Positions 1 through 55,999 of a stretch of 55,999 bases of DNA are shown in pieces. A program made the position numbers and the translations under genes. Positions within the stretch are counted from its first letter, which is position 1, and each line of letters starts with the position of its first letter. The notes beneath the pieces are model-generated. The model had not been told where the DNA came from. It saw only the letters and a program-made list of their open reading frames with translations, and made no database searches. The DNA is taken from assembly GCA_905233215.1 (NCBI GenBank), contig CAJODC010000029.1, positions 1 through 55,999 of the forward strand, written 5' to 3'. The DNA is from an uncultured Synergistales bacterium (GTDB lineage: Bacteria > Synergistota > Synergistia > Synergistales > Aminobacteriaceae).

Positions 1-36
1 CTCGCAGTGCAATACCACATTGGGATCATCAAACAT
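1..36 (-). CDS. Sugar ABC transporter ATP-binding protein, N-terminal fragment
   Basis: Only the first 12 codons are in the window, running off the left edge. The ATG at 36-34 is preceded by a strong ribosome binding site (GGGGAGGGG) and the peptide begins MFDDPNVVLHCE. It follows the DUF2291 gene by 15 bases. In ribose-type operons the gene after the binding protein and DUF2291 is normally the duplicated ATPase (RbsA/MglA-like), so the identity is inferred mainly from gene order. The start and the presence of a gene are well supported; the product is likely but not proven from this fragment. Confidence 0.6.
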   Translation of the reverse strand, partial: MFDDPNVVLHCE

Positions 37-51
37 AAAATCCCCTCCCCT

Positions 52-636
52 TTACTCGATGACGATTGAAACAGGGGTAACGTTGACCTGATTCCCTGAT
101 GACGTAGCCGCGCCGATAACCGTTACAGTTTTTCCCTTTACGCTGTCATTAATCGCAAGGGGTGAAACTACTTCTTTGTCGACTTGAGAGTTCAAAGCCT
201 TTGCGTACTGGCTCCATTCGGTTTGATTCGTGAAGTCTCCGAAACTCTTAACGGTCTGAACATCGCGTACAGCAGTCCCGGTATAAATGCTTCCGAGCTG
301 AATCACGAACTGCATACTGCCGGAATAATTTTCAGGAGTTACGGCCATAGTTACGCGCTTTCCTCCGGCCTTCGATGAGTAATCGCTGACTGTGCCTTTG
401 AACTTTATGGCTTTTCCTGCTCCAAGCTCTTTGAGATTGACCGCGTTAATTTCCTCTGCTTTGCTGATGATTTCAGATGAAATTTTCGCCCAGTCGCTTC
501 CTGAACTTGCGTGAGCGTCAAACGCAACAACACCGGTGTATTTTCCCTCTGTGCCTTTTTCGATGACCAGCGCAGATTTTGCGACAAAGACAGCGAGAGC
601 AACGATGATAATTACAGCTAAAATTTTTCCCTTCAA
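52..636 (-). CDS. DUF2291 family periplasmic protein
   Basis: This 194-aa protein begins with an uncleaved or weakly cleaved hydrophobic helix (residues about 5-23) followed by a small beta-rich extracytoplasmic domain, as in the DUF2291 family. Family members sit in ribose/sugar ABC transporter operons and their biochemical role is unknown. Here it lies between the sugar-binding protein and the ATPase gene, which fits. The start appears to be TTG at 636, because no in-frame ATG lies nearby and a GGAG-type site lies just upstream. An intrinsic terminator separates it from the binding-protein gene, so it is probably expressed at a lower level than that gene. Confidence 0.75.
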   Translation of the reverse strand: MKGKILAVIIIVALAVFVAKSALVIEKGTEGKYTGVVAFDAHASSGSDWAKISSEIISKAEEINAVNLKELGAGKAIKFKGTVSDYSSKAGGKRVTMAVTPENYSGSMQFVIQLGSIYTGTAVRDVQTVKSFGDFTNQTEWSQYAKALNSQVDKEVVSPLAINDSVKGKTVTVIGAATSSGNQVNVTPVSIVIE

Positions 637-669
637 AATTATTTTTCTCTCCTTTCTTTTGTTTGGTAC

Positions 670-701
670 AAAAAAAATCTCCCCTGTGTCTGAAGGGGAG
701 A
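670..701 (-). terminator. Intrinsic terminator inside the sugar transporter operon
   Basis: On the minus strand an 8-bp perfect stem (TCTCCCCT with AGGGGAGA, 694-701 and 678-685) is followed by eight U (670-677). It lies right after the binding-protein stop codon and before DUF2291. Such intra-operon terminators usually give partial read-through, making the binding protein more abundant than the transporter subunits. Confidence 0.85.
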
Positions 702-712
702 CTCATTCAAAG

Positions 713-1600
713 TTATTTCTCTGTGTAAACGAACTGCGAGAGGTTAGCAACGTTGTCCTTTGTGATTGCTATGCAGGGGACAAGCTGTTTCTCTGAGGCG
801 GGCTTTGTTCCGTTCTTGATGTAAGTGTCTGCCTGCTCAATCTGCCCTTTTGCGATATAGGCAGCGGCATCATCTGAGCCATCGAGACCGATAATCTTGA
901 TGTCTGTTCTTCCAGCGTCAATGCAAGCCTGAGCGGCTCCGCAAGCCATCGTGTCATTTCCGCAGATAATGCCGGTAATGTCGGGGTTAGCCTGCAAGAT
1001 TGCTTCTGTCTTTGAGTAGCCTTCTGTCTGACTCCAGTTGGCTGACTGCTGAGCAACCATCTTCAGATCGGGATATTCATCAATTACTGAGTGGTAATTC
1101 TGTGAACGTACCCAGCAATTCGTGTCCGACTCAAGTCCGAGAAGCTCGGCGTATTTCCCTTTGTAGTCCATAGCCTCAACCCATTTCTCGGCGATTGCTG
1201 CAGCTCCCTGAGCGTTGTCGGCGACTATCTGGGCGATTGCGAGTCCAGAGGCGTTAATCTCACGGTCAATGAGGAACACGGGAATTTTTGCCTCGACAGC
1301 TTTGCGCACTGCCTCGATTGAAGCATCTGCACCGGCGTTATCGCAGATGATTGCGACTGCTCCGTCAGAAATTGCCGCCTCGAATAACTGAAGCTGTGCT
1401 GCTGCATCGTCATCATGCGAGAAGCATTTCGGAGTGTAGCCGAGTGCTGTAGCTTTTGCGGCTCCGACTCTCTGTTCAGTTCCGAAGAAAGGATTTGAGG
1501 CTGACGGGGTTATGATGTAAATGATCCCTGCGGCTGACGCTGAGAGAGCAAGACACATAACCATTAAAAGAGCGATTGATACGGTAAGAAATCTCTTCAT
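713..1600 (-). CDS. Ribose-type ABC transporter substrate-binding protein, with apparent internal loss
   Basis: A 295-aa exported type I periplasmic binding protein of the ribose/galactose (RbsB-like) group. Residues 1-23 form a Sec signal peptide ending ASA-A. Family hallmarks are visible: NPFF near residues 36-39, the ligand-contacting IDREI at 111-115, the CGNDTMA loop at 213-219 and GLDGSDD at 238-244. It would capture a sugar and deliver it to the ABC permease. The gene is divergent from a LacI regulator and has a GGGGGT ribosome binding site. Oddity: in relatives, the hinge-crossing segment with a conserved LQP-type motif lies between KGQI (residues 251-254) and EQADTY (255-260). Here these join directly, an in-frame loss of roughly 16 residues that would probably impair folding. 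Confidence 0.85.
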   Translation of the reverse strand: MKRFLTVSIALLMVMCLALSASAAGIIYIITPSASNPFFGTEQRVGAAKATALGYTPKCFSHDDDAAAQLQLFEAAISDGAVAIICDNAGADASIEAVRKAVEAKIPVFLIDREINASGLAIAQIVADNAQGAAAIAEKWVEAMDYKGKYAELLGLESDTNCWVRSQNYHSVIDEYPDLKMVAQQSANWSQTEGYSKTEAILQANPDITGIICGNDTMACGAAQACIDAGRTDIKIIGLDGSDDAAAYIAKGQIEQADTYIKNGTKPASEKQLVPCIAITKDNVANLSQFVYTEK

Positions 1601-1646
1601 TATTGAAAAGTACCCCCTAATTTATTTTTTGTGAATATTGAAATTC

Positions 1647-1710
1647 TACTAAATTACATTACTAAATTTCAATGAATTATTGAGCTGTACTTTTAGCAAA
1701 ATTTACTAAA
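1647..1710. promoter_or_regulatory. Likely LacI-family operator in the divergent promoter region
   Basis: The 148-bp gap between the binding protein and lacI-type genes is AT-rich. It holds a 19-bp palindrome, TTTAGCAAAATTTACTAAA (1692-1710), whose 9-bp half-sites differ at one position around a central A. This is the size and symmetry expected of a LacI-family operator. Two more copies of the half-site TACTAAAT occur at 1647-1654 and 1660-1667, 13 bp apart. The position suggests the adjacent regulator controls itself and the transporter operon; that is inference. Confidence 0.6.
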
Positions 1711-1748
1711 CTAAAATGTGATGATAAAATTTTTTCGGTGATTCTCGA

Positions 1749-2756
1749 ATGACAGTAACGGCGAAAATGATAGCCAAAGAATTAGGGATTTCCGAGTCGG
1801 CTGTGTCGATAGCATTGAACAACAAGAAGGGCGTAAGCAGTCAGACAAGAAGAAAAATTATAGATACGGCAAAAAGTCTCGGCTATAACTTCGACTTCAG
1901 GCGCAGTGTGATTAACGGAAAAAAGGGGAATATCTGCTTTGTAATCTACAAGAAGAGCGGAGCTGTTGTGAGTGATACGCCTTTTTTTGTTGAACTTTCT
2001 GAGGGAATAAGCGCAGGCTGCAAGAGTGAACATTATGATTGCTACTTTCGCTACTTATATGAAGACGAAAATATTTTCAGGCAGATATATAAATTAGACT
2101 CGTCAGATTTTGCCGGAATAATTCTTTTGGCGACCGAGATGGACGAAAACTCGCTGAAAAATTTCAGGGGTCTCAGAACACCGATATTGATATTGGACGC
2201 ATATTTCGAGAAACTCGAATACAACTACGTGATAATCAACAACATTCAGGGAGCGTTCACAGCGACAGAATACTTGCTGAAGAAACGAAAGAAACAGCCC
2301 GGATATTTGAGATCAAGTTTTCCGATCGGCAACTTTTTTCAGAGGGCAGACGGTTTCTACAAAGCAATCAGGGAAAACGGAATGCCTACATCAAAATCAA
2401 TAGTGCATTACTTAACGCCGTCCCAAGATGGAGCGTATGATGACATGAAAAAATTGCTTATGGCAGGAGAAGAACCTGCGAATTGTTATTTTGCCGATAA
2501 TGACTTAATAGCTGCCGGAGCTTTGCAGGCGTTTAAGGAATTTGGCTACAGAGTGCCGGAAGATATAGCGATAATTGGATTTGATGACCTGCCGTTATGT
2601 GAATATGTTTTGCCGTCTTTGAGCACAATAGAAGTTCCGAAATATTTTATGGGTGAAACTTCAGCGATGCGAATGATTCAGATAATCGAAAAGAAAAACA
2701 CGTTACCGATAAAAATAGAAGTGTCCACGAAAATAATTATCAGGAAAAGCACTTAG
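1749..2756 (+). CDS. LacI family transcriptional regulator
   Basis: A 335-aa regulator. Residues 1-50 form the LacI helix-turn-helix and hinge (TAKMIAKELGIS, then ESAVSIALNN, then TRRKIIDTAKSLGY), and the rest is a periplasmic-binding-protein-like effector domain ending with the typical IGFDDLPLCEYVLPSLSTI segment near residues 275-295. It would repress the divergent ribose-type transporter until a sugar binds. The start ATG at 1749 has only a weak GGTG site upstream. The 3' end overlaps the convergent glycosyltransferase gene by 17 bp. Confidence 0.92.
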   Translation: MTVTAKMIAKELGISESAVSIALNNKKGVSSQTRRKIIDTAKSLGYNFDFRRSVINGKKGNICFVIYKKSGAVVSDTPFFVELSEGISAGCKSEHYDCYFRYLYEDENIFRQIYKLDSSDFAGIILLATEMDENSLKNFRGLRTPILILDAYFEKLEYNYVIINNIQGAFTATEYLLKKRKKQPGYLRSSFPIGNFFQRADGFYKAIRENGMPTSKSIVHYLTPSQDGAYDDMKKLLMAGEEPANCYFADNDLIAAGALQAFKEFGYRVPEDIAIIGFDDLPLCEYVLPSLSTIEVPKYFMGETSAMRMIQIIEKKNTLPIKIEVSTKIIIRKST

Positions 2757-3399
2757 TACCGGCTAAAAATTTATAAACTTCGCTGGGAAAAGCCGGAGAT
2801 CTGTTCATGAAGTCTCTTACGTCTTCGGGAGTGTCAATGTCATTCAATGTGTCAGCAAAACTGAAAGCGATTCCCGAACATCTGAGAGCTTCCGTTGTCG
2901 CTGTGAGAACGTCAGAATTTCCCCACGACTTTACGCCGAACGCCTCCGGGAAAAATCCCCTCATGCCTATCAGCCAGTAACCGCCATCGTCTGAAGGCCC
3001 TAATACTACATCAGCATCATCAAGAAGCCTGAAAGCCTTTGCGAGATTTCCGGCTTTGAGTGCAGGAATATCACTGCCGATCAGTATTGACCTGCTGTAA
3101 CCTGACGAGAATATATCACTCATTGCGTTACTCATTCTCGCTCCGAGATTCTCGCCGGACTGTTCACGAAGAAGGAATGACGGCGGTATATGTTCACCGT
3201 AATCGTTGATACTTCCGCTGCCTGTCCAGTATAGGAATATATCGGTGTTTGCCGAAAGTTTGACTGCCTCCCTGAAAATGTCATGCCACATTGCAAGATG
3301 AAGCTCCCTGCGCTGACTTTCATTGAGAAGGGGAGCGAGTCTTGTTTTCGTTTCATGGCCGATTGGAAGCCGTGAAAATATTATGAGTGCGTCCGTCAT
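2740..3399 (-). CDS. TIGR04282-type (DUF2064) glycosyltransferase
   Basis: A 219-aa soluble protein of the DUF2064/TIGR04282 group, a nucleotidyltransferase-like GT-A fold. Visible motifs are FSRLPIGHETKTRLAP near the N-terminus (the KTRLAP nucleotide-binding signature), ILIGSDIP near residue 105 and GPSDDGGYWLIG near residue 138. The group is often annotated as arsenosugar biosynthesis glycosyltransferase because some members sit beside arsenosugar genes. Here no radical SAM or arsenic methyltransferase partner is seen, so the true substrate is unknown. It overlaps the upstream TIGR04283 gene by 47 bp, which indicates translational coupling. Confidence 0.82.
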   Translation of the reverse strand: MTDALIIFSRLPIGHETKTRLAPLLNESQRRELHLAMWHDIFREAVKLSANTDIFLYWTGSGSINDYGEHIPPSFLLREQSGENLGARMSNAMSDIFSSGYSRSILIGSDIPALKAGNLAKAFRLLDDADVVLGPSDDGGYWLIGMRGFFPEAFGVKSWGNSDVLTATTEALRCSGIAFSFADTLNDIDTPEDVRDFMNRSPAFPSEVYKFLAGTKCFS

Positions 3400-4072
3400 A
3401 TATCCTCCTAAGAATTTTTGCAGGAACTCCGAGAATGTAGAGTGCCTTCACTGTATTCATCTTCAGCCACGTCTTGAAGCGTCCGTTTTCGATGTAACGC
3501 CGTGCCGATGTACCAATCTCAGTATCAAGAGCGCGAATCATTCCCTGTCTGTGAAACTGTCGGAGTCTCATAGAAATTTCCCAGTCTTCCATTAACGGAA
3601 TGTCCGCAAAACCTCCGAGACCGTCAAAAACATCACGTCTCAAGAATAATCCCTGATCCCCGAAAATCAAGCAGAATCGTTTAGCCCTAGTGTGAGAAGT
3701 CCGAGCAATGAATCTCATGAAGCCGTCATCAGCATCGTAAAAGTAAAGCCGGAAGAATCCCCCCATTGCACCGTCAGCAACAGCATTCTCAATATCAATG
3801 AGGCTTGAAGGCGACAACACCGAGTCAGCGTGAACGAACCACAAAATATCACCTTTTGCCAGCGATGCTCCTGCGTTCATCTGAGTTCCACGACCTGAAG
3901 CAGCTTGTACTGTCTTCACTGTGTCAATGGCTCTCAGCTTCTCCATCGTTCCGTCAGTACTTCCGCCGTCAGAGATGATTATCTCTTTTTCACCTCGAAG
4001 CCCCTGCAATGACTCTATCAGCTTCACTATTCTTTCAGCCTCATTCATCACAGGGACTATCACCGAGATCAT
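3353..4072 (-). CDS. TIGR04283-type family 2 glycosyltransferase
   Basis: A GT2-family glycosyltransferase of about 239 aa. The N-terminus has the SVIVPVMNEAERI motif, followed by the ISDGGSTDGT nucleotide-sugar motif near residue 35, an FVHADS metal-binding-type motif near residue 80 and a QG-L-FLRRDVF segment. It has a C-terminal hydrophobic stretch. It is the usual partner of the DUF2064 gene downstream, which it overlaps. The ATG at 4072 is chosen over the TTG at 4075 because GGAAAG lies 5-10 bases upstream. The IS605-like element ends only about 15 bp upstream of this start, so the element may have replaced the native promoter. Confidence 0.82.
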   Translation of the reverse strand: MISVIVPVMNEAERIVKLIESLQGLRGEKEIIISDGGSTDGTMEKLRAIDTVKTVQAASGRGTQMNAGASLAKGDILWFVHADSVLSPSSLIDIENAVADGAMGGFFRLYFYDADDGFMRFIARTSHTRAKRFCLIFGDQGLFLRRDVFDGLGGFADIPLMEDWEISMRLRQFHRQGMIRALDTEIGTSARRYIENGRFKTWLKMNTVKALYILGVPAKILRRIYDGRTHNIFTASNRP

Positions 4073-4140
4073 CAAAACTTTCCGTGCGGATACCCTTAGC
4101 TTTAGCTATGGGGAGGTGCGCGGTATTCTCCTTTCTTTTT

Positions 4141-4149
4141 TGATATAAT
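4141..4149 (+). promoter_or_regulatory. Extended -10 promoter inside the IS605-like element
   Basis: TGATATAAT is a perfect extended -10 box (TG-N-TATAAT). It is oriented toward the right-end hairpin and would start an RNA near position 4156. No clear -35 box is seen. The same 9-mer precedes several other transcription units in this window. Confidence 0.5.
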
Positions 4150-4155
4150 ATTTCC

Positions 4156-4413
4156 AGCCTTTAACGAGTTGAGATTTGGAGGTCGGCCGGACAAATTTTA
4201 ACACGTTCCGTCCGTAAAGTCTTAAACGTACCTAAGGTGCAAGACAGTTAGACGTTCTGTAAAAACGATAGTGCACACTGCACATGACAACTAAAAGTAA
4301 TCGGATAGGCTATCGAGTCTTACCGGATAGAGGCGAGTAAGCACGCCCCAGCGAATAAGGCTCTATGGAGCAAACTTCACTGAAAGCCTCCGGCTTTAGC
4401 CGTGAGATAGCTT
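4156..4413 (+). ncRNA. Candidate omega-RNA-like transcript of the solo IS605-like element
   Basis: The 250 bases from the internal promoter to the right end have no convincing ORF but several complementary segments: GTGCA-CAC-TGCAC at about 4271-4283, GTCGGCCGGAC near 4172, and the terminal GGCT/AGCC hairpin at 4388-4406. In TnpB elements the RNA ending at this position carries the guide, which is the flanking DNA past the right end. Here the flank would be the remnant Rpn gene from 4414 onward. With no tnpB in the window the RNA would need a TnpB encoded elsewhere. This is a structural inference only. Confidence 0.35.
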
Positions 4414-4887
4414 ACACGTCCTCAGAGTCGGATACCTATATTTCAGAGTCGTTCCGAAAACATCGTAGCTGTACTCCGCAGGCTCTCCTTCCTTCTTGGG
4501 ACGCTTGGCCGTCAATATCGCAAGTGCTGAAGGGTGCTTATTGTAACGCAGAAATATCAGGCATGAATACCGAAACATTCTCAGCGAAATTCTCTCTCCG
4601 CCTTTCCCCTGTACCTCAACGTGAAACAGTACCCACTCTTCGCTTCCGTCCTTCAGGTATATTTTCAGCAGACTGTCAACATATCGCTTCGATGAGCCGT
4701 CTGTCCCGTCTAGCTGTTCCGAAATTTCACTCATCTCTTTATCGAGAAATTCAGCCTTGCGCTTAATGTCAGCAGCTTCATACAGAGACGGTACGCAGAC
4801 ACGCAAAATCTCCGGCCAGAAGTATTCGATAAACATCTTCCATACGCCGTCAAAATCAAATGGACTCGTAACTATTTCGTCAGACAT
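4396..4887 (-). pseudogene. Truncated Rpn-family (PD-(D/E)XK) recombination-promoting nuclease
   Basis: About 163 codons of an Rpn/transposase-like nuclease. The N-terminal half is recognisable: an SPFDF-type start, then the catalytic Asp region (KRYVDSLLKIYLKDG) and the FHVEVQGK strand carrying the E-x-Q/K active site. Full-length relatives run to about 280-300 aa. Here the reading frame leaves the family after KYRYP and runs into the right end of the IS605-like element, adding a short foreign tail (CKLSHG). The catalytic core may survive but the C-terminal half is gone. The ATG at 4887 is preferred over the TTG at 4890. Confidence 0.75.
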
Positions 4888-4969
4888 CAAAGCAGAAATA
4901 TCCCTTCAATTCAAAAATTTGCTGTAATGGTGATTTCGAGAACAGAAAAATTATATCGTAAACTTTCTA

Positions 4970-6073
4970 TCAAGCAATAACTTCGTATCTTCCGCCCCTG
5001 CTAATTATCAATCCATCTGCCTCAAGATTCATCAGCGCAATGTCAATGTCAGAATCATCAAGCTCTATTCCGGCAGCAATACTGTCCTTCGTCTTTGCGC
5101 CTGACCTCTGCAAAAAAGAGTAAACAGTCTTCTCATTCTCATCAAGACTGACAGAAGCCTTCTCACTTTCTGACTCTTCCGTTCCGTTAAAGTTTATGTT
5201 GAGCTGTACATGGCCTGACGTTATCGACTTGATGAAGTCTCCTATGTCAGCAAGAGTCTTCACGCCGTCATTCATGATTCTGTTCGACCCAAGATTCGTA
5301 GCGTCCGTTATCCTTCCCGGTATCGACCAAGTATCACGCCCCAGCTTTCTGGCAATCTTGGCCGTGTACATCGCTCCGCCGTCCTCAGGCGACTCGGCAA
5401 TCACTACGTGTGCTGCAATCCCGGCAATCAGTCTGTCCCTCTCAGGGAATCTCCATGCGTCCCCATTCGTGCCGAAAGGATACTCGCTGACCCATGCTCC
5501 GCCGTGTTCCAGAATCATTGCGAACAAGTCCCGGTTCTCAACAGGGTAAACCCGGTCAAGTCCGTTGCCGAATATCACCGACGTGACTCCGCCTCCCAAG
5601 AGCGTCCCTCTATGTCCGGCAGTGTCTATCCCCTTCGCGCCTCCGCTGATTGTCATCATTCCTGCTTCGGCAACAGCACGACCGAGATTAACCGCTGTGT
5701 TTTCGGCGTACAGTGAACATTTCCGGGTTCCCACTATTGCTGTGAAGGGTAACAGAAGATTCACGTTCCCTTTCACGTAGAGACCGACAGGAGGGTTACT
5801 GAGGTCCAAAAGTCTTGACGGGTAATCATTGCTTCGTGAATGTATGAATCTCGCTCCGAATTTATACAGCTTGTCATCTTCATGTTCCGCCCAGTCATCT
5901 GAAATAAATTTCAAAAGTCTCTCAATCATTCTCTCAGTGAGTCCGAGTTCCTTCAACAATGAATCGGACTGCCACAAATCGCAGGGGTCATAATCCGAAC
6001 AGAGACGAGTAAAAATTTTGTTCTTCGCTTTTATGGCATTGAGGAGAAGGGCAGCCTTTGTGATATTGTCCAC
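4970..6073 (-). CDS. dprA: DNA-processing protein DprA
   Basis: A 367-aa DprA/Smf protein, which binds incoming single-stranded DNA and loads RecA during natural transformation. An N-terminal helix-hairpin/SAM-like region precedes the Rossmann fold (about residues 85-290). The fold shows VGTRKCSLYAE, the SGGAKGIDTAGHRG motif, FGNGLDRVYP and SEYPFGT, all typical. The C-terminal 60 residues form the DML1/winged-helix domain. The start is GTG at 6073 with GAGG about 10 bases upstream. It is a single-gene unit here, but a pilin-like gene at 55406 is compatible with a competence system in this organism. Confidence 0.95.
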   Translation of the reverse strand: MDNITKAALLLNAIKAKNKIFTRLCSDYDPCDLWQSDSLLKELGLTERMIERLLKFISDDWAEHEDDKLYKFGARFIHSRSNDYPSRLLDLSNPPVGLYVKGNVNLLLPFTAIVGTRKCSLYAENTAVNLGRAVAEAGMMTISGGAKGIDTAGHRGTLLGGGVTSVIFGNGLDRVYPVENRDLFAMILEHGGAWVSEYPFGTNGDAWRFPERDRLIAGIAAHVVIAESPEDGGAMYTAKIARKLGRDTWSIPGRITDATNLGSNRIMNDGVKTLADIGDFIKSITSGHVQLNINFNGTEESESEKASVSLDENEKTVYSFLQRSGAKTKDSIAAGIELDDSDIDIALMNLEADGLIISRGGRYEVIA

Positions 6074-6150
6074 GAAAAATTTTTCCTCTCTTTAACGTTT
6101 CTTCAATGAAAAAATATTATACTGCATAGCGTGAGAAGACACCGCCGTTA

Positions 6151-6180
6151 TTGACAACATGATAAAATCGCGGTTATAAT
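6151..6180 (+). promoter_or_regulatory. Consensus sigma-70 promoter for tRNA-Ser
   Basis: TTGACA (6151-6156) and TATAAT (6175-6180) are both perfect hexamers, 18 bp apart. Transcription would begin near 6187, about 37 bases before the tRNA. Because ackA follows the tRNA by only a few bases, this promoter may now also drive ackA, yceD and rpmF. Confidence 0.85.
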
Positions 6181-6223
6181 ATCCCGTCAATCAGTTCACT
6201 AACACATCGCTAATCTGAAAAGT

Positions 6224-6313
6224 GGAGACGTGGCCGAGTGGTCGAAGGCGGTTGACTCGAAATCAACTGAGCGGCTTGCCGTTCCTAGAGTTCGAATCTC
6301 TACGTCTCCGCCA
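6224..6313 (+). tRNA. tRNA-Ser(CGA)
   Basis: A class II tRNA. The acceptor stem GGAGACG (6224-6230) pairs with CGTCTCC (6303-6309), followed by G and an encoded CCA (6311-6313). The anticodon stem-loop GTTGA-CTCGAAA-TCAAC gives anticodon CGA (reads UCG). A long variable arm and the T-loop GTTCGAATC are present. It is complete and has a consensus promoter just upstream. Confidence 0.97.
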
Positions 6314-6320
6314 TTTTTAT

Positions 6321-7505
6321 GTAATCAACTGCGGAAGTTCGTCACTCAAGTATCAGTTATTCGACATGGAAGACGAGTCAGTATCAGCAAAAGGCCTCGT
6401 TGACAGAATCGGAATCGAAGGCTCAAACCTCACTCACAGGAAAACAGGCGCAGATCCCTTCAAGGTAGAAACGCCGATTAAAGACCACAAAGTAGCAATG
6501 AAACTCGTCCTTGACGCGCTGCTTGATGCGAATCATGGCGTATTGAAGTCGCTCGATGAAATTTCAGCAGCAGGCCACAGAATAGTCTCCGGAGGCGATC
6601 TCTACAAAGAGTCAGTCCTTGTTGACGCAAAAGTCATGGACGGTCTCCGTCAGTGCATACCTCTCGCGCCCCTTCACAACCCCGGCCACATCATGGGCAT
6701 CGAGGCAATTCAGCACGCACTGCCCAAGCTGCCCAACGTTGTAGTGTTCGACACAGCGTTTCATCAGACTATGCCCGATTACGCCTACATGTACGGACTT
6801 CCTTGGGAGTTCTACGAGACTCACAGGGTCAGGCGTTACGGAGCGCACGGAACGAGCCATCACTTTGTCGCACTCAGGACAGCCGAAATTCTCGGCAAGC
6901 CCATCGAGAGCCTCAAGATGATCACATGTCATCTCGGCAACGGAAGCTCAATCAGCGCAGTCAAAAACGGAAAGTGCATCGACACTTCAATGGGTCTCAC
7001 GCCTCTTGCCGGTGTCCTCATGGGAACTCGTACCGGCGACATGGACCCGGCCTGCGTTCCTTTCGTGCAGAACATCACCAAGTACACGGCTGACGAGATG
7101 AACAATTTTATGAACAAGAAGAGCGGACTTCTCGGAATTTCCGGCGTAAGCAGCGACCTCAGAGACGTTGAAGCAGCAGCCGAAAAAGGCAATGACCGCG
7201 CAAGACTCGCTATCGACATGCTTGAGTACGGAATCAGCAAGTACATCGGAGCTTACACCGTAGCAATGGGCGGACTTGACGTAATCGTATTCACCGCTGG
7301 CATCGGCGAAAACAGTGCTGCAACACGTGAGGGAGTCTGCAAGAAACTTGAGTTCATGGGCGTGAAAATCGACCACGACAAGAACAACATTCGAGGCAAA
7401 GAAGCCATCGTAAGCTCGGACGACTCGAAAGTTACTGTCATGGTTGTTCCGACAAACGAAGAACTCATGATAGCCCGTGAGACAAAGAGAATAGCTTTTG
7501 CGTAG
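6321..7505 (+). CDS. ackA: Acetate kinase lacking its native start codon
   Basis: Acetate kinase makes ATP and acetate from acetyl phosphate and ADP in fermentative energy metabolism. Family motifs are all present: VINCGSSSLKYQLF at the start, VFDTAFHQTMP, HGTSHHFV, CHLGNGSS, MGLTPLAG, GTRTGDMDP and FTAGIGENS. Homologues begin with about four more residues (Met-Lys-x-Leu type) before VINCG. Here the recognisable sequence begins at GTA (6321), eight bases after the CCA of tRNA-Ser. There is no in-frame ATG/GTG/TTG start outside the tRNA and no ribosome binding site. An ATG at 6319 is one base out of frame and runs into TAA. Either a deletion removed the 5' end or the assembly is wrong here. 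It overlaps yceD by 8 bp. Confidence 0.85.
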   Translation, partial: VINCGSSSLKYQLFDMEDESVSAKGLVDRIGIEGSNLTHRKTGADPFKVETPIKDHKVAMKLVLDALLDANHGVLKSLDEISAAGHRIVSGGDLYKESVLVDAKVMDGLRQCIPLAPLHNPGHIMGIEAIQHALPKLPNVVVFDTAFHQTMPDYAYMYGLPWEFYETHRVRRYGAHGTSHHFVALRTAEILGKPIESLKMITCHLGNGSSISAVKNGKCIDTSMGLTPLAGVLMGTRTGDMDPACVPFVQNITKYTADEMNNFMNKKSGLLGISGVSSDLRDVEAAAEKGNDRARLAIDMLEYGISKYIGAYTVAMGGLDVIVFTAGIGENSAATREGVCKKLEFMGVKIDHDKNNIRGKEAIVSSDDSKVTVMVVPTNEELMIARETKRIAFA

Positions 7506-8046
7506 TATCTTTCAGGAATCTCAGAAGGCAGTATTAACGCTCCCGCCCAAGAATGACACGGAAGCCGAAATTTTTTCGCAGTGGAATTTTCACGAAGGCT
7601 CACTGGATTTTGACGGGCAGGAGTTCTTTTTCCCGAATGGCTTTCACGCTGAGGCAAGAGCGAAATGGCTTGATGACTCGCTCTTAATGGTCGACATAAC
7701 CGTTGACGCTGAAATTCAAGCCGAGTGCGCTAGATGTCTTGTCCCTGTGAGCCTTGAAATATCGGGGAAATTAGAGTATCTTTATTATTCGCACGGTGCT
7801 GAAGAGCTGGAACAGTTCGATGACTTTATGCCCGTTGAAGTTGGATTTTTTGGACGAGTTATTGACATTATGCCCCAGATTCAGGAGAGTGTTTACGCTC
7901 TTATTCCTACGAAAGTTTTGTGTAAAGAAGACTGCAAAGGCTTGTGTCCTAACTGCGGAATGAATCTGAATGAAGGGTCTTGCTCCTGTCAAAACGAGAA
8001 TGTTGACCCAAGACTTGAAGCACTGCGTAATTTCATGAGTGAATAA
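7498..8046 (+). CDS. YceD/DUF177 family protein
   Basis: A 182-aa YceD-like (DUF177) protein. The family is linked to 23S rRNA accumulation in bacteria and chloroplasts and is nearly always encoded just before rpmF, as here. Visible features are ECARCL near residue 80 and a C-terminal zinc-ribbon-like group, CKEDCKGLCPNC and later CSC. The apparent start is TTG at 7498, overlapping the ackA stop; an internal start is possible because the first 15 residues are poorly conserved in the family. It likely acts in the cytoplasm in ribosome assembly together with L32. Confidence 0.85.
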   Translation: MRSIFQESQKAVLTLPPKNDTEAEIFSQWNFHEGSLDFDGQEFFFPNGFHAEARAKWLDDSLLMVDITVDAEIQAECARCLVPVSLEISGKLEYLYYSHGAEELEQFDDFMPVEVGFFGRVIDIMPQIQESVYALIPTKVLCKEDCKGLCPNCGMNLNEGSCSCQNENVDPRLEALRNFMSE

Positions 8047-8071
8047 TAATTATCACAGGGGGATTTTTTAC

Positions 8072-8272
8072 ATGGCAACACCGAAAAGAAAAGTATCTCA
8101 TGCCCGTACATCACAGCGTAAAGCCAACTGGCTCGGCGCACTTTCCGCGCCCGTAACGATGAAGTGCGAACACTGCGGGGAAGTTATGCTCGCTCATCAC
8201 GCCTGCCCGTCATGCGGTTATTACCGTAAGCGTCAGGTCGTCAAGATGAAAACCGAAGAAGCAGAAGCCTAA
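8072..8272 (+). CDS. rpmF: 50S ribosomal protein L32
   Basis: A 66-aa ribosomal protein with the family start MATPKRKVSHARTSQRK. It has a zinc-ribbon formed by CEHCG and CPSCG (residues about 32-48), the zinc-binding version of L32. The ATG at 8072 follows ACAGGGGGA by a good spacing. It lies 25 bp after yceD, the usual yceD-rpmF pair, and is followed by a terminator-like hairpin. Confidence 0.97.
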   Translation: MATPKRKVSHARTSQRKANWLGALSAPVTMKCEHCGEVMLAHHACPSCGYYRKRQVVKMKTEEAEA

Positions 8273-8298
8273 CACAAGGACAATGAGAAATTGACAGG

Positions 8299-8324
8299 GC
8301 CGGAGGTATGATTCTGCCTCCGGC
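8299..8324 (+). terminator. Hairpin terminator after rpmF
   Basis: An 8-bp perfect GC-rich stem, GCCGGAGG (8299-8306) with CCTCCGGC (8317-8324), has a 10-base loop. Only a short T tract (TTTA) follows, so termination may be partial and allow some read-through into htpG. Confidence 0.65.
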
Positions 8325-8347
8325 TTTATGATAAAAGGTGAAAGATT

Positions 8348-10183
8348 ATGAGCGAAGAAAAATTTTATTTCCAGTCAGAGGCCGCCGAACTCCTCAAAAT
8401 GATGATAGGTTCGGTCTACTCGAACAAAGATATATTTTTACGTGAGCTTATATCAAACGCTTCTGATGCGCTCGACAAAAGACGCATAGAATGCCTCAAA
8501 GACTCAGAGCTTGCAGAGAATGCCAATCCCGAAATCAAAATAGAAACTGACAGCGACAAGAAAACTTTATCAGTCAGCGATAACGGAATAGGCATGACAC
8601 GTGATGAGATAATCAAATATCTTGGCACTATCGCTAAGTCAGGCACTAAAGAATTTCTCAAGGCCGCTAAAGATTCCAACGCTCAACAGGAATTGATCGG
8701 CCAGTTCGGAGTCGGTTTCTATTCTGTTTTCATGGTCGCTGAGAAAGTCGAAGTCGTTACGAGGAAACTCGGAGGCTCTGAGACGTTCAAGTTCACGTCA
8801 GACGGAGATGGAGCCTTCACGGTTGAGGACACCGCACAGCGCAGTGAATGCGGTACAACCGTAACGCTCTTCATGAGACAGTCAACAGAGGAAGGCGCAA
8901 AGGATTACCTCAATGAGTGGACCATCAAGGACATAATCAGCAAATATTCTGATTTCATTTCATGGCCGATAAACTTTCAAGGCAAGGTCATAAATTCACA
9001 GAAAGCAATCTGGCAGAGACCCGACAGCGAAATTAAAGATGAGGAATACAACGAGTTCTACAAGCATTTGACTCATGATTACCGTGATCCATTGGCGCAC
9101 ATCAAAATTAACGCTGAGGGTTCAACGAACTTCAAGGGTCTTCTATTCATTCCGAGTGAAGCACCGTTCGACATGTTCATGAATCCCGAGTCGGGCGGAA
9201 TAAGTCTCTACATCAACCGAGTGTTCATCATGAACGACTGCAAGGACTTAATCCCTCAGTACATGAGATTCATTCGAGGCGTTGTCGACAGTGAGGACTT
9301 GCCGTTGAACATCTCACGAGGTACACAGCGCAAAATTTTCGGCGAACTCCGAAAAATGCTTGAGAACGACAGGGAGAAATACGTAAAATTCTGGCTCGCT
9401 TTCGGTCGAATCTTCAAGGAAGGAATCATTCAAGACCACGAAAACGCAAAGAATATTCTTGCTCTCTCAATCTTCAGGACGACCAATAATGACGAATGGA
9501 CAACGCTTGCCGAGTATGAGTCAAGAATGAAGGACGGCCAAAAGGGAATTTACTGCCTCGCCGGGCGTGATAATCTTTCAGCCCTCAAGGCATCGCCGAA
9601 ACTCGATCCCTTCACGTCAAAAGGTTATGAGGTTTTATTGATGACTGATCCGGTTGACGAGGTGATACTGAATCAGGCCAGCTTCATTCTGCCGGAAGAC
9701 TCGAAAGACCTTCTCAACATCGCTCATGATGACGTTACGCCGTATTCAGACGATGAGAAGAAAGAGAATGACGAGAAAATCAAGAGCCTTGACGCTGAGT
9801 TTGAATCGGTCAGAAAATTGGCACTTGAGATTTTCCCCGACAAGCTCGAAGGTGTTAAGCCGTCATTGACCCTGACGAGTTCACCAGCATGTCTCAGAGA
9901 CAGCAGAAGCGGAATGTCTCTTCAGATGGAGTACCTGATGCGTTCGGCAGGTCAGGCAGTCCCGCCTCAAAAGAGAGTGCTCGAACTCAACGCCAATCAT
10001 CAGGCCGTGAAAAAACTTGCTGCTCTCGCTGAAACTGACAGTGAGAAGGCAAAAGAAATACTCAGAGTTCTTTATGACCAGTCGTTGATACTTGAGGGCG
10101 TTATGCCTGATGATCCTGCTCAATTCGTGAAGATGGTCGATGATTTCATGACGCTGGCATTGTCTGCGCAAAAGGACGGTTAA
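8348..10183 (+). CDS. htpG: Molecular chaperone HtpG (Hsp90)
   Basis: A 611-aa bacterial Hsp90, an ATP-dependent dimeric chaperone of the cytoplasm. The GHKL ATPase domain shows FLRELISNASDALDK, SDNGIGM, IGQFGVGFYS and GT-VTLFM motifs in the first 185 residues. The middle domain has the conserved arginine segment LPLNISRGT near residue 325, and the C-terminal dimerisation domain follows. Length matches the family. The ATG at 8348 has AAGGTGAAAG upstream. The following acidic repeat gene starts 3 bp after the stop, so the two are co-transcribed. Confidence 0.97.
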   Translation: MSEEKFYFQSEAAELLKMMIGSVYSNKDIFLRELISNASDALDKRRIECLKDSELAENANPEIKIETDSDKKTLSVSDNGIGMTRDEIIKYLGTIAKSGTKEFLKAAKDSNAQQELIGQFGVGFYSVFMVAEKVEVVTRKLGGSETFKFTSDGDGAFTVEDTAQRSECGTTVTLFMRQSTEEGAKDYLNEWTIKDIISKYSDFISWPINFQGKVINSQKAIWQRPDSEIKDEEYNEFYKHLTHDYRDPLAHIKINAEGSTNFKGLLFIPSEAPFDMFMNPESGGISLYINRVFIMNDCKDLIPQYMRFIRGVVDSEDLPLNISRGTQRKIFGELRKMLENDREKYVKFWLAFGRIFKEGIIQDHENAKNILALSIFRTTNNDEWTTLAEYESRMKDGQKGIYCLAGRDNLSALKASPKLDPFTSKGYEVLLMTDPVDEVILNQASFILPEDSKDLLNIAHDDVTPYSDDEKKENDEKIKSLDAEFESVRKLALEIFPDKLEGVKPSLTLTSSPACLRDSRSGMSLQMEYLMRSAGQAVPPQKRVLELNANHQAVKKLAALAETDSEKAKEILRVLYDQSLILEGVMPDDPAQFVKMVDDFMTLALSAQKDG

Positions 10184-10186
10184 ATT

Positions 10187-11344
10187 ATGCCGTTCCTACG
10201 CGCAGCACTGCTCAAGAAAAAGCTGGAGCCTAAAATTGAGCAGGAAGAAATCTTACAGCCTCAAGTTATTGAAGAACTACAGCCCGAACTTGAAGGAGAA
10301 ATTGAACCGGCTCAACTCGATGAGCTTCATAGAATCATTGAGAGCCGTGAACTTGATGCTGAACGTGAAATCATTATTGAGGTCGTAGGGCCTGAAGTCC
10401 CTGAAATATTCCCGGAATTTGAGATTGTTACCGAAGAAATTTCAGAGCCTGAGATTGAAGTTGTTGCACAAGAAATCGCAGAGCCTGAAGCTGAAGTTAT
10501 CACTGAAGAAGTTACCGAGCCTGAAGTCGAGGTTGTTACAGAAGAGATTGCAGAGCCGGAAGTAGAAATCGTTACCGAAGAAATCGCAGAGCCTGAAACT
10601 GAGCTTGTTACCGAAGAAATCACCGAGCCTGAAGCTGAAGTTATCACCGAAGAAATTACCGAGCCTGAAGCTGAAATTATCACTGAAGAAGTTACAGAGC
10701 CTGAAACCGAAATTACCACTGAAGAAATCACAGAGCCTGAGACAGAGGTTATCACCGAAGAAGTAACACCGGAAGAAATACCGCAGGAGGAAGCCGTAGA
10801 GCCTTCAGAGTCCGAGACATCAACAGAAGAAATCACCGCAACATTACCGCCGGAAATCGAAGAGGCAATCGCCGGAACAAAACCCGAAGAAGCCCCGACT
10901 GGCTCACGCAAAAAAGATTACAGCGGTGAACATCTTGATTACGATTTCACATCGGACGAACGTTACGTTGATAAAGTGTCAACAAAAACCGAGTTCGACA
11001 AAATGCTTGATGAACTTTCAGCGATCAGTAAGGAATTATTATCGTGGCAGACGGAAAAATTCGCCCGTGATTACACCGAAAAATTCACGGAAGGCGGAGA
11101 GTCCTCTGTGGCTGACATGAGGAAGTGCGAGGCCTTCTTGGGCGGTTACATCACCAACGCCGCTATGATGCTCTGCGACATGGGTTACATGGATTCGGCA
11201 ATCAGACAGCTCGAACAGGCAATCAATATCCTTAAAGCACGCAAGAAACTTGAGGACGAAACCTCCGCAATCAAATCACGTGTCGAAGAACAGAATGACG
11301 CAGTTGACCTCTCAGACATTCTGGGACTTTTCGGCGACGGCTAG
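10187..11344 (+). CDS. Acidic protein with 12-residue tandem repeats, unknown function
   Basis: A 385-aa protein with no recognised family name. Residues 1-75 are acidic. Residues about 80-200 are built of roughly ten 12-residue units of the form x-V/I-T-E-E-I-x-E-P-E-x-E, giving a highly charged, probably extended Glu/Pro-rich region. Residues about 245-385 form a helical domain that contains CEAFLGGYITNAAMMLCDMGYM and a TPR-like stretch (DSAIRQLEQAINILKARKK). There is no signal peptide or membrane segment, so it should be cytoplasmic. It is encoded 3 bp after htpG, which suggests a role linked to chaperone function, but that is inference only. Confidence 0.8.
   Translation: MPFLRAALLKKKLEPKIEQEEILQPQVIEELQPELEGEIEPAQLDELHRIIESRELDAEREIIIEVVGPEVPEIFPEFEIVTEEISEPEIEVVAQEIAEPEAEVITEEVTEPEVEVVTEEIAEPEVEIVTEEIAEPETELVTEEITEPEAEVITEEITEPEAEIITEEVTEPETEITTEEITEPETEVITEEVTPEEIPQEEAVEPSESETSTEEITATLPPEIEEAIAGTKPEEAPTGSRKKDYSGEHLDYDFTSDERYVDKVSTKTEFDKMLDELSAISKELLSWQTEKFARDYTEKFTEGGESSVADMRKCEAFLGGYITNAAMMLCDMGYMDSAIRQLEQAINILKARKKLEDETSAIKSRVEEQNDAVDLSDILGLFGDG
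10426..10780 (+). repeat. 36-bp tandem repeat array in the acidic protein gene
   Basis: About ten degenerate 36-bp units encode x-V-T-E-E-I-x-E-P-E-x-E. Units differ at many synonymous positions (GTTACC/ATCACT, GAAGAAATC/GAAGAAGTT), so the array is old rather than recently expanded. Copy number could still vary between strains. Confidence 0.85.
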
Positions 11345-11369
11345 AGGTTTCAATCATGACAGCGACATG

Positions 11370-11408
11370 ACAGCAGCTTTCGTATTTTGACGGAGGCTGT
11401 TTTTTTTT
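11370..11408 (+). terminator. Terminator after the htpG operon
   Basis: ACAGC (11370-11374) pairs with GCTGT (11396-11400), with partial pairing inside the loop, and is followed directly by eight T (11401-11408). The stem is short but the T tract is strong. It lies 26 bp after the acidic protein gene. Confidence 0.6.
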
Positions 11409-11415
11409 GACGTTA

Positions 11416-11424
11416 TGATATAAT
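11416..11424 (+). promoter_or_regulatory. Extended -10 promoter of the tct-gudD operon
   Basis: TGATATAAT forms a perfect extended -10 element. Transcription would start near 11431, about 50 bases before tctC. There is no TTGACA at the right distance, so it relies on the TG extension. Confidence 0.6.
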
Positions 11425-11481
11425 TCAATTACCCAAAAAAATTTTTTTCACAATCACAAAATTCAGTAAGGAAAGATTATT

Positions 11482-12498
11482 TTGTTCAACAAGAAGTTCA
11501 TCGCATCAGTACTCGTTCTTGTACTGTGCCTCACGCCCGTTGCAAGCGCAGCGGTCTATGACGGCCAGCGCGTACGAATCGTCATCGGTTCAACGGCTGT
11601 TTCAGGCGACAGCTACATGGTCGCAGACATCGTGAACAGATACCTTCAGAAGTACCTCAAGTGCAGCTCCAAAGTCGACCCAATCGGAGCGAATGAAGCC
11701 TTCGCCACAATCAGGACTGCCGCCCCCGATGGTATGACGTTCATGATCTTCCATGACATGACGTATCTCGGAGTCCTCTTCGGCAGTTACGGCCCTGAGT
11801 ACGACCTTGAGAACATGGTCATCGGTCCTCGTGTTGGACAGAATCCCGGCTCATGCTTCGCGGCGAAGAAGAACGCTCCCTACAAAGACATGAAGGAGCT
11901 TGCCGAATGGCTCAAGGCTGACCCTTCACGCACCGTCAGACTCTCGGTCGAACTCGGAAGCGTCAGCAATCTCGGCTTCGTGATCTATTACGTCTGGCTC
12001 AAGAACACTTACGGCGAGGAAGTTGCCAACCAGATGAGATTTGTTCTCGGCGGTTCAACCGACACGAAACTTCAGCAGCTTTGGGACAACAACGCAGATG
12101 TCATTTTCGGCGACTACAGCTCATTCCTTCAGTACACGGCTGACGGAGTTGACGAGCAGTTAGCGTTGAAGTATGTCGGAATACTGGACAAAGTACCGGG
12201 ACGCGAGGACCTTCCGGTTTACGGCGACATGGGAATCACTCTTGACGGTAAGCCCGTCTACTTCTCAAAAGATTTCCTCATCTACCTTCCGAAAGGCACG
12301 CCTGACGAAGTTGTTGCCGAACTTGACGAGGCCGTTGCAAAGATGCAGGCTGATCCCGATTTCCAGTCAGACATGGCCAAGATGACCTACTCAGGCAAAA
12401 CTCTTTTAAGCAAAGAAGCTAAAGAGTTCATCTACGGCAAGCGCGACTCAATCAAGAAATTGCTCTCGGAAGCTCCGAACATTGAGGACTTAGAGTAA
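11482..12498 (+). CDS. tctC: Tripartite tricarboxylate transporter substrate-binding protein (TctC family)
   Basis: A 338-aa periplasmic binding protein of the TctC/Bug family. Residues 1-23 are a Sec signal peptide (ending ASA). The mature part has the family layout, including RIVIGSTAVSGDSYMVADIV at the start, a YDLENM segment, and the late LPKGTPDEVVAELDEAVAKM motif. It binds a carboxylate and delivers it to TctAB. The start is TTG at 11482 with AAGGAAAG six bases upstream. The adjacent glucarate dehydratase gene suggests the ligand may be an aldarate rather than citrate; this is inferred from context. Confidence 0.88.
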   Translation: MFNKKFIASVLVLVLCLTPVASAAVYDGQRVRIVIGSTAVSGDSYMVADIVNRYLQKYLKCSSKVDPIGANEAFATIRTAAPDGMTFMIFHDMTYLGVLFGSYGPEYDLENMVIGPRVGQNPGSCFAAKKNAPYKDMKELAEWLKADPSRTVRLSVELGSVSNLGFVIYYVWLKNTYGEEVANQMRFVLGGSTDTKLQQLWDNNADVIFGDYSSFLQYTADGVDEQLALKYVGILDKVPGREDLPVYGDMGITLDGKPVYFSKDFLIYLPKGTPDEVVAELDEAVAKMQADPDFQSDMAKMTYSGKTLLSKEAKEFIYGKRDSIKKLLSEAPNIEDLE

Positions 12499-12513
12499 TT
12501 TCACAGTAACAAC

Positions 12514-12546
12514 AGCCTTCCTCAATTAACCAAAAGGGGGAAGGCT
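12514..12546 (+). other. mRNA hairpin between tctC and tctB
   Basis: AGCCTTCC (12514-12521) pairs perfectly with GGAAGGCT (12539-12546) across a 17-base loop. No T tract follows, so it is more likely a processing or stabilising hairpin protecting the tctC message than a full terminator. This is common after genes for abundant binding proteins. Confidence 0.55.
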
Positions 12547-12572
12547 CAATATTTCAAGGGGGTGTGTTAATT

Positions 12573-12995
12573 TTGCAGCAGTTTCTAAAGGAATGGCTCA
12601 AAATACGAAATATGCACTTGTTCTTTCCGTACCTAATCGGGACAATCTGTGCAATACTTTTCGTGATAATACTCATTCAGCGTGCTTTAAGATGCAAAAA
12701 AGAAGGTACTCCTTTCATCAACTTCAAGGGCTATCACTTTTTCAGAGAGAACTATGACAAAGTAAAGCTGTGGGGTTCTGTGATACTCTTTGTGCTTTAC
12801 ATAATATGCCTGCCGATTTTACATTTTGCTTGGGCTAGCGTGATTTTCATTTTCCTTTTCAACGTTCTTTTCGAGATGAAACCCGGCAAGCTCTTCGAGG
12901 CAAAGAGCGTTTTAATCTCAGCGGTTATCGCTCTGGTAAGTTCTTGGGGAGGCTGGTACCTGTTCTTCAAGGTCTTCAACATAACATTGCCGTAA
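12573..12995 (+). CDS. tctB: Tripartite tricarboxylate transporter small membrane subunit (TctB family)
   Basis: A roughly 140-aa integral membrane protein with four predicted helices (around YLIGTICAILFVIILI, then VILFVLYIICLPIL, WASVIFIFLFNVLF and ALVSSWGGWYLFF). This is the TctB subunit, which pairs with TctA. No ATG is available: TTG at 12573 is chosen because AAGGGGG ends 10 bases upstream, while GTG at 12564 would sit too close to it. It is encoded between tctC and tctA, the standard order. Confidence 0.82.
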   Translation: MQQFLKEWLKIRNMHLFFPYLIGTICAILFVIILIQRALRCKKEGTPFINFKGYHFFRENYDKVKLWGSVILFVLYIICLPILHFAWASVIFIFLFNVLFEMKPGKLFEAKSVLISAVIALVSSWGGWYLFFKVFNITLP

Positions 12996-13010
12996 AAGGA
13001 GGAAAAAATC

Positions 13011-14489
13011 ATGTTACTGAATATAGGACTTGCGCTTCTTGGAACGGCAATAGGAATAATTTTCGGAGCGATTCCGGGAATGACAGCGACAATGGCTGTT
13101 GCCGTATTCCTTCCGATGACTTACGCTTTTCAGCTCGTACCTGCTCTGTATCTTTTGCTGGGACTTTATGTCGGAGGCATTTCAGGCGGACTCATTCCGG
13201 CGATTCTCATCAACGTTCCCGGAACACCGTCAAGCGTCTGCACTGGATTTGACGGTTACCCGATGGCAAGACGAGGAGAGTCAGAACGTGCGCTGAAGAT
13301 CGGAATCACTGCGTCATTCTTCGGAGGTATGATCTCGTTGATAGTGCTTGCGTTCTTGACACCGCCTCTTGCGAGAATGGCTATCAAGTTTTCGGCAATC
13401 GAGAAATTTTTGATTATCCTCTTCGCAATGACAGTCATAGCTGCTTTGTCGAAAGGCTCAATGACTAAGGGAGTATTCGCTGGCTTCTTGGGCGTACTTC
13501 TCAGCCTCTGCGGTGAACTCTCGATGAACAACAAAATGAGAATGGTTCCTGACTTCCTCAAGAACGAATTACGGAGCGGCTTCCAGCTTTTGCCGTTACT
13601 GATAGGACTGTTCGCAATCGCTCAGATGTTCCAAGAGGCAGAAAAGGGAATGCAGAGCAATAACCTCGAAGAAGGCGTTACCGTTGAGGGTGCGCAAAAA
13701 TTCTCATTCTCCGACTTCAAGGGACAGTGGGTCAACGTCATTCGCTCGTCATTGTTCGGAACTTTCATGGGAATTTTGCCCGGTGTCGGCGGAAGCGCAG
13801 CATCATTGATCGCTTACAGTCAGGCAAAAAGTTTCTCGAAACACCCTGAGTTAATGGGCAAAGGTGCGCCTGAAGGACTCATCGCTTCAGAGTCATCGAA
13901 CAACGGACTCACCGGCGGAGCGTTAGTGCCTCTGTTATCGCTCGGCATTCCCGGCGACGCAACAACGGCTGTGTTAATCGGAGCGTTCCTGCTTCAGGGT
14001 ATACAGGTCGGGCCGCTCTTCATCGGTCAAAACCCGGACATATGGAATCAGATTCTTCTTGCTCTTGTCGTCTGCAACGTCTTGATGTTCGTAGTGATGT
14101 TCTTCCCGATAAAGTTAATCTCAAAAGTCGTCAAAGTCAGAAGCGCGAGAATGTACCCGGTAATCCTGTTGATGTGCATTGTCGGAGCGTACGCTACACG
14201 TTCGGGCGTAATGTTTGACGTTTGGTGCCTGTTACTGTTCGGCGTTGTTGGCTTTGTGATGAACAAAATCGGACTTCCTACAGCACCGTTCCTGATCGGT
14301 TTCATACTTGGCGGAGACCTCGAAAAATATTTTATCGAGGCAGTGAAGGGCAACAACTACAATTTAGCGGTATTCTTCCAGAGACCTATTGCGTTGGTAA
14401 TCTGGGCGTTAATCGCTCTGTTCTTGGGCTACTCAATCTACGACAACATGAAGGGCGGAGCGTTGGAGAAAATGGGAGTAAAAGACTAA
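13011..14489 (+). CDS. tctA: Tripartite tricarboxylate transporter permease (TctA family)
   Basis: A 492-aa TctA-family permease with about 11-12 membrane helices. Signature segments are visible: [21 protein letters not shown] near residue 17, the [11 protein letters not shown] loop near residue 65, [20 protein letters not shown] near residue 255 and the [22 protein letters not shown] segment near residue 305. It carries out secondary active uptake of the carboxylate bound by TctC. The ATG at 13011 has AGGAGG upstream, and the gene is 15 bp after tctB. Confidence 0.95.
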
Positions 14490-14506
14490 AGGAGACTGAA
14501 GACGAA

Positions 14507-15835
14507 ATGACACCGACAATCAAAAAAATGGACGTTTACCCTGTAGCCGGTCATGACTGCATGGAGTTGAACCTTTCGGGAGCGCACGCGCCTTTTTTCA
14601 CGAGAAACATCGTAATCCTTGAGGACAGCAACGGCAATCTCGGCTGCGGAGAAGTTCCCGGCGGTCAGAAAATCACGAAGGCACTCGAAGACATCAAGCA
14701 TCTTGTCGAAGGAACGAGACTTGCCGACTACAAAGCAACGTTAAACAACGTCAGAAAATGGCTTGACGCTAACATTAAGGACGATGTGAGAGGCTTGCAG
14801 ACGTTTGACCTTAGAACGGGCGTACATGTTGTTACGGCTGTTGAAGCTCCTCTGCTTGACCTGATGGGAAAATTCCTCGATGTACCTGCAGCAGCATTGA
14901 TGGGCGATGGCGTTCAGCGTGAGAGAGTGAGATTCCTGAGCTACTTGTTCTACATCGGCGACAGGAAGAAGACCGATTTACCCTACGAGGAAGAACCCGA
15001 CTCGCCCTGCGACTGGTACAGACTCCGCCATGAGGAAGCATTGACCCCTGAGAAAATTGTAGCACTAGCAAAGGCGACACATGAGAAGTACGGATTTGAG
15101 GACTTCAAGCTGAAGGGAGGAGTCCTTCCGCCGAAAGAGGAACTCAAAGCAGTGCAGGCCATCAAAAAAGCGTTCCCGAACGCAAGGGTTGACCTTGACC
15201 CGAATGGCTGCTGGAGCCTGAAAGAAGCGTTGGAGATTGCGCCGCAGTTGAAGGAGTGCCTCGCTTACTGTGAAGACCCCTGCGGTGCTGAGGGAGGTTT
15301 CAGCGGTCGTGAGGTTATGGCCGAGTTCAGGAAGGCCGCAATGATGCCGACAGCAACGAACATGATAAATACGGACTGGCGGCAGATGTTCCACGCTCTG
15401 ATACTTCAGGCGGTTGACATTCCTCTTGCTGACCCTCACTTCTGGACGATGAACGGCTCAGTCAGAGTCGGCCAGCTCTGCAATGACTTCGGCTTAATGT
15501 GGGGCTGCCACAGCAACAATCACTTCGACATCTCGCTTGCTATGGTCGTGCAGTGCGCGGCGGCGATACCGGGCAAGATGAACGGAATCGATACTCACTG
15601 GATTTGGCAGGAAGGACGAGAGAGACTCACCGTTGAGCCGATGCAGATTGTCGGAGGCTGTATTGATTTGCCCAAGAAGCCGGGACTCGGCGTTGATGTT
15701 GACCTTGAGCAGGTGAAGAAGGCCAATGAGCTTTACTTCAAGCACGGACTCGGCGCAAGAGATGACGCTGTAGGAATGCAGTACCTGATACCGGGCTGGA
15801 AGTTCGACAACAAGAAACCTTGCTTAGTCCGCTAA
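14507..15835 (+). CDS. gudD: Glucarate dehydratase
   Basis: A 442-aa enolase-superfamily protein matching GudD in length (E. coli about 446). The capping domain (residues 1-135) is followed by the barrel. It shows [10 protein letters not shown] with the catalytic Lys near residue 205, DLDPNGCW and EDPCG metal ligands near residues 233 and 260, and the C-terminal His region ([14 protein letters not shown], near residue 340). It dehydrates D-glucarate (and L-idarate) to 5-keto-4-deoxyglucarate in the cytoplasm. GGAG lies 12 bases before the ATG. Being the last gene of the tct operon, it suggests uptake and use of aldaric acids. Confidence 0.93.
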
Positions 15836-15843
15836 ACATTACG

Positions 15844-15879
15844 GCCTCTGTTGAAATTTCAGCGGAGGCTCTTTTTTTT
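15844..15879 (+). terminator. Terminator of the tct-gudD operon
   Basis: GCCTC (15844-15848) pairs with GAGGC (15865-15869), the inner TGAAATTTCA extends the hairpin, and a run of eight T follows (15872-15879). It is 8 bp after the gudD stop. Confidence 0.8.
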
Positions 15880-15884
15880 GACAC

Positions 15885-15912
15885 AAAAAAATCAGGAGCC
15901 ATCGCTGACTCC
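15885..15912 (-). terminator. Terminator of the M13 peptidase operon
   Basis: Reading the minus strand, GGAGTCA pairs with TGGCTCC (one G-U) around a 4-base loop (15895-15912) and is followed by seven U (15885-15891). It sits between convergent operons and mirrors the gudD terminator. Confidence 0.75.
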
Positions 15913-15929
15913 CGACCGTCAACAAAATC

Positions 15930-17951
15930 CTACCACACCGCTACTCTTTCATCAGGAGCGAGATACATTCCGTCTCCCTTCCTGATGTTGTAGGTTCCGA
16001 AAAATTCCTCGTACTGCTGAATAATTGCGTTCACTCTGATGTATGGCAGTGCGTGAACGTCTGTTTTGACTCGAAGGTCGTTGAGTTCTCTTGTCTGTAC
16101 CAGCTTCCAGATTTTAGCGTACTGTCTGAAGAATTTATCGTAGTTGAAGCCGTCAATGTCCTCAGCAATTCCCAACATCGCTTTTATCCCGGCCATGTCA
16201 GCAATCGTTTCGGTCTGAACGAGTGAGCCGTTGTAATTCTCGCCGGAGTCATCAACTTTGAACGTTCCGAGATATTTTATCAGCCTGTCAGCACGTGCTT
16301 TGAAGTGCGCTGAGTCTTCTTCTGTCCACCATGACTCAACGTTACCGCTCTTGCCGAACTGTGCGCCTCTCGTGTCGAATGCGTGTGAGATTTCATGGCC
16401 GATAACCATTCCTATACCGCCGAGTTTTTCCTCGTAGCTCATGTCTTCATCGTAGAAATCTCCGCCGATTATCCCGGCAATGATGTTGATTGAATTTTCT
16501 GAGGGCTGATAGTAGGCGTTGACCACAACAACATCATCAATCCATAAGTCATGATCGACTTTCTGATTCAGGAAGTCATAAAAATATTTCTGAACCTTGT
16601 ACTTTCTCAGTGCCTTCACAGACTCCAAAAGCCCTGCGCCTTCAGGAAAATCAAACTCATCAAAGTCAACCCATTTCTCAGGATAAGCGGAATTTAGCCT
16701 CATAGCGTCAAGTTTCTCAACAGCTTTCTTTCTTGTCGACTCTGAAAGCCATGTCTCACCTTCAAGCATTGAACGGTAAAATTTCACCGTCTGACGGATT
16801 ATCTCTTCAACGTCCTCTTTCGCGCTCTCAGGTACATAACGGTCAACGTAAATTTTGCTGACTGGCGCGGAAAGATTACCGTGAACGAAATCAACCGCCA
16901 ATTCATCATCGGGCTTGCTCTCGGTTATTCCGTAGCGTTCTCGTGAAATTCTCTGGTACTCTCGGAACGCTGCCTCATCTGTGAGAGTGATGTAGCCTGA
17001 CACTAAGTTGACAAGCAAATACGCTTTGATGTCATCAAGATTCGACTCGCTGTAGAGTTCATTCAGTGCCTTCAGCCATTCGGGCTGTTGAAGATTCATC
17101 AAGTCCGACACGGCGTTATGCTCTATGATTATGTCGGCAAACGGGAAGACAGGCGATTTCTCCCTGAGTTCGTTCATCGTCAAAGGGTTATATGTCTTGT
17201 CGATCGCTGAAGGGTCTCTCATCTCAAGAAGCGTCATCTCGTGTTCAGCTATCTTTGACTCGAAATTGAACGCCCTCGAAAGCGTTTCACCGGCAAAATC
17301 ATCGTCATAGCCCAAACGCCTCAGCATGTACAACGCTATTGCATCGTGCATTTTCTTTGTACGTTCGCCGTTCGCTGTCATCTTCCTGTATTCCGAGCTG
17401 TCTCCAAGCGAAAGACCGGTAGCGGAAAGTTCAAGGTTGTAAGACTCTGAGTCCTTGTTGTCAATACCAAGCCCGAAACCGGCAATCATCGTCCCGTTAT
17501 AGAAACTGTCCTCGCTCTTGAAATATTCTGTGAGTTCGTCGATTGATTTTATCGCTGTGATTTTCCCGGCCTGTTCGTGAAGATCGGCGAGTCCTTCCGA
17601 GTTTCTAGCGTCCCAATTCAGCCAGAGACGATACAAATTTCTCACCAAATAAGAGTCATGACCCTCAAGAGTTACATCAGTCATGATATTTTTCAGCCTT
17701 GCGTCAATGACATCTTGAAGCTCATTGAATGCGCTTGTGCGTGAATAACCGGGCTTCAGCTTCGTAGTAGAGAGCCACGAATAATTTACAGTCCCATAGA
17801 AATCATCTTGAAGAGCAGGGCTGTAACCTTTAAGTCCGCCGTAAATGTTTGTGTTGAACCAAGGGGTCATCTTATTATCGAGGGCATGGGCTGAGGCGCA
17901 TGTGAACGCCAGAGCCGCAAATGCCGTGAAAAAAATCTTATTCATACGCAT
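15930..17951 (-). CDS. M13 family zinc metallopeptidase (neprilysin/PepO type), exported
   Basis: A peptidase of about 673 aa. A signal peptide (MNKIFFTAFAALAF to ASAHA) directs it to the periplasm or cell surface. The N-terminal peptidase M13 domain is followed by the catalytic domain with NAYYQPSENSI, the zinc site IGHEISHAFDTRG (HExxH), and the third-ligand segment ETIADMAGI (E-x3-D). The family ends with a substrate-binding motif, seen here as VNAIIQQYEEFF. It degrades peptides of moderate size. The ATG at 17951 (or 17945) is inside the end of the upstream beta-propeller gene, indicating translational coupling. Confidence 0.92.
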   Translation of the reverse strand: MRMNKIFFTAFAALAFTCASAHALDNKMTPWFNTNIYGGLKGYSPALQDDFYGTVNYSWLSTTKLKPGYSRTSAFNELQDVIDARLKNIMTDVTLEGHDSYLVRNLYRLWLNWDARNSEGLADLHEQAGKITAIKSIDELTEYFKSEDSFYNGTMIAGFGLGIDNKDSESYNLELSATGLSLGDSSEYRKMTANGERTKKMHDAIALYMLRRLGYDDDFAGETLSRAFNFESKIAEHEMTLLEMRDPSAIDKTYNPLTMNELREKSPVFPFADIIIEHNAVSDLMNLQQPEWLKALNELYSESNLDDIKAYLLVNLVSGYITLTDEAAFREYQRISRERYGITESKPDDELAVDFVHGNLSAPVSKIYVDRYVPESAKEDVEEIIRQTVKFYRSMLEGETWLSESTRKKAVEKLDAMRLNSAYPEKWVDFDEFDFPEGAGLLESVKALRKYKVQKYFYDFLNQKVDHDLWIDDVVVVNAYYQPSENSINIIAGIIGGDFYDEDMSYEEKLGGIGMVIGHEISHAFDTRGAQFGKSGNVESWWTEEDSAHFKARADRLIKYLGTFKVDDSGENYNGSLVQTETIADMAGIKAMLGIAEDIDGFNYDKFFRQYAKIWKLVQTRELNDLRVKTDVHALPYIRVNAIIQQYEEFFGTYNIRKGDGMYLAPDERVAVW

Positions 17952-18984
17952 AGAGCGCACCACTGCCGAAATAAAGAACGCCGTCAGCGAAAAGTCCGCA
18001 TGTTATTCCGTTGTCAGTGAGAGTGCCGACATGCTTGCCCGTTTTAGCGTCAAGCACCAACATTCCGCCCATCTCAGCTCCAGCGAATACTACGCCGTCA
18101 GCTGCTACAGGTTTCGCCGAGATGCTGCCGATGTTCGTGTTGAATCTCCAAAGCGTTCGGCCTGTCTTCTCGTCAAGCGCAACGATCGCGCCTCTTCCTG
18201 TTCCGACAAAAATTCTTCCGCCTGACACTTCGGGCTGTGTCGTGATTGTGTCTCTTACGTTGACTGACCAGAGGGGTTCAACGCCCTTAATCTTCACAGC
18301 ATTGACAGAGCCGTCCCAAGCTGAGAAGTAGACATTTCCGTTAGCCGCTGTCGGTGTGTTGATTGCACCGCCTGCACCGCCTCCGTTGAGCCTCTTTCCT
18401 GTCTTAGCGTCAAGAATGCTGAAGATTCCGTCATACTCGCCGACAAAGAGCATTCCGTCAGCGTAAGTCGGAGCGCATCGGACACCCTGATCGCTTGTCG
18501 TGTATGTCCATGCTGTTCGGCCGTCATTCTCGTTGAATGCGTGAACTTTCCTGTCATCTTTCGAGACGTAGACGAGTCCTCCGCCTACTGCTGCGCCATC
18601 GCTGAGACCGTCATTCACTGCTCGTCCTTCGGTGTTTGTTCCGCCGATTCCGCCAGATGACCAGACGTGAGAGCCGTCAGCAATCTTGAGACATGTAAGC
18701 TCTCCGCTTCCCTGAGCGAAGATGACATTTCCGCCGACAACCGCTGGAACTCCGTAGATCGTGTTGTCCGCTTTGTACTCCCAGACGGGACGGCCTGTGT
18801 TCCTGTTGATTGCGAAACATTTTCCCGTTTCAGTTCCGCAGAAAAGCATGTTGCCTGAAACTGATATTCCGCTGGTAATGGGGCTGTCAAACTGAAGAGT
18901 CCAGACTTCACGACCGCTGAAGGCTGAAGCTGATACAGCCATAGCAAAAACTAATAACACTGAAAGAAAAATTTTGCGTTTCAT
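17938..18984 (-). CDS. Exported PQQ-type beta-propeller protein
   Basis: A 348-aa secreted protein. After a signal peptide (cleaved after about residue 20, ASA) come about seven PQQ-like blades. Their repeated pattern is x-A-x-D/N-x-x-T-G-x-x-x-W, for example INRNTGRPVWEY, LDAKTGKRL, LDEKTGRTLWRF and LDAKTGKHVGTL. No quinoprotein catalytic domain is seen, so it is a structural or binding propeller of the BamB-like class, but it lacks a lipobox. A strong AGGAGGT site precedes the ATG. It is co-transcribed with the M13 peptidase, which it overlaps. Confidence 0.87.
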   Translation of the reverse strand: MKRKIFLSVLLVFAMAVSASAFSGREVWTLQFDSPITSGISVSGNMLFCGTETGKCFAINRNTGRPVWEYKADNTIYGVPAVVGGNVIFAQGSGELTCLKIADGSHVWSSGGIGGTNTEGRAVNDGLSDGAAVGGGLVYVSKDDRKVHAFNENDGRTAWTYTTSDQGVRCAPTYADGMLFVGEYDGIFSILDAKTGKRLNGGGAGGAINTPTAANGNVYFSAWDGSVNAVKIKGVEPLWSVNVRDTITTQPEVSGGRIFVGTGRGAIVALDEKTGRTLWRFNTNIGSISAKPVAADGVVFAGAEMGGMLVLDAKTGKHVGTLTDNGITCGLFADGVLYFGSGALYAYE

Positions 18985-19033
18985 GAAAAAAATACCTCCT
19001 GAAAATTTTGCAAATACCGCTGAATTTTAGCAC

Positions 19034-19071
19034 AAAAAAACCCCTCTCCTTTGTGGTGATTGCGGAGAGGG
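19034..19071 (-). terminator. Intrinsic terminator after the 63-aa gene
   Basis: On the minus strand an 8-bp stem, CCCTCTCC (19071-19064) with GGAGAGGG (19049-19042), is followed by seven U (19040-19034). It ends the unit formed by the surface protein and the small gene, and separates it from the beta-propeller gene. Confidence 0.85.
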
Positions 19072-19079
19072 TTAATTTT

Positions 19080-19271
19080 TCATATGTACTGTTCGACCTG
19101 ATCGTGAATGACTACGAGATTGTTGAAGTCCTCAATCACTGGACGCTGAACTAGTACAGGTTCGGCAACGTGCATGTACTGAGTTTCCGTACGGCGTATC
19201 ACCGCTCCACGTTCAAGCCTCTGTGCGTTTCCTGAAATGTTGCTGATGATGTTGCTCTGTATTACTCTCAT
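19080..19271 (-). CDS. Small protein of 63 aa, unknown function
   Basis: A short gene with clear expression signals: GGAGGTGTG seven bases before the ATG at 19271, and an intrinsic terminator 8 bp after the stop. The peptide begins MRVIQSNIISNISGN and ends DQVEQYI; it has no signal peptide or membrane helix and is rich in Val, Ile and Gln. No family is recognised. It follows the Synergist-CTERM protein gene by 40 bp and probably shares its transcript. The signals make it a real gene; its function cannot be guessed. Confidence 0.7.
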   Translation of the reverse strand: MRVIQSNIISNISGNAQRLERGAVIRRTETQYMHVAEPVLVQRPVIEDFNNLVVIHDQVEQYI

Positions 19272-19311
19272 GACTCACACCTCCGTTGAAATTGCGTGAG
19301 ATGATTCTACA

Positions 19312-21087
19312 CTAGAATCTTCGTTTTTGTGAGAAGAATAACACAGCTCCGGCGAGCGCAATAAGCCCGAAGCCAGTATCACAACCGCTGTTGTTTCCTC
19401 TGACACCGTACCGGCCTGACTCGGTGAACTTCAGCATTCCGCCGAGATTAGCGTTTCCGCCCATCTCATCATCTGCGAAATCAATTATCACATTGTCGCC
19501 CGACTCGAGATAGGCTTTCTTCGTCCAGTCCAATACAGTCATCTTGAATTTTCCGCCTACAGGCCCGGCACCGGCAAAGAGCTGATTATGTTCCTCGTCA
19601 ACAACAAGAGCGTACTCGTTCTGCAATGCTTCGATAGGACTTGCTTGAGGGTCTTTCGGGTCGGGTATGAACGTTGACGGAGGAGCATAGAACGATCCCA
19701 AGTCGCAGACTCTCACAGAACCTGTCGGCGATCCGTGCATGAGCGTCATCGTACTCAGGAGCGTAGAAGCGTCAGGGCTTGTTACGTCAACGTTGACGAA
19801 ATAGAAACCGCCGTGTCCGTCAAGCGGAGGCTGTTCGACTTCAAGCTCATTCAACGATTCCCAGATAGGCATAGCATCGCTTGTTCCGTTCCAGAAAAAC
19901 ACAGCGTCTTTCTCGTCCTGAGTAGCCTCGTTCTTTCTCTCCATCATGAAATAAAATCCTGTTCCGTCAACGTAGAAGGGCTTTTCGATTTCAACACCTG
20001 CTGCACCTGTACCGACTCTGCGGGCTGATGATCTCGTAACGCCGTCCCAGAAGTAAACGATTATGTCATTGTCTGAACCTGATGACGATGCCTGATGAGT
20101 GTACGCGAAAATATATCCCTTGTAAGTTCCTTCATTGCTGATGACTAGTTCGCCGTTTGACTGGACGTTCTGAATGTCAAGCGAAAGAAGTTCGCCCGAA
20201 ACTTTACGGTGATAGAGTGCTGTTGAGATTGCGTTAGTCGCTGTGCTTGCGTTGATGTCTCCTGACACTGCTACGAAGTAGAAGCCTCCGAGTTTGTCGG
20301 GCATTGGCGACTCGATGTCGACATCATAGCCGTTAATGTCCCTGCTTGTGATTGTCAGTGTTGATGTCGGGACGGCTGCTTTCTCGTCAATGCACCAGAT
20401 CGAAGCGTGAGCGTCTCTTGATGCTGCGCTGTCATAGTCGTAAACGTGAATGTCGCTGCTGATTGGCGTGTAATCTCCGCTTGCCGTCATGTTGGCACGC
20501 TTTGAACTCCAGACATAAAGGTAATTGTGGCTGTCGGGCCAAAGACTGACGAGTCCGTGAACTGTGTAACCGCTGTCGAGCTGTGCCGTAGCCTGATCGT
20601 TCCACGTGAGAGGGTCAACGGCTCTGAGAGTGTTGCCGTCAATGGCGTAAATCAATCCGTTAGCCTCATCGGGAGGAAGGAGAATATCCGAGCTTGCCCG
20701 TGTGTTGTAGGGAAGGCTTAACGTTCGTTCCTGAGCGTTGATCGGTTCTGAGATGCTCACTGAAGGCTCGTAGAAGGAGTAATCGGTAACAAGATTTGTC
20801 GTTGACGCTCCCCATTTGAGACTCTTTGTAACATAGATGTACTCTTTTCCGCCTCTCGTGAACGAGCCTAGACCCAAAGCTCGGCGGTCTCTTGACGCTG
20901 TGTCGATGACTGAGACTTCGGGGAAATCGAACTCTTGATTGAAATCGATTCGGCCAAGCCCGTAATAAGAGTAAGCGTTGGGGTCAAGAATGTCGCCTGA
21001 TGAGAACGTATAGACATACGATGCTGAAGCTGGAAGAACGGAAAAAACAACAAAAAGCGCGGTGATGATAAAAATAAACTTCTTCAA
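19312..21087 (-). CDS. Synergist-CTERM-type surface protein
   Basis: A 591-aa exported protein of unknown fold. A signal peptide covers residues 1-22 (ending ASA). The body is Ser/Thr-, Asp- and Tyr-rich with repeated GGFYFV segments suggesting beta-propeller-like repeats (GGFYFVAV, GFYFMME, GGFYFVNV). The C-terminus is a sorting-type tail: a NNSGCDTGFG motif, then a hydrophobic helix (LIALAGAVLFF), then QKRRF. Tails with an invariant Gly-Cys followed by Gly-Phe-Gly are characteristic of Synergistota Synergist-CTERM proteins. Probable role: outer-surface or cell-envelope protein processed at the Cys. Confidence 0.82.
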   Translation of the reverse strand: MKKFIFIITALFVVFSVLPASASYVYTFSSGDILDPNAYSYYGLGRIDFNQEFDFPEVSVIDTASRDRRALGLGSFTRGGKEYIYVTKSLKWGASTTNLVTDYSFYEPSVSISEPINAQERTLSLPYNTRASSDILLPPDEANGLIYAIDGNTLRAVDPLTWNDQATAQLDSGYTVHGLVSLWPDSHNYLYVWSSKRANMTASGDYTPISSDIHVYDYDSAASRDAHASIWCIDEKAAVPTSTLTITSRDINGYDVDIESPMPDKLGGFYFVAVSGDINASTATNAISTALYHRKVSGELLSLDIQNVQSNGELVISNEGTYKGYIFAYTHQASSSGSDNDIIVYFWDGVTRSSARRVGTGAAGVEIEKPFYVDGTGFYFMMERKNEATQDEKDAVFFWNGTSDAMPIWESLNELEVEQPPLDGHGGFYFVNVDVTSPDASTLLSTMTLMHGSPTGSVRVCDLGSFYAPPSTFIPDPKDPQASPIEALQNEYALVVDEEHNQLFAGAGPVGGKFKMTVLDWTKKAYLESGDNVIIDFADDEMGGNANLGGMLKFTESGRYGVRGNNSGCDTGFGLIALAGAVLFFSQKRRF

Positions 21088-21188
21088 CTTGGACCGCTCC
21101 TTTTGGGTATTAGGTAATTATACATAATTATATAACAGGTTATTTACGTAGTCATCATAGAAGAAATTTTGTATGAGGGTGAAATTTC

Positions 21189-21217
21189 TTGACAAAAAAA
21201 GGAATGTATTATATCTT
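21189..21217 (+). promoter_or_regulatory. Promoter of the DUF3793-flavodoxin operon
   Basis: TTGACA (21189-21194) is a perfect -35 box. The region 15-17 bp downstream is TATATCTT (-10-like). The divergent gap 21088-21256 is AT-rich and also holds TAATTATA twice (21115-21122 and 21125-21132) on the side of the minus-strand surface protein gene. Confidence 0.5.
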
Positions 21218-21256
21218 TGTGCAATCAAACAAAATTTATACTCAGTGTGAAAAATC

Positions 21257-21877
21257 ATGACAGAGGAAAACGCAAATATAATCATAGATTTCATGGAATA
21301 CATGAAGAATGCAGACACGGAGAATTTCATCAGGGGAATGTTGTATTGTTTTTGCGCACCAACTATAAAGGGCATAAAGGCGGCATCACTGATAAATTTC
21401 CGTCGCAGGAAAGGCGAGAATATCCGTTCATTGTGGCAGTTACACGCTGATGAATGGCTTGAGCCTTTTGGACTCGAATGGGTTTTTCTCGGCCAACAAT
21501 GCGAAGATGACAGTGCGCTTGTTCTTGTCTACAGGCGTGAACTTCTCGCTAAGGCTCTCGGCTGCGACAAAGCCTGCTGCATTCTCAAAACTCGCGGATA
21601 CCCCCTCAATGATGTTGATGCCTGCCTTGAGTGCTTGAGGGGGAAATTCTGTTCAGGTTTTCCGCACGAGATAGGACTGTTTCTCGATTACCCTCCTGAT
21701 GACGTGAAGGGATTTATCGAGGACAGGAACGCTGAGAATTTAGCCTGCCCGGGTTACTGGAAGGTCTATGGGAATCCTGACGAGGCAAAAATAATTTTCA
21801 GCGAGTACAGAAAAGCGGAATGCGAAGCTGCCCTGTTGATAATGACGGGACAGCCAGCAACTATAAATCGGAGGTAA
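21257..21877 (+). CDS. DUF3793 family protein
   Basis: A 206-aa cytoplasmic protein of the DUF3793 family. Typical segments are YCFCAPTIKGIKAASLINF near residue 30, LVLVYRRELLAKAL near residue 88, and the Cys-rich YPLNDVDACLECLRGKFCSGFPHEIGLFL-type region (residues about 118-145). The family is of unknown function and is commonly encoded beside a flavodoxin, as here (4 bp apart). The conserved cysteines and histidine suggest metal or redox chemistry, which is inference. The ATG at 21257 follows the promoter by about 40 bp. Confidence 0.85.
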   Translation: MTEENANIIIDFMEYMKNADTENFIRGMLYCFCAPTIKGIKAASLINFRRRKGENIRSLWQLHADEWLEPFGLEWVFLGQQCEDDSALVLVYRRELLAKALGCDKACCILKTRGYPLNDVDACLECLRGKFCSGFPHEIGLFLDYPPDDVKGFIEDRNAENLACPGYWKVYGNPDEAKIIFSEYRKAECEAALLIMTGQPATINRR

Positions 21878-21881
21878 AAAA

Positions 21882-22301
21882 ATGGCAAAGGTTTTAATCG
21901 TCTATGTAACAACAACAGGCAACACAGAGAAAATGGCTGAGGCTATCGTTGAAGGTGCAAAGGGCGCAGGTGCTGACGTAACATGCAAGACAGTCGGCGA
22001 CACGAAAGTTTCTGAGCTTGGCGGTTACGATGTGATAGCGTTCGGATCGCCAGCGATGGGAGCGGAAGTTCTCGAAGAAGCAGAGATGGAACCGTTCTTC
22101 ACTGACGCTGCCGGGAGTCTTTCAGGCAAGAAAGTAGCTCTCTTCGGGTCGTATGACTGGGGCGACGGCGAATGGCTCAGAACTTGGGAGGACAGATGCA
22201 AAGAGGCCGGTGCTGATGTCATCGCTACGGTGAAAGCACATCTTGAACCCGATGATGACGCTGTAGCCGAGTGCAAAGCGTTCGGAGCAAAATTAGCGTA
22301 A
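21882..22301 (+). CDS. Flavodoxin
   Basis: A 139-aa short-chain flavodoxin, an FMN-binding low-potential electron carrier. The phosphate-binding loop TTTGNTEKMA is at residues about 10-19, the 50s loop is GSPAMGAEVLE, and the 90s loop is GSYDWGDGEW. The strong AGGTAAAAAA site and the 4-bp gap show it is translated with DUF3793. It probably serves fermentative redox enzymes. Confidence 0.95.
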   Translation: MAKVLIVYVTTTGNTEKMAEAIVEGAKGAGADVTCKTVGDTKVSELGGYDVIAFGSPAMGAEVLEEAEMEPFFTDAAGSLSGKKVALFGSYDWGDGEWLRTWEDRCKEAGADVIATVKAHLEPDDDAVAECKAFGAKLA

Positions 22302-22310
22302 CGTGCCATA

Positions 22311-22340
22311 GGTAGAGGGGAAATATTTATCTCCTCTACC
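22311..22340. terminator. Hairpin between convergent flavodoxin and rluD genes
   Basis: GGTAGAGG and CCTCTACC (22311-22318 and 22333-22340) form an 8-bp perfect stem. There is no T tract on either side, so it may act as a bidirectional, Rho-assisted or processing signal. Confidence 0.45.
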
Positions 22341-22351
22341 CGCTTCCCTGT

Positions 22352-23332
22352 CTACAATTCTGAATCAACGTCAATTTCACCGTCAATATTATCGCTGACA
22401 GTTTCGTTTTCTGATTCGCCTTCGTCTATAGGCATTCTGCTTTTGATCAGCGCGATTCTTTGAATGAAATCACTCGTCAATGGCTGTCGGAACTTCATCG
22501 CTTCTCCCGTAACAGGGTGAGCAAATTCCAGCTTCCATGAATGAAGATATACCCTTGCGAGGTTTCCTGTTTTCGCTCCGTAGAGGCCGTCGCCGACAAG
22601 AGGACAGCCTAACGCCGACATGTGTACACGGATCTGATGAGTTCTTCCAGTGAACAATTCACACTCAACGAGGGATATATCGTTCATGCTCCACAAAACT
22701 TTGTAGCCAGTCAACGATGGTTTACCGCCCTCGATGATTATCATGTGAAGGTAGTTGTCAGGGTCTCGGTCAATAGGTCCTGACAGTATGCCCTCTGATT
22801 TTTCGGGGCAGCCGTGTACGAGAGCTATGTAGTGTTTGTGTATCGTCCTGTTTTTGAACATGGATTGAAGTTTGAGTGTTACCTTCTCAGTTCTCGCAAC
22901 AATCATCAAGCCAGATGTGCCTATGTCCAGTCTGTGAACGATGCCCGGCCTCAGCCATTGCGATAACTTTCTCATCTCCGGGTAACGGTAGACTAAGCCG
23001 TTGACCAGAGTGTTACGCCAATGTCCCGGCGCAGGGTGTACGATGACTCCCGAAGGCTTGTTGATGACGAAAAGATATTCATCTTCGTAGAGAACATCGA
23101 AGTCAACAGGTTCAGCCCTGAGATATTCCATGTTGAGGGATTCTGGAAGTTCAACAGAATATTTACAGCCTGCCTTCACTGATGATGCTGGCTTCGCTCT
23201 CATTCCCTCATCTGTGCGGACATAACCGTTTTTGATGAGGTGCTGTACACGTGTGCGGGTCTTGTCAAGTTTCTCGGACAAAAATATATCCAGTCTCTCG
23301 TAATCTTTATCAGCAGCAACTTCAATAATCAC
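22352..23332 (-). CDS. rluD: RluA/RluD family 23S rRNA pseudouridine synthase
   Basis: A 326-aa enzyme with an N-terminal S4 RNA-binding domain (residues 1-60) and a pseudouridine synthase domain. It contains the catalytic HRLDIGTSGLMIVA (Asp near residue 136), the INKPSGVIVHPAPGH motif near residue 92 and the GRTHQIRVHM motif near residue 230. An acidic tail ends the protein. It most likely modifies helix 69 of 23S rRNA (RluD-like), though the exact site cannot be set from sequence. It overlaps the Cdc48 gene by 4 bp (ATGA). Confidence 0.9.
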   Translation of the reverse strand: MIIEVAADKDYERLDIFLSEKLDKTRTRVQHLIKNGYVRTDEGMRAKPASSVKAGCKYSVELPESLNMEYLRAEPVDFDVLYEDEYLFVINKPSGVIVHPAPGHWRNTLVNGLVYRYPEMRKLSQWLRPGIVHRLDIGTSGLMIVARTEKVTLKLQSMFKNRTIHKHYIALVHGCPEKSEGILSGPIDRDPDNYLHMIIIEGGKPSLTGYKVLWSMNDISLVECELFTGRTHQIRVHMSALGCPLVGDGLYGAKTGNLARVYLHSWKLEFAHPVTGEAMKFRQPLTSDFIQRIALIKSRMPIDEGESENETVSDNIDGEIDVDSEL

Positions 23333-25413
23333 AGCTTCAATCCCCTGACTAAATCATCACGTCTGATCAAAAAATTATCGACATCATTTTTCAACGCATT
23401 CATCGCCGCACGCCTGCACAAGATAGAAATATCTCCTCCCGAAAATCCTTCAGTCATCTCGGCAAGCTCCGAAATATTCACGTCATCGTCAAGAGGTTTT
23501 TTCCGTAACAAAATCCTGAAAATCTCGGCTCGTGTGTCAGAGTCAGGCAGTGGCAATTCAAGTTTAGTGTCAAAAATTCCTGACGACAAAAGAGACTCGT
23601 CAACAAGATCAATACGATTTGTCGCTGCAAGAACTGTAACGCCGTTAAGCTCCTCAATGCCTCTCATTTCGGCGAGAAACTGCGAGGTCAAGCGTGATTC
23701 TGTTGATGAGAACGCCGAATTTGATCCGCTTCGTTCAGGGAAGAGCGACTCTATTTCGTCAAAATAAATTATTGAGGGGGCTGCCTGTTTAGCGACTCTG
23801 AAAATATCCTTGAGGGCTCGTTCAGATTCTCCCAAGTAACGGGAAAGAACGTTCGCGCTCTGAACGGTGATGAAGTTCACACCGCTTTCATGTGCTAGGG
23901 CTTTGGCGAGGAGAGTTTTTCCTGTTCCTGATTTACCGTAGAGGAGAATGCCTCTTGAGGGCTGAATGTCGTAACGCTCGAAAATTTCCGAGTGCTTCAA
24001 CGGCCAAGTAACAGCTCTCATCAATTCATCTTTGACACTTTCGAGACCGCCGATGTCATTCCAAGTAACATCAGGAATTTCAACGAACACTTCACGAGTT
24101 GCTGACGGTTCAGTTTCAAGCAGAGCGTTCATGAAGTGCCTCATGCTGACCTCAAGACTTGCGACTCTCTCGTATGGTATCTCCTGATTCTGGAAGTTGA
24201 CGAACGGCAGAATGTCCCTCACGCATGACATGGCCGCTTCTTTGGCGAGTGCTTCAAGGTCAGCTCCGACAAAACCGTGAGAGAGGTCAGCGATTCTCTT
24301 GAGGTCTACATCATCAGAGAGAGGCATACCTCGTGTGTGAATGCGCAGAATTTCAAGCCTTCCGTTTCTGTCGGGAGTAGGGATTGAAATTTCACGGTCA
24401 AACCTTCCGGGCCTCCTCAAAGCAGGGTCGAGAGAGTTGGGAATGTTTGTAGCACCGATGACGATCAACTGGCCGCGTGATTTAAGGCCGTCCATCAGTG
24501 CAAGAAGCTGGGCAACGACTCGCCGTTCAACCTGTTTTTCTCCGCCCATGTCCTCACGTTTCGGGGCGATTGCGTCAATCTCATCAATGAAAATTATTGA
24601 GGGCGCACGGTCTTGAGCTTCCTCGAAAATTTTTCGGAGCCTCTCTTCGCTTTCACCGTAAAACTTCCCGATTATCTCAGGGCCTGAAATGTGAGTGAAC
24701 CATGCGTCAGTCTCATTCGCTACAGCACGGGCGATGACTGTTTTCCCTGTACCGGGAGGACCGTAGAGCAATACGCCTCTAGGGGGCTGAATGCCGAGTC
24801 TCTCAAAGACCTGCGGGAATCGCAAGGGAAGCTCTATCATTTCGCGGACTTTGCGTATCTGTGAGCTTAATCCGCCGATGTCCTCGTAAGTAACTTTGTG
24901 GGCGTGCTTTATCTCAAGTGGCTTGAGAATGTTGAGATAGGTTGACTTGTTGAGGATCACTATTCCGTCAGGTGTCGTTGCGGTAACGCTGAAGTCGCAG
25001 ACTCGAGTCCCGAAGAGGTTGACTCTGAGTCTGTCGCCTGTGTTTACGGCTTGGCCTTCGAGCATTGAGAGAATGTAGCGTTCGTCCTTCTCACGGTCTG
25101 AGAGTTTGACATCTCCGAGAGGCTGAAGGGTTGCGCTTCCGGCGAAATGGTGAGTGATTTGGGTTGACAGAGTGATATTCTCATCGAGTGATGTACCGGC
25201 GTTCTCGCGTATAAGTCCGTCAATCTGAATTATGTTACGGTCTGTCTCACTGTCGCCCGTTCTGATTCTCACTGGGGTAGTCTTCCGTCCTGTGATTGAG
25301 ACTAAATCGCCGTCCGTCAATCCGAGTTCGGCCATGTCCATCGGGTGGATACGGGCGAGTCCCTTCATTGCGTCTCCTGAGTAGGCTTCGTTTACTTTTA
25401 GTACTTTCTGCAT
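23329..25413 (-). CDS. Cdc48/VAT-type double AAA+ ATPase
   Basis: A 694-aa unfoldase of the archaeal VAT/Cdc48 type. Residues 1-175 form the double-psi-barrel N domain. D1 spans about 176-440, with Walker A GPPGTGKT (218-225), Walker B IIFIDEID (273-280) and arginine fingers in RRPGR (333-337). D2 spans about 445-690, with Walker A GKSGTGKT (493-500) and Walker B IIYFDEIE (548-555). In D2 the finger motif reads ESLLSSGIFD, with Ser at 610 and Ile at 613 where family members carry Arg. D2 hydrolysis between subunits may therefore be crippled. Bacterial Cdc48 genes are uncommon and are thought to derive from archaea. The next gene is an rRNA modification enzyme. Confidence 0.93.
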   Translation of the reverse strand: MQKVLKVNEAYSGDAMKGLARIHPMDMAELGLTDGDLVSITGRKTTPVRIRTGDSETDRNIIQIDGLIRENAGTSLDENITLSTQITHHFAGSATLQPLGDVKLSDREKDERYILSMLEGQAVNTGDRLRVNLFGTRVCDFSVTATTPDGIVILNKSTYLNILKPLEIKHAHKVTYEDIGGLSSQIRKVREMIELPLRFPQVFERLGIQPPRGVLLYGPPGTGKTVIARAVANETDAWFTHISGPEIIGKFYGESEERLRKIFEEAQDRAPSIIFIDEIDAIAPKREDMGGEKQVERRVVAQLLALMDGLKSRGQLIVIGATNIPNSLDPALRRPGRFDREISIPTPDRNGRLEILRIHTRGMPLSDDVDLKRIADLSHGFVGADLEALAKEAAMSCVRDILPFVNFQNQEIPYERVASLEVSMRHFMNALLETEPSATREVFVEIPDVTWNDIGGLESVKDELMRAVTWPLKHSEIFERYDIQPSRGILLYGKSGTGKTLLAKALAHESGVNFITVQSANVLSRYLGESERALKDIFRVAKQAAPSIIYFDEIESLFPERSGSNSAFSSTESRLTSQFLAEMRGIEELNGVTVLAATNRIDLVDESLLSSGIFDTKLELPLPDSDTRAEIFRILLRKKPLDDDVNISELAEMTEGFSGGDISILCRRAAMNALKNDVDNFLIRRDDLVRGLKL

Positions 25414-25438
25414 TGGGTTATCCCTTCAATATGCGGCA

Positions 25439-25447
25439 TGATATAAT
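25439..25447 (+). promoter_or_regulatory. Extended -10 promoter of the antisense RNA
   Basis: TGATATAAT (-10 TATAAT at 25442-25447) directs rightward transcription from about 25454, away from the Cdc48 gene and toward the 3' end of the small peptide gene on the other strand. Confidence 0.6.
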
Positions 25448-25453
25448 TTGAAG

Positions 25454-25556
25454 CGTCTGGGGAAGCATCAGACATTGTTGAAGATTTAGTTGCCGGTTAC
25501 AGGGTGCGACCTTAACCAGCAAGACTAAACCAGTTTAGGACGCTACTTCTTTTTTA
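25454..25556 (+). ncRNA. Candidate antisense RNA (type I antitoxin)
   Basis: A predicted RNA of about 100 nt from the TGATATAAT promoter to a T-rich stretch (CTTCTTTTTT, 25547-25555). It is strongly structured. A first hairpin pairs GTCTG (25455-25459) with CAGAC (25469-25473). A long second hairpin pairs TTTAGT and GGTTA (25484-25499) with TAACC and ACTAAA (25513-25529). An alternative hairpin CTAAA-CCAG-TTTAG (25525-25538) precedes the T-run. Its 3' part is complementary to the last codons and 3' untranslated region of the 28-aa peptide gene on the minus strand. No SRP-RNA, 6S or known riboswitch signature was found. Confidence 0.5.
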
Positions 25557-25629
25557 TTGAGTTAATGAGCAAGGCGATTGCATGAATCAGTTTTGCAACT
25601 GCCTCAACGAGGTTAATGAGGTCTCTCAT
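25543..25629 (-). CDS. 28-aa amphipathic peptide, candidate type I toxin
   Basis: A tiny ORF from ATG (25629) to TAG (25543-25545) with a GGGGTGAGAG ribosome binding site 2-12 bases upstream. The peptide begins MRDLINLVEAV and ends LLINSIKKK. Polar residues recur every three to four positions (D3, N6, E9, K13, H16) in an otherwise Leu/Ile/Ala/Val helix with a Lys-Lys-Lys end, which predicts a membrane-active helix like Fst-, TxpA- or PSM-type peptides. Its 3' end is overlapped by a convergent RNA, as in TxpA/RatA and BsrG/SR4 systems. It could instead be a leader or regulatory peptide. No homologue is claimed. Confidence 0.5.
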   Translation of the reverse strand: MRDLINLVEAVAKLIHAIALLINSIKKK

Positions 25630-25631
25630 AA

Positions 25632-25697
25632 CTCTCACCCCATTTCATGCGGGGGAAGCTTCTTTCAGCGACAACCCCCCGCAATGATTGCCGGGGG
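25632..25697 (-). other. Structured 5' leader of the 28-aa peptide mRNA
   Basis: Upstream of the ATG the minus-strand leader has a GC-rich hairpin, CCCCC-GCAA-TGA-TTGC-C-GGGGG on the plus strand (25676-25697). A second pairing joins GGGG of the ribosome binding site (25638-25641) with CCCC at 25651-25654. The latter would hide the translation start, a common feature of type I toxin mRNAs. A weak extended -10-like TGATACTGT lies upstream near 25713-25721 on the minus strand. Confidence 0.45.
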
Positions 25698-25766
25698 CTT
25701 CCCTAATCCATGAGATACAGTATCATGAACTGTCCAACATTCTATCACAGGCAAAAAATTTCAGCG

Positions 25767-26666
25767 TCAACGCTTCCTGAAAATTACCGCAAGAGGAATC
25801 AACATCGCAAGTGCCGTGAAACTCGTACAGCCTCCGCTCGAACTTGGCACAGCGTCTTCAGCAGGGTCAGGCCGTTCATGAACTGCCGAAATTATCGGCG
25901 CGTAATTCTTCCCTTCGTCAAGCCACGCCGATACATTCACGATGTGATCTTCTGGAACGGTAACAATCACGTTGCCTTCAGAGTCGTAGAACAGAACGGT
26001 ATCGTCTTCAGCATCTTCCATCTTGAGACCTCCTGTCGTGTTCCTCGTAAACGCATTCCAAACCAGCGTCCAGCCTACAGGGACATCAGGCGAAATCTTC
26101 ACTTCGGCAAAAGCATCAACGCTCTCATACGTGTAGAAGCCCGGATAATTCACGCTCATTTCAGGAATTATAGCGGCAATCACACCTCCGGCACTCGTGA
26201 TTGATGCAAGCTCGCCTATCGTCAGCGATGATACTCCTCGTTGAGTTCCCTGCTTCACCGTTACTTCAACAGGCTCAGTCTTCTTGTCTGAACTGTCCGA
26301 AACTATGCTGACCGTAATTTTCTTCGTGTCATGACCGGCTGCCTCAACAGTGAAAGTATATGATCTTGAGCCCCCATAAATGAAACTGCTGATGCCTCTT
26401 CCGAGTATGCCATTGGGAAGATTGAGACTGACGATTTTGTTCAGCAAAGCAGCTAGAACGTCAGAGGGCGAAAGAATTTCACCGAGTAACCGCTTCTTGT
26501 CCTCAGTGTCAGAATTTATAGCCATGAAAATATTATTGCCTGCTGATGACAGTGATTGTATGCCCGACTCTTTTTTGAGTCTTACTATAACATCTTCCGG
26601 GACTGTAACGCCAAGAGCCATTGAAGCAAACAGCAAAAGAAACAATGCCGAAAGTATTTTCCTCAT
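25767..26666 (-). CDS. Exported protein with Synergist-CTERM-like tail
   Basis: A 299-aa exported protein. A signal peptide spans residues 1-20 (MRKILSALFLLLFASMALG). The middle is beta-rich with several VTVPEDV/ITVSIVSD-like strands and no recognised domain. The C-terminus is a sorting tail: SSSGGC, then FTALAMLIPLAVI, then FRKR. This matches the layout of Synergist-CTERM proteins (Gly-Gly-Cys, hydrophobic helix, basic end), so it is probably exposed on the cell surface. The start has GGAGG and GGTGA upstream, and a TTATAAT box lies just before it, so it is likely transcribed separately from DUF2828. Confidence 0.78.
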   Translation of the reverse strand: MRKILSALFLLLFASMALGVTVPEDVIVRLKKESGIQSLSSAGNNIFMAINSDTEDKKRLLGEILSPSDVLAALLNKIVSLNLPNGILGRGISSFIYGGSRSYTFTVEAAGHDTKKITVSIVSDSSDKKTEPVEVTVKQGTQRGVSSLTIGELASITSAGGVIAAIIPEMSVNYPGFYTYESVDAFAEVKISPDVPVGWTLVWNAFTRNTTGGLKMEDAEDDTVLFYDSEGNVIVTVPEDHIVNVSAWLDEGKNYAPIISAVHERPDPAEDAVPSSSGGCTSFTALAMLIPLAVIFRKR

Positions 26667-26703
26667 AATTTCACCACGCCTCCTTTAAGCATGAATTATA
26701 ACC

Positions 26704-28155
26704 TCAAGCCTTGATTTTTTCGTAACGCTCGCTGTTAAGTACTTCAAGCATATATGACATCGGCGACAAATTCCCGCTCTTTATCATTGCGAAAACTCTC
26801 GGCGATACTCCGCTGACAAGTGCGACTCCCTGTTCGTTGAGCGTTACAGGCTGTTGACGGTTACGGCTGTCAACGTTCCAGAAAATTACTCTCGGCAAAG
26901 TGTAGCCATTGTCGGCAAAAATTTTCTTTGCGTACTCAAAGTTAGTCATCTCTGCATTGTCGGTGCAGTCGTCAAATTCCATGTCGCTGATGATGTAGAT
27001 AGTTGAAGGCATTTCCGACTGAGGGAGATTATATTTTACCGCCGTGTTCAGGATTAACTCGAAGACTGCCTGAATGTTTGTGTTGGCAGCTTCATTGTAA
27101 CCGGCACAGTATCTCACTTTTTCGGAAAGGTCAGCACCTTTTATTTCAACAAGCTGAGGATTTTCCGAGAACGTTATGAAATGATTGTGAAATTCGCCCT
27201 TGTTGCGTTCAGCGAAATATATTCCAAGCGACAAAGCGACCGCTGCCGGCGAAATAACACCGTCAATTCTGTACATTGAGCCGGAACCGTCAACAACAAC
27301 AAGAGCGTTATCGCCGCCGGTGAAATCTTCAAGAGCGTTCCACGTGGCATTGATTGCTTTCTTTTCGTCATCGTTTGTTACACGGTCATTCAGAATCGGC
27401 AGGATTATTTCATAGGGAGCGAGAGTTCCAGTGTTGAGAGTCGTTTTCCCTGACGCTACGTCCTCAAGGAATTTTGTGTAACGTTCATTGTCGTTGAGTA
27501 TGAATGCCTGACGGTATTTGAACATTGCTTTTGACGGCTGCTGAGAGTAATCGAACGTGTAATCTCTGGTGCGTAAATTGTTCTCGATGATTCGCAGTTT
27601 CGCCCGCAATGATGAAAGAGTCTTGCGGTAATCCTTGAGGGACATTCCGAGATTTTTGGCGACTGTGAGAGCCTTGCGCCTTGTGTCGGAGCTTGATGCG
27701 TTGATTGACGGAAGCCATTTGGCCAGCAGAGACGGCGAGTCGGAGACTGTGTCGGCCTTGAGAGTCGAAGCGATGAGAGCGAGTGCTGAATGTTCACAGC
27801 TTGTGCCGAGTAAGGCAATGAGATCGTCATAGCGTCCGTATTCAGGGATAAGAGCGAGATTTTTGCTGACAGTTGACGGTGAATTTTCAGCGAGCCACGA
27901 GAGAATGACACGGAAAATTTTTCGTTCGCCGAGTCCGCCTCTGACATCTCGTGCATAAAATGCTGTTTTGACAGCGAGGTCAGGATTTTCGGCGAAGGCT
28001 CTGGCGAATCGTGTGATGATTTCTTGAGGCTCTGAATTTCTCAATGCTCCGATTGTTGCGAAAAGGTCTAAACAGTCTGAGAGCGTTGAGCTGTGAGTCA
28101 GAGCGAAATTTTCGGTGAGGGTGTAATTAGCTTGATTTTTGAGCTGGTCGAGCAT
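26704..28155 (-). CDS. DUF2828 (Ro/TROVE-like) protein with vWA domain
   Basis: About 483 aa. Residues 1-290 are an alpha-helical repeat region with DUF2828 signatures: SSTLSDCLDLFATIGALR, AVKTAFYARDVRGGLGERK, LIPEYGRYDDLIALL and AMFKYRQAFILND. The C-terminal third is a von Willebrand A domain with an intact MIDAS (VVVDGSGSM, and later a TNIQ and DMEFD segment). This matches the Ro60/Rsr architecture of helical ring plus vWA, which binds Y RNAs and misfolded RNAs. The ATG at 28155 is chosen for its GGAGGAAAA site; an upstream extension to 28275 would translate through the structured leader and is rejected. Confidence 0.82.
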   Translation of the reverse strand: MLDQLKNQANYTLTENFALTHSSTLSDCLDLFATIGALRNSEPQEIITRFARAFAENPDLAVKTAFYARDVRGGLGERKIFRVILSWLAENSPSTVSKNLALIPEYGRYDDLIALLGTSCEHSALALIASTLKADTVSDSPSLLAKWLPSINASSSDTRRKALTVAKNLGMSLKDYRKTLSSLRAKLRIIENNLRTRDYTFDYSQQPSKAMFKYRQAFILNDNERYTKFLEDVASGKTTLNTGTLAPYEIILPILNDRVTNDDEKKAINATWNALEDFTGGDNALVVVDGSGSMYRIDGVISPAAVALSLGIYFAERNKGEFHNHFITFSENPQLVEIKGADLSEKVRYCAGYNEAANTNIQAVFELILNTAVKYNLPQSEMPSTIYIISDMEFDDCTDNAEMTNFEYAKKIFADNGYTLPRVIFWNVDSRNRQQPVTLNEQGVALVSGVSPRVFAMIKSGNLSPMSYMLEVLNSERYEKIKA

Positions 28156-28176
28156 TTTTCCTCCTGAAAGTAAGAC

Positions 28177-28303
28177 AAGGCGCAGTTGTTCTACGTTCAA
28201 AGTATAATTGAGTCTGCTGTTTGCGCCTTTAGAATAATCAAAGCACAAAGTACGGAATCGAACCGCTTGATCCATAAAAGTTGATTGCTGTACGTGCTTT
28301 TAC
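28177..28303 (-). ncRNA. Candidate Y-RNA-like structured RNA upstream of the DUF2828 gene
   Basis: Reading the minus strand from the promoter, about 127 nt fold into two modules. The first is closed by AAAGCAC (28300-28294) with GTGCTTT (28246-28240), plus a GTAC/GTAC pair. It contains a T-arm-like hairpin, GCGG-TTCGATT-CCGT (28266-28252), whose 7-base loop matches the tRNA T-loop consensus. The second is an 8-bp perfect stem, AAGGCGCA (28229-28222) with TGCGCCTT (28184-28177), around a 37-base loop. Bacterial Y RNAs combine an Ro-binding stem with a tRNA-like module and are encoded beside the Ro gene. It may be a separate RNA or a cis-acting leader that ends at the ribosome binding site. Confidence 0.45.
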
Positions 28304-28309
28304 GGAAGG

Positions 28310-28318
28310 ATTATATCA
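28310..28318 (-). promoter_or_regulatory. Extended -10 promoter of the DUF2828 leader
   Basis: The minus strand reads TGATATAAT from 28318 to 28310, a perfect extended -10 box. Transcription would begin near 28303, exactly at the start of the structured leader. Confidence 0.6.
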
Positions 28319-28437
28319 TAAGGAAGATAGGGAGTCTTTTTTGTTTTGTGGTAAGATTTTGTAACTGATTTGGTGAAAAGCCTCTTAAAATTTTTGTACG
28401 TAGGCTCAAAGCGTTTTTGGAGGACGGACATAATATA

Positions 28438-30648
28438 ATGATTAGCGAAAAGACAGACGAAGAAAAATTAAGGCAGGAGCTTGAAGGCAGTCCCGGCGGA
28501 GGCGGTCATGATGTAACGAGAAGGGCCAAGCCTTTGAGGCCGGCACGCAGGATAAATCCGCGCCGCAGTGATAAGCCTGACAATATATCCATAATAGACA
28601 CATTCATGGAGGATTTTGAGCGCAAGGTGGAACAGAGCTTGAACGCCTCAAATATTCGCAGCAGCCATCATGAAAGTGTTAAACCTATCAGGAAGCCCGA
28701 TAGAATCCCTAAAGAGTCAACATCACCAGAGGCTTTATCTGATATTTTGCCCGTTGCGGAAGATAACGACAACGAGATTTCACCGACTGAAGCTGAAGAC
28801 TTGCCAGTTGCAGAAGATAGCGACAACGAGATTTCTCTGAATGATGCTGAGGACTTGCCAGTTGCTGAAGATAACGACAACGAGATTTCACCGACTGAAG
28901 CTGAGGACTTGCCAGTTGTTGAAGATAACGACAACGAGATTTCACCGACTGAAGCTGACGACTTGCCGGACATACCCGTTCTTGAGGCCGAGACTGAAGA
29001 ATTGCCGGACATACCAGTTATTCACCCGGACAGTGAAGCCTCCGATGATGACACGTTCTCTGACGACATAATTTACCCTCAAGATGATGAGATCGAAGAG
29101 CCTGAAGCCCCCGAAGAACCTGAAGAGCCGGAGCAAACGCCAAAAGCCCTGCCGGAGTTCCAAGAGGCTGAACTTGTTGAAGGCCCGGAAATTGACGATG
29201 ATGACGAAGAGTTAGCCGATGTTGTCGTGAATGTCGATGACGTTTTACCGCAAATCGAACACAGCGATGAAGCCCCCGTTGACCCTGAGTCGGAGTCAGT
29301 TCCCGTTACCGTAACAATGCCCGAATCGACCAAGACGGCTGAAGACAAACTCATGGCCGATATTGCCGAAGCAATGACGGGTAATCCATTGTCGCTTGAC
29401 TCTAAGGACTTTCAACCGGCGTATAATCTCCCTGAAAATTTCTTCGCCGGAAACGATTCACAGTCGGCGGAAGACAAGCTCAAGGCTAATATCGCTCAGG
29501 CACTTTCAGAATCTCCGATTGACGCGGCTCAGTCAAAAGTTAATCAGGACATTGAACAGGATTTGAATCCCTTTGACGAAATATCAATGCCCGATAATTT
29601 GCTTGATGAGCCGTCAGAAGAACAGCCCGAAGATGATGAAGCACAAGACACTGACACTGAAGATTTTGCCGACCTACCGTTTTCGGAAAACACTAACGAA
29701 GATGAGACTGTTACGGAAGACGCGCCGTTGACTCAGGACATCAGCACTGAAGATTTTGATGACCTACCGTTTTCGGAAGACGCTAACGAGAGCGAGACTG
29801 TTACGGAAGATGAGCCGTTGACGCAAGATATTAACACTGAAGATTCTGATGACCTTCCTTTTTCGGAAGACAGCAGCGAGAGTGAAACCGTTGAAGATGA
29901 CTCGGAGATAAGTACCGATGATTTCGCAGGGCTTCCATTTTCGCTGGGCGATGATGATGAAAATGAGCCTGAGCCTGTCGAGACTTTTACGCAGGAACAG
30001 GACAAACAAACCCCAATAACACAGGAGGAGGCACAGCCAGAAAATAAAATGCCTGAAGAAAGTTTATTAGACGATGAAGTAAAAGTTGACGAATCAAATG
30101 ATGACTGGGACATATCTTCATTGGGCGAATTAAGCCAAGCAGCTACGATCCCCGATGATGAACACGAAGATATACCCTCAGTTCCCGAAACACTGACAGA
30201 AGTAATCACACAGCCTGAACCGGCAATAAAACACAGCAATGAAGACGACCATAAGGAGAAGACCATGAGTATTCGTGAAAAATTAGCCTCAAGGAAAAAA
30301 CCAAATTCAAGCACCCCATCAGCGTCAGGAGGGAAAATTGTTCCGATTCTCTTGATACTCCTGCTGATTGTCGGAGGCTTATTGCTGTGGCAGATTATGC
30401 AGCTCTCGGACAATATTACCTCGCTGGCAAGGAACAGCACTGGAAGTTTTGAGTCAGTCACAATCTCAGAGCCTAAAGCGTCATACGATTACGCAATAGA
30501 GTTCATACTTGACCCGAATTTGACCGACAGAATGTCCCAGAGAGGCCGGGACGGCTGGCAGGTAGTCGGCTCAAGACGAACTCAGGACAGTACATCAGGA
30601 CAGTACGGTTACGAGTTCATATTCATGCGCAGAATCACAGCGAGGTAA
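28438..30648 (+). CDS. Very acidic repeat protein with a C-terminal membrane anchor
   Basis: About 736 aa. Residues 1-80 are basic and Arg/Pro-rich. Residues about 95-175 contain four near-identical 18-residue repeats (core DLPVAEDNDNEISPTEAE), and residues about 405-500 contain a second repeat family (core TEDFDDLPFSEDANESE). The long middle is extremely Asp/Glu-rich. Near the C-terminus one membrane helix (IVPILLILLLIVGGLLLW) precedes a small globular domain of about 70 aa with a DUF4177-like pattern (YDYAIEFIL, then GRDGWQVVGS, then YGYEFIFMRR). ATG 28438 is preferred over TTG 28417 because GGAGG lies at 28419-28423. It is 4 bp before ftsY. Confidence 0.75.
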   Translation: MISEKTDEEKLRQELEGSPGGGGHDVTRRAKPLRPARRINPRRSDKPDNISIIDTFMEDFERKVEQSLNASNIRSSHHESVKPIRKPDRIPKESTSPEALSDILPVAEDNDNEISPTEAEDLPVAEDSDNEISLNDAEDLPVAEDNDNEISPTEAEDLPVVEDNDNEISPTEADDLPDIPVLEAETEELPDIPVIHPDSEASDDDTFSDDIIYPQDDEIEEPEAPEEPEEPEQTPKALPEFQEAELVEGPEIDDDDEELADVVVNVDDVLPQIEHSDEAPVDPESESVPVTVTMPESTKTAEDKLMADIAEAMTGNPLSLDSKDFQPAYNLPENFFAGNDSQSAEDKLKANIAQALSESPIDAAQSKVNQDIEQDLNPFDEISMPDNLLDEPSEEQPEDDEAQDTDTEDFADLPFSENTNEDETVTEDAPLTQDISTEDFDDLPFSEDANESETVTEDEPLTQDINTEDSDDLPFSEDSSESETVEDDSEISTDDFAGLPFSLGDDDENEPEPVETFTQEQDKQTPITQEEAQPENKMPEESLLDDEVKVDESNDDWDISSLGELSQAATIPDDEHEDIPSVPETLTEVITQPEPAIKHSNEDDHKEKTMSIREKLASRKKPNSSTPSASGGKIVPILLILLLIVGGLLLWQIMQLSDNITSLARNSTGSFESVTISEPKASYDYAIEFILDPNLTDRMSQRGRDGWQVVGSRRTQDSTSGQYGYEFIFMRRITAR
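28750..28971 (+). repeat. 54-bp tandem repeats in the acidic membrane protein gene
   Basis: Four 54-bp units encode x-D-L-P-V-A/V-E-D-x-D-N-E-I-S-x-x-E/D-A-E/D. Units share long identical stretches such as GATAACGACAACGAGATTTC, suggesting recent duplication. Copy number is likely to vary between strains. Confidence 0.8.
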
Positions 30649-30652
30649 AAAC

Positions 30653-31576
30653 ATGGCAGTATTCGCAAAATTACGTGAGAGCCTCAAAGGTGTACGCGAA
30701 AAATGGAGCAATGGAATATCAAGACTGTTCTCGTCAGGAAAATTCAGCCCCGATTTTTGGGACAGCCTCGAAGAACAGTTAATCAAGGGCGATGCAGGAC
30801 TCGACTTCACTGAAGAGATGATCGACTTCCTGAAGGCTGAGTCAAAAAAGAAAGGCATCAAATCTCCCGAAAGCCTCAAGGAAATTTTCACGTCAAAAAT
30901 TGTTGACGAACTAAATTCCGTCAAAGGCATGGGGCAGCCTTTCAGCTTGACCGAGAAGCCTCTTGTCCTTTTGATGGCTGGCGTGAACGGAAGCGGCAAG
31001 ACAACATCGTCAGGAAAGTTAGCGGCTCTATACTCTCGTCAGGGGAAAAAAGTAATCTTGGCAGCAGCAGACACATTCAGGGCAGCAGCGGTCGAACAGC
31101 TCAAGATTTGGGGCGAACGTTCGGGAGTCAGGGTCATCGCTCAAGGACAGGGAAGCGACTCGGCTGCCGTTGCCTTTGACGCTTGGAAGTCTGCTGAAAG
31201 TTCGCGTGCTGACGTTCTGATTGTCGACACCGCCGGAAGACTTCACGACAAACATAACCTCATGGAGGAACTGAAGAAGATTCACAGAATTTTGCTCCGT
31301 GAGGCTGGAAGCGAGAGACTCGAAACAGTTTTGGTGCTTGACGCTGTACTCGGTCAAAATTCAGTCGCTCAGGCCGAGACATTCAACAGCATCATACCAG
31401 TAACATCAATCATTCTCACCAAGTACGACAACACAGCAAAGGGCGGTGTAGTTCTCTCAATCGCAAAGAAACTCAAAATCCCCGTGCGTTACATCGGACT
31501 CGGTGAAGGGGCTGACGATCTGGCAGAGTTTAGCCCCAAAGATTTTGCTGACGCTCTCATGGAAGTCAATCAGTGA
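30653..31576 (+). CDS. ftsY: Signal recognition particle receptor FtsY
   Basis: A 307-aa SRP receptor GTPase with the NG domain and only a short N-terminal A region. G motifs are visible: GVNGSGKTTSSGKLA (P-loop, near residue 105), AADTFRAAAVEQL, VDTAGRLHDKHNLMEEL (near residue 185), LTKYDNTAKGG and the closing RYIGLGEGADDLAEF. It docks ribosome-SRP complexes at the membrane for co-translational insertion. It lies immediately after the acidic membrane protein gene and overlaps the next gene by 4 bp. The membrane-targeting acidic A domain usual in FtsY is lacking, which is interesting given the acidic anchored protein encoded just upstream. Confidence 0.96.
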   Translation: MAVFAKLRESLKGVREKWSNGISRLFSSGKFSPDFWDSLEEQLIKGDAGLDFTEEMIDFLKAESKKKGIKSPESLKEIFTSKIVDELNSVKGMGQPFSLTEKPLVLLMAGVNGSGKTTSSGKLAALYSRQGKKVILAAADTFRAAAVEQLKIWGERSGVRVIAQGQGSDSAAVAFDAWKSAESSRADVLIVDTAGRLHDKHNLMEELKKIHRILLREAGSERLETVLVLDAVLGQNSVAQAETFNSIIPVTSIILTKYDNTAKGGVVLSIAKKLKIPVRYIGLGEGADDLAEFSPKDFADALMEVNQ

Positions 31577-32508
31577 ACGATTCTGATTACAGTTTAAGCT
31601 CGCTGACTCCTGAGTCAACTCTTCTGTATTTCCTGCGGACTCTGTTCGGTTCTGCCGCCGAATATGCCGTATACATTCCCGACTCAGGAGACATTATCGT
31701 TCTGACGAAGGGACAGCTTGTCTTTCTGGTCGAAAGGGGCTGCGGCGAAGCTATGATTAAGACGCTCCCTCAGTTGTCGGAAAGAAACATAATCAAGCCT
31801 GTTGACATTGATGAAATTGATTACAACGATCAGACGAGGGCGTTATACGTTGAAACGGCAGGAGCATTCATAGGAACGTTGAGAACTGCCGTTTACCCTG
31901 ATGAACCTCAATATCCTTCATGGTGGGAAGCTCCTGTACCTTTCGCTATAACATCAAGGGGCGTTTTGAGGCTCAACGCTACGGCGGTGAAGATGTTCGG
32001 CTCAGGTCTGGAAAAAATGAACGTCTCCGAACTTCCTGAACGAGATGAATTTATCGTGAGGCTTGAAGGTCTAAACGGTACGAGATTCATCGCTTTCCGA
32101 AAACTGAAGCCGGGAATTTTCACGATTGATGACTGTACGGACGATCTCGATGACGCACAGGACATAACATGGTGGGCTGCTGTCGGTCAAGCGTGGGTCA
32201 AAGAGATTGAAGCGAAGGGCGGAAAATGGCAGAGACTTTCATCGCCTCCTGAGGGTAAAAAGAAAGGTTACAGGGCTTGTGAATGGCAGGGCCAGTTACA
32301 GGGCTACCTTGAAATAAAGATGCCTCCGAGAAAAAAAGCTGTTCAGCAGGTCAGAAAAGAACCTGAGAAACAAGAGCCTCCACAGCCTGAAGTTTCAGCG
32401 GCAAGAAGACCCGATGACGTTATAAGCAACATAGGCCCTCAAGCAATGGCATTGTTGGCGGCAGGGCAATCAAGAGAAAACGAGGTGTTTTTCAGTGAAG
32501 GAGCCTAA
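31573..32508 (+). CDS. Uncharacterised 311-aa protein downstream of ftsY
   Basis: A cytoplasmic protein of no recognised family. It starts with GTG overlapping the ftsY stop. Residues 1-130 look like a mixed alpha/beta sensory fold (YAVYIPDSGDIIVLTKGQLVFLVERG). Residues about 105-190 include WWEAPVPFAITSRGVLRLNATAVKMFG, which resembles a PAS-like core. A Trp-rich basic segment follows (residues about 200-250), and the C-terminal 60 residues are Pro/Glu/Lys-rich and probably disordered. It overlaps the DUF4416 gene by 14 bp. The PAS suggestion is tentative. Confidence 0.65.
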   Translation: MNDSDYSLSSLTPESTLLYFLRTLFGSAAEYAVYIPDSGDIIVLTKGQLVFLVERGCGEAMIKTLPQLSERNIIKPVDIDEIDYNDQTRALYVETAGAFIGTLRTAVYPDEPQYPSWWEAPVPFAITSRGVLRLNATAVKMFGSGLEKMNVSELPERDEFIVRLEGLNGTRFIAFRKLKPGIFTIDDCTDDLDDAQDITWWAAVGQAWVKEIEAKGGKWQRLSSPPEGKKKGYRACEWQGQLQGYLEIKMPPRKKAVQQVRKEPEKQEPPQPEVSAARRPDDVISNIGPQAMALLAAGQSRENEVFFSEGA

Positions 32509-33013
32509 AGTGAAAAGAATCGCCGGGATTTTGTACCCTGACGATAAATTTTTGGCGTGGAGCGTTGAGAGATTGACGGAAATTTGGGGAGAACCGGAAT
32601 TTTTCAGCGATCCAGTTCCGTTCGACAAGACGAATTATTACGATGACATTTCGCCGAACTTGACGAGAATTTTCGTGTCTTTTCCCGGACTGGTCAACGC
32701 TGGGGGACTCGCCGACTGGAAACATCAAGCCATCGACATTGAAGCACTTAGCAGAAAGCCTGTGAGAGCCGTGAACATTGACCCGGGATATATTGACGGA
32801 GCGAGATTGATTCTTGCGTCAACAAAAGACCACGCACACAGAATTTACTTGAGGGACGGAATTTTTGCCGAAGTTACGATGCGTTACAGGTTCAAGAGAT
32901 GGACTAGCTTTGATTACACTTTCCCTGATTTTGCCAGCGGTGTTTACGATGAATTTCTTTCGAGGGTGAGAAAGTCATGGCTATCGTTGAGCAAAATTCT
33001 AGCGTGTTCTTGA
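32495..33013 (+). CDS. DUF4416 family protein
   Basis: A 172-aa DUF4416 protein. Hallmarks are GILYPDDKFLAWSVERLTEIWG at the start, TNYYDDISPNLTRIFVSFPGL near residue 48, RAVNIDPGYIDGARLILASTKDHAHRIYL-type strands near residue 92, and the final RFKRWTSFDYTFPDFAS. The family is found in thermophilic and anaerobic bacteria and has no established function. The start ATG/GTG overlaps the upstream gene. The 3' end overlaps the convergent recN by 70 bp, unusually deep for unrelated genes. Confidence 0.85.
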   Translation: MKEPKVKRIAGILYPDDKFLAWSVERLTEIWGEPEFFSDPVPFDKTNYYDDISPNLTRIFVSFPGLVNAGGLADWKHQAIDIEALSRKPVRAVNIDPGYIDGARLILASTKDHAHRIYLRDGIFAEVTMRYRFKRWTSFDYTFPDFASGVYDEFLSRVRKSWLSLSKILACS

Positions 33014-34560
33014 GCCTCGTTCATGTCGGGCGAACCTGACAGCATTCTAGCGATTTCCTTCACTCTTTCAACGCCTTCAATGTTCCTCATGACGCTCTCA
33101 CCGTCAACCCTCTGTATCAGTATGTGAGAGTCGCCGAGTGCCGCTATGCTAGCTTCGTGTGTAACGAGTATGACCTGACACTTTCGTGACAATTTCTTCA
33201 ACTGTAACCCCGAAAGCACCGCAGCTTTTCCACCGAGACCCGCTTCAACCTCATCGAAAATTATCGTCGGAGGCAGCCATTCATCAGGAAGTGAGAGCTG
33301 TAACGCCAAGAGAAGACGACTCATTTCGCCTCCTGAAGCGATTTTGCCGACAGCACCGGAGCGGCTTCCGTCAGTCAAAAGAAACTCAACATCATCGGCA
33401 CCGTCCCGCCTAAGTTTTTGAAGGCCCGAAAATTTCACGCTGAATTTTATTCCGCCCATTGCAAGCTCAGACAGCACAGAATTGACACGTTCGGAAAGAA
33501 TTTCACCGGCCTCATGCCTTGATCGTCTGATTTCCATTGCGAGGGCGTTGGCTTTTTTCTTTTCGTCAAGAGAACGGGCTGACAGTTCCTCCATGTCGTG
33601 ATAACTTTTCTCAAGCCATTCAAGATTCGTGTAAATCTCATCGCAGTAAGTCAAAAGCTCATTCTCATCGGGAATATTGCACAGCCTCTTGAGCCTTCTC
33701 AACGCTCCCAAACGAGACTCGATTTCCTCACGCATGGCCGAATCATCATTATCATCACTGAAAACGCCGGAGAGATTCTTCACAGTGTCATAAAGAGTTT
33801 CGATTGACCGCCTGACGTTATCGCTCTCATCATCGCTCATGAAGCCATAAAGGGACTCGAAGCATGACTCAGCGTTTCCGATCAAACCGTTCTCGGACAA
33901 TCCGCCAGTCAAAAGATCAAGGCTTTCACGGGCACGCTCTCTCATTGATATTCTGTGTGTTATGTCGGACAGTTCGTTCTCAAGTTTCTTCTCTAAACCT
34001 GATTGAGGCTTCGCGGTTTTAACGAGGTCAAAAATCTCTCGTGCGTTTGAGTACTTTCGTTCTATCTCGGCACGGCGTTTTTTCACGGCTCTGAGTTCTC
34101 TGCTGCTTGCGCTGGCTTTGTCGAAAATTTCCCGGAACGAGTCGAAGACTTCAGTTCTGATTTTCACGGGAAGACACGAGTCGATCATTGCGAGCTGTCT
34201 CGAAGGCTCTAACAGTTCCATCTGTGCGAACTGACTCTGAATCCTGACGAGCGAGCCGACTTTCTCTGCACACTCTGAGAGTCCTGTATTCACTCCGTCA
34301 ATCTTCGCTCTTGAACGCCCTGTGCTGAGAATTTCGCGTGTTATCTCAGTGTCAGTGAAGAGGGCTTCGACATCTGCCCGTGACTCTCCAGCCCTGATGA
34401 ATTTCACTCCGCCCCTGCTGCCCGTGAGAAGTTCAAGTGAACGGACAACGCTTGATTTACCTGCTCCGCTCTCGCCTGTTATGACGTTCAGCCCGGCTGT
34501 GAAGGTCAAGACAGCCTGACTTATTCCGCCTATGTTGTGAATCGCTAATCTCTCTATCAC
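32944..34560 (-). CDS. recN: DNA repair protein RecN
   Basis: A 538-aa SMC-like ATPase that acts early in double-strand break repair. The N-terminus has LAIHNIGGISQAVLTFTAGLNVITGESGAGKSSV (Walker A GESGAGKS). A coiled-coil middle spans residues about 150-370. The C-terminal head carries IASGGEMSRLLLALQ (signature) and TIIFDEVEAGLGG (Walker B), then CQVILVTHEASIAAL. It is translationally coupled to nadK, sharing base 34560. The bottom of the gene overlaps DUF4416. Confidence 0.95.
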   Translation of the reverse strand: MIERLAIHNIGGISQAVLTFTAGLNVITGESGAGKSSVVRSLELLTGSRGGVKFIRAGESRADVEALFTDTEITREILSTGRSRAKIDGVNTGLSECAEKVGSLVRIQSQFAQMELLEPSRQLAMIDSCLPVKIRTEVFDSFREIFDKASASSRELRAVKKRRAEIERKYSNAREIFDLVKTAKPQSGLEKKLENELSDITHRISMRERARESLDLLTGGLSENGLIGNAESCFESLYGFMSDDESDNVRRSIETLYDTVKNLSGVFSDDNDDSAMREEIESRLGALRRLKRLCNIPDENELLTYCDEIYTNLEWLEKSYHDMEELSARSLDEKKKANALAMEIRRSRHEAGEILSERVNSVLSELAMGGIKFSVKFSGLQKLRRDGADDVEFLLTDGSRSGAVGKIASGGEMSRLLLALQLSLPDEWLPPTIIFDEVEAGLGGKAAVLSGLQLKKLSRKCQVILVTHEASIAALGDSHILIQRVDGESVMRNIEGVERVKEIARMLSGSPDMNEAQEHARILLNDSHDFLTLERNSS

Positions 34561-35420
34561 TATCGGAACGCCTGACCCCAGCCGAATTTTTCACGCACTA
34601 CGTCAAGAAAGTTTCTTCCGGGAAGATTGAGAGTGCGAATCTTTTTCGAGCGAGATAACCTAACGTCTATTCTGTCTCCCGGCAGAACCTCGTAAGCTAA
34701 CTGTCCGTCCTGTGTCAGCATTATGTCTCTCGATGTCCCTCTGGGTGTGAGCGATATGCAGTCGTCTTCAGACGCTATGATGGGACGTGAGTAGAGAGTG
34801 TGAGCGCAGAGCGGAGCGAGTATCATTGCGTTCATCTGCGGCGGAACTACCGGGCCTCCTGCTGAAAGCGCGTAAGCTGTCGAACCTGTAGCCGATGCGA
34901 CTATCGCTCCGTCAGCAGGCATCTCGCAGAAAAATCTCTGGTTGAATAATATCTCGATGTGTAGAAGCCTTGCGATTGCGTTTGTGGTCAACACTATGTC
35001 ATTGAGGGCGTATATCTTGTGAAGAATTGAGTCATCATGACAGAGACTGCACTTCAGGACTCTTCGTTCGAGAACTTCAAACTTATCGCTCATGATATTT
35101 TCGAGATCGTGTTCAATTTCGTCCGGCCTGCTCAAAGCCAAGAAGCCTAAATGCCCCATGTTGATACCGTGAAGGATTATGTCAGTCCCCATGATGTATC
35201 TTGCTGCCCTGAGAAAAGTACCGTCACCGCCGATCACTATCGCAAGTTCGACAGTCTTGAGCCATTGTTCATCGTCAAGTCCTGCGGTAGTGAGTACGCT
35301 TGCTTCCTGTCGAGGCAAAAGAAATGAACAGCCGTTATCTTTTCCCCATTGAAGCAATTTTCCGGCCATGCTTACGGCTTCGGGCTTTCGCAAGTTTACT
35401 ATCATTCCAAGATTTTTCAC
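34560..35420 (-). CDS. nadK: NAD kinase
   Basis: A 286-aa NAD(+)/NADH kinase that makes NADP from NAD and ATP in the cytoplasm. The GGDGTFL motif (residues about 70-76) and the NE/D-type region LNDIVLTTNAIARL are present, as is the ATGSTAYALSAGGPVV motif near residue 176. The nadK-recN arrangement is a known conserved pair. TATAAT-like GGTATAATG lies just upstream near 35451-35459 on the minus strand. Confidence 0.95.
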   Translation of the reverse strand: MKNLGMIVNLRKPEAVSMAGKLLQWGKDNGCSFLLPRQEASVLTTAGLDDEQWLKTVELAIVIGGDGTFLRAARYIMGTDIILHGINMGHLGFLALSRPDEIEHDLENIMSDKFEVLERRVLKCSLCHDDSILHKIYALNDIVLTTNAIARLLHIEILFNQRFFCEMPADGAIVASATGSTAYALSAGGPVVPPQMNAMILAPLCAHTLYSRPIIASEDDCISLTPRGTSRDIMLTQDGQLAYEVLPGDRIDVRLSRSKKIRTLNLPGRNFLDVVREKFGWGQAFR

Positions 35421-35454
35421 GGTCTAGTCTCCTGTCATTGTGAACGAGTGAACA

Positions 35455-35976
35455 TTATACCTCAAACTCTTTGTACAACATGCTGGCCTGTATGCCTTTG
35501 TTGTTCTGATACTTTCCTGATTTGTAGTTCTCGTAAGGCTTTGTTATCGTGTGATAATAAATCTGAGCGATTTGGACACCGGCATAAATTCTCACGGGCT
35601 GAATGCAGAATAATTCAAGCGTCCAGTAGCCAGCGAATCCGACATCGCCGAATCCTGCCGTAACGTGTATGCAGATTCCGAGTCTGCCTATTGACGAACG
35701 GCCTTCTAACATCGGGATATAGCCTTCAGTTTTTGTGTACTCGCTTGTTCGTCCCAAGTATAATTTTCCCGGCATCATCACAAAGCCTTCGGGAGGTATC
35801 ATGATTTTTTCTGACGGGTTATCGTGCCTCATGTCGAGCGTCTCATTCTTGTAGACCAAAAGTTCATCATGAAGAGACAAGTTATAACTGTTCGGATTGA
35901 GTCGGGACTCGTCAAAAGGTTCTATGATTATTTCACTGCCTATGTGTTTTTTTATCTCAAGTCCTGAGAGTATCAT
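35455..35976 (-). CDS. dcd: dCTP deaminase
   Basis: A 173-aa Dcd-family enzyme of the dUTPase fold. It deaminates dCTP to dUTP, feeding dTMP synthesis. Visible motifs are LNPNSYNLSLHDELLVY near residue 26, LEGRSSIGRLGI with the catalytic Arg-Ser-Ser near residues 90-95, and HVTAGFGDVGFAGYWTLEL with the catalytic Glu near residue 120. The C-terminal GIQASMLYKEF tail is also typical. GGGAG lies about 11 bases before the ATG. Confidence 0.93.
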   Translation of the reverse strand: MILSGLEIKKHIGSEIIIEPFDESRLNPNSYNLSLHDELLVYKNETLDMRHDNPSEKIMIPPEGFVMMPGKLYLGRTSEYTKTEGYIPMLEGRSSIGRLGICIHVTAGFGDVGFAGYWTLELFCIQPVRIYAGVQIAQIYYHTITKPYENYKSGKYQNNKGIQASMLYKEFEV

Positions 35977-36018
35977 TTGTTTGATTTCTCCCTTCCTGAA
36001 TTATTTTATCATTGCTAT

Positions 36019-36046
36019 TTGACACAGGGGTAAAAGAGTGTATAAT
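36019..36046 (+). promoter_or_regulatory. Consensus promoter of the tRNA-Leu locus
   Basis: TTGACA (36019-36024) and TATAAT (36041-36046, preceded by GTG) are perfect hexamers 16 bp apart. Transcription would start near 36053, about 23 bases before the tRNA remnant. Confidence 0.8.
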
Positions 36047-36075
36047 TTCTCCTTGTCATGCCTCACCCTTTCAGT

Positions 36076-36138
36076 GCGGGGGTGGCGGAATTGGTAGACG
36101 CGCAAGACTAAGGATCTTGTGACCAATTAAGTGTCGTG
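36076..36138 (+). pseudogene. tRNA-Leu(AAG) lacking T-arm and 3' acceptor strand
   Basis: The 5' acceptor strand GCGGGGG (36076-36082), the D-arm (GCGGAATTGGTAGACGCG), and the anticodon arm CAAGA-CTAAGGA-TCTTG (36103-36119, anticodon AAG) match a normal class II tRNA-Leu. So does the variable arm GAC...GTC (36121-36135). After GTG at 36138 the sequence turns into AAAATAATA and then the terminator. No T-loop TTCGA/TTCAA, no 3' acceptor strand and no CCA follow. The promoter and terminator are intact, so a truncated transcript would still be made. It cannot be a functional tRNA as assembled. Confidence 0.8.
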
Positions 36139-36147
36139 AAAATAATA

Positions 36148-36181
36148 TCCCTCTGGTACCCCGCCGGAGGGATTTGTTTTT
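36148..36181 (+). terminator. Terminator after the tRNA-Leu remnant
   Basis: TCCCTC (36148-36153) pairs with GAGGGA (36167-36172), with inner GG/CC pairs, and is followed by TTTGTTTTT (36173-36181). It would terminate the tRNA transcript. It lies about 15 bp from the convergent VOC gene end. Confidence 0.75.
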
Positions 36182-36196
36182 GTCAACTTTTCGGAC

Positions 36197-36559
36197 TTAG
36201 GGCAAAACTTCCAGCCAGTAGCCGTCAGGGTCTTGAATGAAGTATATGCCCATGTCGTGATTCTCGAAGCATATACAGCCCATTTCGGAGTGAAGTTTGT
36301 GAGCGGCCTCGAAATCATCAGCCCTGAAAGCGAGGTGAAATTCCTCTTCGCCGATGTCGTATTTCTGAGGGTGATCGGCAAGCCACGTCAGTTCAAGCTC
36401 AAAGTCTGACTCTTCATTCCCGATGTACACGATCTTGAATGAACCGTCGGGAGCTTCCTTGCGGTGTTTTTCCGTCAACCCCAGTGCCTTCTCGTAGAAC
36501 TCAAGAGAGCGGTCAATGTCCTGAACGTTGTAGTTCTCATGAATCATTTTGAACTTCAT
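36197..36559 (-). CDS. VOC family protein, glyoxalase I-like
   Basis: A 120-aa single-unit VOC enzyme resembling lactoylglutathione lyase (GloA). It has two beta-alpha-beta-beta-beta modules. Likely metal ligands are His7 (KMIHENYNV), Glu56 in the FELELT strand, the His in EFHLAFR near residue 75 and the Glu in YWLEVLP near the C-terminus. The substrate cannot be fixed from sequence: related proteins act on methylglyoxal adducts or confer resistance. AGGAGG precedes the ATG, and an extended -10-like TGATAAAAT lies upstream on the minus strand near 36596-36604. Confidence 0.85.
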   Translation of the reverse strand: MKFKMIHENYNVQDIDRSLEFYEKALGLTEKHRKEAPDGSFKIVYIGNEESDFELELTWLADHPQKYDIGEEEFHLAFRADDFEAAHKLHSEMGCICFENHDMGIYFIQDPDGYWLEVLP

Positions 36560-36632
36560 AGCGCAAACCTCCTGTATTTTTTCACTATGATGATTTTATC
36601 ATTCCCTTGTATCAGCTTGTCAATTCTTGATT

Positions 36633-36677
36633 TTGACTTTTTCCGCTTCCTTTTTTAAAATAACGCTTAACGGTTAA
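36633..36677 (+). promoter_or_regulatory. Promoter and possible operator of the DUF362-permease operon
   Basis: TTGACT (36633-36638) and TAAAAT (36656-36661) are 17 bp apart, a good sigma-70 promoter. The 11-bp palindrome TTAACGGTTAA (36667-36677) overlaps the expected start site, a position suited to a repressor. The regulator is not identified. Confidence 0.55.
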
Positions 36678-36714
36678 TTATTCCGCTTTAATCGAAAAGG
36701 AAGTGTTCAGTTTA

Positions 36715-37641
36715 ATGTGTAAAATTTTTGCGCTTGCCATGATGTTTGTGTTTGCTGCTCAAAGTGCTTTTGCAGCTCCTGTTGTGTTCTTCACGAAGAA
36801 TATAACACCGTCAGGATTGATGGCAATTTATGAGAAACTTGGCCGTCAAGCGTCAGGTAAAGTCGCCGTGAAACTCAGTACAGGCGAAGCAGGCAACACT
36901 CATTACCTTTCACCGAATCTCATCAAAGAGTTAGTCCAGAAAGTCAACGGAACTATCGTTGAATGCAACACCGCTTACGGAGGCTCAAGAGCTTCAACGG
37001 CCATGCACAGACAGGTAGCAGAAGATCACGGCTTCACGAAGATAGCGAAGGTTGACATCATGGACGCTGACGGCGAAATTTCGTTACCTGTCTCAAACGG
37101 TAAGCACCTCACGAAAAATTTTGTCGGCGCGAATCTGAAGGATTACGATTTCGTTTTAGTCCTCACACACTTCAAAGGGCACGCAATGGGAGGCTTCGGA
37201 GGAGCAATCAAGAATATCTCAATCGGTATCGCCTCGTCTCATGGAAAAGTCGTCATTCATACTGCCGGTACAAAGGACAGCGGCAGCATCTGGTATGATG
37301 ATCAGGACGCATTCTTAGAGTCGATGGCCGAAGCGGCGAAATCAGTTTCAGACAGATTCGGTCATGGTGAAAGAATGCTCTACATCAGCGTCATGAATCA
37401 TTTGAGCGTTGACTGTGACTGCGATGGGAATCCGTCAGCTCCAGACATGCACGACATCGGGATATTAGGCTCGTTTGACCCTGTTGCACTCGATCAGGCA
37501 TGTGTCGATCTGGTCTACAAAGCATCGGACGGACAGTCATTGATTCGGAGAATGGAGTCCCGACACGGCATTCACACTCTTGAACACGCTGAGGCAATCG
37601 GATTGGGAAGCAGAACATACGAACTTGTGAGCATCGACTAG
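36715..37641 (+). CDS. Exported DUF362 domain protein
   Basis: About 308 aa. Residues 1-22 form a signal peptide (ends AQSAFA). The rest is a DUF362 domain, with VAVKLSTGEAGNTHYLSP near residue 46, the NTAYGGSRAST segment near residue 85, DFVLVLTHFKGHAMGGFGGAIKN near residue 145 and a late CDCDGNPSAPDMHDIG segment. Many DUF362 proteins carry a 4Fe-4S ferredoxin module, which is absent here. The function is unknown. ATG 36715 is chosen with AAGGAA about 12 bases upstream; GTG 36703 is too close to that site. It is 1 bp before the permease gene. Confidence 0.82.
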   Translation: MCKIFALAMMFVFAAQSAFAAPVVFFTKNITPSGLMAIYEKLGRQASGKVAVKLSTGEAGNTHYLSPNLIKELVQKVNGTIVECNTAYGGSRASTAMHRQVAEDHGFTKIAKVDIMDADGEISLPVSNGKHLTKNFVGANLKDYDFVLVLTHFKGHAMGGFGGAIKNISIGIASSHGKVVIHTAGTKDSGSIWYDDQDAFLESMAEAAKSVSDRFGHGERMLYISVMNHLSVDCDCDGNPSAPDMHDIGILGSFDPVALDQACVDLVYKASDGQSLIRRMESRHGIHTLEHAEAIGLGSRTYELVSID

Positions 37642-37642
37642 A

Positions 37643-38536
37643 ATGTTGAAGCGTGAGGCCGTCTATATCTGGTATTACTTCAGCGTTCAGTTTGAGCAGA
37701 TTTTTTCATACTGGGTATGCGGAATGGCGATAGGGTCATTCATCTCTGTGTTCTGCAAAAACAAGATTCACAATCTCTTCTCGGCAATGCAGGGAAAAAG
37801 ATTGAGCTTGTTCGGGATTGTTCCGGCGTGTATTCTCGGCATAGCTTCACCGCTTTGCATGTACGGAACGATTCCGATAGCCGCTTCATTTTCTGAAAAA
37901 GGAATGCGTGATGACTGGCTCGCGTCGTTCATGATGGCCTCAATTCTTCTCAATCCTCAGTTAATCATTTACAGCTCGGCACTTGGGCGAAACGCTTTGA
38001 TTGTTCGGTTGCTCTCGTGTTTTTTCTGCGGAATTACGGCAGGATTGTTGATTCACTTTTTCTACAACGAGGAAAAATTTTTCGACTTCACTGGATTTTA
38101 CGAGACTGCGAATCGTGATACAGACCCTAATATTTTTCTGAGATACGTTAAGAGCTTCGGACGTAATGTTAAAGCGACTGGTTTATGGTTTCTGATCGGA
38201 ATTTTATTGAGCGCATTGTTTCAGCGTTATGTACCTGCTGAAGGTTTCGCAAGACTCTTCGGACGCAAAAACGGTTTCGGTGTCTTAATGGCTGCGACAA
38301 TCGGAGTGCCTCTTTACGTCTGCGGAGGAGGAACGATCCCTCTCTTGCAGCAATGGTTAGCTGACGGAATGAGCATGGCAAGTGCAGCAGCTTTCATGAT
38401 AACCGGGCCTGCAACAAAGATAACGAATCTCGGAGCGTTGAAAATAATTTTGGGCATTCGTCATTTCAAGCTGTATATAATTTTCGTGATACTCTACTCG
38501 CTCATCAATGGACTAATAATTGATCTTCTGTCGTGA
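37643..38536 (+). CDS. ArsP/UPF0718-like permease
   Basis: A 297-aa membrane protein with about eight helices. The two half-repeats each carry a family motif: SPLCMYGTIPIAASFSEKGM near residue 73 and VPLYVCGGGTIPLLQQWLADGM near residue 228. Asn-Pro occurs in SILLNPQL. ArsP relatives export trivalent organoarsenicals, using a Cys-rich first motif (CSCG type); here that motif is Cys-Met-Tyr-Gly, so another substrate is possible. It is co-transcribed with DUF362 (1-bp gap). Organoarsenic export would fit the arsenosugar-type glycosyltransferases at 2740-4072, but those are 33 kb away. Confidence 0.8.
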   Translation: MLKREAVYIWYYFSVQFEQIFSYWVCGMAIGSFISVFCKNKIHNLFSAMQGKRLSLFGIVPACILGIASPLCMYGTIPIAASFSEKGMRDDWLASFMMASILLNPQLIIYSSALGRNALIVRLLSCFFCGITAGLLIHFFYNEEKFFDFTGFYETANRDTDPNIFLRYVKSFGRNVKATGLWFLIGILLSALFQRYVPAEGFARLFGRKNGFGVLMAATIGVPLYVCGGGTIPLLQQWLADGMSMASAAAFMITGPATKITNLGALKIILGIRHFKLYIIFVILYSLINGLIIDLLS

Positions 38537-38537
38537 A

Positions 38538-38786
38538 TCAAGGACGGTAAATTTTTTTAGCGTTCTGAGCTTTCCTGGCCTTTTCCTGACGTTTATACGC
38601 CGTCTCAAGCGCACGTACTATCTCGCTCCATCGAGTATTCCACGCTGTCTCGGCCTTGCATTGAGTCTCAGCCTCCCTTATGGGCTTATCGGTCTCGGCA
38701 ATCCCTTTCGGCCTCTTCTGAATCGTGAAGCCCTCGCCGTCAAATGAGATGCTCGAACCGTCATCAAACGGAATGTATACCCTCAC
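38538..38786 (-). CDS. Small protein of 82 aa, unknown function
   Basis: The protein starts MRVYIPFDDGSSISFDGEGF and has a beta-hairpin-like start followed by a charged, Lys/Arg/Glu-rich helix to the end. No family is recognised, and there is no signal peptide or membrane helix. It overlaps the upstream GNAT gene by 4 bp (ATGA), so it is translated with it, which supports it being real. It converges with the permease gene with only one base between stops. Confidence 0.6.
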   Translation of the reverse strand: MRVYIPFDDGSSISFDGEGFTIQKRPKGIAETDKPIREAETQCKAETAWNTRWSEIVRALETAYKRQEKARKAQNAKKIYRP

Positions 38787-39307
38787 GGCTTCGCTCCGAG
38801 TCTCAGCGGAAGTCCCGCGCTCATAACTATTGCGTCCTCGCCGTTGGAATAGTAGCCGCGTCTCACAGTCTCGCCGACAAATGACATCTGAGTATACAGT
38901 GCTATCGCTCCGGCGTTCGACTTCCTGACCTTGAGTTTCAGACGCTTGAAGTTGAGATACAATGCACAGTCGCTCACGGCCATTAAAAGCTGACGGCCTA
39001 TTCCTTTGCGTCTGTATATTCCGTCAACAACAAGTGCCATCAACAGACCTGCTCTCTTCTCCCGACCGAGTACGGCGTAACCCAAAAGAGGAGCTTCCGC
39101 AGTCGTAGCGAAAGCCCCAAGATATGTTATTTCACTCTGCGAGTCCTGATTCAAATCTGACCGTATAACTTCCTCAGGCCATGAGCATGACGAAGCAGCG
39201 TTAATCCTCAGCACCTCAGGAAGATTATCAAACGTCAGAAAATCAATGTCAGGCACGTACAAAATCGAATTACATTCCCCTGTTAATAGTCTGGTTTCTG
39301 TCAGCAC
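38783..39307 (-). CDS. GNAT family N-acetyltransferase (RimI-like)
   Basis: A 174-aa GNAT enzyme. The acetyl-CoA pyrophosphate loop is VVDGIYRRKGIGRQLLMAV near residue 95 (RxxGxG/A), followed by LKLKVRKSNAGAIALYTQMSF near residue 125, the helix-strand pattern of RimI-type protein N-terminal acetyltransferases. The substrate is uncertain. The start is inside the last 38 bp of purA, so the two are coupled. The first 30 residues are atypical, and a later start is possible. Confidence 0.82.
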   Translation of the reverse strand: MLTETRLLTGECNSILYVPDIDFLTFDNLPEVLRINAASSCSWPEEVIRSDLNQDSQSEITYLGAFATTAEAPLLGYAVLGREKRAGLLMALVVDGIYRRKGIGRQLLMAVSDCALYLNFKRLKLKVRKSNAGAIALYTQMSFVGETVRRGYYSNGEDAIVMSAGLPLRLGAKP

Positions 39308-40562
39308 CGACTCCGATTAAGCTCACAGGAACATTCAGGGCGCTCTCGATGTACTTCACATAAGCCTGAGCGTTCGCTGGAAGGTCAAAGAAGTCTTTGC
39401 AGTTCGTGATGTCCTCGTCCCAGCCCGGCAGAATCTCATAGACGGGTTTAATCTCGCTGAGTGTCCTCGTGTCGGTCGGCCATGACGTAATTCTCTCGCC
39501 GTCCTTCTCGTAGGCTGTGCAGACTTTGATACCGCCCATTTTCGTAAGCACGTCAAGTTTCGTGAGTGCGATAACGTTCGCTCCGTTCAGTTCCATCGAG
39601 TAGCGAAGTGCCGGAATGTCAAGCCAGCCGCATCGTCTCGGCCTTCCTGTTGTCGCTCCGAACTCACCGCCGTTAGCCCTGAGCTTTTCGCCGTCATCGC
39701 CGAAATCTTCCGTTGGGAACGGCCCTTCACCGACTCTTGTCGTGTAGGCTTTGACCACAGCGATGACTCTCGTCAGGTCGTTCGGCGCAAGTCCTGTTCC
39801 TGAGAACGCTCCCGATGATGACGTTGACGAACTCGTAACGTATGGGTACGTTCCGTGATCAATATCGAGAAGAGCAGCCTGCGCCCCCTCAAGCAGAATG
39901 TGTTTGCCCTCATCGACAGCCCGCCTCAGCAATGCTCTCGTGTCGTCAACATAAGGCGCAAGAGCCTCGCCCCATTTCCTCGCAGGTTCGTAGACTTCAT
40001 CGAACGCTAAGGGCTTTTGATTGTACAGTCTCGAAAAAATCTGATTCTTCTCGTCAAGAATGTATGTCAGTCTCTCCCTGAGAATGTCAGCGTCAATCAG
40101 GTCTTCAACCCTCAAGCCTGAGCGTGAGTATTTGTCAACGTAGCAAGGCCCGATCCCTCGTCCTGTCGTGCCGATCTTGCGTCCTTTTCCGCGTGCCTCT
40201 TCCTGTAACCTGTCGAGCATCTTGTGATAGGGCATTACAACATGTGCGTGAGGACTGACAGCCAGTCTCGCTTTGTCCTGACCTTTTGCGAAAAGTTCGC
40301 CGGTCTCAGTCAAAAACTGTTCGGGGTCAATGACAAGACCGTTTCCCAAAACACAGAGCTTCCCGGGATAAAGCATTCCCGAAGGAAGAAGGTGAAACAC
40401 TACTTTCTGACCGTCGCAGATTACCGTGTGTCCTGCGTTAGCTCCGCCCTGAAACCTGACGAATACATCAACGTCAGAGCCTAACATGTCAACTACCTTG
40501 CCTTTTCCCTCATCGCCCCACTGTGCGCCGACGAGTAAATCTACATTCTTATTTGCACTCAA
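39270..40562 (-). CDS. purA: Adenylosuccinate synthase
   Basis: A 430-aa PurA, which joins IMP and aspartate using GTP in AMP synthesis. Motifs are QWGDEGKGKVVDML at the N-terminus, GGANAGHTV near residue 37, the TTGRGIGPCY IMP loop near residue 127, the TRVGEGPFPTE loop near residue 265 and the GRPRRCGWLD segment near residue 300. The start is TTG at 40562, with AGGAGG about 11 bases upstream and no in-frame ATG nearby. Length is as expected. Confidence 0.97.
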   Translation of the reverse strand: MSANKNVDLLVGAQWGDEGKGKVVDMLGSDVDVFVRFQGGANAGHTVICDGQKVVFHLLPSGMLYPGKLCVLGNGLVIDPEQFLTETGELFAKGQDKARLAVSPHAHVVMPYHKMLDRLQEEARGKGRKIGTTGRGIGPCYVDKYSRSGLRVEDLIDADILRERLTYILDEKNQIFSRLYNQKPLAFDEVYEPARKWGEALAPYVDDTRALLRRAVDEGKHILLEGAQAALLDIDHGTYPYVTSSSTSSSGAFSGTGLAPNDLTRVIAVVKAYTTRVGEGPFPTEDFGDDGEKLRANGGEFGATTGRPRRCGWLDIPALRYSMELNGANVIALTKLDVLTKMGGIKVCTAYEKDGERITSWPTDTRTLSEIKPVYEILPGWDEDITNCKDFFDLPANAQAYVKYIESALNVPVSLIGVGADRNQTINRGM

Positions 40563-40577
40563 AATTTCTATTCCTCC

Positions 40578-41795
40578 TTAAAATCTTTTGCCCGCTACAG
40601 AACGCATTGATTTCTTCACTTCTGTTATTGCCCTCTGTAACTGTAAATCTTTCGACTTGTCGCGGTCAGGTTCGCCTTTGACCTCAATATCAGGTGAGAG
40701 CCCGACATGGTCAATGACTTTTCCTGAAGGCGTGTAATACCTCGCAATCGTAACGTAAACTCCGCTTCCGTCAGTCAATGGGAACAGAGTCTGAACGCTT
40801 CCTTTGCCGAAACTTTTTTCACCGATTAACTTTGCTCTGCCTCTATCGTTCAAAGCTCCTGCTACGATTTCTGACGCGCTCGCACTTCCTCCGTTAATCA
40901 AAACGTTCATGGGTATGTTGGTCAGGTAATAATTTTTGTCGGCGTAATACTTTTCGTTCGCACGCTCTGAACGTCCTTTCGTCTCGACAATCAGTCCGTT
41001 CTTCAGGAAAATACTCGAAATCTTAACGCTTGCGTCAAGCAGACCGCCTCCGTTGTTTCGGAGATCGAGTATTAACGCTCTCATTCCCTGACGCATCAAA
41101 TCACGAACAGCGTTCCGGGATTCCTCGCTGGTGTTGTGCTTGAACTGTGTGAGCTTCAAGTAGCCGATGTCGTCCGAGAGCATCTCATAGCGTACACTGT
41201 GCAGCTTGATTATCTCTCGTGTTATGTCGAAACTTAACAGCTCGTCTTCTCCTTCACGCCTGACCCACACTGTAACTTTTGTGTCAGGTTCGCCCCGTAA
41301 TTTCTGAACTACCCTGTCTGATGTCCAGCCTATTACAACCTCGTTGTCAACTTTGACGATTTGGTCTTTCGGTTTGAGCCCGGCACGTTCAGCCGGTGAG
41401 TCTTCCATCGGACTTATGACGAGAATCTGACCGTCCCTTTCGCCGATGTACATTCCCAGTCCGCCGTACTTGCCCTCAAGTTCTATTTCCTCGTCCTTGA
41501 GCTGACTCGGCGAGACAAAACGTGTGTAGGGGTCTTTCCATGCCTCTACCATTCCTTTTGCCGCTCCGTGTAAAAGATCGTCATCTTTCGCTGGCTTCGT
41601 GTCTGCGTCAACCTGATAGCTCTCGATTATGTACCTGACCTGACGCAACAGCCATAATGACCTTACGTTGAACGGCGATATTCTGTTGAAGTCTGCTTCC
41701 GAGAAGTCTGCGGATTGTGCTTTGTACTGATACAAAAATCCTGCCAGAGACGCTGCCGTTATTATGAGAATGAATAAACGTTTTATTTTTGACAT
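40578..41795 (-). CDS. S41 family C-terminal processing peptidase (CtpA-like)
   Basis: About 405 aa. An N-terminal signal anchor (IKRLFILIITAASLAGFLYQY) is followed by the S41 cap, a PDZ domain (YGGLGMYIGERDGQILVISP through GLKPKDQIVKVD) and the peptidase core. Catalytic Ser lies in GGSASASEIVAGAL and Lys in LIGEKSFGKGSVQTLF. It cleaves C-terminal tails of periplasmic proteins, often hydrolase regulators, and follows the EnvC gene by 4-60 bp. The ATG at 41795 is preferred over 41849 because a TGTATAAT -10 box lies inside the longer version (about 41835-41842). Confidence 0.93.
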   Translation of the reverse strand: MSKIKRLFILIITAASLAGFLYQYKAQSADFSEADFNRISPFNVRSLWLLRQVRYIIESYQVDADTKPAKDDDLLHGAAKGMVEAWKDPYTRFVSPSQLKDEEIELEGKYGGLGMYIGERDGQILVISPMEDSPAERAGLKPKDQIVKVDNEVVIGWTSDRVVQKLRGEPDTKVTVWVRREGEDELLSFDITREIIKLHSVRYEMLSDDIGYLKLTQFKHNTSEESRNAVRDLMRQGMRALILDLRNNGGGLLDASVKISSIFLKNGLIVETKGRSERANEKYYADKNYYLTNIPMNVLINGGSASASEIVAGALNDRGRAKLIGEKSFGKGSVQTLFPLTDGSGVYVTIARYYTPSGKVIDHVGLSPDIEVKGEPDRDKSKDLQLQRAITEVKKSMRSVAGKRF

Positions 41796-41852
41796 GCTTA
41801 TTATTGGTTTTGCACCTGCCTTTTGAGAATCACGAGAATTATACAGCATTTG

Positions 41853-43070
41853 TCATCTTCTGAGATAATTCATCGGGTTGACCGCAGAGCCGTTTTTCCT
41901 GACCTCGAAGTGAAGCCCGTATTCAGCGTCTGTTCCCGTATTGCCTGCACGCCCTATCACTGAGCCTGTGTTGACCCTCGCGCCTTCCCTGACTGAAGTA
42001 CTGCTCAAGTGAGCGTAAACTGTCGTCAAGTCTCCGCCGTGATCGATAATTACGACCTGACCTAGACCGCGAAGCCAGCCCTGATACAAAACTTCTCCCG
42101 GTCCTGCTGCTTTGACTGGAGTACCTGCTGCAGCTCTTATGTCGATACCGGAGTTGAATATTTTTGTCTTGAATGTCGGGTGAACTCGTGAGCCGTACTG
42201 CATCGTTACAGTTCCGTTGATCGGCCATGAAAGAGTCTTCACGCCTCCTGCGGGCGTTGAGCTTTGAGATTTTACCGGCACTGTTGCTTTTGCACCGCCG
42301 ACTTTGCCTTTTGACGGAGTGATTTTGACGGTTGAAGCTCGTTTCTTTTTCTGATTCATGAGGTTGGTTATTTTTCGGCCGACCGCTTTTTGAGCGTTCT
42401 CAAGTTCTTTTGCCGCCGACTCGGCTTTCTTCTGTTCGTTCTGAACGTTCCTCAGAAGAGTATCAGTCTTCTTGATAGTCGTATCGAACTCCTCACGCTT
42501 TTTTTTGAGTTCATCGGTCTGACGTGCTATCTGTGATTTGTCGGCTTCAAGTTTCGCTTTAGCCTCGTTGAGTTCACGTTCCCTTTGGTTGAGCAGTTCA
42601 AACATCGCTATATCTTGACGGGCGAACATTCCCAGCATGTAAGCAGTGTTGACAGCCTCATGAGGACCGCCTGAGCTGAATATCGCACTGATGCTGGTCT
42701 CGTCTGGCGTGAACTTGTACAGGTCAGCAAGCCTCCCTCGTAACATCGTCAGTATATGACTTATTGACTCGCTAACTCTTGCGATGTTCTTGTTGAGTTC
42801 GGTTACTGACGCTTGCAGCTTCGAGTTCTCACGCTCAAGGTCATTCATTCGGGACTCTGACTCGTTAGCGTCCTTCCTGAGTCGGGAGAGCTGAGACAAT
42901 AAAGTTTTTGACTCTTTTGACTTTTGACGGGCGATAGCGTTGTACTGCTGAATTTTTTTCTTCATGTCGCTCTGATTTTGCTGTTGAGTCTTAATCTGAC
43001 GGTCGATATTAGCGGCACACAGCGACATTGCGCACAGTACCAAAAGCGCGAATAATCTTTTCACTTTCAT
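41853..43070 (-). CDS. EnvC-like murein hydrolase activator (M23/LytM domain)
   Basis: About 405 aa. A signal peptide ends near CAA. Coiled coils cover residues about 20-240 (heptads rich in Lys/Gln/Glu), followed by a Lys/Thr/Pro linker and a C-terminal LytM domain. The domain includes MQYGSRVHPTFKTKIFNSGIDIRAAAGTPV, VVIIDHGGDLTTVYAHL and LHFEVRKNGSAVNPMNYL. The active-site set is nearly complete, but the first-ligand His is replaced (NSGIDI where peptidases have HxGxD), as in EnvC-type activators. It probably activates amidases at the septum under FtsEX control. Start ATG 43070 or GTG 43064. Confidence 0.88.
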   Translation of the reverse strand: MKVKRLFALLVLCAMSLCAANIDRQIKTQQQNQSDMKKKIQQYNAIARQKSKESKTLLSQLSRLRKDANESESRMNDLERENSKLQASVTELNKNIARVSESISHILTMLRGRLADLYKFTPDETSISAIFSSGGPHEAVNTAYMLGMFARQDIAMFELLNQRERELNEAKAKLEADKSQIARQTDELKKKREEFDTTIKKTDTLLRNVQNEQKKAESAAKELENAQKAVGRKITNLMNQKKKRASTVKITPSKGKVGGAKATVPVKSQSSTPAGGVKTLSWPINGTVTMQYGSRVHPTFKTKIFNSGIDIRAAAGTPVKAAGPGEVLYQGWLRGLGQVVIIDHGGDLTTVYAHLSSTSVREGARVNTGSVIGRAGNTGTDAEYGLHFEVRKNGSAVNPMNYLRR

Positions 43071-43077
43071 CACTCCT

Positions 43078-44198
43078 TTAACGCTTGAGGTATCTTATCG
43101 GGTTAACCGGCGTACCGTAGTGCCTGACCTCAAAATGAAGGTGATAGCCCGTAACGTTACCAGTCTTTCCGACTCTTCCGATGGTTGCGCCTGCTCTGAC
43201 GATCTGTCCTTCTTGAACGAGGCTTGCTGACAGGTGAGCGTAAAGAGTCGAGAAGCCCCGCCCGTGATCAATGACAATGACACGCCTGTTTTGATTGGAG
43301 TGCCGTTCGGCGAGGCGATGTCGATTCCAGCGTGAAGGATTTTGCGCTTCAAGATCGGGTGTATTCTGTTGCCGAAAGGGCTGGCCATAGGTCCACGAAC
43401 GGGCCAGTCAAATTTTGAGCCTTTGCCCTCTGGAATGAATGTTCTTGCCCGTTTCCGCTGCAGTTCCGCTATCATCGCTCCGGCTGCTCTCTGAGCTTCT
43501 TCGGCCTCAATCGCTGCTTTCTCCGCTAGTGCTTTCTGACGCTGTAACGATGTGATGAATTTGTTTGTGTCCTTTATGCTTTGGTGGTACTTGTCTCGCT
43601 GTTCCTGAACGGCCTCGCTCTTCTCTTTGAGTCTGGCTTGGTGATCGTCCATCGTTTGCCGTGATAAATCCATGTTCTGAACTTTCGCCTGAAGCTCGGA
43701 CAATATGTCTTCATCACGCTGATTCACGTACTTGAGGAGATAAGCATCTTCGACAGCCTCGAAGACAGAGCGTGAAGCGAACAGCGTTCTCATTCTCCCG
43801 GTCTCGCCGTATTTGTACATGTCAAGAATGCGCTCGCTCATCTTCCCGGAAAGCTCATCAATTTTTGCCTGTTCCGCCTTCATGTAAGTGTCAAGAACGT
43901 CAATATTCTCTTGAATCTTCTCGCTCTGAAGCTCAAGAACTTTCAGCTCCTGACCGGCTACTATCTCGTCCTGCTGTAAGGTGTTCACCTTCGTCAACAA
44001 TCCTTCAACCTTCCTGCCCATCTGCTGAATCTGGTTGCGGTAAGTCTGTGCCTGCTTGGCTAATTCAGAACGCTTTTTCTCTTCGGCTGCTATTTGCGCG
44101 TCAATGCTTCCTTTGGGTTTTCGCGGTGATTTCTTTGCCGCTGATGGTGTGAGTATGAAGGCTATGAGGACGATGACGGCTAAAATTTTCCTGCTCAT
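43078..44198 (-). pseudogene. Second EnvC/M23 paralogue with deletion and frameshift
   Basis: The first 303 codons encode a signal peptide, a long coiled coil and the start of a LytM domain (SPFGNRIHPILKRKILHAGIDIASPNGTPIK) with an intact HAGID. Translation then goes out of frame and would end at 43095 with an unrelated tail. In the neighbouring frame the sequence resumes as VIVIDHGRGFSTLYAHLSAS and runs through YHLHFEVRHYGTPVNPIRYLKR to a stop at 43078-43080. Compared with the paralogue next door, about 20 residues are missing at the junction near 43287. A net deletion that is not a multiple of three is the simplest explanation. Adjacent genes are intact. Confidence 0.8.
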
Positions 44199-44344
44199 GC
44201 CATTTTCAATATCATAGGTTCCGCAATGGCGATACCCTCATCAAGTGCGGCCTTCAGCCATTCCCGTTTCGCGTCAAGAGCGTTGTCCCATATGCCCCCG
44301 AGCTTGTAAGGCAATGACATGTAGTAATCTAAATCTTTATTCAT
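44195..44344 (-). pseudogene. Internally deleted HicB-type antitoxin
   Basis: A 49-codon ORF starts MNKDLDYYMSLPYKL, the classic N-terminus of HicB, and ends with NALDAKREWLKAALDEG, the classic second helix of HicB. The expected middle, the partial RNase-H-like strands with the GGY and PDLPGC motifs (about 30 residues), is absent and is replaced by GGIWD. No hicA toxin is nearby. The stop overlaps the M23 gene start (ATGA). A preceding 15-codon ORF (44388-44341, MVKEAIEEIEGESEQ) overlaps its start and is of unknown origin. It lies inside the FtsEX-EnvC operon, between ftsX and the peptidase genes. Confidence 0.7.
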
Positions 44345-44410
44345 TGTTCACTTTCACCCTCTATTTCTTCTATGGCTTCCTTGACCATGATAACATAAAC
44401 CTTTTTCAGA

Positions 44411-45307
44411 TTACTCCGGCCTCGTCATCGAGTTAATGAAGCGTGCAACAACAAGATAACTGCAAACCCAGCCCAGAGTCGCCCCGAAGCCTGCAAGAAG
44501 TGCGCAGAAACGCCAAATCACCGTCTTGTCAGTGATGATTATGTTCGTCAAAAGCGGAAGGTTCTCACGGATAAGTTCAAGAGCAGGGAAATACGCCGCA
44601 ATGATTCCGGCAGCCGCCAAGACAGCTCCCAAGAACGCTAGCAGAGTCCCCTCAAGCACAAAAGGCGTGGCAATATATGCCCGTGTCGCTCCGACAAGAT
44701 ACATGATGCCGATCTCCTCACGCCTTGAGTAAAGCGAAATGTGTATAGTGTTGTAGACGACTAGAGCGGTGATTATGACAGCAAGAAGGAACATGACAAG
44801 GGCAGCACGCGATGTGATTCTCGAAAGTGCCGATATTCTTTTCACGACAAGCCCGGCGTAAACTACATCATCAACTTCAGGCATCGCCTTCAACACTTCA
44901 ACAAGCGGTTCAACATCGCTTGCGCTGTTCACGTGAATCTCAAAGTTATACGGTATAGGATTGTCGCCAAGCATCTCAAGGGCTCTGGACTGTGAGCCCA
45001 TTTTCTGCTGTAACTTAGCGAGAGAGTCGGACGGTGAAAATGTCTTGATGCTGTAGACGTATTCAAGCTCCTGTATCCTTCGTGCTATCGCTTCGACATC
45101 AAGAGTGTTGTCTTTCACCAAATACGCTTGAACAGCAAGCTCACTCTCCAGCCCCGCCAGCAGATTTTCCATGTTGAGCGACAACAGAGAAGTTACGCCC
45201 AAAATCCAGAGCATCACACCGGCCGTTATCAGCGTCAAAAGTCCAAGCACCCATTGATGAACGATTAACCGCCACATGTCGCGGAGTACGTAGCGCAATG
45301 TCGTCAT
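44411..45307 (-). CDS. ftsX: Cell division protein FtsX
   Basis: A 298-aa ABC permease-like protein with four membrane helices (around residues 22-44, 170-192, 220-242 and 265-288) and a periplasmic domain between helices 1 and 2. That domain transmits conformational change to EnvC-type activators. It overlaps ftsE by 4 bp. Typical segments are SLNMENLLAGLESELAVQAYL and EEIGIMYLVGATRAYIATPF. Downstream lie EnvC-like peptidase genes, as expected. Confidence 0.94.
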   Translation of the reverse strand: MTTLRYVLRDMWRLIVHQWVLGLLTLITAGVMLWILGVTSLLSLNMENLLAGLESELAVQAYLVKDNTLDVEAIARRIQELEYVYSIKTFSPSDSLAKLQQKMGSQSRALEMLGDNPIPYNFEIHVNSASDVEPLVEVLKAMPEVDDVVYAGLVVKRISALSRITSRAALVMFLLAVIITALVVYNTIHISLYSRREEIGIMYLVGATRAYIATPFVLEGTLLAFLGAVLAAAGIIAAYFPALELIRENLPLLTNIIITDKTVIWRFCALLAGFGATLGWVCSYLVVARFINSMTRPE

Positions 45308-45987
45308 GATGTATATGTACCGCCTTTCTCGTCACGGATTAACCTTCCTCCGTCAAGTTCGACCACTCTTTGGCGTGAAGCGTTCACGATGCCCTGATTG
45401 TGAGTCGACATTACGACCGTAACACCTGCCGCATTGATGGCAAAAAGAATTTTCATGACCTCCGTTGCAGTGTGGAAGTCAAGATTTCCAGTCGGCTCGT
45501 CTGCTATGAACAATGACGGAGAATTTGCCAACGCTCTGGCTATTGCTACCCTCTGTTGTTCGCCCCCTGAAAGCTGTGCCGGTCTCATTGAACGTCTCCG
45601 CCACAATCCTACTTGATTGATTACGTCCTTCGTTCTTTCTGCCACTAATCTTTTGGGGACTGACATTGCCTCCATTACGAACGCTATATTCTCGTAAACA
45701 GTCAGCGAAGGTATTAACTTGAAGTCCTGAGCGACCAGTCCGACATCGCGCCTGTAATAGGGTACATCAGCGTTCCTCATTCTCTTGAGGTCGTAGCCTC
45801 CTACAGAAGCGACTCCTCTTGAAGGTAAAATTTCTCTGGTAATCAGGCGCAGGAGCGTTGATTTCCCCGAACCTGTCTGGCCTATAACGTAGACAAATTC
45901 GCCCTGCTCAATGTTCAAATTGATGTCAACAAGCGCGGCTATATCGGGAGGAAAAATTTTGCTGACACCTGAAAAATTTATGTTCAT
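45304..45987 (-). CDS. ftsE: Cell division ATP-binding protein FtsE
   Basis: A 227-aa ABC ATPase. Walker A is [14 protein letters not shown] (near residue 36), the Q-loop is VAQDF, the signature is [15 protein letters not shown] (near residue 140) and Walker B is [12 protein letters not shown]. It partners with FtsX at the division site to drive peptidoglycan hydrolysis. It overlaps both neighbours by 4 bp, so the unknown upstream gene, ftsE and ftsX form a tight unit. Confidence 0.95.
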
Positions 45988-46886
45988 TTCACATCTCCCT
46001 TATATTTCGCCCGTTCAATCATGGCTTGACGGGTCTCATATTCGCCCCATGACGAAAGGATTATGTCATTGATGGATAATTTTTTGCGTTCACGGAGTTC
46101 GTTCCACAGTTCATGATTATAGAACGCCCAAAGGAAAAACATCGTGTCTCTCTGCCGTCCGAAACGTCCCAATATCAGCCAGCCTGACACAGGGTTATAC
46201 ACGACAATCGGCGAAGCGTTCTGCTCTGCCATTCGTTTTAGCTCAAGACGTGAGAACGATAGCGACTCAAGTTCCTCAATGGCATTTTCGTCAGGCATCT
46301 CAAGAATCGAAAACCATAGGCGCATGTCATGGCCGGGCTGTGAAAATGTTTCCGGGTCAGCCTTAACCCACGCTTTCAATCTCGATAACGTCTCAAGCTC
46401 TGCCCTGTTCATCGCAAAACGCAAAGCCCAGTACGCTTTTTTCAGGATCGGAGTTTTGTCGAGACCTGCGGTAAAAATTTTCTCGTCAAGATATTCAGCG
46501 TCTTCTGACATGAATACAGGGTAATTCTTCATGAAAGTACGGAGCATCAACACAGTAGCAGTATGATTGCCGGGAGGCTCTGACATCGAGAGCAGTTCAC
46601 GGCGTAAAGCGTTCACTGTTCCTGCGTTCAGGACTGTAGGTTCTGCGCCCTCATTGATGAGGGATATGCTTTGACTTTCGTATAAATATACATTCTGGGG
46701 AGGCGTTCCTGTTTTCTGTCCCGAAAAAATCCAATTCTCCCCAGCTCGCCCGAGAAGATATTTATTGTGAGGTAGAAGCAGCATCACTGAGCTGTCGCCG
46801 GGCGGAGACACTTCAGCCAATAACGGCGGTATATTTTCCGGCGGAAGCTCGGCAAGAGTTCCGTCAGACATCAATTCCAGCAGCAA
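45984..46886 (-). CDS. Uncharacterised 300-aa protein coupled to ftsEX
   Basis: No family is recognised. The protein is soluble, with no signal peptide. Residues about 1-90 look like a beta-rich region (MLLLPHNKYLLGRAGENWIF), and residues about 100-300 are helical with many Leu/Glu and several Trp (AYWALRFAMNRAEL, LRLWFSILEMPDENAIEELE, FFLWAFYNHELWNELRERKKL). It overlaps ftsE by 4 bp, so it is translated in step with the divisome ATPase. A possible role in regulating FtsEX is inferred from position only. A TATAAT-like box lies upstream near 46928. Confidence 0.7.
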   Translation of the reverse strand: MLLELMSDGTLAELPPENIPPLLAEVSPPGDSSVMLLLPHNKYLLGRAGENWIFSGQKTGTPPQNVYLYESQSISLINEGAEPTVLNAGTVNALRRELLSMSEPPGNHTATVLMLRTFMKNYPVFMSEDAEYLDEKIFTAGLDKTPILKKAYWALRFAMNRAELETLSRLKAWVKADPETFSQPGHDMRLWFSILEMPDENAIEELESLSFSRLELKRMAEQNASPIVVYNPVSGWLILGRFGRQRDTMFFLWAFYNHELWNELRERKKLSINDIILSSWGEYETRQAMIERAKYKGDVK

Positions 46887-46927
46887 CTTTCATTTCACCT
46901 CTCTGGAGTCTGGTTATTACCTGTACA

Positions 46928-47848
46928 TTATATATCACGGAGCGTCTCATCTCTCATCAAAAGTCCGTGCCTCAATCCGTTAATACTGACTGTGCAAAAT
47001 TCAGCGTCAAGAATTTTCAGTGCTGAAAAAACAATACACGTGCTTCCCAAAATCACATCAGCTCTCGATCTCGGAAGACCGATAATATTTTCACGTTCAC
47101 TCAAATTCAACGAGGCGTAAAGTTTCATCTGTCTCGTAACGTCCCGTCTCGTTAAAATAGTTCCGTGCAGTTTTGACGGTATGAAGTTCTCACAGGCATT
47201 CTTCACTCCCGACATGGCCGCCACTCCTCCGCCTACAGCAAGAACGTTTTTGGCCTTGAATGAGTCGATATTATTCTTCGTGAACAGTTCGGTAACATAA
47301 TCAACAGCCTCATCACAGACTGATTTTTTGACGGGCGAACTAGTGTCAGAAAAAAAACGTTCCGACAAGTTCACCGCACCTATCGGAACGCTCACAACTT
47401 TTTTCACATTGCCGAACGAAGCAGCGACAAATTCAGTGCTTCCTCCGCCAGTGTCAAACATAACAGCATCGCCGTCAAACTTGAAGCCGTCAGACGCTCC
47501 GAGCCATGAATATTTCGCTTCTTCCTCACCGCTGAGAACATGAACGTCAAGGCCGGTCGCATTCTTCACCATCTTGAGAAAATCCGAAGAGTTAGCTGCC
47601 GTTCTGAGTGCCATAGTTCCTGCGATGAAGATTTTTGCTCCCGAACGTCTCGCCTTCCTCACCATTGCGCTCACTGTTGCACATGAGAGCTTCATGCTTT
47701 CGGCACTGAGAAGCCCTGTCGATGTCATTCCTCGTCCGAGTTTGACAACTTCTGTCTCATCACAGATGACTTTGATTTTGTTTTGTGATATGTCGGCCAA
47801 TCGCATTTTGATTGAGTTACTGCCGATGTCTATTACTGCCGTCATCAT
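46928..47848 (-). CDS. Ppx/GppA family phosphatase
   Basis: A 306-aa protein of the ASKHA fold, acting as exopolyphosphatase or guanosine pentaphosphatase. The phosphate-1 loop is VIDIGSNSIKMRLAD at the N-terminus, FIAGTMALRTAANS lies near residue 75, and the phosphate-2 loop is DTGGGSTEFVAA near residue 138. It is the short form without the C-terminal HD domain of E. coli Ppx. It overlaps the YibE/F gene by 4 bp. Confidence 0.92.
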   Translation of the reverse strand: MMTAVIDIGSNSIKMRLADISQNKIKVICDETEVVKLGRGMTSTGLLSAESMKLSCATVSAMVRKARRSGAKIFIAGTMALRTAANSSDFLKMVKNATGLDVHVLSGEEEAKYSWLGASDGFKFDGDAVMFDTGGGSTEFVAASFGNVKKVVSVPIGAVNLSERFFSDTSSPVKKSVCDEAVDYVTELFTKNNIDSFKAKNVLAVGGGVAAMSGVKNACENFIPSKLHGTILTRRDVTRQMKLYASLNLSERENIIGLPRSRADVILGSTCIVFSALKILDAEFCTVSINGLRHGLLMRDETLRDI

Positions 47849-48966
47849 GATGAACGCCTCACTGATTCAGCGGCAACAAATGAGAACGCCGTAGCAGGAA
47901 TCGTGAACAGTAAACCCAAAGTTCCGGCCAGACTCTGAACAATCTCCTGAGCGATATAAGGATCGTTCATGATGCCCAAAAATTCGACACCTGCACTGCA
48001 AATCAAAACAGCCATAGGCAATGCGCTTCCCATGTAGGCAAGTATGAGAGTGTTAATCATGCTCCCCAAAACTTCAGTGCCGACATTAAGCCCGGCTAGT
48101 AACAACCTGTCAAGCGGTATGTTCTCGTCATAGTCAACAAATTCTGACATTGATGCCGTAATCGAAATTCCAACGTCAAGCACAGCACCTATTGAGCCGA
48201 TTAAAACGCTGGCAAGCAAAAGACCTCTCATGTTGAGGAGAGGAAGTGTTGACGCAAGCAAAGCGGCTCCCTCGCCTGCAAGCCCTGACAAATTCCAAAG
48301 GTACACCATCACAGCACCGCACAAGAAGCCCCCCATCACTCCGCCGAGACTCCCAGTCAAAGCAACTATCCTGTACCTTGCGTGACGTACTACGCACAAG
48401 ACCGTTATTGTTGAGATGATGAACACTGAAGCGGCAGCAAGCCATACACAATCCCAGCCGATAACGGTGAGCGGTATCATGGTGAACACAAGAACGCAGA
48501 TACTCAGAGCGAGTCCCAAGAGAGCGAAAAATCCACGCCACCCCGTCAGTGCCATCAAGAGCGAACAGACAAGCACCACCACTCCAGCGACTGAAGGCAC
48601 TCGAAAAGCATCGGCGACTGAATACTGAACCGTTCCGTCCTCGAAAATATCCCACACAAGAAGATAACGCCCTCCCGGTTTTATGTCAGGTCCGCTCCCT
48701 GCGAGCCTCACTGTTTTCACGTTCAACTGTCTGTCAGCGTCATTCCCCGAAAGTACCTGAAGCACTGTGTCTCTCTCAAGCATCGAGTAACTTTCTTCCT
48801 CATTGTCGGAGGACATAACGCTTTCTTCACCTGCTGAGATTACATTGACGATTAAGGACTCGCTGCTGTTCCAGTTTTTTATCGTGAAGCGGTCGACAAC
48901 GTAATAGAATGCCTGTGAGATGACCAGAGCAATAATTATTCTGAACAGTAAACTTTTTCCCCTCAT
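47845..48966 (-). CDS. YibE/F family membrane protein
   Basis: A 373-aa protein with an N-terminal anchor (FRIIIALVISQAFYYVV), an extracytoplasmic beta domain of about 100 aa, and about seven membrane helices. Family motifs are ALTGWRGFFALLGLALSI, then ASVLIGSIGAVLDVGISITASM and MGSALPMAVLI. The role is unknown; it is a predicted transporter-like protein. It is coupled by 4-bp overlaps to both neighbours. Confidence 0.9.
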   Translation of the reverse strand: MRGKSLLFRIIIALVISQAFYYVVDRFTIKNWNSSESLIVNVISAGEESVMSSDNEEESYSMLERDTVLQVLSGNDADRQLNVKTVRLAGSGPDIKPGGRYLLVWDIFEDGTVQYSVADAFRVPSVAGVVVLVCSLLMALTGWRGFFALLGLALSICVLVFTMIPLTVIGWDCVWLAAASVFIISTITVLCVVRHARYRIVALTGSLGGVMGGFLCGAVMVYLWNLSGLAGEGAALLASTLPLLNMRGLLLASVLIGSIGAVLDVGISITASMSEFVDYDENIPLDRLLLAGLNVGTEVLGSMINTLILAYMGSALPMAVLICSAGVEFLGIMNDPYIAQEIVQSLAGTLGLLFTIPATAFSFVAAESVRRSS

Positions 48967-49880
48967 AGCGTGAAAAGAAACCCCCTAGCTTCAACAAATT
49001 CTTTCATGTCATTCGGAAGATCAGCTCTGAAAACCCTGCCTGAAATTTCTGCTAACGACTCGTCAACATCTTCAGGGAATCCGATTTCATAGGCGTGAAG
49101 CATCGGACGCTTGACGATTTTTGCGGCTTTGTTCGCGCCGAAACTGCCGTATTTCCTGTCGCCTAAAATCGGACTGCCTATGTGAGCGCAATGAACACGA
49201 GCCTGATGAGTTCTTCCCGTCAGCAATTCTATCCTCACAAGAGAGTAATCATTATCGCTGGCAAGGCGTGTGATTCTTGTTACTGCTCTTTGTCCTTCAG
49301 GGCTGACCTTGACGGTATTGTTCTCTGAATCCTTCAGCAAGGGAGCATCAACGGTAATTTCTTCGGGAGCTTTTCCGATTACTACAGCAAGATAAATTTT
49401 CGTTACCTTTCTGGCTTTGAACAACGCTTCCAACGCCCTCAGAGCCTGACCGTGAAGAGCAACGGCAAGAACTCCGGTAGTGTTTCTGTCGAGTCTGTGT
49501 ACTGCTTGAGCCTGACGCGTGCCGGTAACGCCCCAGACTCGGGTTATGATGCTGTCTCCGTCGGGTTCATCGGGCTGAACTAACATTCCTGAAGGCTTGT
49601 TGAGAATCAGAACGTTACGGCCATGAAAAATCACGGCAATTTTCCCCCAGCTTGTTTTTTTCGGAGGGACTGACTGTCCTTTTTCCCACTTAACCTCAAT
49701 CTCGTCTCCTGATGAAACGTGAAACGCTCCTTCCCTGACTCTGATTCCGTTTACCGTAACTTCTCCTGTTCTGATTGACTTCATGATTTGACCGAGCGTT
49801 ATATTCTTGAACTGTAAGCGCAAAATTCGATCTAATCTTCTTCCGTCATCATCTGGTGAAATTTTGAGTACAAAGCTCAT
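48963..49880 (-). CDS. RluC-type pseudouridine synthase
   Basis: A 305-aa RluA-family enzyme with an N-terminal S4 domain (LDRILRLQFKNITLGQIMKSIRTGEVTVNG, residues about 16-45) and catalytic VHRLDRNTTGV (Asp near residue 138). It also has ILNKPSGMLVQPDEP near residue 92 and GRTHQARVHCAHIGSP near residue 225. It modifies uridines of 23S rRNA, probably at RluC-type positions. This is the second RluA-family paralogue in the window, besides 22352-23332. It overlaps the next upstream gene by 4 bp. Confidence 0.9.
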   Translation of the reverse strand: MSFVLKISPDDDGRRLDRILRLQFKNITLGQIMKSIRTGEVTVNGIRVREGAFHVSSGDEIEVKWEKGQSVPPKKTSWGKIAVIFHGRNVLILNKPSGMLVQPDEPDGDSIITRVWGVTGTRQAQAVHRLDRNTTGVLAVALHGQALRALEALFKARKVTKIYLAVVIGKAPEEITVDAPLLKDSENNTVKVSPEGQRAVTRITRLASDNDYSLVRIELLTGRTHQARVHCAHIGSPILGDRKYGSFGANKAAKIVKRPMLHAYEIGFPEDVDESLAEISGRVFRADLPNDMKEFVEARGFLFTL

Positions 49881-50929
49881 GGCAGTTCAATTCCCCTCCA
49901 AAGCCTTCTGTCAAGAACAGGAAGGTAATCAGTGAAATGTGTATCGCTGTTGAGAGCGTCAATTTGATTTTTCCAGTACGACAATTCAAAATCAATATTA
50001 TCTGCTGCACTGACGATGAAGGCTTCCGGCGTAGCAGGCGGAACGGGCGAACCGTATTCCCTTTTCCCGTGATGACTAACGATGATGTGTCCCAATGCTG
50101 AGGCAATATCAGGACTCAATTTCTCAGCCTCAGCGAATTTCATGAACATGTTGTAACCGAGCGTTATGTGTTCGACTACACAACCGTTGACCGTCATTTG
50201 AGGCAGAATATTCACGGTGTAAGCCTCAAGTTTTCCTATATCGTGAAGCAATGCACCGGCTGTGACAAGATCAATATTCACTGGAATCTTGAAGTCCTCG
50301 TAATGTCGTGCCATGTCTCTTGCACCGATTGCTACTGATACAGAATGTTCGAGCAGTCCGTTCGTGTAGGCATGATGAATGGTAACGGCAGCAGGCCAGA
50401 CTTTGAACTTATCCCAAAGGCCATGCTTGAAGAAAACTGAGTCGACAAAATCACGAATTTCTTTGTGCGAAATTTCAGCGATGAGATTAACGAACATGTC
50501 TTCAAGAATTTCTGACTTGACGGGCGAATGACGCGAAAACATTTTGGGAGGGTAATTATTTTGGTCAAGATATAATACTTCGTTGAAGTTATATTGTATC
50601 TGGTCTCTATATTCTGCCTTGCGTCCCTCAATGAATACGCTCGCTCCCTCAAAACGCAGTCCGCAGTTATCGGGGTCAATGGGAAAATCATCGCCCCCTT
50701 GAGCGTTGCGCCATGATGATGTCTGCCATACTTTGCCGTCAATGTCTCCTGACGGATCGCTGACCGTTACTTCCCAAAACGGATTGTCATTGCGGTCTTT
50801 GCGCCTTGTGAATCTTGATACAACTCCCATAACATTGAAGTCTGAATTTTTGGTAAGCTGCTTTACTTCTCTGATACTGAGAATTTTCTGTATGTTCTTC
50901 ATGATGAAAAGTGAAATTTTGCCTTTCAT
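49877..50929 (-). CDS. OB-fold and HD-domain 3'-5' exoribonuclease (YhaM-like)
   Basis: A 350-aa protein. Residues about 20-120 form an OB-fold nucleic-acid-binding domain (FNVMGVVSRFTRRKDRNDNPFWEVTVSDPSG). Residues about 145-330 form an HD phosphohydrolase domain with AVTIHHAYTNGLLEHSVSV, then ALLHDIGKLEAY and HIIVSHHGKREYGSP. This is the YhaM layout, a 3'-5' exonuclease of RNA and DNA. The start could be ATG 50929 or ATG 50902; neither has a strong ribosome binding site. The TGATATAAT box just upstream would leave the 50929 start nearly leaderless. Confidence 0.88.
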   Translation of the reverse strand: MKGKISLFIMKNIQKILSIREVKQLTKNSDFNVMGVVSRFTRRKDRNDNPFWEVTVSDPSGDIDGKVWQTSSWRNAQGGDDFPIDPDNCGLRFEGASVFIEGRKAEYRDQIQYNFNEVLYLDQNNYPPKMFSRHSPVKSEILEDMFVNLIAEISHKEIRDFVDSVFFKHGLWDKFKVWPAAVTIHHAYTNGLLEHSVSVAIGARDMARHYEDFKIPVNIDLVTAGALLHDIGKLEAYTVNILPQMTVNGCVVEHITLGYNMFMKFAEAEKLSPDIASALGHIIVSHHGKREYGSPVPPATPEAFIVSAADNIDFELSYWKNQIDALNSDTHFTDYLPVLDRRLWRGIELP

Positions 50930-50943
50930 GTGAATTTTGCGAT

Positions 50944-50952
50944 ATTATATCA
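50944..50952 (-). promoter_or_regulatory. Extended -10 promoter of the yhaM-like to ppx operon
   Basis: The minus strand reads TGATATAAT from 50952 to 50944, overlapping the last codons of rsmH. It would start transcripts near 50937 and drive the exonuclease, RluC-type, YibE/F and Ppx genes. Confidence 0.55.
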
Positions 50953-51817
50953 GCGAAAACGCCCTGAGCTTTGCGCTCCTTGCCTTGTAATTTCTTTCCA
51001 GTTCCTCGTCTGACGGTATAAGAGGGTGCCGGGTTATAATTTTTCCTTTGCCGTCATTCTGCCACTGTTTGAATGAATGTTTTATCACTCTGTCTTCAAG
51101 CGAATGATACGAAACGAAGATGACAAGAGCTGAATTATCGAGTTCAGAAAGAGACTTCAACAAGAGTTCCAGCTCTTTGGCTTCATTGTTGACGAAGATT
51201 CTCAGAGCCTGAAAGATTCTTCTTGCCGGGTGAGTTCCCATTTTCCTTTGAACGGGCTGAGGAAGGGTATCACGAATCAGGCTGACGAGTTCTGCTGTTG
51301 TAGTTATCGGAGTCGTTGAGCGTTTGACGGCGGAAGCGATGAGTTTTGCGTAACGTTCTTCACCGTAGACCCTGAAAATTTCCGTGAGTGTATTAACGTC
51401 AGAATCACGGAGGACATCGGCGGCGGTCGGCGAATTTTCATCATCAGGATTCATTCTCATGTCCAAAGGGCCGTCAATGTTGAAAGAGAATCCGCGCTCC
51501 GAGAATGAGAGCTGCATGTTCGAGACTCCCAAGTCGAAAACGAAAACGTCAAAATCTTTGATGCCGTCAATTTCTGAGAGTGATGAAAAATTTTTTTGCA
51601 ACGCCGAGAATCTTCCGCCGAATTTTGACAGTCTCTCCCTTGAAAATTCTATTGCCTGATTATCTCTGTCAATTCCCAAGACACTGCATGAGGGAAATTT
51701 TTTCAGCATTCCTTCGGAGTAACCGCCGAGTCCCAAAGTGCCGTCAAGTATTCGGGAATGAGAGTGAGACTCTATGAGTGTTAAAACTTCATTGAGCATA
51801 ACGGGTTCATGATACAT
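50945..51817 (-). CDS. rsmH: 16S rRNA (cytosine1402-N4)-methyltransferase RsmH
   Basis: A 290-aa S-adenosylmethionine-dependent methyltransferase that modifies C1402 in the 16S decoding centre. Motifs are the YHEPVMLNEVL start, ILDGTLGLGGYSEGML (SAM loop), FDVFVFDLGVSNMQLS and the DMRMN-type catalytic region. ATG 51817 is chosen with AAGGTGA about 10 bases upstream; TTG 51826 is less likely. Unlike most bacteria, no mraZ, ftsL or mur genes adjoin it here. Confidence 0.94.
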   Translation of the reverse strand: MYHEPVMLNEVLTLIESHSHSRILDGTLGLGGYSEGMLKKFPSCSVLGIDRDNQAIEFSRERLSKFGGRFSALQKNFSSLSEIDGIKDFDVFVFDLGVSNMQLSFSERGFSFNIDGPLDMRMNPDDENSPTAADVLRDSDVNTLTEIFRVYGEERYAKLIASAVKRSTTPITTTAELVSLIRDTLPQPVQRKMGTHPARRIFQALRIFVNNEAKELELLLKSLSELDNSALVIFVSYHSLEDRVIKHSFKQWQNDGKGKIITRHPLIPSDEELERNYKARSAKLRAFSLI

Positions 51818-51899
51818 TGATTGCAATCACCTTTTTGGTAATATGATAACACTGCGATAAAATTATCAGGTCTAATAACAGTGAAAGGAAGAAATGACT

Positions 51900-52601
51900 A
51901 TGGCAGAGAATAATATTGTCGATTTCATTCAGAAAACCCTCGACAAAAACAAAGGTTTCATGAAAGTGTTATCGCTGAAGAAATTACTCAGTGCCGAAAC
52001 GAAGCGTGAACTCGGCATCAAAGGCAACGACTTCGGAAAGATAGTGGCCAAGAAACTCGAACAGGTAACAGAAAACAGATTCATCTTCACCCGAAAAGGC
52101 AACGTAACATTCATCTCCGTACCAATCGAACCGTCAGACATCGTGATGAGTCTTCTTTCGGAAGACAAAGCGTTTGACACGAGGGTTGCAAGCAGACTGC
52201 CGATCACTAAACCGCAGTTCTCGGCAATCATCAATGAACTTGTCGAGAAGGGACTTGTTACACTAAGGCTTGATGACAAGATGAGAGCGAGAATATTCAA
52301 GGCATCGGCCAAGAAGAAACCGGCAGCCCCCGTGAAGCCGACAGCATCAGGAGAATATACCCCCGAAAAGTTCCGTGAGGCTTTTGACGATCTCAACAAA
52401 GAAAGAATCTTCGTTAGTATTCCGGAGTTGAGGAGAAAACTTGACTGGCCCCGTGAAGTTTTCGACAACATGCTCAGGGATTTGAGGAGCAAGAGAGTCA
52501 TACAGCTTCACGAGAGCAATGTGAATCCCGATGACGTTAAAGACTGTTTCTTTGATGAGAACAAAGTAAGAATGGGACTGGTAACTTGGAATGGCAGATA
52601 G
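51900..52601 (+). CDS. Tandem winged-helix protein, first gene of an ATPase-nuclease operon
   Basis: About 233 aa, cytoplasmic, with no recognised family name. Two winged-helix-like units are visible. One is at residues about 75-135 (SRLPITKPQFSAIINELVEKGLVTLRLDDKMRARIF pattern), and the other is at residues about 150-235, with SIPELRRKLDWPREVFDNML, RSKRVIQLHES and a closing FFDENKVRMGLVTW. A Lys/Pro/Ala linker joins them. It is probably a DNA-binding subunit of the following ATPase and nuclease, whose gene starts 11 bp before this stop. ATG 51900 is preferred (AAAGGAAG eight bases upstream). Confidence 0.75.
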   Translation: MAENNIVDFIQKTLDKNKGFMKVLSLKKLLSAETKRELGIKGNDFGKIVAKKLEQVTENRFIFTRKGNVTFISVPIEPSDIVMSLLSEDKAFDTRVASRLPITKPQFSAIINELVEKGLVTLRLDDKMRARIFKASAKKKPAAPVKPTASGEYTPEKFREAFDDLNKERIFVSIPELRRKLDWPREVFDNMLRDLRSKRVIQLHESNVNPDDVKDCFFDENKVRMGLVTWNGR

Positions 52602-54549
52602 CGTGTCCATACTTCAAGAACTGCGTGAAAACAATCCTTTTCTCTCGGCATCGTCTCCTCTTCCTTGGGACAATGATACATCGGACATTCAGAACTTAAA
52701 CCGGGACACGTCCGAAGAGATTGAGCAGCTCATCAGACAGAAACGCCGTCAGCCTTCACTGCCTCTCGCAGGATTGATATTAGGAGTTGCAGGTTCGGGA
52801 AAGACTCACATGCTGACACGAATATTACGGCGTTTGAGAGACAATGCACAGCCCGCAGTTTTCGTGGCAATCAGGACGTTCAGAGACGCGGAAAGTGTAG
52901 TACAGCATATTCTGTCGGAGATATTCATCAGTCTGAAACTCATTCACAGCGGAGGCCGTTCACAGTTCGACATAATAATATCTCAGCTCATGACTGCCTA
53001 CGATGAGAAAAGACGCACTGACGGTTTTGACTCGACAGAAAAACTAGATATGCGCTATTACCTCAGCAAGGACATGCCCGGAATTGACCGTAACTTTTTG
53101 AAGTGCGTAATGCTTTACATGTCGGCACATGATGAAAAAGTCAAAGCCGATATTCTTGACTGGCTCAGTTTCAGACTCAGTGATGACGACTCCTCCGCTC
53201 TTGGTCTGCCTTCGATAGACATGAGTTCGATGAGTGAAGCAAGACGCGAACAGGAAGCCGAAAAAGTTTTGCTCTCTCTAGGTCTTGTACTAGGTTACGC
53301 GAAAGTCCCGATGGTCATCTGTTTTGATGAGCTGGACGCAATGAGGGACAAAAAAGTTATAGATGCTTGGGGAAGTATTATCAGCCTAATTATGAATAAT
53401 CTTCGCGGTGTTCTTCCTCTGTGTTTCCTCAGAGCCGAGACATGGGACGATGTGTTCCGTCCTGTGCTTGAGGAGTCAGTAGTACAGCGTCTGAGCAACA
53501 ATATCATGACGATGAAGACATGTTCTGTTGAGCAGGCGCATCAGCTTATACGCAGCAGGATCGAATCGGCATTCAAAGACAGCGCGGAAGAGATATATAA
53601 CTGGCTTGCTCCCAAAGTGCCAATCAATCAGGAATATTCGCCCCGTCGAGTGATCGAAACCGTCAATAACTTCATCAATACTGCAATACCTGAAGGCCCT
53701 AAAAAATTAACGCCATCATCGGATTCTGTGTTCAGGACAATCAGTGAGAATTACGCCGACAGTCTCAAAAAGATTCATGATGAGCCTTACGCATGGCCGC
53801 CTGACGTGAAACAGTTGACACTCGCTCTCGAAGTGTGGCTCTCATCTCGTGAGGGCGTAACAGTAGCGAAATCATCAGGAAAATACATACGCCTCAAAGG
53901 CTGTGAAGGTGAGAGAAAATTCGCCTTCATCATAGTAACACCCAAGAATCATTTCACGGCAACTTCTGCTGTCAGCGAGGGCATGAGGTTCATGGCGGAT
54001 AATCCCGGAAGTTTCTGCTGTTACGTTCTCGATGAGAAGTCCCATAAAGACACATGGAAGAAATTTTACGAGAAGCTGAAAGAGTTTGAAGACTCAGGAG
54101 GCTTTACCGTGAGGCTTGACAAAAAGAAACGTGCCGATTGGTACGCCCTGACGGATTTAATCAACAGGGTTGACAACGGAGACATCAATATTTACCTCGA
54201 CTCGTCATCAAGAACTGCTACAAGGGAAGACCTTAACGCTTTTGTCCGAACGTTGACACTTGTTGACATGAACGGGCTGAAAAATCCTGTTGAACACACC
54301 GAGACTCAGACGACTACGGAGGGAACACAGATTAAAATAAAATTCGATACCTTTACCGCAGAGAGCCTCTATAAAATACTGCAAACCTCAGCGATGAACA
54401 TAATGAATCCCGATAAAGCATCGGAGCTTCTCGATCAGGAGAAGGGAATCAAACTGACCCGTAACGATGTTATAGCGTTGGCCAAGAGCAGAGAAGAAAT
54501 GTTCCGTATATTCGGGTCAAATGATAACATACTCATAGGAACAGCCTAA
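52591..54549 (+). CDS. AAA+/STAND-type ATPase of a putative DNA-processing or defence operon
   Basis: A 652-aa P-loop ATPase. Walker A GVAGSGKT is at residues 65-72, Walker B ICFDELD at 243-249, and a sensor-type strand (LCFLRAETWDDVF) near 278. Then comes an ORC/STAND-like lid with VVQRLSNNIMTM and YSPRRVIETVNNF. The last 250 residues form a separate alpha/beta domain (GERKFAFIIVTPKNHF and later ADWYALTDLI) that is not recognised. The order winged-helix, ATPase, Cas4-like nuclease resembles DNA-targeting modules of anti-phage or repair systems. The specific system could not be named. Confidence 0.75.
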   Translation: MADSVSILQELRENNPFLSASSPLPWDNDTSDIQNLNRDTSEEIEQLIRQKRRQPSLPLAGLILGVAGSGKTHMLTRILRRLRDNAQPAVFVAIRTFRDAESVVQHILSEIFISLKLIHSGGRSQFDIIISQLMTAYDEKRRTDGFDSTEKLDMRYYLSKDMPGIDRNFLKCVMLYMSAHDEKVKADILDWLSFRLSDDDSSALGLPSIDMSSMSEARREQEAEKVLLSLGLVLGYAKVPMVICFDELDAMRDKKVIDAWGSIISLIMNNLRGVLPLCFLRAETWDDVFRPVLEESVVQRLSNNIMTMKTCSVEQAHQLIRSRIESAFKDSAEEIYNWLAPKVPINQEYSPRRVIETVNNFINTAIPEGPKKLTPSSDSVFRTISENYADSLKKIHDEPYAWPPDVKQLTLALEVWLSSREGVTVAKSSGKYIRLKGCEGERKFAFIIVTPKNHFTATSAVSEGMRFMADNPGSFCCYVLDEKSHKDTWKKFYEKLKEFEDSGGFTVRLDKKKRADWYALTDLINRVDNGDINIYLDSSSRTATREDLNAFVRTLTLVDMNGLKNPVEHTETQTTTEGTQIKIKFDTFTAESLYKILQTSAMNIMNPDKASELLDQEKGIKLTRNDVIALAKSREEMFRIFGSNDNILIGTA

Positions 54550-54551
54550 TC

Positions 54552-55409
54552 ATGGCCGGAAGATGCTACGTAAGCGTCAGTGATGCCGCATTGTGCCAAA
54601 GATGTCCGGCACTTCTGGCCTACAAGATTCACAAGGGAAGAAAAGACGCTTGGAAGGTCGGCATAAAAGGCAGTAAAAATTCTTATTACGGTTCACTCTT
54701 CCACAAGGAAATCGCTCAGGTATTCTTCGAGGCTGCTGCTAATCCTTCCAGTAAAATTCATGGAGAGATAGCTCGTTCATTTTCGGGCGGAACGTCATCG
54801 CTTGAGTCGGTGATACGCGAGAGAATATTTGTACCGTTCCTTTCGTCAAAGTCGAAGCATTACGACTCGGAACTTCTGCTCTCAATGGCTGAAGGTATAA
54901 GAGTCTGGGTGAATGCCATGTGGGAATTTTTTGCTGACATTCCGTCAATCTCTGAGAATATGAGTACTGTATTCATTCCGCCTGAACAAACTTTGCGGTC
55001 ATGTTATGATTGTCATCAGGGGAAACTGTATATCGAGGGACGTTATGATGCGCTTCTGTTCAACCCTGACAGAGCCGAAGCGAGATTGTTTGAGTTCAAG
55101 AGCTACATGAAGAGCGATGTAGCAGTGCCGTTGTCGCAGAGTCTGATGTATTCGTGGCTTGTCATGAGGCAGACGGGAATAACTCCGTCAGTTGAGATAA
55201 TATACTTGGGAGAAGGACATAGAGAGCCTGTGATATTCAGTGCGTCATGCGTGAAGAATATGATTGACACTGGGCTTCCGGTATTGTTTGATACGGTGTA
55301 TTGTGTCATGTCCGGGAGGAAAGTGCAGAATTTTTTGAGGGACAGGAAATTGTGTTCAGTGTGCAAGTTCGATGGTACATGCGGAAATGACTGGAGGAAT
55401 TTACGATGA
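54552..55409 (+). CDS. Cas4-like PD-(D/E)XK nuclease with Fe-S cluster motif
   Basis: A 285-aa RecB-family nuclease. His51 (LFHKEIA), Asp166 (EGRYDALLF), Glu181-Phe-Lys183 and Gln196/Tyr200 (SQSLMY) form the complete active site in the correct order. Cys15 or Cys18 together with Cys268, Cys271 and Cys277 (CSVCKFDGTC) match the four-Cys 4Fe-4S arrangement of Cas4/AddB. It should cut or trim single-stranded DNA ends. No cas genes or repeats are in the window, so it is not a CRISPR Cas4 here. It starts 2 bp after the ATPase stop. Confidence 0.85.
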   Translation: MAGRCYVSVSDAALCQRCPALLAYKIHKGRKDAWKVGIKGSKNSYYGSLFHKEIAQVFFEAAANPSSKIHGEIARSFSGGTSSLESVIRERIFVPFLSSKSKHYDSELLLSMAEGIRVWVNAMWEFFADIPSISENMSTVFIPPEQTLRSCYDCHQGKLYIEGRYDALLFNPDRAEARLFEFKSYMKSDVAVPLSQSLMYSWLVMRQTGITPSVEIIYLGEGHREPVIFSASCVKNMIDTGLPVLFDTVYCVMSGRKVQNFLRDRKLCSVCKFDGTCGNDWRNLR

Positions 55410-55999
55410 ACAAGAGACGAGGGGCATCGCTTTTGAGTGTGATGGTGTTCCTGCTTTTTGCAGTGATGATAACGGCGCAGGTGTTTTTCTTTGCGAAGTC
55501 ATCGGTTGATTCTGTGGCTGAACAGCGTGAGATTATGATGTATAGAATGAATCTTGATTCGCTTGTTGAGGAGGCGAAGAGCAGACTGGAATACGCAAAT
55601 CTGATAACTCATGAGAATGACCTCTACAAAGAAGAAAACAAGATGAACTATGAGACGTTTTACAGTGGTAGAAACAGGGACGGCGGAGCAGGTCAAATAT
55701 ATACTCAGAAGGAATATAAGTGTGATGGCGCAGATTGGGCAAAATGGAAGAGCGAATCGGAATCAGAATGGAAAGACAACGTTACTTACTATGCAGTTAT
55801 TCACGATTTGGATTACAAGTTCGATTCAGATTTTCAAAGAGACCCATATATCAAAAAGTACGGTAATACAAATGCACACAAAAAAGTTTTTGCGGCAATG
55901 CACCCCCCTGTGGTAGAGGAGGATACAGAGTATGATATTGACCAGGTGACTAATAAAAAAGAACCTAAATATCCACCCTTACGAAGATACTATCTCATC
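55406..55999 (+). CDS. Pilin-like exported protein, 5' part
   Basis: The gene overlaps the nuclease stop (ATGA) and has GGAGG at 55393-55397. It stays open for 198 codons to the window end. It starts MNKRRGASLLSVMVFLLFAVM: a short basic leader, a Gly, then a long hydrophobic helix, as in type IV pilin-like proteins. The residue at mature position +5 is not Glu, as in PilX/GspK-type minor components. A helical stalk (VAEQREIMMYRMNLDSLVEEA) and a hydrophilic Lys/Asp/Tyr-rich region follow. It may be a minor pilin, perhaps serving DNA uptake with DprA; its cotranscription with the nuclease operon is notable. Confidence 0.65.
   Translation, partial: MNKRRGASLLSVMVFLLFAVMITAQVFFFAKSSVDSVAEQREIMMYRMNLDSLVEEAKSRLEYANLITHENDLYKEENKMNYETFYSGRNRDGGAGQIYTQKEYKCDGADWAKWKSESESEWKDNVTYYAVIHDLDYKFDSDFQRDPYIKKYGNTNAHKKVFAAMHPPVVEEDTEYDIDQVTNKKEPKYPPLRRYYLI

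Follow-up and report, generated by a model that had tools for sequence, protein, structure and literature searches.

A probable chromosomal type I toxin-antitoxin family of Synergistota with facing promoters and a covarying 5'-3' lock

Several described type I toxin-antitoxin systems resemble, in one part or another, the locus considered here. In TxpA/RatA and BsrG/SR4 of Bacillus, a convergent antisense RNA runs over the 3' end of the mRNA of a small hydrophobic peptide. In the par locus of pAD1 and the Fst/Ldr group, a single small unit with a structured toxin mRNA is flanked by a convergent pair of promoters, and in hok/Sok the antitoxin RNA Sok pairs with the 5' leader of hok. The aapA/IsoA systems of Helicobacter are multi-copy chromosomal units encoding a small toxin, the mRNA of which is overlapped by an antisense RNA and kept inert by a 5'-3' long-distance interaction (LDI) whose 3' strand traps the Shine-Dalgarno itself (PMC6733600). 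Trimming of the 3' end has been established as the activation step of aapA, and hok is cited for a 5'-3' fold-back that must be removed before translation (PMC6733600). Membrane toxins of type I have been described as peptides of <60 amino acids with a hydrophobic helix and cationic C-terminal residues, and a conserved proline with a PXXXGC-type motif has been described for Fst/Ldr (PMC8309996). Until one cyanobacterial locus was reported in 2025, Proteobacteria, Firmicutes and Tenericutes were stated to be the only phyla with known type I systems; MsoT1/MsoA1 and other predicted Microcystis loci are described as type I candidates from beyond the classical phyla (PMC12390103). No paper linking type I systems to Synergistetes or Synergistota came up in a literature search.

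The window, i.e., the whole stretch of DNA analysed, comprises 55,999 nucleotides of an uncultured Synergistales bacterium (assembly GCA_905233215.1, contig CAJODC010000029.1, positions 1-55,999, forward strand). A sequence-only reading had drawn attention to a gap of 353 bp without a long gene (25414-25766), lying between two long genes, and had proposed that it holds a type I toxin-antitoxin locus. The gap, a 28-aa ORF on the minus strand, its ribosome binding site and an opposing promoter motif on the plus strand are all present as claimed (Table 1). The observation is confirmed, and its interpretation as a type I layout is supported. The extent first given was too narrow, the real unit running from 25747 to 25439, and both the covarying 5'-3' LDI and the occurrence of the unit in many copies and several genera had been overlooked. 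A class-1 copy is a unit of ~310 bp consisting of a sense extended -10, a structured leader, the ORF, a 3' domain with a terminator-like hairpin and an opposing extended -10. The locus is quite probably a chromosomal type I toxin-antitoxin unit that represents a previously undescribed family.

Table 1. Features of the unit, their positions in the window and the evidence for each.
Feature	Position	Strand	Evidence
Sense (toxin mRNA) promoter, extended -10 TGATAGAAT, start expected near 25732	25739-25747	-	TGNTANAAT here in 27 of 28 leader-selected copies
5' upstream mRNA hairpin (TTCATGA/TCTCATGGA)	25708-25730 (ends approximate)	-	7 pairs, 4 two-sided; 93% of cells paired
LDI 5' strand GGGAAGC, pairing with 25460-25466	25697-25703	-	98.9% of cells paired; 5 of 7 pairs two-sided; 0 of 500 shuffles
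Leader helix D, 5' strand CGGCAATC, pairing with GGTTGTCG at 25669-25676	25687-25694	-	~90% of cells paired; one-sided changes only
Leader helix C, 5' strand GCGGGGGG, pairing with TCCCCCGC	25675-25682	-	93.5% of cells paired; two pairs two-sided
Leader helix C, 3' strand TCCCCCGC	25649-25656	-	
Shine-Dalgarno GGGGTGAG, predicted paired	25634-25641	-	Unpaired probability 0.12 in window copy
Putative toxin ORF, 28 aa, MRDLINLVEAVAKLIHAIALLINSIKKK	25543-25629	-	Conservation, dN/dS, amphipathic helix
3' domain hairpin TTGCTGGTTAAGG...CCTGTAACCGGCAA	25490-25522	-	RNAalifold consensus of 25 copies; pairs vary mostly on one side
Terminal hairpin GTCTG-loop-CAGAC, then T-rich tail; loop contains LDI 3' strand	25455-25473	-	Stem paired in 100% of cells; 4 of 5 pairs two-sided
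LDI 3' strand GCTTCCC, in terminal hairpin loop	25460-25466	-	Covariation
Putative antisense antitoxin RNA, 5' hairpin loop GGGGAAGC, 3' end at T6 (25550-25555) uncertain	25454-25555	+	Conserved promoter
Antisense (antitoxin) promoter, extended -10 TGATATAAT, start expected near 25454	25439-25447	+	ATTATANCA in 27 of 28 copies, 0.18 expected

With aapA/IsoA the unit shares a multi-copy chromosomal small-peptide gene, an mRNA predicted to be closed by a 5'-3' LDI and a putative overlapping antisense RNA. In contrast to aapA, the LDI joins 25697-25703 to the terminal loop and not to the Shine-Dalgarno at 25634-25641, and the antisense RNA would start at the mRNA 3' end; the peptide itself matched no known family in the Pfam/NCBIfam scan. 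The 5'-3' fold-back is a likeness to hok/Sok as well, from which the unit differs in that its antisense RNA would cover the 3' part and in that Hok is longer, with no Pfam match to the peptide. The antisense promoter appears placed for a 3' overlap of the toxin mRNA as in TxpA/RatA and BsrG/SR4. The unit would work like these two systems, to whose layout the first interpretation had pointed, but membership in their toxin families is not supported, neither Pfam-A nor NCBIfam matching the peptide to any known type I toxin family. To our knowledge, a covarying lock of the 5' terminus onto the terminator loop has not been described for TxpA/RatA or BsrG/SR4. The conserved proline and PXXXGC-type motif of Fst/Ldr (PMC8309996) are absent here, proline occurring neither in the window peptide nor in 26 aligned peptides, and no Pfam match to that group was obtained. 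The Microcystis loci belong to another phylum. An hmmscan of Pfam-A and NCBIfam with the window peptide at E up to 10 returned nothing (HMMER filters can lose weak matches), and Rfam, searched at gathering and at loose E-value thresholds with the window and 14 diverse loci, returned nothing credible. Because the features tested for aapA (an LDI on the Shine-Dalgarno), for the TxpA/BsrG toxin family and for Fst/Ldr were not found, the unit is filed as a new type I variant outside these families; its layout is best read as combining the 5'-3' lock of hok/aapA with the 3'-overlapping convergent antisense RNA of TxpA/RatA and BsrG/SR4.

The facing promoters recur in copies that were found independently of the peptide. 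A covariance model of the leader only (R1) was built so that copies were not selected on the peptide, and it matches in 28 of the 43 genomes of the genus. Among 28 R1 copies beside a gene for a CDC48/VCP-like AAA ATPase, which in the window lies directly downstream of the unit (23329-25413, minus), the sense -10 is present in 27, the antisense -10 likewise in 27 (0.18 expected from shuffles) and the ORF in 26, which bears out the convergent promoter proposed earlier. Of the two copies without ORF, one (L159, the same locus as L016) is frameshifted and the other (L158:1490) is a degenerate leader. At the start of nearly every copy stands TGNTANAAT, read on the sense strand, and at its end ATTATANCA, which is TGNTATAAT in reverse complement. 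The antisense -10 matches the consensus TATAAT in full, as against mostly TAGAAT or TAAAAT on the sense side; the antisense promoter is probably the stronger of the two, and the difference agrees with an excess of antitoxin. A generic sigma-70 scan of the window listed neither promoter, probably because neither has a good -35 box. In the window TGNTATAAT occurs 5 times against 0.8 expected, a count reached by 0 of 100 shuffles, and 12 of the 13 matches obtained with the variant TGNTA[GA]AAT are intergenic, though ~93% of the window is coding; 8 sit 23-128 nt ahead of a gene on the same strand. Since it is almost only intergenic and mostly just ahead of gene starts, the extended -10 looks like the promoter motif of this lineage. 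Another facing pair of extended -10 motifs, ~60 bp apart and intergenic, is found at 4141 (+) and 4203 (-).

The unit is widespread among relatives of the source organism. Of 61 related genomes, 25 gave a tblastn match to the peptide, and these 25 all belong to the window's genus. A profile of 23 members detected related peptides in 13 of 63 genera and 51 of 188 Synergistota genomes, one of the 51 belonging to another family of the order. More than 100 related copies occur in relatives, often several per genome or in tandem arrays; one contig (G018 contig 99, L233:446-2446) carries six class-2 units in tandem, each with its own facing promoters and peptide variant. The window's own genome contains a second unit (L095, G000 contig 23, ~35,320-35,620) of class 2, with the peptide MERIIKLVKALTELARAIAKIIRLFKMR and the 5'-3' words GGGGAGT/ACTCCCC. 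When read, three further short DNA matches in this genome (L002-L004) turned out to contain no unit, and they look unrelated. The peptide had no tblastn match in plasmid and phage collections, and neither of two DNA patterns was found in viral contigs. In most species of the genus the unit precedes the AAA gene, at times with one copy of the 34-aa class and one of the 28-aa class in tandem, and the named relatives at this syntenic locus are Synergistaceae MAGs from the ruminant gut. The upstream gene (25767-26666, minus) encodes a secreted-looking protein, and its C-terminus (GGC, a hydrophobic stretch, RKR) may be a Synergistota-type sorting signal. Decayed copies have also been observed. The ORF of L016/L159 is broken by one additional A within an A-run, and in L009/L154 the whole 3' domain is lost with the antisense -10 kept; the frameshifted ORF of L016 and the lost 3' domain of L009 are as expected of toxin decay. 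L009 and L017 were excluded from the class-1 alignment for length differences.

Multiple copies, tandem arrays and TG...CA ends that are imperfect inverted repeats of each other could also suggest a small mobile or repeat element of the MITE kind, in which the ends would be merely promoter-like and the ORF incidental. Such an element is extremely improbable here. The flanks share 3.4 nt versus 3.2 nt when swapped and so give no signal of a target-site duplication, the motif at the ends is the one that ordinarily serves this genome as a promoter, the site ahead of the same AAA gene is syntenic in most species of the genus, and selection acts on the ORF at the codon level. Class-1 codons are under purifying selection, with a median dN/dS of 0.19 and values <1 in 88 of 88 measurable pairs, and the non-consensus fraction at codon positions 1, 2 and 3 is 0.24, 0.11 and 0.46. 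Conservation of the ORF in relatives, to which the sequence-only reading had tied its proposal, was found in that the peptide is kept across the genus and the family at a dN/dS of ~0.19.

The peptides of the family are cationic amphipathic helices. The helix predicted earlier for the window copy has a hydrophobic moment of 0.61 (shuffle p = 0.018), and its maximum 19-residue Kyte-Doolittle value is 2.0, with 1.3-2.4 across the family; the peptide is more amphipathic than transmembrane, which counts against a membrane toxin. The 34-aa subclass has about seven extra residues within the helix. A third peptide class, at L108 and L134, comprises 34-35 aa (e.g., MREWLDGIIKLLQIIATSATVIELLLRLVRYWFTR) and has the same RNA architecture with a lock of the class-2 type; a few copies in class 3 and in some other genera are more divergent. 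The window peptide agrees with the published description of membrane type I toxins in being the small, hydrophobic helical product of a real gene with C-terminal cationic residues, and it is because of these family features that we infer toxicity (PMC8309996). The strong amphipathicity would also suit a small antisense-controlled peptide that is not a self-toxin, e.g., one that is secreted and PSM-like, one that resembles leaderless bacteriocins, or one that regulates a membrane protein, and the sole suggestive family matches, obtained with a class-2 peptide, were to PSM-delta (E 0.097 in Pfam and 0.006 in NCBIfam), far below the cut-off. This weak match was not read as homology of the class-2 peptide to PSM-delta. 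We regard a peptide other than a self-toxin as unlikely: the copies examined stand alone or in tandem, no accompanying export or immunity gene was seen when the flanks were read by eye, double safeguards on translation and a consensus opposing promoter suit a toxin better, and type I toxins typically spread in multiple copies within particular lineages.

The RNA of the putative toxin is closed by pairings that covary among copies. Compared with dinucleotide shuffles, the sense strand of the gap has the better fold (z = -2.9). Over 25 copies, the LDI and the terminal stem together have 99.3% of cells paired and 9 of 12 pairs two-sided, with 0 of 500 shuffles as good, and this signal collapses when the columns are slid by one. 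The LDI is formed by 11 distinct word pairs (e.g., GGATGAC/GTCATCC, GGAGAGC/GCTCTCC and GGAAGGT/ACCTTCC), and 0 of 20000 re-pairings were as good. It recurs with other words in class 2 and in other genera (GGAGAGGC/GCCTCTCC, GGACAGG/CCTGTCC and GGCAAGGT/ACCTTGCC), where a perfect helix of at least 6 is present in 82% of cases versus 33% for swapped pairs, a smaller contrast because relatives share similar words. The terminal stem is usually followed by 5-8 T within 12 nt, and the terminal hairpin is probably the intrinsic terminator of the mRNA. In the leader, two-sided changes such as GCGGGGG/CCCCCGC to GCAGGGG/CCCCTGC point to helix C, which probably crosses helix D as a pseudoknot; helix D itself is weakly suggested. 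The 3' strand of the 3' domain hairpin has an alternative partner in GGTTGTCG at 25669-25676; the alternative GGTTGTC/GGCAACC pairing, with changes mostly on one side, is weakly suggested as well. The pairing of the Shine-Dalgarno claimed earlier is predicted in 24 copies; the mean unpaired probability is 0.17 there, whereas 27 other genes of the window average 0.36 (p = 0.005).

An RNA so large, structured and strongly covarying, which most species of the genus have immediately ahead of the AAA gene, might itself be the functional product, e.g., a cis-regulator of that gene, with the peptide as a leader or secondary feature. This reading is very improbable, as the mRNA seems to terminate ahead of the AAA gene, copies exist at many other sites and in arrays, and conservation of the peptide extends over leader classes with little sequence in common. 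The toxin-antitoxin reading remains the preferred one, with a predicted second RNA on the opposite strand.

This antisense RNA is predicted from its conserved promoter. An independent structure had been ascribed to it in the earlier proposal, and by itself its fold is not significant (z = -1.2). The run of six T (25550-25555, plus) is present as described, but it comes from Lys codons, and as an antisense terminator it was rejected, a T-run of at least 5 occurring in only 11 of 25 copies. The predicted 5' loop GGGGAAGC complements the terminal loop of the mRNA, and its core is identical to the mRNA's own 5' word. We tentatively suggest that one 7-nt word may serve both as the 5'-3' lock of the mRNA and as the address of the antisense RNA, the 5' end of the mRNA mimicking the antitoxin loop. 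Dispersed copies in one genome differ in the word (GCTTCCC in the window, ACTCCCC in the second copy); tandem neighbours mostly share one. If the suggestion is true, the cis-lock, the target loop and the antitoxin loop must change together, and the result would be a self-specifying lock-and-key that separates the control of paralogous toxins.

The following mechanism is proposed for the type I unit; of its elements, the conserved peptide, both promoters and the 5'-3' pairing have been shown computationally. Transcription from TGATAGAAT on the minus strand would give an mRNA of ~280 nt coding for the 28-aa cationic amphipathic helix, a putative toxin acting on the cell's own membrane. The mRNA would be inactive at birth, the leader structure pairing the Shine-Dalgarno and the 5' end (GGGAAGC) being locked to the loop (GCUUCCC) of the terminator hairpin at the 3' end, in the manner of hok and aapA. 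From the opposite end, TGATATAAT would drive an antisense RNA complementary to the 3' domain and beginning at the complement of the terminal hairpin. The loop of its first hairpin, GGGGAAGC, may kiss the terminal loop of the mRNA, after which the duplex would grow through the 3' domain, blocking translation and/or opening the mRNA to double-strand cleavage. When the antitoxin is short, the 3' end of the mRNA may be trimmed, the 5' end freed and translation of the toxin started.

Overall, a large, multi-copy family supported by covariation would bring type I systems into one more phylum of uncultured gut bacteria, and it shows that structure and paired promoters, rather than similarity of the toxin, can reveal such systems. 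In the lock architecture of this RNA, the covariation itself points to the regulatory pairing, and the mutual specificity of paralogous antitoxins would thereby be directly testable.
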